From: Acidobacteriota bacterium
Lineage (GTDB): Bacteria > Acidobacteriota > Aminicenantia > JBFLYD01
Assembly: GCA_040756905.1 (NCBI GenBank)
Contig: JBFLYD010000030.1
Location: 1 to 42,035, forward strand
Length of the DNA: 42,035 nt
Direction: 5' to 3'
A program made the translations under genes and the position numbers. The notes under the pieces were generated by a model. That model searched no databases. It saw only the letters and a list, made by a program, of their open reading frames with translations, and was not told where the DNA came from. Shown here in pieces: positions 1-42,035 of this stretch; position 1 is the first letter of the stretch; the number at the start of each line of letters is the position of its first letter.

Positions 1-126
1 ATACAAACGCATTAAATAAATTGTAGGGCAACCCTTTAGAGCCTGCCCCGAACTTGATTCGGGGGTTGCTTAATGCAAGGCTAAAGCCTTGCCCTACATG
101 TAACAATATTTTATGCGTTTGCTATA
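1..126. repeat. MITE-like palindromic repeat, copy 1
   Basis: This is the first of two near-identical copies; the other lies at 38090-38239. The ends are imperfect inverted repeats: the left end has ACAAACGCATTAAATA and the right end is the complement of AGCAAACGCATAAAATA, followed inward on both sides by TTGTAGGGCAA-type arms. The core holds a hairpin, CCCCGAACTTGATTCGGGG, and a second one in GCAAGGCTAAAGCCTTGC. It has no coding capacity. The left edge coincides with the window start, so the element may extend further. The call as a non-autonomous mobile repeat is inference from the two copies and the terminal symmetry. Confidence 0.75.
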
Positions 127-341
127 GATATTTAAGGGACAGCACACTAGTGTCGTGTCACTTAAATATCTTTCGTTATTCTTATGTGACACGACACTTT
201 CCCTATGGGGGCAAGCCCCCCTTAGACGCTTCGCTGAGCACCCTCCAGACATGGGGAAGCCTCTTCCCCATACCCCTTCAGTGTGCTTTAGGAGAAATTC
301 TTTGTTTGCGAAGATATTTATGGGACAGCACACTGAGTTAT
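127..341. repeat. Stacked palindromes and short direct repeats
   Basis: A 44-bp near-perfect palindrome (127-170) is centred between 148 and 149. Its arm word GTGTCGTGTCAC recurs in inverted form at 186-198. Two perfect hairpins follow: GGGGGC-AA-GCCCCC at 207-220 and ATGGGGAAG-CCT-CTTCCCCAT at 251-271. The word GATATTTAAGGGACAGCACACT (127-148) returns with one change at 313-334 as a direct repeat. No credible gene is present; open frames here are short and follow the repeats. The block sits between MITE copy 1 and the 3' end of the TPR gene. Confidence 0.7.
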
Positions 342-1109
342 TTATTTATTCTGTTCCAGAATATTTTTGAGTCTTTCCCTTGTTTCTTGATCCTGAGCAA
401 GGGGAAGGATTTTATTTAAAATCATTAAAGCTTCTTCTTTCTTATCCAATCTTATAAGAATTCTTATTAGATTTTCATTTATTACAACATCATCTGGAGT
501 AAATTCAAGGGCTTTTCTGAATGAATGTTCTGCTTCTTTTAACTTTCCCTTTTCTTGGAGTAAGATACCTCTTAAGTTGTGAGCAATAGAATAGTGGTTT
601 CTTTTTTCTATCGCTAAGTTTATCATTTTAAAGGATTCTTCATAATTTTTTTGAATGTAGTACAATCTTGCAAGGTTGTAATAAGAAATTTCTTTCTGTT
701 GATAATTTTGATCGGATATCACTTTCTCAAACTCTTTTTTTGCTCTCTCAAAATCTCCTTTCTCCTGATAAATAATTCCTAAATTGTTATGAACCTCGGT
801 AAACTCTGGATTTATACCCAAAGATTTTTCAAAATATGAAATTGCCTTATCCCATTCTCTTTTTATTGTGTATGATAAGCCAAGGGCATTGTATGTCTTA
901 TAATTTTTAGGATCCAGTTGAGCACATTTTTGTAAATGGATTATCGCAAGATCTATCTTTCCCTCATTCAGGAATAAAAGCCCCATGTTTAACTGATACA
1001 AAGGATCTTTTTCTCTTTTTTTAATCAGGTTAACCTGGGAGGGTACACAGAGATAGAATAGAATTAAGAAAGCACACACAAAAGAATATATTAATAATTT
1101 TTTATTCAT
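342..1109 (-). CDS. TPR-repeat protein, membrane-anchored
   Basis: The product has an N-terminal hydrophobic segment (about residues 4-22) that looks like a signal anchor. It is followed by about five or six tetratricopeptide repeats with the usual W/L-G-Y-A-F-P spacing, for example around NAYNALGLSYTIKREWDKAI-like and HNNLGIIYQEKGDFERAKKE units. TPRs are protein-interaction scaffolds; no enzymatic motif is visible. I chose the ATG at 1109 because it puts the hydrophobic segment at the very N-terminus and avoids overlap with the upstream cyclase gene; an ATG at 1139 in the same frame would add ten residues and overlap that gene by 19 bases. It is the last gene of the 9862-to-342 run and may work with the FHA-cyclase. 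The specific role is unknown. Confidence 0.8.
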   Translation of the reverse strand: MNKKLLIYSFVCAFLILFYLCVPSQVNLIKKREKDPLYQLNMGLLFLNEGKIDLAIIHLQKCAQLDPKNYKTYNALGLSYTIKREWDKAISYFEKSLGINPEFTEVHNNLGIIYQEKGDFERAKKEFEKVISDQNYQQKEISYYNLARLYYIQKNYEESFKMINLAIEKRNHYSIAHNLRGILLQEKGKLKEAEHSFRKALEFTPDDVVINENLIRILIRLDKKEEALMILNKILPLAQDQETRERLKNILEQNK

Positions 1110-1120
1110 AAAATTAAAGT

Positions 1121-2650
1121 TTATTCTACTACCTCCCATACTCTTACATATCTTTTTATACCTTCAATCTTTCTCTCACCTAAAAAATTTGTTTTGAATT
1201 TATCTCTTATAAGATTATATGTATTTTCTCCTATTATTAATTGATTTGGCTCTGCGATAGCGTTCTGAAAACGAGATGCAAGGTTTACCGTATCTCCAAT
1301 GCATGTATATTCCATTCTTTTAAGCGAACCAAAATCACCCACGATTGCTTTGCCACTATTGATTCCGATTCTGACCTTTATTTCTTTTTTAAAGGCAGAT
1401 TCCATATTTATTTTCTTTGTTTTTCTTATCATTTCCAATCCAGTTTTAGCAGCTCTTTCTGCGTGATTTATCTGGGAAAATGGGGCTCCGAATATAGCCA
1501 TCAGTCCATCTCCAAGATATTTATCGAGCGTCCCTTCGTTTTCAAAAATTATTTCGGTCATTTCTGAAAAAAAATAATTCAAAAGTAGGCCGACTTCAGA
1601 GGGCTCTAATTCTTCAGAAATTGAAGTAAACCCCACAATGTCAAGAAACAAAACAGAAACATCCTTTTCTGAAAATCCCAATTTTTGCTGGGTTAGCTCC
1701 ATAAGTCTTGAGACAATACCTGGAGAATGATATCTCTCCAGTTTCTCTCTCATTTTAATCTCTTCTGCTAATTTTTGTGTTAAGTCAAACTCATGGAGCG
1801 CTATCCCTGCGTAATTTGCTAAAATTGATAAAATTTCTAAATGTTCATTTGATAATTTATTTCTTTCATCGCGGGAGTCAGCATATATAAGACCGAGAAC
1901 CGAATCCTCGATCCATAAAGGTACACTTATGGCCGATTTAATTCCGTATATTCTTATGCTTTCAGCTTCATCAAATCTGTGATCAATCGATGAGCCAGAA
2001 AAGAGGATAGCAACTTTTTCATTAATTGATTTATTTACAATGGTTTTACTCAAAGAAAGTTTTCTCTCCCTTTCCACTTTTTGCAAAAAAATTATGGGTT
2101 CAAGGCTATTATTTTCCTTGCTTAATAGTAAAATTGATACTCTTTCGGAAGGGGTAAGTTCAAAAATTGAATTCACAAGATATTTTAATATTTCTTCCTG
2201 ATTCTTTATTGATATCAAACTTTTGCCAAACTTCAGAATTCCTCCTAAAAGTTTTATCTTTTCTTTTTCCACTATTTCTCCCTTTATGAGAGGAGAGACT
2301 TCGTCAACAGATTTTATCATTGTAACCCATGAATCTGCTTCTTCTGTGATTTCAACCTCTGATTCCCTTTGAGAAACTTTTATTTCAAATTTACCTAATT
2401 TTATGGTATCACCTGATTCAATTATAGATTCTTTTATTTTTTTTGAATTTAAGAATGTTCCGTTCTTGCTATCTAAGTCTTTTATCCGAAAAGTATCCCC
2501 TTCTTTTATTATTTCTGCATGATGACGGGACACTGATATATCAGGAATGACCACGTCATTTCCTGAAGCTCTTCCAAGAGAAGTTTTTTTCTTTTCGAGA
2601 ATGTAATGAATTTCTTTACTATCTATTTTATAAGAAATATAGAGAGTCAT
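1121..2650 (-). CDS. FHA-GAF-class III adenylate cyclase
   Basis: Three domains can be read in order. An FHA phosphothreonine-binding domain covers about 1-95, with GR at 26-27, SRHHAE at 41-46 and KNGTFLN at 62-68. A GAF-type sensor covers about 145-290 (ISVPLWIEDSVLGLIYADS). A class III nucleotide cyclase covers about 328-509. In the cyclase the metal aspartates are D337 (LDIVGFTS) and D381 (LGDGLMA). The transition-state pair is N456/R460 (VNLASR), and the purine-selecting pair is K377 and T449, the Lys/Thr combination of class IIIb adenylate cyclases. The enzyme should therefore make cAMP, with output tuned by a phosphoprotein and a small-molecule signal. Its start overlaps the gpsA stop by four bases (ATGA), so the two are translationally coupled. 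The signals sensed are unknown. Confidence 0.9.
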   Translation of the reverse strand: MTLYISYKIDSKEIHYILEKKKTSLGRASGNDVVIPDISVSRHHAEIIKEGDTFRIKDLDSKNGTFLNSKKIKESIIESGDTIKLGKFEIKVSQRESEVEITEEADSWVTMIKSVDEVSPLIKGEIVEKEKIKLLGGILKFGKSLISIKNQEEILKYLVNSIFELTPSERVSILLLSKENNSLEPIIFLQKVERERKLSLSKTIVNKSINEKVAILFSGSSIDHRFDEAESIRIYGIKSAISVPLWIEDSVLGLIYADSRDERNKLSNEHLEILSILANYAGIALHEFDLTQKLAEEIKMREKLERYHSPGIVSRLMELTQQKLGFSEKDVSVLFLDIVGFTSISEELEPSEVGLLLNYFFSEMTEIIFENEGTLDKYLGDGLMAIFGAPFSQINHAERAAKTGLEMIRKTKKINMESAFKKEIKVRIGINSGKAIVGDFGSLKRMEYTCIGDTVNLASRFQNAIAEPNQLIIGENTYNLIRDKFKTNFLGERKIEGIKRYVRVWEVVE

Positions 2651-3636
2651 TCTTCTTTCAATTTTCTTGTCATTAGCTCAGATATAGCAACTTTTATATC
2701 CTTTCCTTCATAAAGGGTTTCATATATTTTTTCTGTTATAGGCATTTCAATTTTATTTATTTCGGATAATTTCTTAGCCACATACGTTGAAGTGACACCC
2801 TCTGCAACCTGACCTGAATCAAGAATAATTTCATCTAATTTTTTTCCTCTTGCTAATTCGATTCCTATCTTTCTGTTCCTGCTCAACTCCCCTGTACATG
2901 TTAAAATCAAATCGCCAATCCCTGCCAGTCCATAGAATGTTTTCCTTTTAGCTCCCATTTTTATTCCGAGTCTTGAAATTTCTGCAATTCCTCGAGTCAT
3001 TAAACTTGCTAATGCATTATAACCCATAGAGAGACCTGAAACAATTCCTGCAGCAATGGCAATCACATTTTTTAAACCCCCTGCTAATTCAACCCCTTTT
3101 ACATCTGAATTCGTATAGATACGAAATTGAGAAGAAGAAATCTGGCTTTGGATGAATTTCATTAATTTTTTATTTTTTGATGCTACTACAACTGCGGTGG
3201 GATATCCCTTTGCAACTTCTCTTGAGAAACTTGGACCTGAAAGCACAGCGATAGGAGGTGATGGAATAAAAATTTCTTCCATTAATTCTGAGATTCTTTT
3301 TAGTGATATGACATCGAACCCCTTTGTTAAACTTATTAACGGTACATCTTTTTTTATAAAAGGAGAGGTTTGTTGAAATAGATCTCTGCAGAATTTAGAT
3401 GGCACTGCAAAAAAAATAACTTCAGCATCAGAAAAAACTTCTTTGAAATCTCCGGTTGGTTTTAATGAATCTGGCAGGATAAATCCTGGGAGAAAAATAT
3501 TATTTTCTCTGTATTTTTTTATGTATTCCACAATATCTTCTTCTCGAACCCATAGATTTATCCTATATCCAAGACGGGTTAAATAAAGAGAGAATGCTGT
3601 TCCCCAGGAGCCTCCGCCTATTACTGAAATTTTCAT
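2647..3636 (-). CDS. gpsA: Glycerol-3-phosphate dehydrogenase [NAD(P)+]
   Basis: This cytosolic enzyme reduces dihydroxyacetone phosphate to sn-glycerol 3-phosphate, the backbone for phospholipid synthesis. The N-terminal Rossmann motif is VIGGGSWG (residues 5-12). The substrate region contains LTKG near K105 and SGPSFSREVAKG (133-144), and the catalytic lysine is K189 in GGLKNVIA. The length of 329 residues is normal for the family. The ATG at 3636 has a GGAAGG ribosome site directly upstream. It lies in the same transcriptional run as pgpA, another phospholipid gene, and overlaps the cyclase gene downstream by four bases. Confidence 0.96.
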   Translation of the reverse strand: MKISVIGGGSWGTAFSLYLTRLGYRINLWVREEDIVEYIKKYRENNIFLPGFILPDSLKPTGDFKEVFSDAEVIFFAVPSKFCRDLFQQTSPFIKKDVPLISLTKGFDVISLKRISELMEEIFIPSPPIAVLSGPSFSREVAKGYPTAVVVASKNKKLMKFIQSQISSSQFRIYTNSDVKGVELAGGLKNVIAIAAGIVSGLSMGYNALASLMTRGIAEISRLGIKMGAKRKTFYGLAGIGDLILTCTGELSRNRKIGIELARGKKLDEIILDSGQVAEGVTSTYVAKKLSEINKIEMPITEKIYETLYEGKDIKVAISELMTRKLKEE

Positions 3637-3663
3637 CCTTCCCAGTCCTTTTGAAATTTTATG

Positions 3664-4227
3664 TCAAGCATTTTGTAAAGGGGATTTTTCCAATGGAATG
3701 TATTGTGCTCCATCAGGTTTCAATATGCTTCTGAATAAGATAATTTCTTTTACTTTTATTTTACCAAACAATGTTTCTCTTTCCTTTTCTATCACATCAA
3801 GAATTTTGGTGATATGTTTGGAATCTTTTACCCGTCCTATAGTAATGTGGGGAGAAAACTTTCTTGTTTCTCTCTGAAAGCTCAGTTTTTCCATCTCTTC
3901 TTCTATGTTTTCCTGTAGCCGCTTTAAATTAGTTTCCTCTTTTATTCCTATCCATATCACCCTTGGAGATTTTGATCTTTCAGGAAAAGTTCCCATTCCC
4001 TGAACAATAAGAGAGAAAGAAGGTATGCTTTCAGATATTTTTTTCAATTTATTATTGATTAAATTTAGTTTGTTCTCGTCTATCTCCCCAAGAAACTTGA
4101 GTGTCAGATGTATTCCCTCCTCTCTTATCCATTTAATATTTGCTTCAAATTTTTTTAATACATCTATTTTTTCATAAATCAATTTTTTTATTTCTTCTGG
4201 AAAATCGATGGCTATGAATGTTCTCAT
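3664..4227 (-). CDS. thpR: RNA 2',3'-cyclic phosphodiesterase
   Basis: This is a member of the 2H phosphoesterase family (LigT/ThpR), which opens 2',3'-cyclic phosphate ends of RNA and can ligate tRNA halves in vitro. The two signature HxTx motifs are clear: HLTL at residues 40-43 and HITI at 127-130. The start MRTFIAIDFP is typical. The length of 187 residues is normal. It sits 18 bases after cinA and 27 bases before gpsA in the same run; cinA-thpR adjacency is common in bacteria. The physiological RNA substrate is not established for the family. Confidence 0.93.
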   Translation of the reverse strand: MRTFIAIDFPEEIKKLIYEKIDVLKKFEANIKWIREEGIHLTLKFLGEIDENKLNLINNKLKKISESIPSFSLIVQGMGTFPERSKSPRVIWIGIKEETNLKRLQENIEEEMEKLSFQRETRKFSPHITIGRVKDSKHITKILDVIEKERETLFGKIKVKEIILFRSILKPDGAQYIPLEKSPLQNA

Positions 4228-4245
4228 TAAATGATCAAATCAATA

Positions 4246-5499
4246 TCATGTTTTATAATTACTTTTTTCTATTATATGTCTTCTCAGCATGTCTAAAGCT
4301 TTTTGAGTAGCCTGAAATTTTATTTGAGACCTTGTTCCAAAAAATTGATTTTTTGAATGTTTATAGCCTCCTTCAAATGAAAGAGCAACATGGACAAGAC
4401 CCACTGGCTTTTCTTTGGTTGAACCAGCAGGTCCTGCAATTCCAGTTATGCCAATTCCATATGTAGTTTTACTTTTTTTTCTGATGCTTTCAGCCATAGC
4501 AATCGATACTTCCCGACTGACAGCTCCATGTATTTCTAAAAGTTTTTTTTCTACGTCAATCATTTCAACTTTAGATTGATTTGAATAACATATTATGCCC
4601 CTTTCGAAATAATCTGAACTTCCTGGTACATCTGTAATTCTTGATGAAAGGAGGCCCCCTGTGCATGATTCAGCAATTGCTAAAGTTTCATTTCTTTCCC
4701 TCAGGAGTTCACCCAAATGTTCTTCAAGAGATTTTTCAGAAGTGGAAAATACATTATCACCGAGCCTTTCTTTAAATTTTAAAGCTAACCCTTCTACCGT
4801 CTCTTCAGCTTCACTCTGGCTTTTTTTACTCCTTCCAAGAATGTGTATTTCGATTTGTCCAGGATAAGCAAGGAGAGTTACCCTTGGATTTTTAATGTTT
4901 CGATAGATATCAGATATCATTGAATCGGTTTCAGATTCGCTCAATCCTGCAATTTTTAAAGTTTTTCTTGAGATATGATATGGAGCTAATTTTCTCAGTT
5001 TAGGAATCACATATTTTTCCATCATCGGGATTAACTCAGAAGGAGGACCTGGCAAAATTGCAATTTTGTTCGATTCATCTTCTATCCACATCCCAGGAGC
5101 AATACCTACTTCATTATCCAGTATTTCAGCTCCCTCAAGGAAAAAAGCCTGTCTTACATTGATTTCAGGCATTTCAATTCCTTTTTTCTTAAATCTTTCT
5201 TTTATCTTATGAAGGATTTCTTCTGAAAATATTAATTTTTTAGCAAGAGCTTTTGAGAAAGCACTTTTTGTAATGTCATCTTCAGTTGGTCCAAGTCCTC
5301 CTGTGGTTATTAATATCGGAACTCTCGATGTCGCTATTTTTATTGAATTTATAATATCGTCTTCATTATCTCCAACCGTGGTTTTAAATCCGACGATAAT
5401 TCCATTTTCTTCGAGCTTCCTTGTTAAATACATTGAATTAGTTTCTGTAAAATAAAACGAAAGAAGTTCTGATCCGATTGTAATTATTTCAGCTCTCAT
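4246..5499 (-). CDS. cinA: CinA: NMN deamidase / ADP-ribose pyrophosphatase family
   Basis: The protein is full length with two domains. The N-terminal part (about 1-170) is a MoCF-binding-like (COG1058) domain with TTGGLGPTEDD at 65-75 and LPGPPSEL at 149-156. The C-terminal part (about 255-410) is the CinA amidohydrolase domain with AESCTGGLLSSR (276-287) and GITGIAGPAGS. In characterised members the C-terminal domain deamidates nicotinamide mononucleotide to recycle pyridine nucleotides, and the N-terminal domain hydrolyses ADP-ribose. The ATG overlaps the pgpA stop by four bases. The link to NAD recycling fits the presence of nadD and NAD synthase elsewhere in the window, though they are not in the same operon. 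Confidence 0.94.
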   Translation of the reverse strand: MRAEIITIGSELLSFYFTETNSMYLTRKLEENGIIVGFKTTVGDNEDDIINSIKIATSRVPILITTGGLGPTEDDITKSAFSKALAKKLIFSEEILHKIKERFKKKGIEMPEINVRQAFFLEGAEILDNEVGIAPGMWIEDESNKIAILPGPPSELIPMMEKYVIPKLRKLAPYHISRKTLKIAGLSESETDSMISDIYRNIKNPRVTLLAYPGQIEIHILGRSKKSQSEAEETVEGLALKFKERLGDNVFSTSEKSLEEHLGELLRERNETLAIAESCTGGLLSSRITDVPGSSDYFERGIICYSNQSKVEMIDVEKKLLEIHGAVSREVSIAMAESIRKKSKTTYGIGITGIAGPAGSTKEKPVGLVHVALSFEGGYKHSKNQFFGTRSQIKFQATQKALDMLRRHIIEKSNYKT

Positions 5500-5948
5500 T
5501 TGAAAATTGTAATTAATATTCGAAGGAAAATGTTTGCCCAGATTCCAGCAAATACATCATCAAGGACTATGCCCCATCCGCCATTTAGCCTTTGGAGATA
5601 TCTTGCTGGAAAAGGTTTTGCGATATCAAAGAATCTGAAAAGTATAAAGCCAAGCAGTACATTCTTCTGAGTTGCAGGTATCATAAAAAGAGATACAATC
5701 TGACCTATTACTTCATCAATGACAATCGGCTTTGCGTCCTTTTTGAGAAAATATTTTTCAGATGCGGTGGAAGTAGGAATTCCTGTCACGGTAAGAAAAA
5801 GAATTAATATCAGAATTAGAATATTAGGTTGATTTCTTAAAAAGAAATAATATAAAGCTGCAGAAATAAAACTTGCTGTTGTTCCTGGGATGAGAGGAAA
5901 GTAACCAACTCCAAAAAATGTGGAAACCAATCTGCTTAGATTATTCAC
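5496..5948 (-). CDS. pgpA: Phosphatidylglycerophosphatase A
   Basis: This integral membrane enzyme dephosphorylates phosphatidylglycerol phosphate to phosphatidylglycerol. The family signature is visible near the N-terminus (GVGYFPLIPGTTAS) and in the acidic patch KPIVIDEVIGQIVSL, with DDVFAGIWAN near the C-terminus. Several hydrophobic segments span the chain. The start is a GTG at 5948, lying inside the last codons of rimO (8-base overlap), so translation probably depends on rimO. The length of 150 residues is typical. An ATG start would lose the conserved N-terminal part. Confidence 0.92.
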   Translation of the reverse strand: MNNLSRLVSTFFGVGYFPLIPGTTASFISAALYYFFLRNQPNILILILILFLTVTGIPTSTASEKYFLKKDAKPIVIDEVIGQIVSLFMIPATQKNVLLGFILFRFFDIAKPFPARYLQRLNGGWGIVLDDVFAGIWANIFLRILITIFK

Positions 5949-7248
5949 CTATGATTTTCCCGAAAAGGTCATGGTATCCAATTTTCTCGACTTTTGCTGT
6001 TAAGAAGTCTTTTTTTATAAACCTGTTTTTCCTTGCATAAAAATAACCATCTACTTCAGGAGCCTGAACTTTGGTTCTTCCTATAAAATAATTGGGGTTT
6101 TCATCGGAGGTGCCCTCGATTAGAATTTTCATTTCTTTTCCGAGCAGCGTTGCGTTTTTCTCAAGGGATATTTCTTTCTGGAGTCTAAGAAGAATGTTTT
6201 TTCTCCTCATTTTTTCTTCTTTTGGGATTGGGTCTCCTAAATGTTCAGCTTTTGTTCCGTTTTCTTTTGAATAAGTGAAAACCCCAAGCCGATCAAATCT
6301 TGCTTCTTTGATGAAATCAATCAAATTCGAAAATTCATTTTCTCCTTCCCCAGGAAATCCCACAATGATTGATGTTCTGATAACAATGTCTGGCACTTCT
6401 TTCCTAACTTTTTCTAAAAATTTTAAAATCTTTTTCCCATCCATCCCCCTTCCCATTTTCTTTAAAATTTTTTCTTCAGAGTGCTGCACAGGTATGTCAA
6501 GATATGGACAGATTTTCTCTTCCTTCAACGTATCTAAAAGAGAATCATAAACTTCATCTGGATATCCATAGAGTATTCTAATCCATTCGATTCCTTTTAC
6601 GTTCGATAATTTTTTAAGAAGTTTTAAAAGACCATGTTTCAACGCCAAATCTCTTCCGTAGGAAGTTGTATCCTGAGAAATTAGATTTATCTCTTTTATT
6701 CCTCTGTTTGCTAAAATTTCCGCTTCCCTTACAATAGAATCAATTGTTCTTGACCGAAAATCACCTTTTATCGAGGGAATCGAGCAGAATGAACAGGAAT
6801 GGGAACATCCCTCTGCTATTTTAATGTATGTCCAGTTTTTTGGAGTGGAAAGTAATCGCGGAGATTTTTCTGAGTAGATGTAAGGAGTTGAAGAGAAGGG
6901 TTTTTGTTTTTTTTCCAGTATATCAACAATTCTTTCCACATCATTTACTCCGAGAAAAACGTCCACATCAGGGAATTCATATTTTAAAGAGTTTTTGTAT
7001 CTTTCAGACATACACCCCGTAATAACTATTCTTTTATTTTCTTTTTTAAGAGGCAGAACCTCTAAGATGGCCTCCCTTGATTCCTTTCTCGCCTCATCGA
7101 TAAACCCGCAGGTATTTATTATTATTGTGTCGGCTTCGTTTATCTTATTTGTTATTTCATAACCTTTTTTTTTGAGCGTTCCGAGCATCACCTCAGAATC
7201 CACAGTATTTTTTGCACATCCTAAAGATATGATTCCTACTTTATTCAT
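5941..7248 (-). CDS. rimO: Ribosomal protein S12 methylthiotransferase RimO
   Basis: This is a methylthiotransferase of the MiaB/RimO/MtaB group, which adds a methylthio group to an aspartate of ribosomal protein S12. The UPF0004 domain has its three cluster cysteines at C11, C47 and C79. The radical SAM domain has CxxxCxxC at C148, C152 and C155 ([17 protein letters not shown]), and a C-terminal TRAM domain follows (about 370-435). The opening [19 protein letters not shown] is characteristic of RimO rather than MiaB. It overlaps the asnS stop by four bases. A paralogue acting on tRNA (mtaB) lies at 12072. Confidence 0.96.
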
Positions 7249-8540
7249 GGATATATTCTGTAGAGAAGCCTTGGATAGGGAATTGTTTCTCTTATATGCT
7301 CAATTTTGCATATCCAGGCAACTGTTCTTTCAAGTCCAAGGCCAAACCCTGCATGGGGAACTGAGCCAAACCTTCTTAAATCTATATACCATTCATAATT
7401 TTCTCTTGGAAGGTTGAATTCTTCCATTCTCTTTAAAAGGACATTTTTGTCATGAATTCTTTGGCTACCTCCGATAATTTCGCCGTAGCCTTCGGGTGCT
7501 AACATATCCATGCAGAGGGCTAAATCAGGCCTTTCTGAGTCTGGCTCCATGTAAAATGCCTTAATCTTTGCTGGATAATGAGTGATTACAACTGGCTTTT
7601 CGAATGATTCTGAGATTATGGTCTCTTCGTCTCCACCCAGGTCATCACCCCATTTTATTCCAGAACCTTTTTTGTGGAGGATTTCTACAGCATCATCGTA
7701 TCGGATTTTTGGAAAGGGTTTTTTTATAATTTCAAGTTTTTTTGTGTCTCTGTTGAGAGTTTCAAGCTCTTTTTTGTTTTTCTCTAAGACCTTTTCAACT
7801 ATGTATACGATTAAGTCTTCTCCAAGGTTAATGATATATTCAAGATCAGCATAGGCAATTTCAGGCTCTGCCATCCAGAATTCCATAAGATGTCTTCGAG
7901 TTTTACTTCTTTCAGCTCTAAAAGTAGGCCCAAAGCAATAAACCTTGCCAAAAGCCATGGCATTTGCTTCATTGTAAAGCTGACCACTCTGGGTTAGAAA
8001 AGCTTTCTCATCGAAATAATTGGTTTCGAATAAAGTTGTGGTTCCTTCACAGGCTGCTGGAGTTAAGATTGGAGTGTCAAGAAGAATGAATCCATTTCCA
8101 TCAAAAAAATCTTTGATGGCTTTTATTATCGTAGCCCTTATCCTCAACACGGCATGTTGTCTTGATGAACGTAACCAGAGATGTCTATGATTCATAAGAA
8201 AAGCAATACCATGTTCTTTTGGTGTTATTGGATATTCATCTGCTATCTGGATAATTTTTATGTCAGAAACTTCTAACTCATATCCTCCAGGAGCTCTTTT
8301 ATCTTCTCTGGGTTTTCCTGTGACTATTAATGATGATTCCTGAGTTAAACTATCAAAAGTTTCAAATATGGGGTCATCTTTATTTTCTCTTGATACAACA
8401 CATTGAATTAATCCAGTGCCATCCCTGACTAAAAGGAATCTTATTTTCCCGCTTGACCTTTTATTATAGACCCATCCCTTTATTGTTATTTCTTCAGCTA
8501 AATGTTCTCCAATATTTTCAATGTATACCCATTTTGCCAT
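7245..8540 (-). CDS. asnS: Asparaginyl-tRNA synthetase
   Basis: This class IIb aminoacyl-tRNA synthetase charges tRNA-Asn. An OB-fold anticodon-binding domain fills about residues 15-105 ([24 protein letters not shown]). The catalytic core has motif 2 at [12 protein letters not shown] (207-218) and motif 3 at [12 protein letters not shown] (about 398-409). The sequence following motif 2, MEFWMAEPE, points to AsnRS rather than AspRS. The length of 431 residues is normal. Having AsnRS suggests direct Asn-tRNA formation instead of, or alongside, the transamidation route. It is separated from the upstream transporter by 68 bases and coupled to rimO downstream. Confidence 0.95.
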
Positions 8541-8608
8541 AAAGAAATTATAAATTAACTTTACTGATTAATTCAATTAAAAAAGAGTCAGTTACTAATT
8601 GATTAAGT

Positions 8609-9862
8609 TTATTTACGGATTAAGGTATCGCTTATTGCCTCTCTTCTTTTCTCAATATTTGCCATTATCACAGCACATGTGGCATCTCCAAGAACATTGG
8701 GCACGGTTCGGAGCATATCAAGAAATCTGTCCACTCCCAGGACCAATGCTATGCCTTCCAGAGGAACATTCACAGCTCTTAATACCATGGTCAGCATTAT
8801 CATACCAACTCCAGGAACTCCAGCAGTTCCTATGGCAGCGGCTGTAGCTGTTAGAACTATGGTAAGCTGGTCCGGGAGGGTAAGTGGTATTCCGTAGACC
8901 TGGGCAATGAAGACTGCGGAAACACCCTGATAAAGGGCTGTTCCATTCATATTAATTGTAGCACCCAGGGGGAGGACAAAGCTATATATAAATCGAGGAA
9001 CTCCTAACCTTTCACAATTTTCCATGGTTACAGGAAGGGTGGCACTGGAAGAACAGGTAGAGAAAGCCATAAGCATTGCATCCTTCATCCCTTTAAAAAA
9101 CCTCCATGGATTCTCCTTCCCAAGTACCCATAAATTAAAGGGGAATACAATGAAGGTATGAATGAGAAGACCAGTGGCTACCACTGCGCAATATTTTAAA
9201 AGTGTCATTATTATTCCAGTTCCAAACCGACCGATAACCGCGCCTATAAGAGCTAAAACTCCATAAGGAGCAAGCTTCATTATCATATGAACAATCTTGA
9301 TGATAGAATCAGAAAGCCCATCGAAGAAATCGATGAGAGGCTGGGATTTCCTCTGTTCCATGGCGCTTACAGCTATACCAAAAATGAGCGCAAGAAATAT
9401 TATCTGAAGCATATTTCCTTCCATGGAAGCTTTTATGGGATTGGTAGGCACAATGTTTAAAATAAAATCTACAGGGGAAAGCTTTTTAATCTCTCCCAGA
9501 TTTATCTGTTGTTCACCTGAATAATTCTTAAGAAGTTTTTCTTGCGCACTTTTTTCAAGACCATATCCTGGCTTCAGGGTGTTAACGAGGAGAAGTCCAA
9601 TGCAAATGGCGACTGCAGTGGTTAAAAGATAATAAATCAGAGTTTTTACTCCTATCCTTCCCAGCTTTTTAACATCTCCAAGGCTTGCTGTTCCAACGAA
9701 TATGGAGGCAAAGACAAGGGGGATAACGACCATGGTTATCAATCGAATAAAGAGTTTTCCTACAGGCTCAATAGCTATTGCTGCTCTACCCCACACAATC
9801 CCGAGGATTAATCCCAGTATAAGACCTATGAAAATCTTTTGATACAGCTCGAGTTTTTTCAT
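8609..9862 (-). CDS. Dicarboxylate/amino acid:cation symporter (SLC1/DAACS)
   Basis: This inner-membrane secondary transporter has the elevator fold of GltPh/GltP and eight or so hydrophobic segments. Hairpin 1 carries SSSATLP (271-277) and TM7 carries NMNGT (304-308). Hairpin 2 has GTAGVPG (345-351). TM8 has D378, D382, R385, N389 and D393, matching D390, D394, R397, N401 and D405 of GltPh. The TM8 arginine predicts an acidic substrate such as glutamate, aspartate or a C4-dicarboxylate. The TM7 motif is NMN rather than the NMD of GltPh, so one sodium-site aspartate is replaced. The ATG is preceded by AAGGAG. It is the first gene of the long minus-strand run. Confidence 0.92.
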   Translation of the reverse strand: MKKLELYQKIFIGLILGLILGIVWGRAAIAIEPVGKLFIRLITMVVIPLVFASIFVGTASLGDVKKLGRIGVKTLIYYLLTTAVAICIGLLLVNTLKPGYGLEKSAQEKLLKNYSGEQQINLGEIKKLSPVDFILNIVPTNPIKASMEGNMLQIIFLALIFGIAVSAMEQRKSQPLIDFFDGLSDSIIKIVHMIMKLAPYGVLALIGAVIGRFGTGIIMTLLKYCAVVATGLLIHTFIVFPFNLWVLGKENPWRFFKGMKDAMLMAFSTCSSSATLPVTMENCERLGVPRFIYSFVLPLGATINMNGTALYQGVSAVFIAQVYGIPLTLPDQLTIVLTATAAAIGTAGVPGVGMIMLTMVLRAVNVPLEGIALVLGVDRFLDMLRTVPNVLGDATCAVIMANIEKRREAISDTLIRK

Positions 9863-10142
9863 ATTTTACTCCTTAAAAACCCTGGCTTCTTAATCATGCT
9901 TCTTTTTCCATGAGAAATTTACACTATATTTTTATTCATTGCCAATCAGAATAATACTATATAAGATACAAAAGAGTCTAAAAAAGCAAGAAGATTGGAG
10001 AAGATAGTCAAAAATATTGAGCTCTGGATATAGCATGTTGTCTCGCCTAAGAATCTAGTATTAGATGATTCAAAACGTAATCTTTAAAAATAGATTGATT
10101 GTTGATAGAATTTAATTTAATACAAATTATAAGGTGAATTTT
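9863..10142. other. Divergent intergenic region, nothing assigned
   Basis: About 280 bases separate the start of the symporter (minus) from the start of purD (plus). It must carry both promoters, but I could not pick a convincing -35/-10 pair for either. I see no RNA gene, riboswitch fold or repeat. The only firm element is the purD ribosome site AAGGTG at 10131-10136. Confidence 0.6.
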
Positions 10143-11468
10143 ATGAGAGTGCTGGTTGTAGGAAGCGGAGGAAGGGAACATGCTCTTGCATGGAAAATTT
10201 CTCAGAGTCCTCTTGTGGATAAAGTTTTCTGCGCGCCTGGAAATGGAGGGACTTCTGGGGTGGCTGAGAATGTTGACATTGAGTCATCTAAGATTTTCGA
10301 TTTAATAGAATTTGCTAAGAAAGAAAAAATTGACCTCACGGTAGTGGGACCTGAGCTTCCTCTTACGCAAGGAATAACAGATGAATTTCAGAAAAATGGG
10401 CTTAAAATATTTGGTCCCACACGTTCAGCTTCCCGGCTCGAGGGAAGCAAAATTTTTGCCAAAGAATTTATGAAAAAATATAACATTCCTACGGCTGACT
10501 TTGAAATTGTGTATTCTGAAGATGAGGCTGTAAAAATTATTTCTTCAGAAAGATTTAAATTCCCGTTACTTATAAAAGCTGATGGTCTGGCTGCAGGAAA
10601 AGGCTCAGTAATATGTAATGATTTTAACGGAGCTCGAAATACAATTGAGTTAATGATGAAAAATAAAATATTTGGCGAGGCTGGAGAAAAAGTTGTAATA
10701 GAAGAATTTCTATCTGGTCAGGAGGTTTCATTTATAGTGGTATCAGATGGGGAGAAAGTTATTCCCCTTGTGACTTCCCAGGATCATAAGAAAATCTTTG
10801 ATGGTGATAGAGGCCCTAACACAGGAGGAATGGGAGCCATTTCTCCTTCTCCATACATAACTAAAGAAATTTATTGGGAAATAATGAGTAAAACAATAAT
10901 ACCAACCATCCAGTACATGAAAAAAGAGGGAAATGAATTCAGAGGTGTTTTATACGCAGGTATGATATTAACTTCCGATGGACCCAAAGTTCTTGAGTTC
11001 AATTGCAGATTTGGAGATCCTGAAAACCAGGCCATTTTAATCAGAATGGAAAGTGATTTAATGGAACTTCTGATTGGTGCGGTTGAAGGAGATATATCAA
11101 AATCGCAAGTTAAATGGAGTAAGTTTCCATCAGGTTGCGTTGTGGTTGCCTCTAAAGGATATCCGGATAAATATGAAACAGGCAAAATCATTAAAGGACT
11201 GGATAAAGCTTCATCGATTAAGGGAATTGAGGTGTTTCATGCTGGAACGAAAAAGAAAAATTCTGAGTTTCTCACATCAGGAGGAAGAGTATTAGGAGTT
11301 TCAGGATGCGATGAAAGTATGTCTTCTACCATGGAAAAAATATACAGAGCGATATCAGTTATCTATTTTGAAGGGATGTACTATAGAAAGGATATTGGAA
11401 AAGGTGTTGAACGGGAGGCTCGCCGCAATCCCGCCCCTTCAGGGGCAGGTCAAGGCGAGCAATATTAA
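10143..11468 (+). CDS. purD: Phosphoribosylamine-glycine ligase
   Basis: PurD is an ATP-grasp ligase that joins glycine to phosphoribosylamine in purine synthesis. It opens with MRVLVVGSGGREHALAW, the family signature. It has the ATP-grasp region around LIKADGLAAGKG and the DRGPNTGGMGA loop, and ends with the usual YYRKDIG element. I chose the ATG at 10143; an in-frame GTG at 10134 lies inside the ribosome-binding site AAGGTG. The C-terminus is odd. After KGVERE, where other PurD proteins stop (E. coli ends ...WRAVEREQ), about 16 residues (ARRNPAPSGAGQGEQY) are encoded by a palindromic repeat shared with the mtaB 3' end. It is followed by purE after 95 bases. Confidence 0.95.
   Translation: MRVLVVGSGGREHALAWKISQSPLVDKVFCAPGNGGTSGVAENVDIESSKIFDLIEFAKKEKIDLTVVGPELPLTQGITDEFQKNGLKIFGPTRSASRLEGSKIFAKEFMKKYNIPTADFEIVYSEDEAVKIISSERFKFPLLIKADGLAAGKGSVICNDFNGARNTIELMMKNKIFGEAGEKVVIEEFLSGQEVSFIVVSDGEKVIPLVTSQDHKKIFDGDRGPNTGGMGAISPSPYITKEIYWEIMSKTIIPTIQYMKKEGNEFRGVLYAGMILTSDGPKVLEFNCRFGDPENQAILIRMESDLMELLIGAVEGDISKSQVKWSKFPSGCVVVASKGYPDKYETGKIIKGLDKASSIKGIEVFHAGTKKKNSEFLTSGGRVLGVSGCDESMSSTMEKIYRAISVIYFEGMYYRKDIGKGVEREARRNPAPSGAGQGEQY
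11407..11460 (+). repeat. Palindromic repeat absorbed in the purD 3' end
   Basis: The stretch beginning TTGAACGGGAGGCTCGCC matches the stretch after the mtaB stop (13313 onward) with only a few changes over about 42 bases. It folds as nested stems: an outer GCTCGCC (11418-11424) with GGCGAGC (11454-11460), and an inner CCCGCCCC-TTCA-GGGGCAGG. In the purD copy the frame stays open across the whole hairpin. In the mtaB copy the TGA stop lies in the repeat's first bases. Confidence 0.75.
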
Positions 11469-11491
11469 TGATAAAATACCTTGCCGTCGAA

Positions 11492-11541
11492 GAATCCCCG
11501 CCATTTCCTGTCCTGAACTTGATTCAGGAATGGCGGGGTTC
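11492..11541 (+). repeat. Hairpin between purD and purE
   Basis: This is a strong inverted repeat. GAATCCCCGCCATT pairs with AATGGCGGGGTTC, and the inner palindrome is CTGAACTTGATTCAG. The inner word is nearly the same as the apical hairpin of MITE copy 1 (CCGAACTTGATTCGG). The downstream arm is followed only by CTTTAAAAG, so it is a weak intrinsic terminator at best. It more likely attenuates transcription or protects the mRNA ahead of purE. Confidence 0.6.
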
Positions 11542-11563
11542 TTTAAAAGATTGAGGAGGATAC

Positions 11564-12067
11564 ATGAGTAAAATTTTATTTCTTATCGGTTCTGATTCTG
11601 ATTTTCCTCAGATTAAGGATGCGTTAGAAATTTTAGATGATTTTGGCGTTGATTATGAAATTGAGGTTACTTCAGCTCATCGGACTCCTCAGAGAACTCT
11701 TAATATCGTAAAGAAGGCAGAAGAGGAGGGCGTGCAAATTATAATTGCTGGCGCTGGTGGTTCAGCTCATTTAGCAGGTGTTGTTGCTTCTCATACTTTA
11801 ATTCCTGTTATAGGAGTTCCGATGGAAAGCTCCATTTCAGGACTTGATTCATTACTTTCGACAGTTCAGATGCCGAAAGGGGTTCCTGTTGCTACGATGG
11901 GAATAGGAAAATCAGGCGCTTCAAACGCTGCCCTATTTGCAGTTGAAGTTCTTTCTCTCCAGGATGAAAACCTGAAACAAAAACTTCAAAAATACAGGGA
12001 GAATTTAGAAATTGAGGTTGAGAAAAAATCTGAAAATTTAAAGAAGTTGGTGAAAGGGAATAAATGA
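11564..12067 (+). CDS. purE: N5-carboxyaminoimidazole ribonucleotide mutase (PurE)
   Basis: PurE rearranges N5-CAIR to CAIR in purine synthesis and is normally an octamer. The N-terminal GSDSDFP (9-15) and the SAHRTP motif (37-42, including the catalytic H39) are intact. The glycine-rich GAGGSAHLAGVVA and the bacterial type QMPKGVPVATMGIG are also present. A C-terminal Lys/Glu-rich tail extends slightly past the core. The ATG has a strong ribosome site, GAGGAGG, at 11553-11559. It sits between purD and mtaB; no purK is visible in the window, although a class I mutase normally needs it. Confidence 0.95.
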   Translation: MSKILFLIGSDSDFPQIKDALEILDDFGVDYEIEVTSAHRTPQRTLNIVKKAEEEGVQIIIAGAGGSAHLAGVVASHTLIPVIGVPMESSISGLDSLLSTVQMPKGVPVATMGIGKSGASNAALFAVEVLSLQDENLKQKLQKYRENLEIEVEKKSENLKKLVKGNK

Positions 12068-12071
12068 ATAA

Positions 12072-13316
12072 ATGAGATTTTCAGTATATAATTTTGGGTG
12101 TCGAGCTAACACATCTGAAGCATTTCAATGGGTAGAATCTTTGACGGAGAATGGATATAAGTTTGAAAAGAATTTCGAAGATTCTGACATCGTGATAATC
12201 AATTCATGCACATTAACTTCAAGAGCTGACAGAGATGTAAAAAATTTAATAAAGAAAATTAATCAAAAGGATAAAAAAGCCAGGGTGGTTTTGACAGGAT
12301 GTTATCTCCAGAGAAAACCAGAGGAGTTGGAAAGACTTGGTGAAATATTTTTAAAAGTTTTAAATGAAGAAAAAGATTCAATCCCTCAAAAAATAATTGA
12401 TACATTCGGAAAAAAACAAAATGGTTCAAAAGTAGTTTCTTATCGGTCAAGGGCGCTTGTTAAGATTCAGGATGGGTGTAACTTAAAATGTTCTTTTTGT
12501 ATAATTCCATTGGTAAGAGGGAAAAGTAGAAGCATTCCATCTGAGGAGATCATAGAAAAAATAAAAAAATATTCTGATGAGGGATACAAAGAGATAGTGC
12601 TCACCGGAATTCACATAAATTCCTGGGGAATAGATTTCTCACCAAAAAGAAAACTTTCAGATTTGATTAGAGAAATAAATAAAATAAATTCAGTCAATTA
12701 TATGAGGCTGACCTCGCTGGATCCCAGATTTTTAAATGAAGAAATGATTGAAACTTTAATTTCCTCTGAGAAAATAGCTCCCCATTTCCATCTTTCTATT
12801 CAGAGTGGCAGCGAAAAAATTTTAAAGTTGATGCGAAGGGATTCCATTGCAAAAAGATATGAAGATATTATTTATAAGTTAAAAGAAAGCCTCCCTGAAA
12901 GCTGCGTGGGTGCTGACATCATTGTCGGATTTCCAGGAGAAATAGATGAAGATTTTAGACGCACATACGAGTTTGTTAAAAATGTTCCTTTAGATTACCT
13001 TCATGTTTTTCCTTTTTCTCCGAGACCTGGCACAGAGGCTTCTAAAATGAATAATAAAGTTGATGAGAAAGTAAAAACCAGAAGAGCTTCTCTATTGAGA
13101 AAATTATCCAGGGAGAAAAAAGAAAAATTTATTAGAAATTTCATGGGCAAAGAGCTTGAGGGGGTTGTAATCAGAAATAATTTCGATAGCGGAGAAGTTC
13201 TTACTTCTAATTACATAAAGGCAAAAGTTATAAACTTAAAAAATAGAGAGAAAGAGCTAACAAAGATCAGGATTGGAAAGGTTCAGGATGGAATTGTTTG
13301 GGCAGAATCAATTTGA
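12072..13316 (+). CDS. mtaB: tRNA t6A37 methylthiotransferase MtaB
   Basis: MtaB is a methylthiotransferase that converts t6A at tRNA position 37 into ms2t6A. The UPF0004 cluster cysteines are C10, C46 and C77. The radical SAM CxxxCxxC is C136, C140, C143 (QDGCNLKCSFCIIPLVRG). The short linker between the two domains and the motif YNFGCRAN favour MtaB over MiaB. The length of 414 residues is normal. The ATG lies four bases after the purE stop (TGA at 12065-12067), so the pair is co-translated. It ends in the first bases of a palindromic repeat that also forms a terminator-like hairpin. Confidence 0.93.
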   Translation: MRFSVYNFGCRANTSEAFQWVESLTENGYKFEKNFEDSDIVIINSCTLTSRADRDVKNLIKKINQKDKKARVVLTGCYLQRKPEELERLGEIFLKVLNEEKDSIPQKIIDTFGKKQNGSKVVSYRSRALVKIQDGCNLKCSFCIIPLVRGKSRSIPSEEIIEKIKKYSDEGYKEIVLTGIHINSWGIDFSPKRKLSDLIREINKINSVNYMRLTSLDPRFLNEEMIETLISSEKIAPHFHLSIQSGSEKILKLMRRDSIAKRYEDIIYKLKESLPESCVGADIIVGFPGEIDEDFRRTYEFVKNVPLDYLHVFPFSPRPGTEASKMNNKVDEKVKTRRASLLRKLSREKKEKFIRNFMGKELEGVVIRNNFDSGEVLTSNYIKAKVINLKNREKELTKIRIGKVQDGIVWAESI

Positions 13317-13332
13317 ACGGAAGGCTCGCTGA

Positions 13333-13358
13333 AATCCCGTCCCTTCAGGGGCGGGGTT
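13333..13358. terminator. Bidirectional hairpin terminator, mtaB / radical SAM gene
   Basis: An 11-bp stem, AATCCCGTCCC with GGGGCGGGGTT (two G-T pairs), closes on the loop TTCA. It lies between the convergent stops of mtaB and the radical SAM gene. On the plus strand it is followed by CTTCAATAGAATTTTT, so the T-run is delayed. It is part of the repeat shared with the purD 3' end. Confidence 0.6.
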
Positions 13359-13360
13359 CT

Positions 13361-14611
13361 TCAATAGAATTTTTCCTTCCACTCCATTGGGTCAAGGGGA
13401 ATGTTAATTTTCCTCTTTTTCATTTTATACTTGAAGTATGGCTTTGCGAGGATTTTCAACACATTCATTTTGAAGTTATAGATATAGTATCTAAGATCCC
13501 TTTCAACAAGATATTTTGCATCAGCGGGTAAGACAACGAGACTTACTTCAATATTCGGAACAATCCCTGTAGGGATATTTTTTTTAATGCATGATTTATA
13601 GAGATATCTAAATACAACATACATATCCTCATAGGATGGAGAAGGAAAATCTTCCATGTCAGCTCCAATTACAGGTCTAAAAATGCATACAGTGGGAAAT
13701 GCTCCAGTATCAGTTATGTAGTCTATTGCCTTTAGAGTATCTTCTATCGGTTCAACCCCTGCGATTATTTCACCCGATGCTTTCCCTTTTCCCATTTTTT
13801 TTGAAGTGTGTTCGAGGGCATCAAAAAAGGTCTTCTGTCTGACAAGTTTGAATTTTCCTGGAAGGAATTTTTCGAAGTACTCAGGATTGTGAAATTCATA
13901 GCAATATGAGAAATGATCAGCTCCTAAATCTATGAGCCAGTCGATTTTCCATAGTTCTCTTGGTGGAATCAACTGGACACCGACTAACACTCCAACCTCT
14001 TCTTTAAGGGCTTTCACATAAGGAGCCATTACCTCAGCATCTCTTCCACTGTTATAACCCGAGTTTAAATGAACAAATGTAATCTTTGATTCTTCTTTTG
14101 CTCGAGTGGCAGTCTCCACTACATCTTCGATCTTTTTTTCAGCTACCTCATTAACTCCAACGTTCAACCCTGTTGTGCAGAATTTACAATTCATCGGAGG
14201 ATCATAATACCAGAAGCCGCAGGAGTTTGAAACATAAATTCCAAGGTATGTTCCCTGCATAACTCCTATCATAGACATTAAAGTTTCAGAAGATGTTTTT
14301 TCATTGTACCACCTGGGTTCCTCTGGAATTTTAATCAAATATTTGAGATTATTCCTTTCATCTATCACAAAATAATCATCCTCTATTTTCTTGAGTAAAT
14401 AAGGTGAATTTTGAGCGAAGTCTTCTTCTACAGGTATGTTCGTCCATATATCTTTGAGCTTTCCAGGAATAATAACTTCCAATCCGCTTCCAAGCCCAGC
14501 CCTTGTCCTTGCGAATAGCCTTGCATCCTTGTCCAGAGTGCAACTTTCATCAATCCTGATTCCTTTGCAGAATAAATCTAACTGAAGCTCTCCTGGATTA
14601 AGTTTTACCAT
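13361..14611 (-). CDS. Radical SAM protein with CX10CX2C cluster motif
   Basis: The 416-residue protein has no family I can name. The likely cluster cysteines are C131, C142 and C145 in CGFWYYDPPMNCKFCTTG. This is a CX10CX2C arrangement, longer than the standard CX3CX2C, but with the typical aromatic residue before the third cysteine. Downstream pieces suit a radical SAM TIM barrel: a beta strand TFVHLNSGYNSGRD, then GVQLIPPREL, SYCYEFHN, ASGEIIAGVEPIEDTLKAI and VCIFRPVIGAD. An N-terminal domain of about 100 residues precedes it, and a basic C-terminal tail (YFKYKMKKRK) follows. The substrate is unknown. It is convergent with mtaB and shares the hairpin at 13333-13358. The ATG at 14611 has only a weak ribosome site. 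Confidence 0.8.
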   Translation of the reverse strand: MVKLNPGELQLDLFCKGIRIDESCTLDKDARLFARTRAGLGSGLEVIIPGKLKDIWTNIPVEEDFAQNSPYLLKKIEDDYFVIDERNNLKYLIKIPEEPRWYNEKTSSETLMSMIGVMQGTYLGIYVSNSCGFWYYDPPMNCKFCTTGLNVGVNEVAEKKIEDVVETATRAKEESKITFVHLNSGYNSGRDAEVMAPYVKALKEEVGVLVGVQLIPPRELWKIDWLIDLGADHFSYCYEFHNPEYFEKFLPGKFKLVRQKTFFDALEHTSKKMGKGKASGEIIAGVEPIEDTLKAIDYITDTGAFPTVCIFRPVIGADMEDFPSPSYEDMYVVFRYLYKSCIKKNIPTGIVPNIEVSLVVLPADAKYLVERDLRYYIYNFKMNVLKILAKPYFKYKMKKRKINIPLDPMEWKEKFY

Positions 14612-14681
14612 TTCTTTTTCATTAAGGTTTTTATTATAGCATAAAAATTCAGAACACGTCAGAATTTTTATTTAATTTTAT

Positions 14682-14727
14682 AAAGAGGTCAACCATCTTC
14701 TGAGCGAAGGGGATGGTTGACCTCTTT
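14682..14727. terminator. Perfect 16-bp stem hairpin with T-tract
   Basis: AAAGAGGTCAACCATC (14682-14697) pairs perfectly with GATGGTTGACCTCTTT (14712-14727) around a 14-base loop. T-rich sequence follows on both strands. For the minus strand it lies just after the unknown 135-residue gene and before the radical SAM gene, so it is a good candidate terminator. The arm word GAGGTCAACCAT also belongs to the dispersed repeat family seen at 16849, 24488 and 38414. Confidence 0.7.
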
Positions 14728-14753
14728 TTAGAGTTAAGGATTCAGCATAATTT

Positions 14754-15161
14754 TTATTCTGGTATGTCAAATGGAAACGACCTTCGGAATTTTTCTGGTC
14801 TATAAGAAGGGGAGAAACCTGACACGAGAAATTTTAGCCAAGATTTAATTTGATTTTCATCGGAGAATTCAGGTTTTACTTCCATACCGCCGTAGCTGAA
14901 TCTATCGCGACTATGGGGAATAAGGCTTTTCTTGTAGAAGAAACCAACCACTTTATCTTTATGGAAAAAGAATTTAATTATTCCTCTGTTTGGTTTACCT
15001 TTCACTTGATTATCTATAGAGATTTCAAATCCTGTTGCTTTTGGATGGATTTTATATTTTTCCTCCGAATTTCTTAAAATTTTTAACAATGTTTTAAAAA
15101 TTTCGCCTTTATCAGAATATTCCGTGATTTTTTCCTTTGCTTCTTCTTCATTAAAAATCAT
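14754..15161 (-). CDS. Unknown 135-residue protein
   Basis: I do not recognise a family. The predicted protein is soluble, without a signal peptide or membrane segment. It has an acidic, helical N-terminal third and a beta-rich middle (GFEISID, RGIIKFFFHKDKVVGFFYKK). The C-terminus is rich in aromatic and basic residues (SPSYRPEKFRRSFPF). I chose the ATG at 15161 because GAAGGAAAAT immediately precedes it; a TTG at 15203 in the same frame lacks a ribosome site. It is flanked by a terminator hairpin downstream and by an OmpA-type gene remnant upstream, so it may be a survivor of a rearranged locus. Confidence 0.6.
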   Translation of the reverse strand: MIFNEEEAKEKITEYSDKGEIFKTLLKILRNSEEKYKIHPKATGFEISIDNQVKGKPNRGIIKFFFHKDKVVGFFYKKSLIPHSRDRFSYGGMEVKPEFSDENQIKSWLKFLVSGFSPSYRPEKFRRSFPFDIPE

Positions 15162-15278
15162 ATTTTCCTTCAAGCGATTGAAAATAGAAAAAGATGTTAT
15201 CAAATTCTTTTTGTCAGATCAAAAATCTTGCTTTTTAATTCAGTTTCAATCAAATGAGATATTTTTTATTTTCGTCTA

Positions 15279-15344
15279 TTATTGTTCTACAAGTTCAACA
15301 CGTCGATTCTTTGCACGACCTTCCTCCGTAACTTTTAAAAAATA
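15279..15344 (-). pseudogene. 3' remnant of an OmpA-family gene
   Basis: The minus strand encodes YFLKV followed by TEEGRAKNRRVELVEQ and a TAA stop. The TEEGRAKNRRVEL string is the hallmark end of the OmpA C-terminal peptidoglycan-binding domain. Five codons before the recognisable part, an in-frame TGA closes the frame, and I find no OmpA-like sequence further upstream in any frame. This is therefore the last 21 codons of a lost outer-membrane or Pal-like protein gene, not a working gene. Confidence 0.75.
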
Positions 15345-15490
15345 TCATAACTTTTCAGTCATAATCAATTAACATCCACCCTAATCTTTTTTTTTCTTAA
15401 AAATACAAAAGAAAAAGTAGGTTATATTAAAATACATTAATAAGATTATATCTTTGCCATAATATTACTGAGGGCAAATCCTTTATTTGC

Positions 15491-15519
15491 TTGACAATGA
15501 GAGGATTTTATTTGAAAAT
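15491..15519 (+). promoter_or_regulatory. Possible greA promoter
   Basis: A consensus TTGACA at 15491-15496 is followed after 17 bases by GAAAAT (15514-15519), a four-of-six match to the -10 box. The start of greA lies 18 bases further on. The -10 match is weak. Confidence 0.4.
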
Positions 15520-15537
15520 TAAAGATGTTTCAGAAGA

Positions 15538-16026
15538 ATGGAAAGAATAAAGAAAACACTAAAGATCCAGATCGAAAAACTGGAGAAAGAATTAAGGGTA
15601 GACATTCCAAAAGAGCTTGAAAAAGCAGCTTCCTTAGGTGATTTGAGTGAAAATGCGGAATATCAATATTTAAAAGAGAGGCAGTTTTACTTAAGCGCGA
15701 GGATTGCTCAGCTTAAGCAGAGATTGTCAGATATTTCACTAATAAATATCGATGATATCCCGAGAGATAAAGTTGGTTACGGTTCTAAGGTATATCTTAT
15801 TGAATTGGATACAAACAAAGAAGTTGTTTATAAACTCGTTTTTCCAGAGGAATCTGATGTTGGAAAGGGATTGATTTCTACCGCTTCGCCAGTTGGGAGA
15901 GCTTTAATGGGGAAAGAAATGGGGGAGGAAGTAGTGGTAACTGTTCCAAACGGAAAGAGAAGTTTTTTAATAAAGAGAATACAGACTATCCATGACTTAT
16001 TGGAAGAAGAAAGAGAAGAAGTATGA
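15538..16026 (+). CDS. greA: Transcription elongation factor GreA
   Basis: GreA enters the RNA polymerase secondary channel and stimulates cleavage of backtracked transcripts. The N-terminal coiled coil (about 1-75) carries the tip motif GDLSENAEY (34-42), whose acidic residues stimulate cleavage. The C-terminal domain (about 80-160) has the FKBP-like pattern with STASPVGRALMGKEMG. The length of 162 residues is typical. The ATG at 15538 has only a weak purine stretch upstream (CAGAAGA); other nearby start codons are out of frame. lepB follows 24 bases later and is probably cotranscribed. The C-terminal LEEEREEV tail is slightly longer than usual. Confidence 0.94.
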   Translation: MERIKKTLKIQIEKLEKELRVDIPKELEKAASLGDLSENAEYQYLKERQFYLSARIAQLKQRLSDISLINIDDIPRDKVGYGSKVYLIELDTNKEVVYKLVFPEESDVGKGLISTASPVGRALMGKEMGEEVVVTVPNGKRSFLIKRIQTIHDLLEEEREEV

Positions 16027-16050
16027 ACAATTTGAAGGAGAGAGTAGAGT

Positions 16051-16791
16051 ATGGGAAAGAAGAATAAGGATATAAAAGAAGCGAAAAAAGAGGAAAAAAA
16101 GAGAGAGGTTTCAGTATCCAGAGAATATTTTGAATTAATCGTTGAAACTGCTCTGTTTGTTTTCTTTGTTATGACTTATGTTGTTCAGGCCTTTGAGATT
16201 CCAACGGGTTCGATGGAAGATACATTGCTGATAGGAGACCATCTTTTAGTAAATAAATTTGCATATTCTCCAGCTACAAATTCTTTTGAAAGAAAGTTTC
16301 TTCCATATAAACAAATAAAAAGAGGGGATATAGTAACATTTAAATATCCTGAAGACCCAACAAAGGATTTCGTGAAGAGAGTCATTGCTCTTGGTGGAGA
16401 AAAAATTCAAATTGTAAACAAGAGAGTATTCATTAATGGGAAACCACTCGATGAGCCGTATAAATTTCACAAAGATAATAGAATTTATTTCAAAAGTCAG
16501 TTCCTTCCTGAAGAAATTATAGTGAGAGATAATTTTGGACCCGTGGAAGTTCCCCAAGATTGTTTTTTTGTTATGGGAGATAACAGGGACAATAGTTCTG
16601 ATAGTAGAGTTTGGGGTTTTCTTCATAGAGATTATATCAAAGGTAAACCCTGGATAATTTACTGGTCTTATAAAGCAAAGAGGGGCGAGCATTTGAAAAC
16701 GGGGCTTGAAAAAATAAAGAGCATTTTTGAAACAATCATAACCTTTATCCCGAAAACTCGATGGGAAAGGTTTTTTAAAATAATAAAATAG
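16051..16791 (+). CDS. lepB: Signal peptidase I
   Basis: This membrane serine protease removes signal peptides from exported proteins. After a charged cytoplasmic start (1-23) comes one transmembrane segment (about 28-46). The catalytic serine is S54 in PTGSMEDTL and the general base is K109 in DFVKRVIALGG. The family's box E is present as MGDNRDNSSDSRVWG. The charged N-terminus is followed by only one anchor, as in Gram-positive and many deeply branching enzymes rather than the two of E. coli. Its ribosome site GAAGGAGAGAG is strong. Substrates visible in this window include Ggt and TolC; lipoproteins such as the efflux adaptor would need LspA instead. Confidence 0.95.
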   Translation: MGKKNKDIKEAKKEEKKREVSVSREYFELIVETALFVFFVMTYVVQAFEIPTGSMEDTLLIGDHLLVNKFAYSPATNSFERKFLPYKQIKRGDIVTFKYPEDPTKDFVKRVIALGGEKIQIVNKRVFINGKPLDEPYKFHKDNRIYFKSQFLPEEIIVRDNFGPVEVPQDCFFVMGDNRDNSSDSRVWGFLHRDYIKGKPWIIYWSYKAKRGEHLKTGLEKIKSIFETIITFIPKTRWERFFKIIK

Positions 16792-16848
16792 TAATAAACG
16801 TTTTTTATAAAGATATGTTTTGGTTGAATCATTTTTCTTTAGATAATC

Positions 16849-16925
16849 TAAATATAGGAGATTATCCTCACTCACAGATTTTTAGATGCTCGTCGATATA
16901 TCGCTCAAAAGATGGTTGACTTCTC
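16849..16925. repeat. Dispersed repeat, copy A
   Basis: A 77-base stretch matches 24488-24569 at all but about nine positions, apart from a 5-base gap. Shared words include AAATATAGGAGATTATCC, AGATTTTTAGAT and ATATATCGCTC, ending in a GGTTGAC/TCGAC-TTCTC block. Its second half also matches 38414-38460. It lies between lepB and ggt and has no coding capacity. Confidence 0.7.
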
Positions 16926-17000
16926 AATTTAAATGAATGTTTGTTGGCCACCCTTCCTTCTCAAATTTTTAATATAAATATGAAAAAATAAGGAGATGAA

Positions 17001-18665
17001 ATGCGCAAAATAATTGGAATAATAGTTATATTGCTGTTCTTGATACCAGATAAAGTCTTTTGTTTTAAAAAGGGAGTTGTTGCTTCAGATTCAGAGATTG
17101 CTTCACGGGTAGGAATTGAAATCCTGAAAAAAGGTGGAAATGCTGTGGATGCTGCAGTTGCTGTTGGGTTTGCTTTAGCTGTTACGTTTCCCCCTGCTGG
17201 AAACATTGGAGGAGGAGGGTTTATGCTTATCAGAATGGCTGATGGGAAAGTATTTTTGATAGATTACAGAGAAAAAGCTCCTAAGAAAGCTCATAGGGAT
17301 ATGTATCTCGATGAAAAAGGAGAGGTTATCGAAAATTTAAGCACAGAAGGATTTCTTGCTATCGGAGTACCTGGGACAGTGGCAGGCTTAACAATGGCAT
17401 TAGAAAAATGTGGAACCTTAAAATTAGAAGATGTGATAAAGCCGTCAATTGAATTAGCAGAAAAGGGGTTTAAAGTTAATAAATATCTGGAAGAGTCATT
17501 GAAAAGGTCAAAGCATCTTTCTAAGAATGCAGAGAGTAAAAAAATCTTTCTTAATAACGGAAATTTTTACAAAGAAGGAGACCTTTTAATACAAAAAGAT
17601 TTGGCGAAAACATTAAAAGCAATATCTAAAAAGGGCAAAACTGGATTTTACAGCGGAAAAGTTGCATCTAAGATTGAAGCTGACATGAGAAAGAACGGAG
17701 GTTTTATAACGAAAGATGATCTTTTGAGCTATGAAGCTAAGCTGAGGAACCCAATAAGATTTAAGTTTAGAAATTATGAGATAATAACACCTTCGCCACC
17801 CTCATCTGGGGCAATTCTTGTTGAAATATTGAACATTCTTGAGAATTTTAAGCTTAACACATTCCAACATAATTCTGCTGAGTACATTCATATAGTAACA
17901 GAAGCAATGAAATTAGCTTTCAGGGATAGGGCTAAATTTATGGGAGACCCTGATTTTGTGAATATTCCATTGCGAAGGATTATTTCAAAGGAGTATGCAT
18001 TTAAAAAGGCTCAGGAAATAAAATTTTTAAAGGCAATGGATGAGAAGGAATCAGATTTTGGAGATCCATTCAAAGAATCTGAAGAAACAACTCATTTTTC
18101 TGTGGCAGATCAATGGGGAAATGTTGTATCAAACACATATACTCTTAACGGAGGGTATGGTTCAGGAGTGACAATAAAGGGAACAGGGGTATTGATGAAT
18201 AATGAAATGGATGATTTCTGCATAAAACCAAATTATCCTAACATATATGGATTAATTGGAGGAGAAGAGAATTCAATTCAACCTGAAAAAAGAATGTTAA
18301 GCTCGATGGTCCCATCTATAATCTTGAAAGATGATAAGCCATTTCTGGCGTTGGGCTCCCCAGGAGGACCTACAATAATTAATACAGTAGCACAGGTTAT
18401 TCTGAATTTATTAGATTTTAAAATGACTATTGAGAATGCAGTCTTAGCCCCAAGGTTTCATCATCAATGGATTCCGAATCAAATTGTGTTAGAGGAAGGA
18501 AAATTTTCAGATATCGTTCTGAAAGAATTGGAAAAAAGAGGTCATAAAATTTCATTCAGGAAAAGACTGGGAGATGTTCAGGCGATAATTTTTAATGGTG
18601 AGGAAGGCGAATTTTATGGTTTTTCTGACCCAAGAGGCCCTGGAAAAGTAGCTGGTTGTGATTAA
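17001..18665 (+). CDS. ggt: Gamma-glutamyltranspeptidase
   Basis: Ggt is an exported Ntn-hydrolase that cleaves gamma-glutamyl bonds such as in glutathione. A signal peptide covers about 1-21 (hydrophobic IIGIIVILLFLI). The large-subunit signature is NAVDAAVAVGFALAV, with GNIGGGGFM further on. The autoprocessing and nucleophile threonine is T363 in EETTHFSVAD, which would give a small subunit of about 192 residues. The oxyanion pair is in LGSPGGPTI. The length of 554 residues is normal. The ribosome site AAGGAG precedes the ATG. A small membrane-protein gene follows after 26 bases. The natural substrate is not evident from context. Confidence 0.95.
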   Translation: MRKIIGIIVILLFLIPDKVFCFKKGVVASDSEIASRVGIEILKKGGNAVDAAVAVGFALAVTFPPAGNIGGGGFMLIRMADGKVFLIDYREKAPKKAHRDMYLDEKGEVIENLSTEGFLAIGVPGTVAGLTMALEKCGTLKLEDVIKPSIELAEKGFKVNKYLEESLKRSKHLSKNAESKKIFLNNGNFYKEGDLLIQKDLAKTLKAISKKGKTGFYSGKVASKIEADMRKNGGFITKDDLLSYEAKLRNPIRFKFRNYEIITPSPPSSGAILVEILNILENFKLNTFQHNSAEYIHIVTEAMKLAFRDRAKFMGDPDFVNIPLRRIISKEYAFKKAQEIKFLKAMDEKESDFGDPFKESEETTHFSVADQWGNVVSNTYTLNGGYGSGVTIKGTGVLMNNEMDDFCIKPNYPNIYGLIGGEENSIQPEKRMLSSMVPSIILKDDKPFLALGSPGGPTIINTVAQVILNLLDFKMTIENAVLAPRFHHQWIPNQIVLEEGKFSDIVLKELEKRGHKISFRKRLGDVQAIIFNGEEGEFYGFSDPRGPGKVAGCD

Positions 18666-18691
18666 TATCAATTGATAAAAGGAGAATATCA

Positions 18692-18904
18692 ATGAAAAAA
18701 GAGCAACCTTGGCTGGAATGGATAGGTTTAGGGGGTATCATTCTGGGAATTGGACTTATTGTGGTTCGAGCCAGATCTTTAGGAAATGCCATCCTCGACT
18801 TGCAGTTTCGTATTCCTCAGGATCCTGTGGCGCTTTTTGGGAATATACTTGCAATCGCTTCTGCCTTTTTTGTGGTTTTGCTCAGGCTCAAGCATCGTAA
18901 ATAG
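18692..18904 (+). CDS. Small two-helix membrane protein, unknown
   Basis: The 70-residue product has two predicted membrane helices (about 10-25 and 46-64) separated by a short polar loop, and a basic tail (RLKHRK) that suggests a cytoplasmic C-terminus. The ATG has a strong ribosome site, AAAGGAGAATATCA, which is the main reason to accept it as a gene. It begins 26 bases after ggt and is likely cotranscribed with it. I recognise no family, and no function is proposed. Confidence 0.7.
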   Translation: MKKEQPWLEWIGLGGIILGIGLIVVRARSLGNAILDLQFRIPQDPVALFGNILAIASAFFVVLLRLKHRK

Positions 18905-19063
18905 GGTTGATGGCGTATATAGCTCTACCATGCTTCTTTTCAATATCCTCTTATTTCTATAAAAATATACCATCACTGTGGGTCCCTCCTTTTTGAGCAT
19001 TAGTGAATCAATGATAAAGCTGGTTTTATGTCTTTTATCTTTTAATCGGAAAGAGGGATAAAT

Positions 19064-19092
19064 TTGACATATTTTCCTTTATTTGTTAATTT
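19064..19092 (+). promoter_or_regulatory. Promoter of the Cys-rich small protein gene
   Basis: TTGACA (19064-19069), a 17-base spacer and TAATTT (19087-19092) precede the ATG at 19099 by only six bases. Transcription would begin at or beside the A of the start codon. No Shine-Dalgarno is present. Confidence 0.7.
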
Positions 19093-19098
19093 TTTTAT

Positions 19099-19383
19099 AT
19101 GTATTTTTGTTTTAATTGCAGAAGCGAGGTGGTGGTTTCATTTCCAATCAAAAGAGAAGATGTCTGCCCTGTCTGTAATTCATATTTGCGTGTATGTTTG
19201 AATTGTCAATTTTATGATCATTTTTCTCACAATGAATGTAAAGAACCTGCAGCTGAGCCTCCATTAAAAAAGGATGTTTTTACTGTTTGTGAATATTTCA
19301 AATTTAAAACTTCTTCGAGAGAAGAAATGGATAAAAGGGAAAAGGCATTGAAAGAGTGGGAATCTTTATTCAAAAAAATTTAA
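19099..19383 (+). CDS. Conserved Cys-rich zinc-ribbon-like protein
   Basis: The 94-residue protein has CFNC (4-7), CPVC, CLNC, then a lone C in NECKEPAAEP and another in FTVCEYF. These are followed by a charged helical tail rich in Lys and Glu. The order CxxC, CPxC, RVCLNCxFYD, xxCxEP resembles a small uncharacterised family that I recall from other bacteria. Metal binding is likely but the role is unknown. There is no ribosome site, and a promoter ends six bases before the ATG, so the mRNA is probably leaderless. The stop overlaps the convergent ribF stop by four bases. Confidence 0.75.
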   Translation: MYFCFNCRSEVVVSFPIKREDVCPVCNSYLRVCLNCQFYDHFSHNECKEPAAEPPLKKDVFTVCEYFKFKTSSREEMDKREKALKEWESLFKKI

Positions 19384-20300
19384 AAGTTACGTTTTTTAAA
19401 ATAATTTTTCGTAATCTTTATATCTTTTGATATTCTAAATCTTAATTCCTCTTCGTTCTGAAATTTAATTTCATCCCTGATTTTTTTTATCAGAAAGATT
19501 TCAATTTTTTCGCTATAGAGGTCATTTTCATAGTTAAAAAGATGGGTTTCAATTCCAATCGTGCTTCCTCCAAAGGTAGGAGAGAACCCTATGTTTGTTA
19601 CAGATGGATAAATTTTTTCTTTAATTTTTACTTCAGAAATAAAGACTCCTTTTGGAATTATCTCATTTTCCGGGATTAAGTTTGCAGTTGGAATTCCCAA
19701 TCTTTTTCCTCTGGAGTATCCTTTAGAAACATTTCCGATTATCGAGTATGGCCTTCCTAAGTATTTTTTTACTTTTTCGATTTCGCCTTCTTCAATTTTT
19801 TTCCTGATTAAAGAAGATGATATCTTTTCTCGATTAATTTTTAAAATTTTTACCTGATTAAGTTGGAAGTTATGAATTTTGCTGTATTTCTCAATCATAG
19901 AATAATTGCCTCTTTTGTTTTTTCCAAATGTAAAATCCTTTCCTATGAATAATTCTTTCATTTTCAGGTTTTTTGCCAAAAAATAGATGAAATCTTCCGG
20001 TTCTGTCTGAGCTAATCTTTCATTGAAATTAAGAATGATGATTTTATCTATTCCCATGTTTTTTAACATTTCAACCCTCTGGGAAAGTGTTTGGATAAGA
20101 CGGACTTCGCCTTTGCCCAAGATTTTTTCTGGATGAGGATTAAATGTAATTACAACTGGAATTAAATTTTTCCTTTTTGATGTCAGGAGTAAATTTCTTA
20201 TTACTCGTTGATGACCTAAATGGATTCCATCAAATATTCCAATTGTTAATGACGTTTCTTTTTCAGGCGTTGATATATTATTTAATTCTTTTATTTCCAT
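19380..20300 (-). CDS. ribF: Bifunctional riboflavin kinase / FAD synthetase
   Basis: RibF phosphorylates riboflavin to FMN and adenylates it to FAD. The N-terminal FAD synthetase domain has the nucleotidyltransferase motif GIFDGIHLGH (21-30), TFNPHPEKIL, and a closing SSSLIRKKIEEGEIE. The C-terminal riboflavin kinase domain starts near residue 183 (GRPYSIIGNVSKGYSRGKRLGIPTANL, quoted in part) with the PTAN substrate motif. The length of 306 residues is normal. It lies five bases after the DUF1844 gene, so the two are probably cotranscribed. Confidence 0.95.
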   Translation of the reverse strand: MEIKELNNISTPEKETSLTIGIFDGIHLGHQRVIRNLLLTSKRKNLIPVVITFNPHPEKILGKGEVRLIQTLSQRVEMLKNMGIDKIIILNFNERLAQTEPEDFIYFLAKNLKMKELFIGKDFTFGKNKRGNYSMIEKYSKIHNFQLNQVKILKINREKISSSLIRKKIEEGEIEKVKKYLGRPYSIIGNVSKGYSRGKRLGIPTANLIPENEIIPKGVFISEVKIKEKIYPSVTNIGFSPTFGGSTIGIETHLFNYENDLYSEKIEIFLIKKIRDEIKFQNEEELRFRISKDIKITKNYFKKRNF

Positions 20301-20305
20301 TCAAT

Positions 20306-20596
20306 CTATATTTTTATAATATTGGCTTTTTTCAAGTATAACATTCTTAAATTATGGAGAATTGATTCAACAAATTTTTCTTCTTCCTGGATTAAATTGC
20401 CTTTTGTCTTCTTCTCAAACAGTTCGATTAAATCGATAAGTCTTTTTGCAAAATTAATATCTTCATCTTTTTCTCCAGAGAGAGGATCTTCCATTTCTCC
20501 AAGTTTTATAAGAGCCTGCGTATAGAAAGGAACCAGCAACGATGTGATGTCAAGGGGTGGCATAAATTTATTTGATTTCTTATTTTCTTCTTCCAT
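20306..20596 (-). CDS. DUF1844 family protein
   Basis: The 96-residue protein carries the DUF1844 pattern: a hydrophobic LLVPFYTQALIKLGE segment, then DINFAKRLIDLIELFEKKTKG, NLIQEEEKFVESILHNLRMLY, and a short end. The family is widespread in several diderm phyla and its function is unknown. An AGGAGG ribosome site stands four bases before the ATG. ribF follows immediately. Confidence 0.85.
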   Translation of the reverse strand: MEEENKKSNKFMPPLDITSLLVPFYTQALIKLGEMEDPLSGEKDEDINFAKRLIDLIELFEKKTKGNLIQEEEKFVESILHNLRMLYLKKANIIKI

Positions 20597-20704
20597 TATT
20601 CCTCCTTCCTATTTTTGGATCAATAGAAATAATAACATTCATTGGCTTTGTTTACAACAGTCTTGAATTAAAGTAGACATGCAAAATTTAGAAGAGCTCC
20701 CCAT

Positions 20705-20723
20705 CCTCTTCGATCAGAAGAGG
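20705..20723. repeat. Short hairpin in the DUF1844-mazG gap
   Basis: CCTCTTC pairs with GAAGAGG around the loop GATCA. Its flanks (CCCAT..., ...TTGAG) loosely resemble the dispersed repeat arms. It lies between two divergent genes, so it does not look like a terminator. Confidence 0.4.
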
Positions 20724-20792
20724 TTGAGTTCTCTCCCTTCCTGCCTATAAAAATTAAGTTAATTTTTACTCTTTAAAAACTTAATTTCCTTA

Positions 20793-20821
20793 TTGAATTA
20801 AATTGAAGTGAATTGTAGAAT
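20793..20821 (+). promoter_or_regulatory. Promoter of mazG
   Basis: TTGAAT (20793-20798), a 17-base spacer and TAGAAT (20816-20821) are followed by the ATG eleven bases later. The expected leader is about four or five bases, and there is no Shine-Dalgarno. Confidence 0.6.
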
Positions 20822-20832
20822 AATTTTGCATA

Positions 20833-21597
20833 ATGAAAGAAGAATTTGAAAAATTAGTTAATATAATAGAAAAACTGAGAAGTCCGGAAGGATGCCCCTG
20901 GGATAGAGAGCAGGACGAGTTTTCATTGATTGAATTTATTTTTGAGGAATGCTGGGAAATTATTGATTCTATTAAAGTTAATGATAAAAAATCGCTCAAG
21001 GAAGAATTAGGAGACCTACTTCTTCAAGTAGTATTTTTAAGTCAAATTGCAAAAGAAAAGGGAGAATTTGATATTAAAGATGTAATTCGTTCAGCAAATA
21101 GGAAGACGATTGAAAGGCATCCCCATGTTTTTGGAACCAAAAAATTAAAAACTTCAGGAGAAGTGCTTGAACACTGGGAAGAATTTAAAAAGCGAAAGGA
21201 GAGAAAAAGTTCTATAGTCAACGGCATTCCTGAGAATTTTCCTGCTCTTCTTCAGGCATTCACGTTAGGGGTAAAAGCATCAAGAGTAGGGTTTAATTGG
21301 AAAAAACCCGAAGAAGCCCTGGATAAAGTTAAAGAAGAATTGATTGAGTTAAAAAAAGCAATTTTAACAGGTAAAAAAGAAAAATTAGAAGAGGAAATCG
21401 GAGATCTTCTTTTTTCCATTTCCAATGTCTCAAGATTAATGAGGATAAACCCAGAGATTGCCCTTAAAATCGTTAATAAGAAATTTATTAAAAGATTTAA
21501 ATTTATAGAAGAAGAAGCAAAAAAGAGAAAGAAAAAATTAAATGAATATACTCTTCAAGAGATGGATATGTTATGGGAGAAATCTAAAAAAAATTAA
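20833..21597 (+). CDS. mazG: Nucleoside triphosphate pyrophosphohydrolase MazG
   Basis: MazG hydrolyses nucleoside triphosphates to monophosphates and pyrophosphate, and is linked to nucleotide-pool cleaning and to lowering ppGpp. The full-length form with two MazG domains is present. The first domain has GCPWDREQDEFSL and an EECWEIIDSI / EELGDLLLQVVF metal-site pair. The second domain repeats the pattern as VKEELIELKKAI and EEIGDLLFSISN. The length of 254 residues is typical. It converges on prfB 18 bases later. The promoter arrangement suggests a leaderless message. Confidence 0.95.
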   Translation: MKEEFEKLVNIIEKLRSPEGCPWDREQDEFSLIEFIFEECWEIIDSIKVNDKKSLKEELGDLLLQVVFLSQIAKEKGEFDIKDVIRSANRKTIERHPHVFGTKKLKTSGEVLEHWEEFKKRKERKSSIVNGIPENFPALLQAFTLGVKASRVGFNWKKPEEALDKVKEELIELKKAILTGKKEKLEEEIGDLLFSISNVSRLMRINPEIALKIVNKKFIKRFKFIEEEAKKRKKKLNEYTLQEMDMLWEKSKKN

Positions 21598-21615
21598 CCC
21601 TAAGATTAATTTAAT

Positions 21616-22726
21616 TTATTTTGATTTTTTATCGAGTATTTTTTTTAAGAGAGAAGCTCTTATTAATTCATCAAGATCTCCATCTAAAACTTTCTGAACA
21701 TTTCCTATTTCAACTTTTGTTCTGTGGTCTGTAATTTTTTGATAGGGCTGAAGTACATAAGACCGAATTTGATTCCCCCATGCAATTTCTCCCTTTTGTT
21801 CTTCGATTTCTTCTATTTTTTCTAATCTTTTTTTCTTCTCAAGTTCGTAAAGTCTTGATTTTAGAATTTTCAATGCAATTTCTCGATTTCGATGTTGAGA
21901 GCGTTCATTTTGACACGAGACAACTATGCCTGTGGGTGTATGGGTGATTCTGACAGCAGAATCAGTAACGTTTACGTGCTGACCACCTTTCCCAGACGAA
22001 CGAAATGTCTCAATTTTAAGGTCGTTTTCGTCTATTTTAACTTCAATATCTTCTTCTATTTCAGGGCAAACAAAAACTGCAGCAAAGGAGGTATGTCGTC
22101 TTTTATTTGCATCAAAGGGAGAAATTCTGACAAGTCTGTGCACTCCAGATTCCTGACTGAGATAACCGTATGCATATTTTCCTCCCACTCTGATTGTTAC
22201 GCTTTTTATTCCAGCTTCTTCTCCGGGAAGTAAATCTACTATTTCTGTTTTAAATCCTTTTTCCTCACAATATCGCAGGTACATCCTCATTAACATTTGT
22301 GACCAATCCTGAGATTCAGTTCCTCCTGCGCCTGGATGGATTGTTAAAATTGCATTTTTAAAATCATCCTCCTCATAAAAGAAAGTAATTAGTTCTAAAG
22401 AAGCTAACTTTTCTTCCAGATATCGAGTTTCATTTTTTAATTCAGATTCCACATTTTCTCCCTCTTCACCAAGTTCAATAAGGACATCTATATCTTCTAT
22501 TTTTTTTCCAAAAATTTTAATATTATCAATTTCTTCCTCAAGGTATTTTTTTCTTTTTAAAAGATGATGAGACTTTTTCGGAGCAGTCCATACATCTTCT
22601 TTCAAAAGTTCTTGATTTATGTCATTTAATTCTTGCTGTTTTTTTTCTATTTCAAAGAAAATCTCTTAATTTTAAGTATTTTTCTTTGATTTCTGAGATT
22701 TTATTCTTTACTTCCATAAAATCCAT
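21616..22726 (-). CDS. prfB: Peptide chain release factor 2, programmed +1 frameshift
   Basis: RF2 releases peptides at UGA and UAA. The gene is in two frames. It starts at the ATG at 22726 (ribosome site AGGAGG at 22732-22737), reads 24 codons to CTT at 22655-22657, meets TGA, shifts +1 over one T, and continues from 22653 to 21616, giving about 369 residues. The second frame carries PGAGGTESQDW, the GGQ catalytic motif in SSGKGGQHVN, and the RF2-type end IRSYVLQPYQ. The sequence CTTTGA is the classic autoregulatory shift site: scarce RF2 favours the shift. A TTG start at 22605 would truncate the N-terminal domain and is not the real start. Confidence 0.95.
22652..22657 (-). promoter_or_regulatory. 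prfB: prfB +1 frameshift site CTTTGA
   Basis: CTT is codon 24 from the ATG and TGA is codon 25. The base after TGA is A rather than the C of E. coli. The upstream Shine-Dalgarno-like element is weak (AAGAGAT, four bases from CTT) compared with AGGGGG in E. coli, so basal shifting may be lower. Confidence 0.9.
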
Positions 22727-22861
22727 TACTTCCTCCTTCTATATTATACATTATTATACATTGTACATTGAAATTTTTATTTTTTCTAAGTTAAGTTTGT
22801 CAAAGACAGTGGCAAAAATTTTGACAATTCAAGATTTAATCAGGATAGGTTGATTTTTTTA

Positions 22862-24385
22862 TTAACGAAACTTTACTTGCTTCCTTAATATAATAAAAAA
22901 TATAAATGCAAACAAAGAAATAAGAATGCAGAAATGCGCAAAAACATCGCCATATCTTGTGTAAAAGCTTAAATAACTTATAGGATAAATTTCTGAGACA
23001 GCATAACCTTTTTTTTCAAGGTCTATGAGTTTCACAATTTTACCGAAAGGGTCAACTATACCACTTATTCCAGTAGATGCAGCTCTTATTAAAAATCTTC
23101 TATTTTCTACTGCTCTCATTCTTGCCATAGCGAAGTGTTGGTAAGGAGCTGATGTTTTTCCAAACCAGGCATCATTTGTTATTGTTACAATGAACACAGC
23201 TCCTTTCTTTACAAATCTTCTGACTAAATCTGGGAATATAATTTCATAGCATACAGGAGTGCCGAATTTATTGCCATTTACTTTATGAAGGATAGAATTT
23301 TTTCCAGGCGTAAAATCTCCAATTTCTTTTGTGATGCTTTCAAAGAAACCGAGGAACTTTCGCAGAGGGACATACTCACCAAAAGGAACAAGATGAATCT
23401 TATCGTAAACAGATTCTACTCCATCTTTTGAAATTAAAAATGAAGAATTATAGAAGTTATTACTGTTATTCTCATATCTGATATCAGTAAATCCAGCTAA
23501 AAATGAGACATTTCTATTTTTAGCAAAATCAATCATTATCTTCTTAAAGAAGGAGTTATACCTGATATAGATTGGAACAGAAAATTCAGGCCATACTATT
23601 AGTTTTGCATGGTTTTTCGATGAAGCTTCTGAAAGTTCCATATGTTCATTGAATTTTTCAATCAGATTTTTTGAGTCCCAGATAATGTCCTGATTTATAT
23701 TTCCCTGAATTACTGATACTTTAAATAAACCATTTGTTCTGTAATTAAAACTTGTTGTCGCTATTCCGTATAGAATTGTAAAGAAAATTAAAAGTATTGT
23801 GATCAATACATACCATTTTTTCTTTGTGATTAACAATAGAGTAATCGAAGCATTAAAGAGAATTATTAAGAATGATATTCCATATACACCTGTTACTGAG
23901 GATATCTGAATCAGGGGAATAAAATCTACCTGAGAATATCCGATCAGATTCCAGGGGAATCCTGTAAAAATGAAACTCATAATATATTCAATTGAGATCC
24001 ATAGAAATGGTGATAAAATCATAAAATTTGTGCTTATCTTAATGAAAATCGATATAGCTGCAGAGAAGATTGCCCAGAAAAGACTGAGGAGAAGAATTAG
24101 TGCCAGGAAAAAAATCGATGACAATACTTTTGACAGGTTTCCATACTTAAACATTACGCTTGGAATCCAATAAAGGGAGATGAGGTAATAAGAAAAGCCA
24201 TATAAAAACCCAGAAAAAAATGATAGCCTTTTTTTCCTGAAAATTGAGATAAATAATAATGAAACAGAGAACCAGGAAAAGAAAAATAAAGAAAATTTTT
24301 CGAAAGAAAGAGATGTAAGAATTCCTGAAGCAATCGGAAGAATAATAAAGATAAGAAATTTTTCTCCAGAATTTTTAATAAGCAT
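22862..24385 (-). CDS. lnt: Apolipoprotein N-acyltransferase
   Basis: Lnt adds the third acyl chain to lipoproteins in the inner membrane, a step typical of diderm bacteria. Six or more membrane segments fill about residues 10-210, including the conserved FPWNLIGYSQ. A periplasmic nitrilase domain follows (about 222-465). Its catalytic triad is E267 (WPEFSVP), K329 (YDKIHLVPFGEYVP) and C379 (PVCYEIIFP). The length of 507 residues is normal. The start ATG has no clear ribosome site and follows an AT-rich stretch with TATATTATAAAAT. The efflux adaptor lipoprotein at the end of the window is an example of a likely substrate. Confidence 0.95.
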   Translation of the reverse strand: MLIKNSGEKFLIFIILPIASGILTSLSFEKFSLFFFSWFSVSLLFISIFRKKRLSFFSGFLYGFSYYLISLYWIPSVMFKYGNLSKVLSSIFFLALILLLSLFWAIFSAAISIFIKISTNFMILSPFLWISIEYIMSFIFTGFPWNLIGYSQVDFIPLIQISSVTGVYGISFLIILFNASITLLLITKKKWYVLITILLIFFTILYGIATTSFNYRTNGLFKVSVIQGNINQDIIWDSKNLIEKFNEHMELSEASSKNHAKLIVWPEFSVPIYIRYNSFFKKIMIDFAKNRNVSFLAGFTDIRYENNSNNFYNSSFLISKDGVESVYDKIHLVPFGEYVPLRKFLGFFESITKEIGDFTPGKNSILHKVNGNKFGTPVCYEIIFPDLVRRFVKKGAVFIVTITNDAWFGKTSAPYQHFAMARMRAVENRRFLIRAASTGISGIVDPFGKIVKLIDLEKKGYAVSEIYPISYLSFYTRYGDVFAHFCILISLFAFIFFIILRKQVKFR

Positions 24386-24487
24386 AAAACTTTGTTTTCT
24401 TATTTTATAATATAATTAATTAAATAAGCTACAAATAAAGAAAAATTTTGTAATATTAATAAAATATACTTTCTTTTTCGATAGACT

Positions 24488-24569
24488 TAAATATAGGAGA
24501 TTATCCTCACTCACTTCACAGATTTTTAGATATTCGTCAATATATCGCTCAGGAGATAATCGACCTCTC
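24488..24569. repeat. Dispersed repeat, copy B
   Basis: This stretch is about 88 percent identical by eye to copy A (16849-16925). The main difference is a five-base insertion that looks like a duplicated TTCAC. It lies between the SPOR gene end and the lnt start. Confidence 0.7.
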
Positions 24570-24617
24570 TATAAAAAAATTCTTGCTCTGCACTTCCTCC
24601 TCAATAAAGAAGAAAAG

Positions 24618-25148
24618 TTACTCTTTAACTTTTTCCCATAATAAAATATATTTAGCTTTGTTTTGTTTTTCTAATTCGTTCTTAACTTTTTCGGCTTCCT
24701 CTTTTGATTGGTAACTTCCAATTCTAACTCTGAACACAGGATTTTTTTCTTCTTTTAATGGATCAAGTATTGCTACTTTAAATCCCTTTTTTGAATATTC
24801 AGAAGCTAATTTATCAGCCGAGGCTTTTGTACTGAAAGCTCCGATTTGAATAAAATATAATAATTCTGGTTTCAGTTTCTCCTGAGGTAGTGCTTTTTTT
24901 ACCTCAGGTTTTTTTTCTTCTGGCTTTGCTTGTTCTTTCTGGGGCTCTGGTTTTATAATAACTGGAGGTTTAGTTATTTCTTCGATTTTTTCTTTCGCTA
25001 ATTTTTTCTCCTGGGCAGAGCTGTATTTTTTCCCAACAGAGACTCCCATTATGAAAATTAAAACTTCAAGACCAAGAACAAGAATTAAGAGAAATATAAG
25101 TTTTGGATAGGTAATTTTTACTTCATATTCACCATATTCTTTTCGCAT
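24618..25148 (-). CDS. SPOR-domain membrane protein
   Basis: The 176-residue protein has a short cytoplasmic start, one membrane helix (about 16-36), a Lys/Pro/Glu-rich linker (about 45-92) and a C-terminal SPOR domain (about 95-170: YFIQIGAFSTKASADKLA, then VFRVRIGSYQSKEEAEKV). SPOR domains bind denuded glycan strands of septal peptidoglycan, so a role in division or cell-wall remodelling is likely. It follows slipin by 33 bases and is probably in the NfeD-slipin operon. Confidence 0.88.
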   Translation of the reverse strand: MRKEYGEYEVKITYPKLIFLLILVLGLEVLIFIMGVSVGKKYSSAQEKKLAKEKIEEITKPPVIIKPEPQKEQAKPEEKKPEVKKALPQEKLKPELLYFIQIGAFSTKASADKLASEYSKKGFKVAILDPLKEEKNPVFRVRIGSYQSKEEAEKVKNELEKQNKAKYILLWEKVKE

Positions 25149-25181
25149 TAAAATTTTTCTCCATCAATCAAAAAATAGGGT

Positions 25182-25928
25182 TTATTTTTTTTCAGATATA
25201 AAAGCTTTCATCAAATCCAGAGGAAGAGGGAATATTATCGTTGAATTTTTTTCAGTTGCTATTTCGGTCAGAGTTTGCAAATATCTCAATTGTATAGTAA
25301 TTGGGTTCTGGGAAACTATTTCAGCAGCATTATGGAGAGTATTTGATGCCTTATACTCTCCTTCGGCATGGATGATTTTCGCCCTCTTTTCTCTTTCTGC
25401 TTCTGCCTGTTTTGCAATTGCCCTTTGCATTTCGACTGGTAAGTCCACATATTTAACCTCAACCCCGATTACTTTTACTCCCCATGGGTCAGTATGTTTA
25501 TCGATTATATTCTGAAGCGTTAAATTTAATTTTTCTCTTTCTGCCAGGAGTTCATCAAGTTCTGCCTGACCTAAAACTGATCTTAAAGTCGTTTGAGAAA
25601 TCTGGGAAGTGGCGTAAAGAAAATCTTGAACCTCAACAACAGCTTTATTTGGGTCAATAACTCTAAAATAAACCACTGCGTTCACTTTAACTGATACATT
25701 ATCTCTTGTTATGAGATCCTGAGCTGGGACATCCAATACAACAGTTCTCAGAGAGACTCTTACCATTTTATCGATTGGGGCAAAAACAAGGATAATTCCA
25801 GGACCTTTTGGTCTGGGAAGTAATCTCCCAAGTCTGAAAATTACTCCTCTTTCGTATTCTCTTAAAATTTTGATGGAGTTTAAAATGTAAAGAAGTATTA
25901 TCCCGAGAATAATTAAAATTGGGCTCAT
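25182..25928 (-). CDS. Slipin, SPFH/band 7 family
   Basis: This is a stomatin-like protein with one N-terminal membrane segment (2-20) and an SPFH domain (about 22-200: [31 protein letters not shown]). A coiled region rich in Ala/Glu follows ([20 protein letters not shown]). The C-terminal [10 protein letters not shown] is the usual end in prokaryotic slipins and is the kind of segment cleaved by the partner NfeD protease in Pyrococcus. Slipins organise membrane microdomains. The ribosome site AGGAGG is strong. It lies 13 bases after the NfeD gene. Confidence 0.93.
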
Positions 25929-25941
25929 TTAATTCCTCCTT

Positions 25942-27213
25942 TTATTCTTCAAATTTTTCAACTACTAATTTAAGTCCATTTATTTTTTTTACTATTATTT
26001 TTGAACCTTTTAAAATTTTTTGATATGAACATGCATCCCAGATTTCTCCGTGGATGAAAGTTTTTCCTGATTCTCCAATATCTGTTAAAGCTTCTCCAAT
26101 TTCTCCTACCATTCCCTGTTCTCCTGTGAATACTTTTTTTCTATGGGTTTTAATTGCTAAATAGAGGAGGAAAATAAAAATGAGAGAGATTCCTATTGCG
26201 ACAGGGAAAATCAAACTCAATTCAGGTTTCATTTCTGGAATCGGTGCATTGAAAAGCATTAATGAGCCGAATATCATTGCTATTACTCCTCCTATTCCAA
26301 GAACTCCATAACTCTGGATCTTGACTTCTGCGATAAAAAGTCCAAGGCTGAGCAGGATCAAAAGTAGACCCACATAATTTATTGGAAGAATTTGGAATGA
26401 AAAAAAGGCCAGAAGAAGACATATTCCACCAAGGACCCCTGGGAATATAGCTCCAGGATTACTCAATTCAAAATATATACCAAGCATTCCGAGTATCAGA
26501 AGGATATAAGCAAGGTTCGGATTTGAAATAATACTTAAAATTTTTTGCCTGGCTGACATTGGAACTTCTTTTTTTTCGGCATTTTTTATCCTTAGCAAGA
26601 CTTCTTTTCCGCTGAATTTTTTTATTTTTTTGTTGTGGAGCTTATCTTTTATTTCATCAGGAGAATTTGCTATAAAATCAATCAATCCACCTTTTAAAGC
26701 TTCCTCTTCAGTATATGACTGACTGGTCTTTACAGCTTCCTCTGACATTTTTATGTTTCTTCCTCTCTTTGAGGCAAGACTTTTTGCATATGAAATTGCA
26801 TCATTTGTAATTTTGTCACTCATAACAGGATCTATTTTCTCGCCTGTTGCTGATACAGGATGGGCAGCTCCTATTGATGTTCCCGATGACATGATAGCTA
26901 TATCAGAGGCAAGAGTAATAAAAAAACCTGCAGACCCAGCCCTCGCTCCAGGAGGACAAACCCACACTGCAACAGGTGTTTCAGAATTGAGAATCTTTTG
27001 AATAATCTCTCTCATTGAGATATCAAGGCCACCAGGAGTATCGAGCTTTATTATCAATAGCTCAGCTTTTTCTTTATCAGCTTTTGCGATTGAATTACAT
27101 ATATATTCAGAGGAAACGGGGTGGATGGGCTGGCTTACTTCAATTATTATAATGGAAGAGAAGAGATAAACATGGGTCAAAGAAATAATAAATACAAAAA
27201 AAATTTTTTTCAT
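25942..27213 (-). CDS. NfeD-type membrane serine protease
   Basis: This is a long-form NfeD. A signal segment (1-20) precedes a ClpP-like protease domain (about 22-210) with substrate-loop DTPGG (58-62). The catalytic serine is S94 in ARAGSAGFF and the lysine is K134 in SDKITND, as in the Ser-Lys dyad of Pyrococcus PH1510. Four or five membrane helices follow (about 232-350) and the C-terminal OB-like NfeD domain (about 365-423) ends the chain. The slipin partner is directly downstream. The gene has no Shine-Dalgarno, and its -10 box ends eight bases before the ATG. Confidence 0.93.
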   Translation of the reverse strand: MKKIFFVFIISLTHVYLFSSIIIIEVSQPIHPVSSEYICNSIAKADKEKAELLIIKLDTPGGLDISMREIIQKILNSETPVAVWVCPPGARAGSAGFFITLASDIAIMSSGTSIGAAHPVSATGEKIDPVMSDKITNDAISYAKSLASKRGRNIKMSEEAVKTSQSYTEEEALKGGLIDFIANSPDEIKDKLHNKKIKKFSGKEVLLRIKNAEKKEVPMSARQKILSIISNPNLAYILLILGMLGIYFELSNPGAIFPGVLGGICLLLAFFSFQILPINYVGLLLILLSLGLFIAEVKIQSYGVLGIGGVIAMIFGSLMLFNAPIPEMKPELSLIFPVAIGISLIFIFLLYLAIKTHRKKVFTGEQGMVGEIGEALTDIGESGKTFIHGEIWDACSYQKILKGSKIIVKKINGLKLVVEKFEE

Positions 27214-27221
27214 TCTAAGAA

Positions 27222-27251
27222 ATTTTAATCATTTATCTTAAAATAAGTCAA
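27222..27251 (-). promoter_or_regulatory. Promoter of the NfeD-slipin-SPOR operon
   Basis: On the minus strand, TTGACT (27246-27251) is followed after 18 bases by TAAAAT (27222-27227). The ATG begins at 27213, eight bases after the -10 box, so the message would have a leader of about two bases or none. Confidence 0.6.
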
Positions 27252-27283
27252 GTTAATAAAAATAATATGGAGCCTTAAAAAAC

Positions 27284-27312
27284 TTGACAAGAAATTTATG
27301 AAAATATATTAT
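27284..27312 (+). promoter_or_regulatory. Promoter of the TPR-ligA region
   Basis: TTGACA (27284-27289), a 17-base spacer and TATTAT (27307-27312) form a near-consensus housekeeping promoter. The leader would be about 24 bases and carries GAGGTG just before the ATG at 27343, so this gene has a conventional leader. Confidence 0.75.
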
Positions 27313-27342
27313 TCTTTCGTTAATTACAGTATGAGGTGATTT

Positions 27343-28326
27343 ATGATTAAGAAGCGATTAACAATCTTATTATTTATTTTCTATCTGGTAATGCCATCTA
27401 TGGCTCAAACGACAATAGAAGAAGACGCATACAAATTGTTCATCAAGGCCATTCAGGAAAAAAATCTATCGAAGAGAATTGAAATTTTTAACGAATATCT
27501 CAACAACTATGCAAAATTGGGTTTGATGTATGATAAATTTGTTTATATGAATTTAGCGTTTACTTATAATGATCTCCGTAGATTTGATAAGGTTGTAGAA
27601 TCTGGAGAAAAAGCCCTTTCTTTTTCAGATTTGGGAAATATGGAGAGAGCAAATTTGCTCAATGTTGTAGCTGGGGCATATGCTGAATTGAATAAGAATT
27701 TAGAAAAGGCTTTGAATTATTCCAAAACAGCTATTCAGATTGCTTCGAATAGTTTAAAAGTAGAGTCCCAGGCTAATAAACCAGAAGAATGGAAAAAAGT
27801 TTTAGGAGCAGGGCATTTTGTAGAGGGCTCAATTTATTTTAAAAGGAAAGAATATAAAAATGGACTCGACTCTTGGACAAAAGCTTATAAAGAACTCAGA
27901 GCTCCTGAAATAATAAAGGAAATTAGAAAGAATGGAAAAAGTTTTTATGCCGATAAAAAATTTGGTGAGGCTGAGATGTTTTTTAGAACCTCCTATGAGC
28001 TCTCCAAAGACCCTGAATGTGCCTATTGGTATGGAAAAACCAATTACCAATTAAGTCATAAATCAGAGGCATTGGAGTATTTTAAAATTGCTTATTCAAA
28101 GAAGAAAGATTCAGAAATTGCTTACAATATAGGAATATTACTTTTGCAGGCTAATAGGCCTGACGAAGCTTTTAATTATCTAAGTGAAGCTTCGGTTTTG
28201 AATAACAGTAAATTTTCAGGTGATGCAAGAAAACTCCTTGAAAGCGAGTATTTCAAGAAGTTTGGAAATATTGATGGCATTCCGAAGCTTCTTGAAGATG
28301 CCAAGAAGAGGCTCGGAATAAGTTGA
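27343..28326 (+). CDS. Exported TPR-repeat protein
   Basis: A signal peptide (about 1-21, ending in MPSMAQ) suggests export to the periplasm. The rest is a series of helical pairs with TPR character, clearest in FVYMNLAFTYNDLRRFDKVV, ALNYSKTAIQIA, AEMFFRTSYELSKDPECA and SEIAYNIGILLLQANRPDEA. It has no enzymatic motif, and the role is unknown. The ribosome site is GAGGTG. ligA follows after 45 bases. Confidence 0.8.
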   Translation: MIKKRLTILLFIFYLVMPSMAQTTIEEDAYKLFIKAIQEKNLSKRIEIFNEYLNNYAKLGLMYDKFVYMNLAFTYNDLRRFDKVVESGEKALSFSDLGNMERANLLNVVAGAYAELNKNLEKALNYSKTAIQIASNSLKVESQANKPEEWKKVLGAGHFVEGSIYFKRKEYKNGLDSWTKAYKELRAPEIIKEIRKNGKSFYADKKFGEAEMFFRTSYELSKDPECAYWYGKTNYQLSHKSEALEYFKIAYSKKKDSEIAYNIGILLLQANRPDEAFNYLSEASVLNNSKFSGDARKLLESEYFKKFGNIDGIPKLLEDAKKRLGIS

Positions 28327-28350
28327 GAGAATAAATAGTTCAGTTATTAG

Positions 28351-30369
<2,019 letters not shown>

Positions 30370-30390
30370 CATTTGTGTTATTTTTTTAAT

Positions 30391-31233
30391 ATGAGAATAT
30401 ACATTTCGCAGAATTCATCTTTTTTAGGTGATGTAAAGAGAAATTGGGAGAGGGATCTCTCAAACATTGAAAAGGCAATAGAAAAAAAAGCGGATCTGAT
30501 AATATTTCCTGAGCTGAGCATAACTGGATATTCACTCCAGGATCTTGTCCAGGATGTAGCATTGGAATTAAAAAAAATGAAAATAGAGGAGAAACTTAAG
30601 GAATTAAGTAAAAAAATATCAATAATAACAGGGTATGTCGAAGAGGAGAGTAAAGGGTTATTTTATAATTCAGCCTTATTTTTTAGTGAGGGCGAAGTTA
30701 TTCATAAGCATAAAAAAGTTTATCTTCCCAACTTCGGGCTTTTTGATGAAAAGAAATTTTTTGCTGGAGGGAAAAATTTTAAGACTTTTAACACAAAATT
30801 TGGGAAGTTTGGCTTATTGATATGCAGGGATTTTTTCCATATTTCTTCATCCTATGTGTTATTTTTAGGGAATGTTGATTATTTGGTGGTCATTTCTGCT
30901 TCTCCATCAAGGCAGATTAAGGAAGACCCCTCATTTGTATCAACGGAGAGCTGGGAGCTTATTGGAAAGGTAGTCTCAAAATTTTTTACTACATATGTAA
31001 TGTATGTCAATAGAGTAGGTTTTGAAGATGGGCTTGGATTCAGTGGCGGCTCCTACATTTATGACCCATTTGGAAACTTGGCCTGGAAAGCCCCTTACCT
31101 TGAAGAACATTTCGAAATAAAGGAGATAAATCCCCTTGATCTAAGGAGAGCAAGAGTAATAGCCACGTACAGAAGGGATGAGATGCCAGAAATAATTTAT
31201 TTTGAAGTTGAGAGATTGATAAAGGAGAGATGA
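30391..31233 (+). CDS. Glutaminase (nitrilase-fold) subunit of NAD synthase
   Basis: This is a carbon-nitrogen hydrolase with the nitrilase triad E41 (IFPELSITGYS), K109 (HKKVYLPNFG) and C145 (LLICRDFFH). The stretch LPNFGLFDEKKFF is the form seen in the glutaminase domain of glutamine-dependent NAD synthases, not in other nitrilases. Its stop overlaps the start of the synthetase gene by four bases. The pair therefore appears to be a split version of the usual fused NadE, with this subunit supplying ammonia from glutamine. I chose the ATG at 30391; a TTG at 30373 has no support. The catalytic Cys is followed by RDFF rather than the more common ED-W-like sequence. Confidence 0.85.
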   Translation: MRIYISQNSSFLGDVKRNWERDLSNIEKAIEKKADLIIFPELSITGYSLQDLVQDVALELKKMKIEEKLKELSKKISIITGYVEEESKGLFYNSALFFSEGEVIHKHKKVYLPNFGLFDEKKFFAGGKNFKTFNTKFGKFGLLICRDFFHISSSYVLFLGNVDYLVVISASPSRQIKEDPSFVSTESWELIGKVVSKFFTTYVMYVNRVGFEDGLGFSGGSYIYDPFGNLAWKAPYLEEHFEIKEINPLDLRRARVIATYRRDEMPEIIYFEVERLIKER

Positions 31234-32042
31234 GACTTAATCAAGATTTACTCAAGAAATTTCTTGTAAAATTCATAAGGGAAGAATTGACAAAATTTGG
31301 TTTTGATAAAGGGATACTGGGGCTTTCAGGGGGAGTAGATTCTACAGTGGCTGCCTTTCTTACAAGTGAAGCATTGGGAAGAGAAAATACCATTGCATTA
31401 ATAATGCCTTACAAGGAATCAGAAAAAAGTAGCGTTAAGGATGCAGTTATGCTGGCAGAATCGAAAGGAATTAGATATAAAATTATTGAAATAACTCCAA
31501 TGATTGATGTTTATTTCAGAGATAACTTCATAGAAAATAGGATAATAAAGGGAAATAAAATGGCGAGAGAAAGGATGTCAATTCTTTACGATTATTCTGC
31601 GAGAGAGAAGGCCCTTGTTATCGGAACGAGTAATAAAACTGAACTTCTCCTTGGTTATGGAACTCTTTGGGGGGATATGGTTTCAGCAGTAAATCCATTA
31701 GGAGATTTATATAAAACACAGGTCTTAGAGCTGGCAGAGTATTTAAAAATTCCAGAAAAAATTTTGAAGAAAATTCCATCAGCTGATTTATGGGTAGGTC
31801 AGACAGATGAAGATGAACTGGGAATGTCTTATCAGGAAATGGATAAAATATTGTATCTATTAGTGGATGAAAGAAAAAGCGCAGAAGAGATAAAAAATTC
31901 GGGTTTTTCAGAGGAAAAAATTTTTTATATCTTAGAAAAAATAAGGGATACCCAGTTTAAGAGGAGATTACCTGTAATCCCGAAGTTATCCTCCAGAACA
32001 CTCAGTTTAGATTTTTTGTATTTTCGTGATTGGGGGAGATAA
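31230..32042 (+). CDS. nadE: NAD synthase, synthetase subunit
   Basis: NadE amidates nicotinic acid adenine dinucleotide to NAD. The N-type ATP-pyrophosphatase loop SGGVDS is at 33-38. Other conserved parts are GTSNKTELLLGYGTLWGD and NPLGDLYKTQV, followed by KIPSADLWVGQTDEDELG. The length of 270 residues matches the short synthetase-only form. Overlap of four bases with the upstream glutaminase gene supports a two-subunit, glutamine-dependent enzyme. Ammonia could be passed between subunits as in fused enzymes; that is inference. Confidence 0.95.
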   Translation: MRLNQDLLKKFLVKFIREELTKFGFDKGILGLSGGVDSTVAAFLTSEALGRENTIALIMPYKESEKSSVKDAVMLAESKGIRYKIIEITPMIDVYFRDNFIENRIIKGNKMARERMSILYDYSAREKALVIGTSNKTELLLGYGTLWGDMVSAVNPLGDLYKTQVLELAEYLKIPEKILKKIPSADLWVGQTDEDELGMSYQEMDKILYLLVDERKSAEEIKNSGFSEEKIFYILEKIRDTQFKRRLPVIPKLSSRTLSLDFLYFRDWGR

Positions 32043-32064
32043 ATAAAATAAATAAAATTCGAAT

Positions 32065-32874
32065 ATGAAAATCAATGGTGTTGAGAAAAGCAGAAAAGGT
32101 GTATTATATATCGTTGCAACCCCTATTGGAAACCTTGAGGATATCACATTAAGAGCTCTTAGAATATTGAGGTCAGTTTCGTTAATTGCATGCGAGGATA
32201 CAAGAGAGACAAGTAAAATCTTAACTAAATATAAAATAAGGAAGAAATTGTTAAGCTATTACAGACCAAAAGAGTCTCAAAAAATACCTTACATTTTAAA
32301 CATTCTAAAGAACGGAGAAGACGTTGCTTTGGTCACAGATTCAGGAACACCTGGGATTTCTGATCCTGGATACCTTTTGATAAAAAGGGTTATAAATGAA
32401 GAAATTCAAGTAATTCCTGTACCTGGAGCATCTTCAATCATGGCAGGACTTATGGCTTCAGGATTGAATACATCATCGTTTAAGTTTGTTGGGTTTCCCC
32501 CAAAAGGAGAGAAAAGAATAAAAAAATTTTTAGAAAGATTAAAATATGAGAGATCCCCGTTAATTTTTTTTGATAACCCGAAAAGAGTAAAAAATTTTAT
32601 AAATATGTTGAAAGACTCTCTCGGAGAAAGGGACATAGTGGTGGCAAGAGAGGTAACAAAAATAAATGAAGAATTCATAAGGGGAAGGGTGAGCGAAGTT
32701 CTAAAGAATGAGAAGTTGGAAAATTTGAAAGGAGAGGTTTCGATTATAGTGGAAGGTTATAAGAAAAAAGGGCATCAGGAAGAGTTTAAAGAGATAGTAA
32801 AAAGAAACTTAAAAAGAGTTATAAAGGAATACGGCATCCCAAAGAAAATTATAAAAGAAATTTTGAGAACTTAA
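32065..32874 (+). CDS. rsmI: 16S rRNA 2'-O-methyltransferase RsmI
   Basis: RsmI methylates the 2'-hydroxyl of C1402 in 16S rRNA, in the decoding centre. It belongs to the tetrapyrrole-methylase-like fold. Diagnostic motifs are ATPIGNLEDIT (18-28), ACEDTRET (42-49), TDSGTPGISDPG (91-102) and PVPGASS (118-124). The length of 269 residues is normal. It lies 22 bases after nadE and is likely in the same transcript. Confidence 0.95.
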   Translation: MKINGVEKSRKGVLYIVATPIGNLEDITLRALRILRSVSLIACEDTRETSKILTKYKIRKKLLSYYRPKESQKIPYILNILKNGEDVALVTDSGTPGISDPGYLLIKRVINEEIQVIPVPGASSIMAGLMASGLNTSSFKFVGFPPKGEKRIKKFLERLKYERSPLIFFDNPKRVKNFINMLKDSLGERDIVVAREVTKINEEFIRGRVSEVLKNEKLENLKGEVSIIVEGYKKKGHQEEFKEIVKRNLKRVIKEYGIPKKIIKEILRT

Positions 32875-32938
32875 CAAAATTATAATCATATATTATATAT
32901 ATATAGAGAGACTAAAATTTATAGGAGGTAAAAGAAAA

Positions 32939-33388
32939 ATGACAATAACAAGATGGGATCCCTGGAGAGACCTTATAACTCTTCAGGAGAAAATGAATAA
33001 ATTGTTTGAAGATAGTTTATTAAGAAGTAAATTTGGTGAGGAAGGCCTTATGACCGGCACATGGAATCCCCCAGTGGATATTTATGAAACCGAGAATAGC
33101 GTTGTTTTAACCGCTGAGATACCTGGGGTTAACGAGAAAGATATTGAAGTCAAACTCGAGAACAACCAGCTGTCCATAAAAGGTGAGAGGAAATTTGAAA
33201 AAGAAACGAAAGAGGAAAATTATCACAGAATTGAAAGATCCTACGGAAGCTTTTATAGAAGTTTTACCATTCCCAATGCCATTGACCAAGATAAAATATC
33301 TGCTGAATACAAAAACGGCATTCTGAAGGTTACGATGCAGAAAAAAGAGGAAGTTAAGCCAAAATCCATTAAAATTAACATAGAATAA
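32939..33388 (+). CDS. Small heat-shock protein, Hsp20 family
   Basis: This is an ATP-independent holdase chaperone. The alpha-crystallin domain occupies about 40-140, with PPVDIYETENSVVLTAEIPG at its start and the closing GILKVTMQKKE. The C-terminal IKIN-like motif supports oligomerisation. The N-terminal WDPWRDLITLQEKMNKLF is typical. The ribosome site AGGAGG stands ten bases before the ATG. I see no CIRCE or ROSE-type element upstream. htpX follows after 53 bases with its own strong ribosome site, so both stress genes may be cotranscribed. Confidence 0.93.
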   Translation: MTITRWDPWRDLITLQEKMNKLFEDSLLRSKFGEEGLMTGTWNPPVDIYETENSVVLTAEIPGVNEKDIEVKLENNQLSIKGERKFEKETKEENYHRIERSYGSFYRSFTIPNAIDQDKISAEYKNGILKVTMQKKEEVKPKSIKINIE

Positions 33389-33441
33389 TGAGCCTTAAAT
33401 AGTGAAGAAAAAAATTTATAAAAACAAGGAGGTAATGAAAG

Positions 33442-34287
33442 GTGAATAATCTCAAAACAGTTATATTGTTAGGACTGTTAACAGGTTTGCTTATTTTTAT
33501 AGGAGATTTAGCAGGCGGAAGAAGTGGAATGCTAATAGCTTTAATTTTTGCAGGAATTTTGAACTTCGGTTCCCTTTGGTTCTCCGATAAAATAATACTT
33601 TCAATGTATAAAGCAAAAGAGGTTAATTCTTCGAGATTCCCTATTCTCCATGGAATAGTTGAAGAATTAAGCAGAAGAGCAGGGATACCAAAACCAAAAG
33701 TTTATCTTATTCCATCTCAATCTCCAAATGCTTTTGCTACAGGCAGAAGTCCTCGTAAAGGAGCAGTTGCAGTAACTGAAGGGCTTTTAAAGATAATGGA
33801 AGAAGAAGAATTGAGAGGAGTTTTATCCCATGAGGTTTCTCATATAAAGAATCGAGATACATTTGTAAGTGCAGTTGCAGCAACTCTTGCAGGGGCAATT
33901 ATGTTTTTAGCTCGCCAGTTGCAATGGTTGTTTCTTTTTTATGGAGTAGGAGATAGAGATAGAAGAGAAGGAGGAGGTTTGGGGCTTATATTTACTCTGA
34001 TATTAGCTCCTATTGCAGCTCTACTAATTCAGATGGCAATATCCAGATCAAGAGAGTATAAAGCAGATGAATCAGGTGCAAGAATTTCAGGTACTCCTCT
34101 GGCTCTTGCATCTGCCCTTGAAAAATTAACATTGTATTCAAAGAGAATCCCCATGAAAGTAGAGCCATCCACATCCCATATGTTTATTGTCTCTCCCCTT
34201 CGAGGTGAATCAATTTTCTCTCTGTTCAGTACGCATCCACCTGTTGAAAAGAGAATTATGAAACTAAGAGAATTAGCAAGATTATAA
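33442..34287 (+). CDS. htpX: Membrane zinc metalloprotease HtpX
   Basis: HtpX is an M48-family inner-membrane protease that degrades damaged membrane proteins. Two membrane segments lie near the N-terminus (about 6-23 and 28-47). The zinc motif HEVSH is at 130-134 and the third ligand is the glutamate in SREYKADES. Two more hydrophobic segments follow the zinc site (about 147-165 and 178-200). The start is GTG at 33442 with AAGGAGG at 33426-33432; the ATG at 33435 runs into a stop after four codons. It converges on comF with four bases between the stops. Confidence 0.95.
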   Translation: MNNLKTVILLGLLTGLLIFIGDLAGGRSGMLIALIFAGILNFGSLWFSDKIILSMYKAKEVNSSRFPILHGIVEELSRRAGIPKPKVYLIPSQSPNAFATGRSPRKGAVAVTEGLLKIMEEEELRGVLSHEVSHIKNRDTFVSAVAATLAGAIMFLARQLQWLFLFYGVGDRDRREGGGLGLIFTLILAPIAALLIQMAISRSREYKADESGARISGTPLALASALEKLTLYSKRIPMKVEPSTSHMFIVSPLRGESIFSLFSTHPPVEKRIMKLRELARL

Positions 34288-34291
34288 GAAT

Positions 34292-35053
34292 TTATAAGGA
34301 GCGGGCAAGAGTAATGATAGAAATGCTTTTAGGGTTTCCTTTTAATAAAGTTTTTGCACATTCAAAAATGGTAGAGCCTGTAGTATATACATCATCAACC
34401 AGTAATATGTTTTTATCTTTTATAACTTCTGCATTTTTCAACTGAAAGGCTCCATGAATATTTCTCTTTCTTTCGTTAAAATCTATTAAAGTTTGGGGAA
34501 TCGTATTTTTTCTCTTTACTAGAACATCATTTAAAATTTTTTTGTTTACCATTCTATTGATTTCTTTTGAAATTAATTCTGACTGGTTGAATCCTCTTTC
34601 CTTCAATCTTTTTTTATGGAGAGGAACTGGAATGATGAAATCTATCTCTGAGAAATTTATATCAATTTTTGTAGAATTATAAAGGAATAATGCCAGTTTA
34701 CCTCCCAAAGATTTAATCTTTCTGAATTTAAAAAGGAGAATCAGTTCCTTGAGTGTTCCGTCATATAACCCAGCTGATCTGTGAATTTTAAATGGTGGTT
34801 TTTCTTTCAGGCAATCACTGCAGAAATGGAAACTGTAAGGAGCTCTGAAAGGCTTTCCACATAAGATACAGCAAGGGCCCCTGAAAGGCTTTAGATTCTG
34901 ATAGCAATTATTACAGATAGCTTTTTCATAATAATTCCCTAAAGGAGAATTGCATATCTTGCATTTTGATGGATATACTAATATTTCAATTAGATTGAGA
35001 AAATTTATAAGATAATGTTTTATTACTTGGATTTTTCGATTTTTTCCTGGCAT
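34292..35053 (-). CDS. ComF-family phosphoribosyltransferase-like protein
   Basis: The protein belongs to the ComFC/GntX group linked to DNA uptake in transformable bacteria. An N-terminal double zinc-ribbon has Cys pairs at 31/34, 47/50, 62/65 and 78/81. The C-terminal type I phosphoribosyltransferase domain has the PRPP loop LLVDDVYTTGST (217-228) and the typical ERGFNQSELI. The length of 253 residues is normal. Its annotated ATG lies within the 3' end of the DksA-like gene (31-base overlap); no better start is visible before the first Cys pair. Other transformation genes are not in the window apart from cinA, so competence is not demonstrated. Confidence 0.88.
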   Translation of the reverse strand: MPGKNRKIQVIKHYLINFLNLIEILVYPSKCKICNSPLGNYYEKAICNNCYQNLKPFRGPCCILCGKPFRAPYSFHFCSDCLKEKPPFKIHRSAGLYDGTLKELILLFKFRKIKSLGGKLALFLYNSTKIDINFSEIDFIIPVPLHKKRLKERGFNQSELISKEINRMVNKKILNDVLVKRKNTIPQTLIDFNERKRNIHGAFQLKNAEVIKDKNILLVDDVYTTGSTIFECAKTLLKGNPKSISIITLARSL

Positions 35054-35373
35054 TCAATGCAATATTTTGCCCAGGGAAGAGCTTCCAAGCGCTTTTCACC
35101 TATTGCGGTTCCACAAGAAAGGCAATACCCAAAACTACCTCTTTCAATCCTTTTCAGAGCTTCTTCAATCTGGGTGAGTAGCTCTCTCTCAGAATTGGAA
35201 AGACTGTATAAAAATTCTTTTGAATATGCTGAAGATGCTTTATCAGCTTGATCCTGAGTATCATCATAATCTGTTAACTTTCCTATCTCTTCACTTTGTG
35301 TTAGATTTCTAATTATTTCTTCCCTCTTTGTTAACAGTCTTTTTCTGAATAATTCCAGTCTTTTTTTTGGCAT
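35023..35373 (-). CDS. DksA/TraR-type RNA polymerase-binding protein
   Basis: The 116-residue protein has a long N-terminal coiled coil with the tip motif DQADKA (D41, D44, A46), the DxxDxA signature of DksA proteins that act in the RNA polymerase secondary channel. The C-terminal zinc finger has C84, C87, C105 and C108, in a RGSFGYCLSCG setting. It probably tunes transcription, possibly with ppGpp. A clear promoter (35405-35433) and an AGAGG ribosome site lie upstream. comF overlaps its 3' end, so the two form one unit. Confidence 0.9.
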   Translation of the reverse strand: MPKKRLELFRKRLLTKREEIIRNLTQSEEIGKLTDYDDTQDQADKASSAYSKEFLYSLSNSERELLTQIEEALKRIERGSFGYCLSCGTAIGEKRLEALPWAKYCIECQEKIEKSK

Positions 35374-35404
35374 AAATTACCTCTGCTAACTTTACAGAAC
35401 TTCG

Positions 35405-35433
35405 ATTATAAATGAAATATTTTTTTTTGACAA
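35405..35433 (-). promoter_or_regulatory. Promoter of the DksA-like gene and comF
   Basis: On the minus strand, TTGTCA (35428-35433), a 17-base spacer and TATAAT (35405-35410) give a near-consensus promoter with an expected leader of about 25 bases. Confidence 0.75.
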
Positions 35434-35485
35434 TAATATTTTTGACGATTTTTATCCTTATGAGATTTAATTTATTTTTAAAAAT

Positions 35486-35836
35486 TTAAAATTCATATTT
35501 TTTTGCATCTGTCCAGAGACTTTCTAAAGAATAATAATCTCTTGATTTATCCGAAAAAATGTGAACAATAAAATCTCCATAATCGAGAAGAATCCACTCA
35601 AGATTTTCAAGCCCTTCTACATGATGCGGCCATCTTTTTAGCTTAGCCAGGTTTTCTTCTATGGATTGATAAATCGCTAAATTCTGTCTTGAAGAGTTTC
35701 CTGTCGTTATTATGAAATAATCGGTGAATGTGACCAATTTTCTCAGGTCAAGAACTATGATGTCCTCTCCTTTTCTTTCTGATATGGTTGAAATTGTAAT
35801 TTTGATAGGCTTTGGAAGTCTTTTATTAATATCCAA
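35486..35836 (-). CDS. rsfS: Ribosome silencing factor RsfS
   Basis: RsfS binds ribosomal protein L14 and blocks 30S-50S joining under starvation. Family motifs are VLDLRKLVTFTDYFIITTGNSS (quoted in short: TDYFIITTGNSSRQ), LENLEWILLDYGDFIVHIF and YYSLESLW. The length of 116 residues is normal. The start is TTG at 35836, with GGAGG about nine bases upstream; there is no ATG that keeps the conserved region. It is the last gene of the rplU-obgE-nadD-rsfS unit, and nadD-rsfS adjacency is common in bacteria. Confidence 0.95.
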   Translation of the reverse strand: MDINKRLPKPIKITISTISERKGEDIIVLDLRKLVTFTDYFIITTGNSSRQNLAIYQSIEENLAKLKRWPHHVEGLENLEWILLDYGDFIVHIFSDKSRDYYSLESLWTDAKKYEF

Positions 35837-35840
35837 TTTT

Positions 35841-36500
35841 CTAAACCTCCGAGTATAAATTATTTTTTATTATATAACTTTCAACTTCATCAGGAACAAG
35901 ATATTTTATAGATAATTTTTTCCTGACTTTTTCTCTGATTTCCGTAGAAGATATGTTAAGGGAATCCATTGTAAAAATATATATTGCAGGATATATTTCA
36001 TTTTTCGATTCAAATTTTTCATTTTCTTGAAAGAATTTTATTTCTAACCCCTTTTCTTTATTAAGAATTCTCAGGATATTATTTTTTTCATAACCGGGTC
36101 TGCTCAATATTAGAAAAGAACATGATTTAATTACAGTTTTGTAATCTTTCCAGGTTTCTATGAGGGAAAAGGCATCGTCTCCGATGAGAAAATAAAATCT
36201 GTCCTCTGGGAAGTTCTCTTGGAGTTTGTTCAGAGTGTCTATAGTATAAGAGATTCCGCCCCTTTCTATTTCTAAAGATGATGGAATGAAATGGGCGTTG
36301 GAATGGATAGCAAGGGAAACCATAATAAACCTATCTAAAGGAGGAGAGATTTTCTCTGTTTCTTTGTGAGGAGGTAAGTAAGATGGGATGAAAATTATTC
36401 TGTCAAGAGAGAAACATTTTCTTGATACCTCAGCAGCCCTTAAGTGTCCTAAGTGAATAGGGTCAAATGTGCCACTAAATATACCTGTTCTATTTCCCAT
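35841..36500 (-). CDS. nadD: Nicotinate-nucleotide adenylyltransferase
   Basis: NadD makes deamido-NAD, the substrate of the NAD synthase encoded at 30391-32042. It opens with GIFSGTFDPIHLGHL, which holds the HxGH nucleotidyltransferase motif (16-19). It also has PSYLPPHK, FLIGDDAFSLIETWKDY and a C-terminal ISSTEIREKVRKK, the ISSTxIR motif. The length of 219 residues is normal. The start overlaps the obgE end by 11 bases, and rsfS begins four bases after its stop. Confidence 0.95.
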   Translation of the reverse strand: MGNRTGIFSGTFDPIHLGHLRAAEVSRKCFSLDRIIFIPSYLPPHKETEKISPPLDRFIMVSLAIHSNAHFIPSSLEIERGGISYTIDTLNKLQENFPEDRFYFLIGDDAFSLIETWKDYKTVIKSCSFLILSRPGYEKNNILRILNKEKGLEIKFFQENEKFESKNEIYPAIYIFTMDSLNISSTEIREKVRKKLSIKYLVPDEVESYIIKNNLYSEV

Positions 36501-37506
36501 TCTTGGTAGATAATTTAGATAAAACTTCCCACATTTTTTCCTTTAATTCTTTAAGTCCTAATTCTTTCAATGCCGATATTGGAAAAAATTCAATTTTTTT
36601 TTCAACAAAATATTCTTCTATTTTTTTAATTATACTATTTTGTTCCATTATGTCAATTTTATTTAATGCAACTATTCTGGGTTTGTAAGAGAAAGAGTTA
36701 TCATAAAATCTGATTTCATTTTTAAGAATTTCAAACTGATTTGTGATATCTTTAAAATCAGATGATGAGCCATCTAAAAGAAAAAGAAGAAGTTTTGTTC
36801 TCTCGATATGGCTTAAAAACTTAATTCCTAATCCTTTTCCCAAATGGGCTCCTTCAATCAGCCCTGGGATATCTGCTATTATATAGCTTCTTTCATAATC
36901 AAGATCAACAACACCAAGATGGGGGGTGAGAGTAGTAAAAGGATAATCTGCAATTAAAGGCTTTGCAGCTGAGACTTTCGAAAGAAGAGTGGATTTCCCT
37001 GCATTGGGTTTTCCAACAATTCCAACATCTGCAATTAATTTCAGCTCCAATAAAATTTCTCTTTTTTCACCTTCTTTGCCTTCTTCTCTTATCTTTGGAG
37101 CTCTTTTTATAGAAGTAATAAATGATGCATTTCCTCTTCCTCCTTTTCCTCCCTTTGCAGCTAAAAATATAAGATTAGGAGAAATAAAATCAAATATTAT
37201 CTCATCTGTTTCAGCGTCTTTTATTATTGTTCCAACAGGAACTTTTAAATACATATCTTTTCCATTTTTACCTTTTTTATTTGACCCCTTTCCATGGGCT
37301 CCTCTTTCTGATTTGATTAATGGATTGAACCTGAAAAAGGTGAGAGATTTTATACCACGGTCACTTATAAGGTAAATATCTCCTCCATCTCCTCCATCTC
37401 CTCCATCTGGACCACCTTTTGGAACATATTTTTCCCGCCTGAATGAAACACATCCATTTCCCCCATTTCCAGCTTCTAATCTAATTTTTACTTTATCAAC
37501 AAACAT
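36490..37506 (-). CDS. obgE: GTPase Obg (50S assembly)
   Basis: Obg is an essential GTPase that binds the 50S subunit and couples growth to ribosome maturation. The glycine-rich Obg fold spans 1-158. The G domain has the P-loop GKPNAGKST (165-173), the G2 region TTLTPH, G3 ADIPGLIEGA (211-220) and G4 NKID. The 338 residues end after the G domain, so the optional C-terminal OCT extension is missing. Its ATG lies 18 bases after the stop of an rpmA scar; in most bacteria the intact rpmA occupies that spot. Confidence 0.96.
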   Translation of the reverse strand: MFVDKVKIRLEAGNGGNGCVSFRREKYVPKGGPDGGDGGDGGDIYLISDRGIKSLTFFRFNPLIKSERGAHGKGSNKKGKNGKDMYLKVPVGTIIKDAETDEIIFDFISPNLIFLAAKGGKGGRGNASFITSIKRAPKIREEGKEGEKREILLELKLIADVGIVGKPNAGKSTLLSKVSAAKPLIADYPFTTLTPHLGVVDLDYERSYIIADIPGLIEGAHLGKGLGIKFLSHIERTKLLLFLLDGSSSDFKDITNQFEILKNEIRFYDNSFSYKPRIVALNKIDIMEQNSIIKKIEEYFVEKKIEFFPISALKELGLKELKEKMWEVLSKLSTKNGK

Positions 37507-37563
37507 TAAGGGAGGGCTGATATTTTAAAAAGAAGGGCTTCCACCAGATTTTTTATGAGCCAT
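37507..37563 (-). pseudogene. rpmA: Scar of ribosomal protein L27 gene
   Basis: Between rplU and obgE the minus strand reads an ATG at 37563 followed by codons for MAHKKSGGSPSF and TAA (37525-37527). MAHKKxGGS is the invariant N-terminus of L27. After it, in another frame, come codons for FKISALP and TAA, which look like the usual (K)-(V/I)-S-V-L-P end of L27. About 210 bases, roughly 70 codons, appear to be missing. The start codon overlaps the rplU end, as an intact rpmA might. A working L27 cannot be made here. It may be a real deletion with another copy elsewhere, a true loss, or an assembly fault. Confidence 0.8.
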
Positions 37564-37927
37564 TTCTCACCTCAGATGATGTTTCATCATTTTCTTTTGG
37601 TTTGCGCCCTCTTTTTTTGATTAAAATCTTTTCTATTTTTATTTCTGAAAGATATTGTCTATGGCCTGTTTTTTTCTTGTAATGTTTCCTTTTTTTCTTT
37701 TTAAAGACGATAATTTTTTTGTCCCTTAGATTTTTTAAAACAACAGCTTCAACTTTAGCACCCAAAACTATTGGATTTCCGATTAAGAGTTTCTCCTCTT
37801 CTTTTAACAGGGCTATATCTTCAAATATAATTTTTTCTCCTTCTTTTTTATTCAGCTTTTCTACCCGAATGATATCCCCTTCTTTAACTTTTATCTGTTT
37901 TCCACCCATTCTTATTATAGCAAACAT
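37553..37927 (-). CDS. rplU: 50S ribosomal protein L21
   Basis: L21 is a 23S rRNA-binding protein of the large subunit. The start MFAIIRMGGKQIKVKEGD and the RNA-binding FKKKKRKHYKKKTGHRQ are diagnostic. The core ends near residue 105. A tail of about 20 residues (KKRGRKPKENDE and on) extends past the usual end. The ATG has a GAGGGA ribosome site. The stop lies inside the start of the rpmA scar, which begins 10 bases before it. Confidence 0.95.
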   Translation of the reverse strand: MFAIIRMGGKQIKVKEGDIIRVEKLNKKEGEKIIFEDIALLKEEEKLLIGNPIVLGAKVEAVVLKNLRDKKIIVFKKKKRKHYKKKTGHRQYLSEIKIEKILIKKRGRKPKENDETSSEVRNGS

Positions 37928-37960
37928 TATTCCCTCATTTTCTTGAAATTAAAATATTTA

Positions 37961-37988
37961 TTTATCATATTGAAGGTATTATTGTCAA
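37961..37988 (-). promoter_or_regulatory. Possible rplU operon promoter
   Basis: A consensus TTGACA (37983-37988, minus strand) is followed after 16 bases by GATAAA (37961-37966), a four-of-six -10 match. The leader would be about 27 bases. The weak -10 limits confidence. Confidence 0.4.
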
Positions 37989-37990
37989 AC

Positions 37991-38460
37991 AGAGGTCGAC
38001 ATTTCCTTCGCTCAGAATATGATTATCCTCATACTTTATACAGTGACCAGCAAGGGTGACTTCGTCCCGCACTAACTTATTATTACCTAATACAAACGCA
38101 TTGAATAAATTGTAGGGCAACCCTTTAGAGCCTGCCCCGAACCTTGCCCTGAACTTGTTTCATGGGTTGATTCGGGGGTTGCTTAATGCAAGGCTAAAGC
38201 CTTGCCCTACATGTAACAATATTTTATGCGTTTGCTATAAATTAAGGAATTCATAATATCTCTACTCCCATCACTTAATTTTTTTGGAATAAATATAGTT
38301 AGTGCGGGAGCACTCATGTTTCGCTCCCCCTCACTTATCCCGCTACGCATTTGTGACGGTTTTCAGGAACCTTCGGTTTCTCCGCCACCCTTCCTGCTCA
38401 CTTTTCTTCTTTTCAGATTTTAATCCCTTTCGATATATCGCTCGGGAAATGGTCGACCTC
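37991..38460. repeat. Nested inverted-repeat block
   Basis: This 470-base region has no gene. The outer arms are GAGGTCGACATTTCC at about 37992 and GGAAATGGTCGACCTC ending at 38460. A perfect 13-base inverted pair, TCCCGCACTAACT (38065-38077) with AGTTAGTGCGGGA (38297-38309), lies further in. The words AGTGACCAGCAAGGGTGAC and (on the other strand) GTGAGCAGGAAGGGTGGC form another partial pair. MITE copy 2 sits inside. The last part (38414-38460) is copy C of the dispersed repeat at 16849 and 24488. Confidence 0.65.
38090..38239. repeat. MITE-like palindromic repeat, copy 2
   Basis: This copy is nearly identical to 1-126, with one substitution in the left arm and a 24-base expansion in the apical hairpin. 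Copy 1 has CCCCGAACTTGATTCGGGG there; copy 2 has a longer stem around CCTTGCCCTGAACTTG. The terminal inverted repeats and GCAAGGCTAAAGCCTTGC are unchanged. It lies inside the inner inverted pair of the surrounding block, as if inserted there. Confidence 0.75.
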
Positions 38461-38471
38461 ATATTTCTTGG

Positions 38472-38813
38472 TCAACTTTCCTGATTGGATTCCTTCTTTT
38501 CCTCTTTAGAGGCTTCTTCCATAGCTTCCTCAATTTCATTGCCAAAATCTTCTCCCATTTCTTTACCCATTTTCTTCATCCATTTGGCTATGCTTTTTGG
38601 ATCTCTTTCATCGAAATCTGAAAATTTTGATGGGTCAGCAAGGCTCTCGAGTCTGCTCTCTTCAGACCTGATCACAGCTACTCTTGATATTATTTTTTTC
38701 ATGTTTGAACTTCCACAGGATTTACATCTTATCTCTGGTAAATTGTTTATATTGAGGATTAAAAAGGAAGATTTTTTGTTGCAGTCTTCACATTTATACT
38801 CATAAATAGGCAT
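38472..38813 (-). CDS. FmdB-family zinc-ribbon protein
   Basis: The 113-residue protein opens MPIYEYKCEDC and has a CxxC...CKSCGS zinc ribbon (C8, C11, C30, C33), the FmdB family pattern. A region of low complexity, rich in Met, Glu and Lys, fills the rest (KWMKKMGKEMGEDFGNE). FmdB was first named as a regulator in formamide metabolism, but the role of most members is unknown. It is transcribed away from the tetR gene, and their promoters overlap at 38826-38877. The ribosome site is AGGAGC. Confidence 0.85.
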   Translation of the reverse strand: MPIYEYKCEDCNKKSSFLILNINNLPEIRCKSCGSSNMKKIISRVAVIRSEESRLESLADPSKFSDFDERDPKSIAKWMKKMGKEMGEDFGNEIEEAMEEASKEEKKESNQES

Positions 38814-38825
38814 TTTTGCTCCTAA

Positions 38826-38855
38826 AATATAATTATTTTAAAAAATCCTTGACAA
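38826..38855 (-). promoter_or_regulatory. Promoter of the FmdB-family gene
   Basis: On the minus strand, TTGTCA (38850-38855), an 18-base spacer and TATATT (38826-38831) precede AGGAGC and the ATG at 38813. The -35 box is shared base for base, on the other strand, with the tetR promoter. With so short a distance to the start the ribosome site would lie right at the expected 5' end. Confidence 0.5.
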
Positions 38856-38866
38856 AAATGTAAAGG
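38847..38866. promoter_or_regulatory. Candidate TetR operator
   Basis: A 20-base inverted repeat, CCTTGACA-AAAA-TGTAAAGG, matches at seven of eight half-site positions. It covers the -35 box and spacer of the tetR promoter and the -35 of the FmdB promoter. Placement between the divergent genes is the usual site for autoregulation by TetR proteins. Binding itself is inferred. Confidence 0.6.
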
Positions 38867-38877
38867 TTTTATAATAT
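38849..38877 (+). promoter_or_regulatory. Promoter of the tetR-tolC-adaptor operon
   Basis: TTGACA (38849-38854) is followed by TATAAT (38870-38875, 15-base spacer) or the overlapping TAATAT (38872-38877, 17-base spacer). The ATG of tetR begins at 38885, seven to nine bases after the -10 box, so the operon message is predicted to be leaderless or nearly so. Confidence 0.65.
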
Positions 38878-38884
38878 AGAAACT

Positions 38885-39514
38885 ATGAAAACAAAAAAAG
38901 TTTATAAAGTTTCCAAATATAATCAACATAAAGAAAAGATATTGGAGTTGAGCCAGGAAATTCTTTTCAAAAAAGGTTATTCTGGATTGAAGGTAGATGA
39001 ATTAGCTAAGGAATTATCGATGAGCAAAAAAACAATTTATAAAATATTTGCCAGCAAAGAGGAAATAGTTAAGAATATGATTAAGAGGTTTTTGATTAGG
39101 ATTGACAGGGAAGTATCCCACATAGTTAAAAGCTACGATGATCCATTACAGAGGCTTCAGCAAATTATCTATTACATGGGAAATGAACTCTCTAAGATTG
39201 AAAAACCATATTTCGATTTAAAAAAGGTATTGCCATCTCTGTGGAAAGAAACAGAAGATTTCAGAGAGAAAAAATTTAAATATCTGCATGATATTTTAAA
39301 AGAAGGGAAAGAAAAAGGGTGGATAAGGAATGATGTAAATTTAGAAATTGCTCTTTTAATGTACATTGGAGCTGTGAGGTATGTTACAGATCCGGAAGTT
39401 GTATTAAATCAATCCTTTTCGCTAAAAGAAATTGTAGAAAATGTTATAAAAATATTTTTTGAAGGAATTTTAAGCAACGGAGTTCGTATAAATAAATATA
39501 GAGAAAGAAATTGA
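38885..39514 (+). CDS. TetR/AcrR-family transcriptional regulator
   Basis: A helix-turn-helix DNA-binding domain fills about residues 14-60. The recognition part is LKVDELAKELSMSKKTIYKIF, quoted here only as VDELAKELSMSKKTIYKIF. The C-terminal ligand-binding domain (about 70-205) is helical and has no recognisable ligand pocket. It is the first gene of an efflux operon with tolC 15 bases later, so it likely represses the operon until an effector is present. A candidate operator overlaps its own promoter. No ribosome site precedes the ATG, in line with a leaderless message. Confidence 0.9.
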   Translation: MKTKKVYKVSKYNQHKEKILELSQEILFKKGYSGLKVDELAKELSMSKKTIYKIFASKEEIVKNMIKRFLIRIDREVSHIVKSYDDPLQRLQQIIYYMGNELSKIEKPYFDLKKVLPSLWKETEDFREKKFKYLHDILKEGKEKGWIRNDVNLEIALLMYIGAVRYVTDPEVVLNQSFSLKEIVENVIKIFFEGILSNGVRINKYRERN

Positions 39515-39529
39515 AGGAGGAAATGCGAA

Positions 39530-40867
39530 ATGACAAGATTTGTTTTGATGGTTTTAGTGTTAAAAATCTTTAGCTATTCTCTTTATGCCCAGGAAGTAAT
39601 TGAGTTGACCTTGGAAAGAAGCCTGAAGATTGCCCTTGAGAACAACCCCAATTACATTGCCTCTTTAAAAAGAGTTGATGAGGCAAAAGGGAAAAGATGG
39701 GAAGCAATTTCAGAATTGCTACCAGCATTAGATTTAAGAGAAACCACAACTCTTCGAGAAAAAGTTATTGAAGTGGAAATACCAGCATTTTTTCCAGGTC
39801 AGAGACCAACAAAAGCCAGGTTCGACTTCACAAAAGACTACGAATTCAATCTATTTTTTACTCAACCGATTTATACCGGAGGAAAGTTAGCGGCAAATCT
39901 AAAACAGAGCATTTATAATTTTAAATTGAATGAAGAAATTGAGAATCAAACAAAGCAAACTTTAATTTTCGAGATAAAACGAACCTTCTATGGATACTTG
40001 GTTGCACAGGAATTATTGAAGTTTTCCCAGGAAGCCCTTGAACTTGGAGAGAAACATCTTGAGAGAACAAAAGTTTTATATGAACAGGGTATCGCATCAA
40101 AGCTTGATTTGATGAGAGCAGAAGTTCAGGTTGCGAACCTGAAGCCTCAAAAAATCAAAGCTGAAAATAATTTAAAGCTTGTTGAAATTTCTTTAAAAAA
40201 CTTACTGGGATTAGACCCGAAAATACCCATAAAGATAAAGGGGTCCCTTGAACATAGAGATATTCAGCTCGATTCTCAAAATATTTTAAAGAAAGCCATT
40301 GAAAAGAGACCAGAGTTAAATCAACTCCGATACCAAAGAGGGATAGGAGAACAGATTCTAAAAATAGCAAAAGCTTCTTATATTCCAAATTTCTCAATAG
40401 TAGGGAGCTTTAATTACAGAATGGATAGATTAACATTGAATAGAAAAGTCTGGGATGAGTACTATTCTGTAAATCTTGTTCTTACCTATCCTATCTTCGC
40501 TGGCGTCTCAAGAGAGGCAAAAATAATGCAGAGTAAGGCTATTCTTGAGAGAATTGATTATACTTATAAAGCTGTTGAGGATGCTGTAAGAATAGAAATT
40601 GAAGAAGCTCTTTTGAATTTAAAGGAAGCAAAGGAGATTATAGAATCTCAGGAGAGAAACATTGAACAGGCCAAAGAAAGTGTCAGGATTGCAGAACTTA
40701 ATTACGAAGAAGGCTTGGTAACATCCCTTGAAGTTTTAACTGCTCATCAGGCTTTGACTCAAGCAGAAATGAATTTATCTCAGGCTCTTTATTCCTGGTT
40801 AGTCGCTTCAGCAAAGCTTGAAAGAGCAACAGGAATTCCTTTGGAAGAATTAGAAAAAATTGGCTGA
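39530..40867 (+). CDS. TolC-like outer-membrane efflux protein
   Basis: This is an outer-membrane channel of the OEP family. A signal peptide (about 1-21, ending SLYAQ) is followed by two repeats of the OEP fold, each with long amphipathic helices. Recognisable pieces are LERSLKIALENNPNYIASLKR (shortened: ALENNPNYIAS), LFFTQPIYTGGKL, YEQGIASKLDLMRAEVQVAN, and in the second half LTYPIFAGVSREAK and YEEGLVTSLEVLTAHQAL. The length of 445 residues is normal. The ribosome site AAGGAGG is strong; the ATG at 39523 is out of frame. The efflux adaptor gene starts 14 bases after the stop. Confidence 0.93.
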   Translation: MTRFVLMVLVLKIFSYSLYAQEVIELTLERSLKIALENNPNYIASLKRVDEAKGKRWEAISELLPALDLRETTTLREKVIEVEIPAFFPGQRPTKARFDFTKDYEFNLFFTQPIYTGGKLAANLKQSIYNFKLNEEIENQTKQTLIFEIKRTFYGYLVAQELLKFSQEALELGEKHLERTKVLYEQGIASKLDLMRAEVQVANLKPQKIKAENNLKLVEISLKNLLGLDPKIPIKIKGSLEHRDIQLDSQNILKKAIEKRPELNQLRYQRGIGEQILKIAKASYIPNFSIVGSFNYRMDRLTLNRKVWDEYYSVNLVLTYPIFAGVSREAKIMQSKAILERIDYTYKAVEDAVRIEIEEALLNLKEAKEIIESQERNIEQAKESVRIAELNYEEGLVTSLEVLTAHQALTQAEMNLSQALYSWLVASAKLERATGIPLEELEKIG

Positions 40868-40881
40868 AAGGAGAGATGGCA

Positions 40882-41910
40882 ATGAAAATTAAGAAATCAA
40901 TCATATTTTCAATAACAATTTCGACATTATTTTTAATTATAAGCTGTAACAAGTCAGCAAAAAAAACAGAAAATGATGAATCTCCAGCTTATTTTAATGT
41001 CAGAGTAGAAAAAGTTATTAAGGGGACGATTAAAAAAACTCTCTCATTTACCGGAACTGTAGAACCAGAAGAGAAAGTTACTATAATTCCTGATATCGGA
41101 GGAAAGATTCATAGAATATATGTAAAGGAGGGTGACAGAGTTAAACAAGGACAGGTACTTGCTGAGCTCGATACAAGACACATACGTCTTCAACTGGAGC
41201 AGGCAAAAGCAGCTCTTGATGTTGCAGAAGCAAATTTTAAAGATGCTGAAAGAAATTTAGAAAGAATGAATAAACTGAAGAGTGAAAATGCAGTATCAGA
41301 TCAGCAATTTGAAAAAGTAAGACTTGTCTATGAAGGAGCTTCATCCCAGCTTCAGCAGACAAAAGCAGCTTTGAATCTTGCTCAATATCAGCTTGATGTT
41401 TCCATAATGAAAGCTCCATTTGATGGAATTGTTTCGATGAAGATAGCTGATGAAGGAGATGTGATAAATCCGATGATGGCAGGTTTTGGTGGAAGAGGAG
41501 GGGTGTTAGTGGTTATGAATTTTTCCAAGGTAAAAATAAATTTAGATGTTTCAGATAGAGAAATAAAAGAAATTAAAAAAGGAGATGAAACTGTTGTCAA
41601 GATTGATACATATCCTGAGAAAGAGTTTATAGGAAAAGTTTCTATAGTAAACTTAACTGCTGATCCACTGACAAAGACTTTTAATGTTCAAGTTGAAATC
41701 CCAAATAAAGAGCTATTTTTAAAACCAGGTGTTTTTGCAAAGGTTACAATTATCACTAAAGAGAAAGACAATGTTCTTGTCTTGAATAAGAAAGCTTTAA
41801 TTGAAGGAAAGTATGTGTTTGTTGTGAAAGAAAATAGAGCTGAAAAAAGAGAAGTGCTTACAGGACTTGAGAGCGAAGATTTTGTTGAACTATTAAAAGG
41901 TATTGGTGAG
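40882..41910 (+). CDS. RND-type efflux adaptor lipoprotein, truncated by IS
   Basis: This is a membrane-fusion protein of the HlyD/AcrA group. A lipoprotein signal ends at the lipobox IISC (Cys22). The lipoyl half-motifs, the coiled-coil hairpin (about 100-160, with EQAKAALDVAEANFKDAERN-type heptads) and the beta-barrel domain (for example VSIVNLTADPLTKTFNVQVE) are present. After codon 343 (LLKGIGE) the sequence changes abruptly to the end of an IS21-like element. The last 30-40 residues expected of the family are missing, and the frame simply stays open into the element to the window end. A start at 40876 is possible, but AAGGAGA fits the ATG at 40882 better. The pump gene itself would lie beyond the insertion. 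Confidence 0.85.
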
Positions 41911-42035
41911 TGTATATTCCGATCCAAAGTGGCCATCGATTCCGATTCAAACCGGCCACTGATTCTGATTGAAAGTGGCCACCCATTCCGATTTATTCCG
42001 GCCACTTTTTCGATGAAATCAGAATTTGAAAAAGT
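41911..42035. mobile_element. End of an IS21-family-like element
   Basis: From TGTATATTCCGATCC (41911) the sequence consists of four tandem repeats starting at 41916, 41939, 41962 and 41985, exactly 23 bases apart. Each resembles ATTCCGATTCAAAGTGGCCA with alternating GTGGCCA and CCGGCCA. Terminal arrays of this kind, beginning with TG, are typical of IS21-family elements and serve as transposase-binding sites. The element runs past the window edge, so the transposase genes (istA, istB) are not seen. Family assignment is from memory of such ends. Confidence 0.7.

Follow-up and report, generated by a model that had tools for sequence, protein, structure and literature searches.

The minus strand of a 42,035-nucleotide stretch of Acidobacteriota DNA (hereafter the window, by which we mean the whole stretch that was analysed) carries a gene whose product has three cysteines in the arrangement CX10CX2C. 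An earlier note on this DNA had read the product as a radical SAM protein with an expanded cluster motif, had been able to name no family for it, and had seen no substrate gene alongside. The locus thus raises the question of (i) whether the protein is a radical SAM enzyme and, if so, of which family; (ii) whether the long first gap of its motif is peculiar to it; and (iii) whether it acts alone or together with the product of a neighbouring gene.

The enzyme belongs to a catalogued radical SAM family

The gene (13361..14611, minus strand) is an open frame of 416 codons that runs from 14611 down to 13361; read on the plus strand, the same stretch contains many stops. Its product has cysteines at positions 15, 24, 131, 142, 145, 237, 309 and 341, and only C131, C142 and C145 (codons at 14177..14221, minus strand) form a CXnCX2C arrangement, with GFWYYDPPMN as the first gap. 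The earlier note had rightly singled out this trio as the sole suitable one. The three residues are invariant in 23 of 23 rows of one alignment (A1) and in 49 of 49 rows of another (A3).

The NCBIfam model NF045502 ('variant_rSAM') scores the protein at 165.7 bits against a cut-off of 125 and aligns to residues 7-341. A family can therefore be named where none had been suggested, for the N-terminal domain as well, although the model itself carries no function name. All 49 rows of A3 match NF045502 at E ≤ 0.001. The general Pfam model Radical_SAM, in contrast, reaches only 15.8 bits, below its gathering score of 29.5, and enzymes of this kind are therefore easily overlooked. Curated equivalog cut-offs are missed as well (PylB, 19.9 bits against 348.2; BioB, 11.6 bits against 225). 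Neither the HmdB nor the LipS2 profile matches the window's enzyme at E 0.001; LipS2 gives weak matches in 16 of 49 relatives. We thus assign the enzyme to a radical SAM family that is catalogued but has not been studied.

The second-best profile, TIGR04043 (MSMEG_0568), reaches 102.1 bits over residues 36-339, and an Acetobacter member of that family has a similarly widened motif, CX9CX2C; both would fit a Nit1C-type protein (MSMEG_0568/NitD) acting in nitrile or cyanide metabolism. The TIGR04043 cut-off, however, is 303.7 bits, and the annotated Nit1C neighbours at locus L169 (a Nit6803 family nitrilase, an N-acetyltransferase and an AIR synthase-like protein) are absent, by inspection, from the open reading frames of the window. 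On score and gene context we rejected this identity, which we consider very unlikely.

The widened motif proved to be common among relatives of the enzyme. Counted by a crude pattern over 101 loci, some of which represent the same genome twice, the first gap is 10 residues long in 91 loci, 11 in four, 14 in two, 8 in two and 9 in one, with one locus giving no match. All 25 relatives inspected (of 27 loci with a BLAST match, L026 and L002 being left out) have a gap of 10 to 14, and a gap of 8 is found in far members of the family, namely L019, L023, L026 and a Streptomyces plasmid protein. When five far members are included in an alignment, the residues that are invariant in 13 of 13 rows include, among the columns printed, C131, C142, C145, G152, G185, E239, G252, K253, G285 and E287, while C15, C237 and C309 are confined to the eight nearer rows. 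C237 and C309 lie on predicted strands (233-239 and 305-310) and, judging from the model, might serve as active-site thiols. The expansion of the motif is thus real, but it is no oddity of this protein: gaps range from 8 to 14 across relatives, QueE offers a precedent (see below), and, by the sequences compared, the long first gap is a stable trait of the family rather than a peculiarity of one member.

The predicted structure contains a radical SAM barrel

A model of the enzyme based on the 49-row alignment (pLDDT 93.3, pTM 0.92) contains a radical SAM barrel. The earlier note had proposed structure prediction as a check and a fold without such a barrel as grounds for refutation; that objection falls away. 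Foldseek against the PDB returned 37 chains at E ≤ 0.001, which by manual count comprise 28 radical SAM enzymes and 9 other barrels, with AprD4, lipoyl synthase, RlmN and HydG heading the list. The top neighbour by VIA-align is lipoyl synthase 5exj (Z 17.2, rmsd 3.6, 243 residues aligned), and HydE 3ciw (Z 16.0), PylB 3t7v (Z 16.0) and biotin synthase 8vcw (Z 15.8) are further matches. In the model the three cysteines lie between strand 122-126 and helix 147-150, which is the expected site of the cluster loop. The protein thus combines a barrel of the SAM-enzyme type with three conserved CXnCX2C cysteines placed after the first barrel strand. Family profile, confident model and fold matches all support the earlier assignment, and the protein is almost certainly a true radical SAM enzyme, in which C131, C142 and C145 would be the ligands of a predicted [4Fe-4S] cluster.

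The Pfam score below the gathering level might instead be taken to mean that the cysteines hold no cluster and that the protein is a degenerate barrel. The three cysteines and the GxE motif (G285, E287) are, however, invariant in all 13 rows, the five far members included, and the enzyme has dN/dS values of 0.04 to 0.16 across 10 pairs, some of them with dS near saturation. We regard a degenerate barrel as extremely unlikely.

A single protein of the window's own genome exceeds the NF045502 cut-off. In a sample of 297 Acidobacteriota genomes, 94 match the model, 82 of them over the cut-off, and in 60 genomes of relatives, searched with the protein as query, the own genome and one 20.6-bit match were the only ones found. 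Close to its own lineage the gene thus has a patchy distribution, which suggests loss or transfer. Contigs with relatives were collected with alignment A1, which found 219, the best 80 of these 219 being kept; the contig search with the single enzyme protein as query found none.

A small conserved gene adjoins the enzyme gene

Directly upstream of the enzyme gene, on the same strand and with 142 nt between the two, lies a gene for a small protein of no known family (14754..15161, minus strand), whose product has 135 aa when read from the ATG at 15161; a start at the TTG at 15203 would extend it to 149 aa. This conserved partner gene speaks against the statement that no substrate gene lies alongside, insofar as its product is a candidate for that role.

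Comparison of the partner with Pfam, NCBIfam and PDB sequences gave matches of the chance type only (best E 0.054, in one or two of 22 members). Its model (pLDDT 90.7) shows a compact folded domain of two helices, a sheet and a further helix, for which Foldseek found no match in the PDB at E ≤ 0.001; the best VIA match has Z 5.9 (rmsd 3.8, 93 residues aligned). Mediator subunits and Fbxo7 were the top structural rows, but they fall within the range that the tool rates as common and do not establish a fold for the partner.

Residues M1, R59, K77, S79, S84, D86, R87, Y90, G91, P118, R121, P122, R127 and P134 are invariant in 22 partner rows. The conserved tail is formed by the last residues of the protein, at its extreme C-terminus, and is modelled less confidently (block means 83 and 67). 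Cysteine is absent from the window's partner. The partner family is under purifying selection, with dN/dS values between 0.11 and 0.37 across 10 pairs, of which some approach saturation in dS; because the values are low for the partner and for the enzyme alike, we take both to be real proteins under constraint.

Two features lie between the genes. One is a palindromic repeat (14672..14737) with 26-nt arms that are 88% complementary and 14 nt apart; a search of its own genome with the surrounding 71 bp gives 47 matches, counting the query itself and some sites matched in both orientations, so that the palindrome belongs to a family of dispersed palindromic repeats. The other, just upstream of the radical SAM gene, is a promoter-like site (14633..14662, minus strand; CTGACG-18-TATAAT, 10 of 12), a consensus match only and one of 13 such sites in the window against 7.0 expected from shuffles. 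With these two features between the genes co-transcription is uncertain in the window's strain, and there the enzyme and its partner may not be transcribed together.

A second dispersed repeat, a G+C-rich hairpin of about 43 nt with 16 matches in its own genome including itself, occurs at 13313-13355 and 11407-11449. One copy lies in the end of a purD-like frame, and the other, which lies directly behind the radical SAM gene, begins where the plus-strand frame 12072-13316 has its stop.

The pairing is conserved across loci and phyla

When the window's partner frame was used as a tblastn query, the partner was found in 26 of 100 related loci (E ≤ 4e-8), always beside the enzyme gene; 80 of these loci had been picked by similarity to the enzyme, with 20 others added, and some stem from the same genome (e.g., L035 and L061). 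A partner profile, built from 22 of the pairs that it then recovered, shows the partner and the enzyme side by side at 27 of 101 loci, the window included. The pairs come from Acidobacteriota, Planctomycetota, Eisenbacteria and Latescibacterota.

The partner lies upstream of the enzyme in the window, in L072 and in G068, and downstream in the other loci; since the order varies while adjacency stays, adjacency is conserved independently of gene order. On one Eisenbacteria contig (L063:4999-6714) the enzyme and the partner form a single in-frame ORF of 572 aa, a natural fusion in which the conserved tail is retained. Furthermore, 12 of 25 separate pairs overlap by 4 nt in composition-based gene calls, which suggests translational coupling in these pairs. 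The pairing thus survives changes of gene order, spans phyla and has been fused once, and the enzyme and the partner probably work together.

Clustering of the neighbours, based on the same type of gene calls, found no third gene shared across lineages beside the pair: the enzyme cluster covers 101 loci, the partner cluster 25, and the next cluster at most 13. Some of the smaller clusters are local. One of them, an 81-aa ORF, lies near the enzyme in 10 loci (including L112:2817-3062; the closest eight at 119-419 nt) and is possibly a lineage-specific neighbour. Another, a 517-aa ORF, is found about 0.5 kb from the enzyme in 5 of its 7 loci; in 4 loci a 357-aa ORF is separated from the enzyme by 3-39 nt. 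On a plasmid of Streptomyces sp. NBC_00257 (L171:5773-7673), the gene for an NF045502 member with a gap of 8 overlaps by 4 nt with the next gene, whose product, a hypothetical protein of 193 aa, is perhaps a different partner.

Co-occurrence in whole genomes

In a sample of 294 Planctomycetota genomes, the enzyme is present in 60 (E ≤ 1e-30) and the partner in 12. All 12 of the latter also encode the enzyme, which shares contig and strand with the partner match and lies 50 to 89 nt from it, while the 234 Planctomycetota genomes without the enzyme gave no partner match. These 12 genomes also have the 12 highest enzyme scores of the sample, partly by construction, as A3 is rich in partner-bearing enzymes.

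A small protein that adjoins the enzyme in 12 of 12 Planctomycetota partner genomes (11 of them already known) could itself be the substrate, the enzyme modifying its C-terminal tail or another residue to give an active modified protein. The conservation of that tail, in which R121, P122, R127 and P134 are invariant in 22 rows, and its lower model confidence agree with such a role. The natural fusion, however, fits a 1:1 subunit better than a substrate that is turned over; the partner is modelled as a compact folded domain rather than a leader-core peptide; and among neighbours compared by clustering no third gene is common to the lineages, so that no dedicated export or protease gene is evident. 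We therefore consider it rather unlikely that the partner is the substrate, and prefer to see in it a subunit that docks on the enzyme.

The Acidobacteriota sample of 297 genomes contains the partner in 12, of which 10 also contain the enzyme; the two genes are neighbours in 7 of these and lie on separate contigs in 3. The remaining two, G159 and G281, match neither enzyme profile; their completeness is 94% and 80%, respectively. Hypergeometric values for the co-occurrence are 7e-5 in Acidobacteriota and 2e-9 in Planctomycetota, ignoring kinship and sample overlap: 11 of the 12 Planctomycetota partner genomes and 4 of those in Acidobacteriota are loci already found via the enzyme, and G083 was also already known. 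Because the samples overlap with earlier loci and the partner profile was built from neighbours of the enzyme, these values flatter the pairing. Four genomes were newly reached via the partner, with the enzyme adjacent in G068 and G531 and none found in G159 and G281.

Conversely, 19 genomes in which the enzyme has no adjacent partner were searched for the partner (completeness unstated; they represent part of 32 such loci, L084 and 12 others being outside the 19). It was found elsewhere in the genome in 3, and 16 gave no match, so that the partner is not strictly required.

Away from the enzyme, the partner is found just behind a gene reading like cysteinyl-tRNA synthetase in L145, L146, L147 and L148, which are four genomes of one family. 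A distant partner homologue (L149:2281-2634, E 1.7e-15) lies two genes behind a QueD / 6-pyruvoyltetrahydropterin synthase-like gene, in a genome that gave no match with either enzyme profile.

These distributions bear on the possibility that the partner is an auxiliary factor (an electron donor, assembly factor or regulator) or a mere neighbour, and has no part in substrate recognition. Many relatives of the enzyme are without the partner, three Acidobacteriota genomes have it on a different contig behind the cysteinyl-tRNA synthetase-like gene, and two have it with no detected enzyme, all of which favours such a loose association. It is harder to reconcile with the fusion and with adjacency that is independent of order, and the window's partner has neither a cysteine nor a profile match to an electron carrier. 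We judge an auxiliary factor or chance neighbour to be rather unlikely, and again favour a docking partner that takes part in substrate recognition.

The partner marks one branch of the enzyme tree

Among loci L035-L054 the partner stands beside the enzyme in L036 only, and by sequence comparison the partner gene is a marker of one subclade of the NF045502 family. We computed a tree of 98 enzyme rows. It includes 31 rows with the partner adjacent, three of which duplicate others, and 48 rows labelled as not adjacent or undetermined, among them 13 outgroup rows and loci whose flanks are cut off. The 34 partner-bearing rows, of which 31 are distinct, all lie in one branch of 55 rows with an SH-aLRT of 88, which is below the starred level; the same branch includes 11 rows from partner-negative genomes and 10 of undetermined partner state. 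One old pairing followed by several losses would be the simplest reading of the enzyme tree.

We also scanned the enzyme for residues that track the partner, an exploratory analysis that covered all positions and in which the partner state is known for 49 or 50 of the 98 rows. The top twelve positions are 64, 153, 62, 318, 128, 154, 132, 202, 371, 130, 388 and 129, and eight of the twelve flank the cluster loop, within 62-64, 128-132 and 153-154. Every scorable row with a partner (33 of 33) has D64, as against 2 of 16 rows whose genomes gave no partner match when searched. In a tree-aware sign test a mean of 3.8 of 5 independent pairs behave as expected and none the opposite way, with a median p of 0.125. 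D64 is found, too, in five rows for which no partner is known: L044, L059, L064, L088 and L099. One of the five is an outgroup row, the flanks are cut off in L059 and L099, and the sister of L064 is a partner-bearing genome. We treat the apparent link between D64 and the partner as a lead only.

A putative two-protein system

The reading that we favour, with a probability of roughly 0.46 and hence somewhat short of even odds, is that an NF045502 radical SAM enzyme with one cluster forms a two-protein system with a partner that docks at its active site and presents the substrate. C131, C142 and C145 would hold one [4Fe-4S] cluster at the mouth of the barrel, in the usual place but with a longer first loop. 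The adjacent small protein would be the second component of the system; through its conserved core and C-terminal tail it would dock on the enzyme at the face where the cluster loop and the N-terminal domain lie and, once docked, would bind or present the substrate. Because the module consists of two genes only, in surroundings that otherwise differ and with no third gene recurring across lineages, the substrate would more likely be a rather common cellular molecule (RNA, protein or cofactor) than a metabolite specific to one pathway.

A more far-reaching proposal would be an as yet undescribed two-protein radical SAM system, conserved in at least four bacterial phyla, in which the partner is either a docking subunit or a protein substrate that is modified or used at its C-terminal tail, and which carries out a new post-translational or RNA modification. 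We put this forward as tentative and on the doubtful side. Many radical SAM families lack a known reaction; a compact two-gene module such as this provides a defined pair to co-express rather than an orphan enzyme.

Comparison with known systems

The closest relatives of the window's enzyme are the other members of NF045502, with which it shares the N-terminal domain, the barrel and the long first gap; the difference lies in the partner, which is limited to one subclade. LipA, HydE, PylB and biotin synthase provide the closest solved barrels (Z 15.8 to 17.2), but the window's enzyme misses the curated cut-offs. These four enzymes have CX3CX2C motifs. LipA contains, in addition, a second cysteine triad, CX4CX5C, which according to the cysteine list is absent from the window's enzyme.

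Proteins of the MSMEG_0568 / NitD type (TIGR04043) are homologous over residues 36-339, and the Acetobacter protein with the CX9CX2C motif also passes NF045502. The window's enzyme differs from them in scoring far below the TIGR04043 cut-off, in having no Nit1C genes alongside and in its gap of ten. One report describes the SAM proteins of Nit1C as related to biotin synthase-related proteins, COG2516 (PMC1199592), and NitD appears as a radical SAM domain protein in a listing within another (PMC8567248).

For the lengthened first gap there is a structurally characterized precedent in QueE, which is described as having a CX14CX2C motif, a solved structure with a canonical cluster and a reduced (beta6/alpha3) core (PMC4389238). 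QueE is absent, however, from the profile matches of the window's enzyme. Among open-licence papers in PMC, a search that cannot reach nameless proteins, we found none that names MSMEG_0568 or NF045502 and none that combines CX9CX2C or CX10CX2C with radical SAM. As far as these searches reach, the pairing of this enzyme with its small partner seems to be a two-protein variant, so far undescribed, of an enzyme of a known type.
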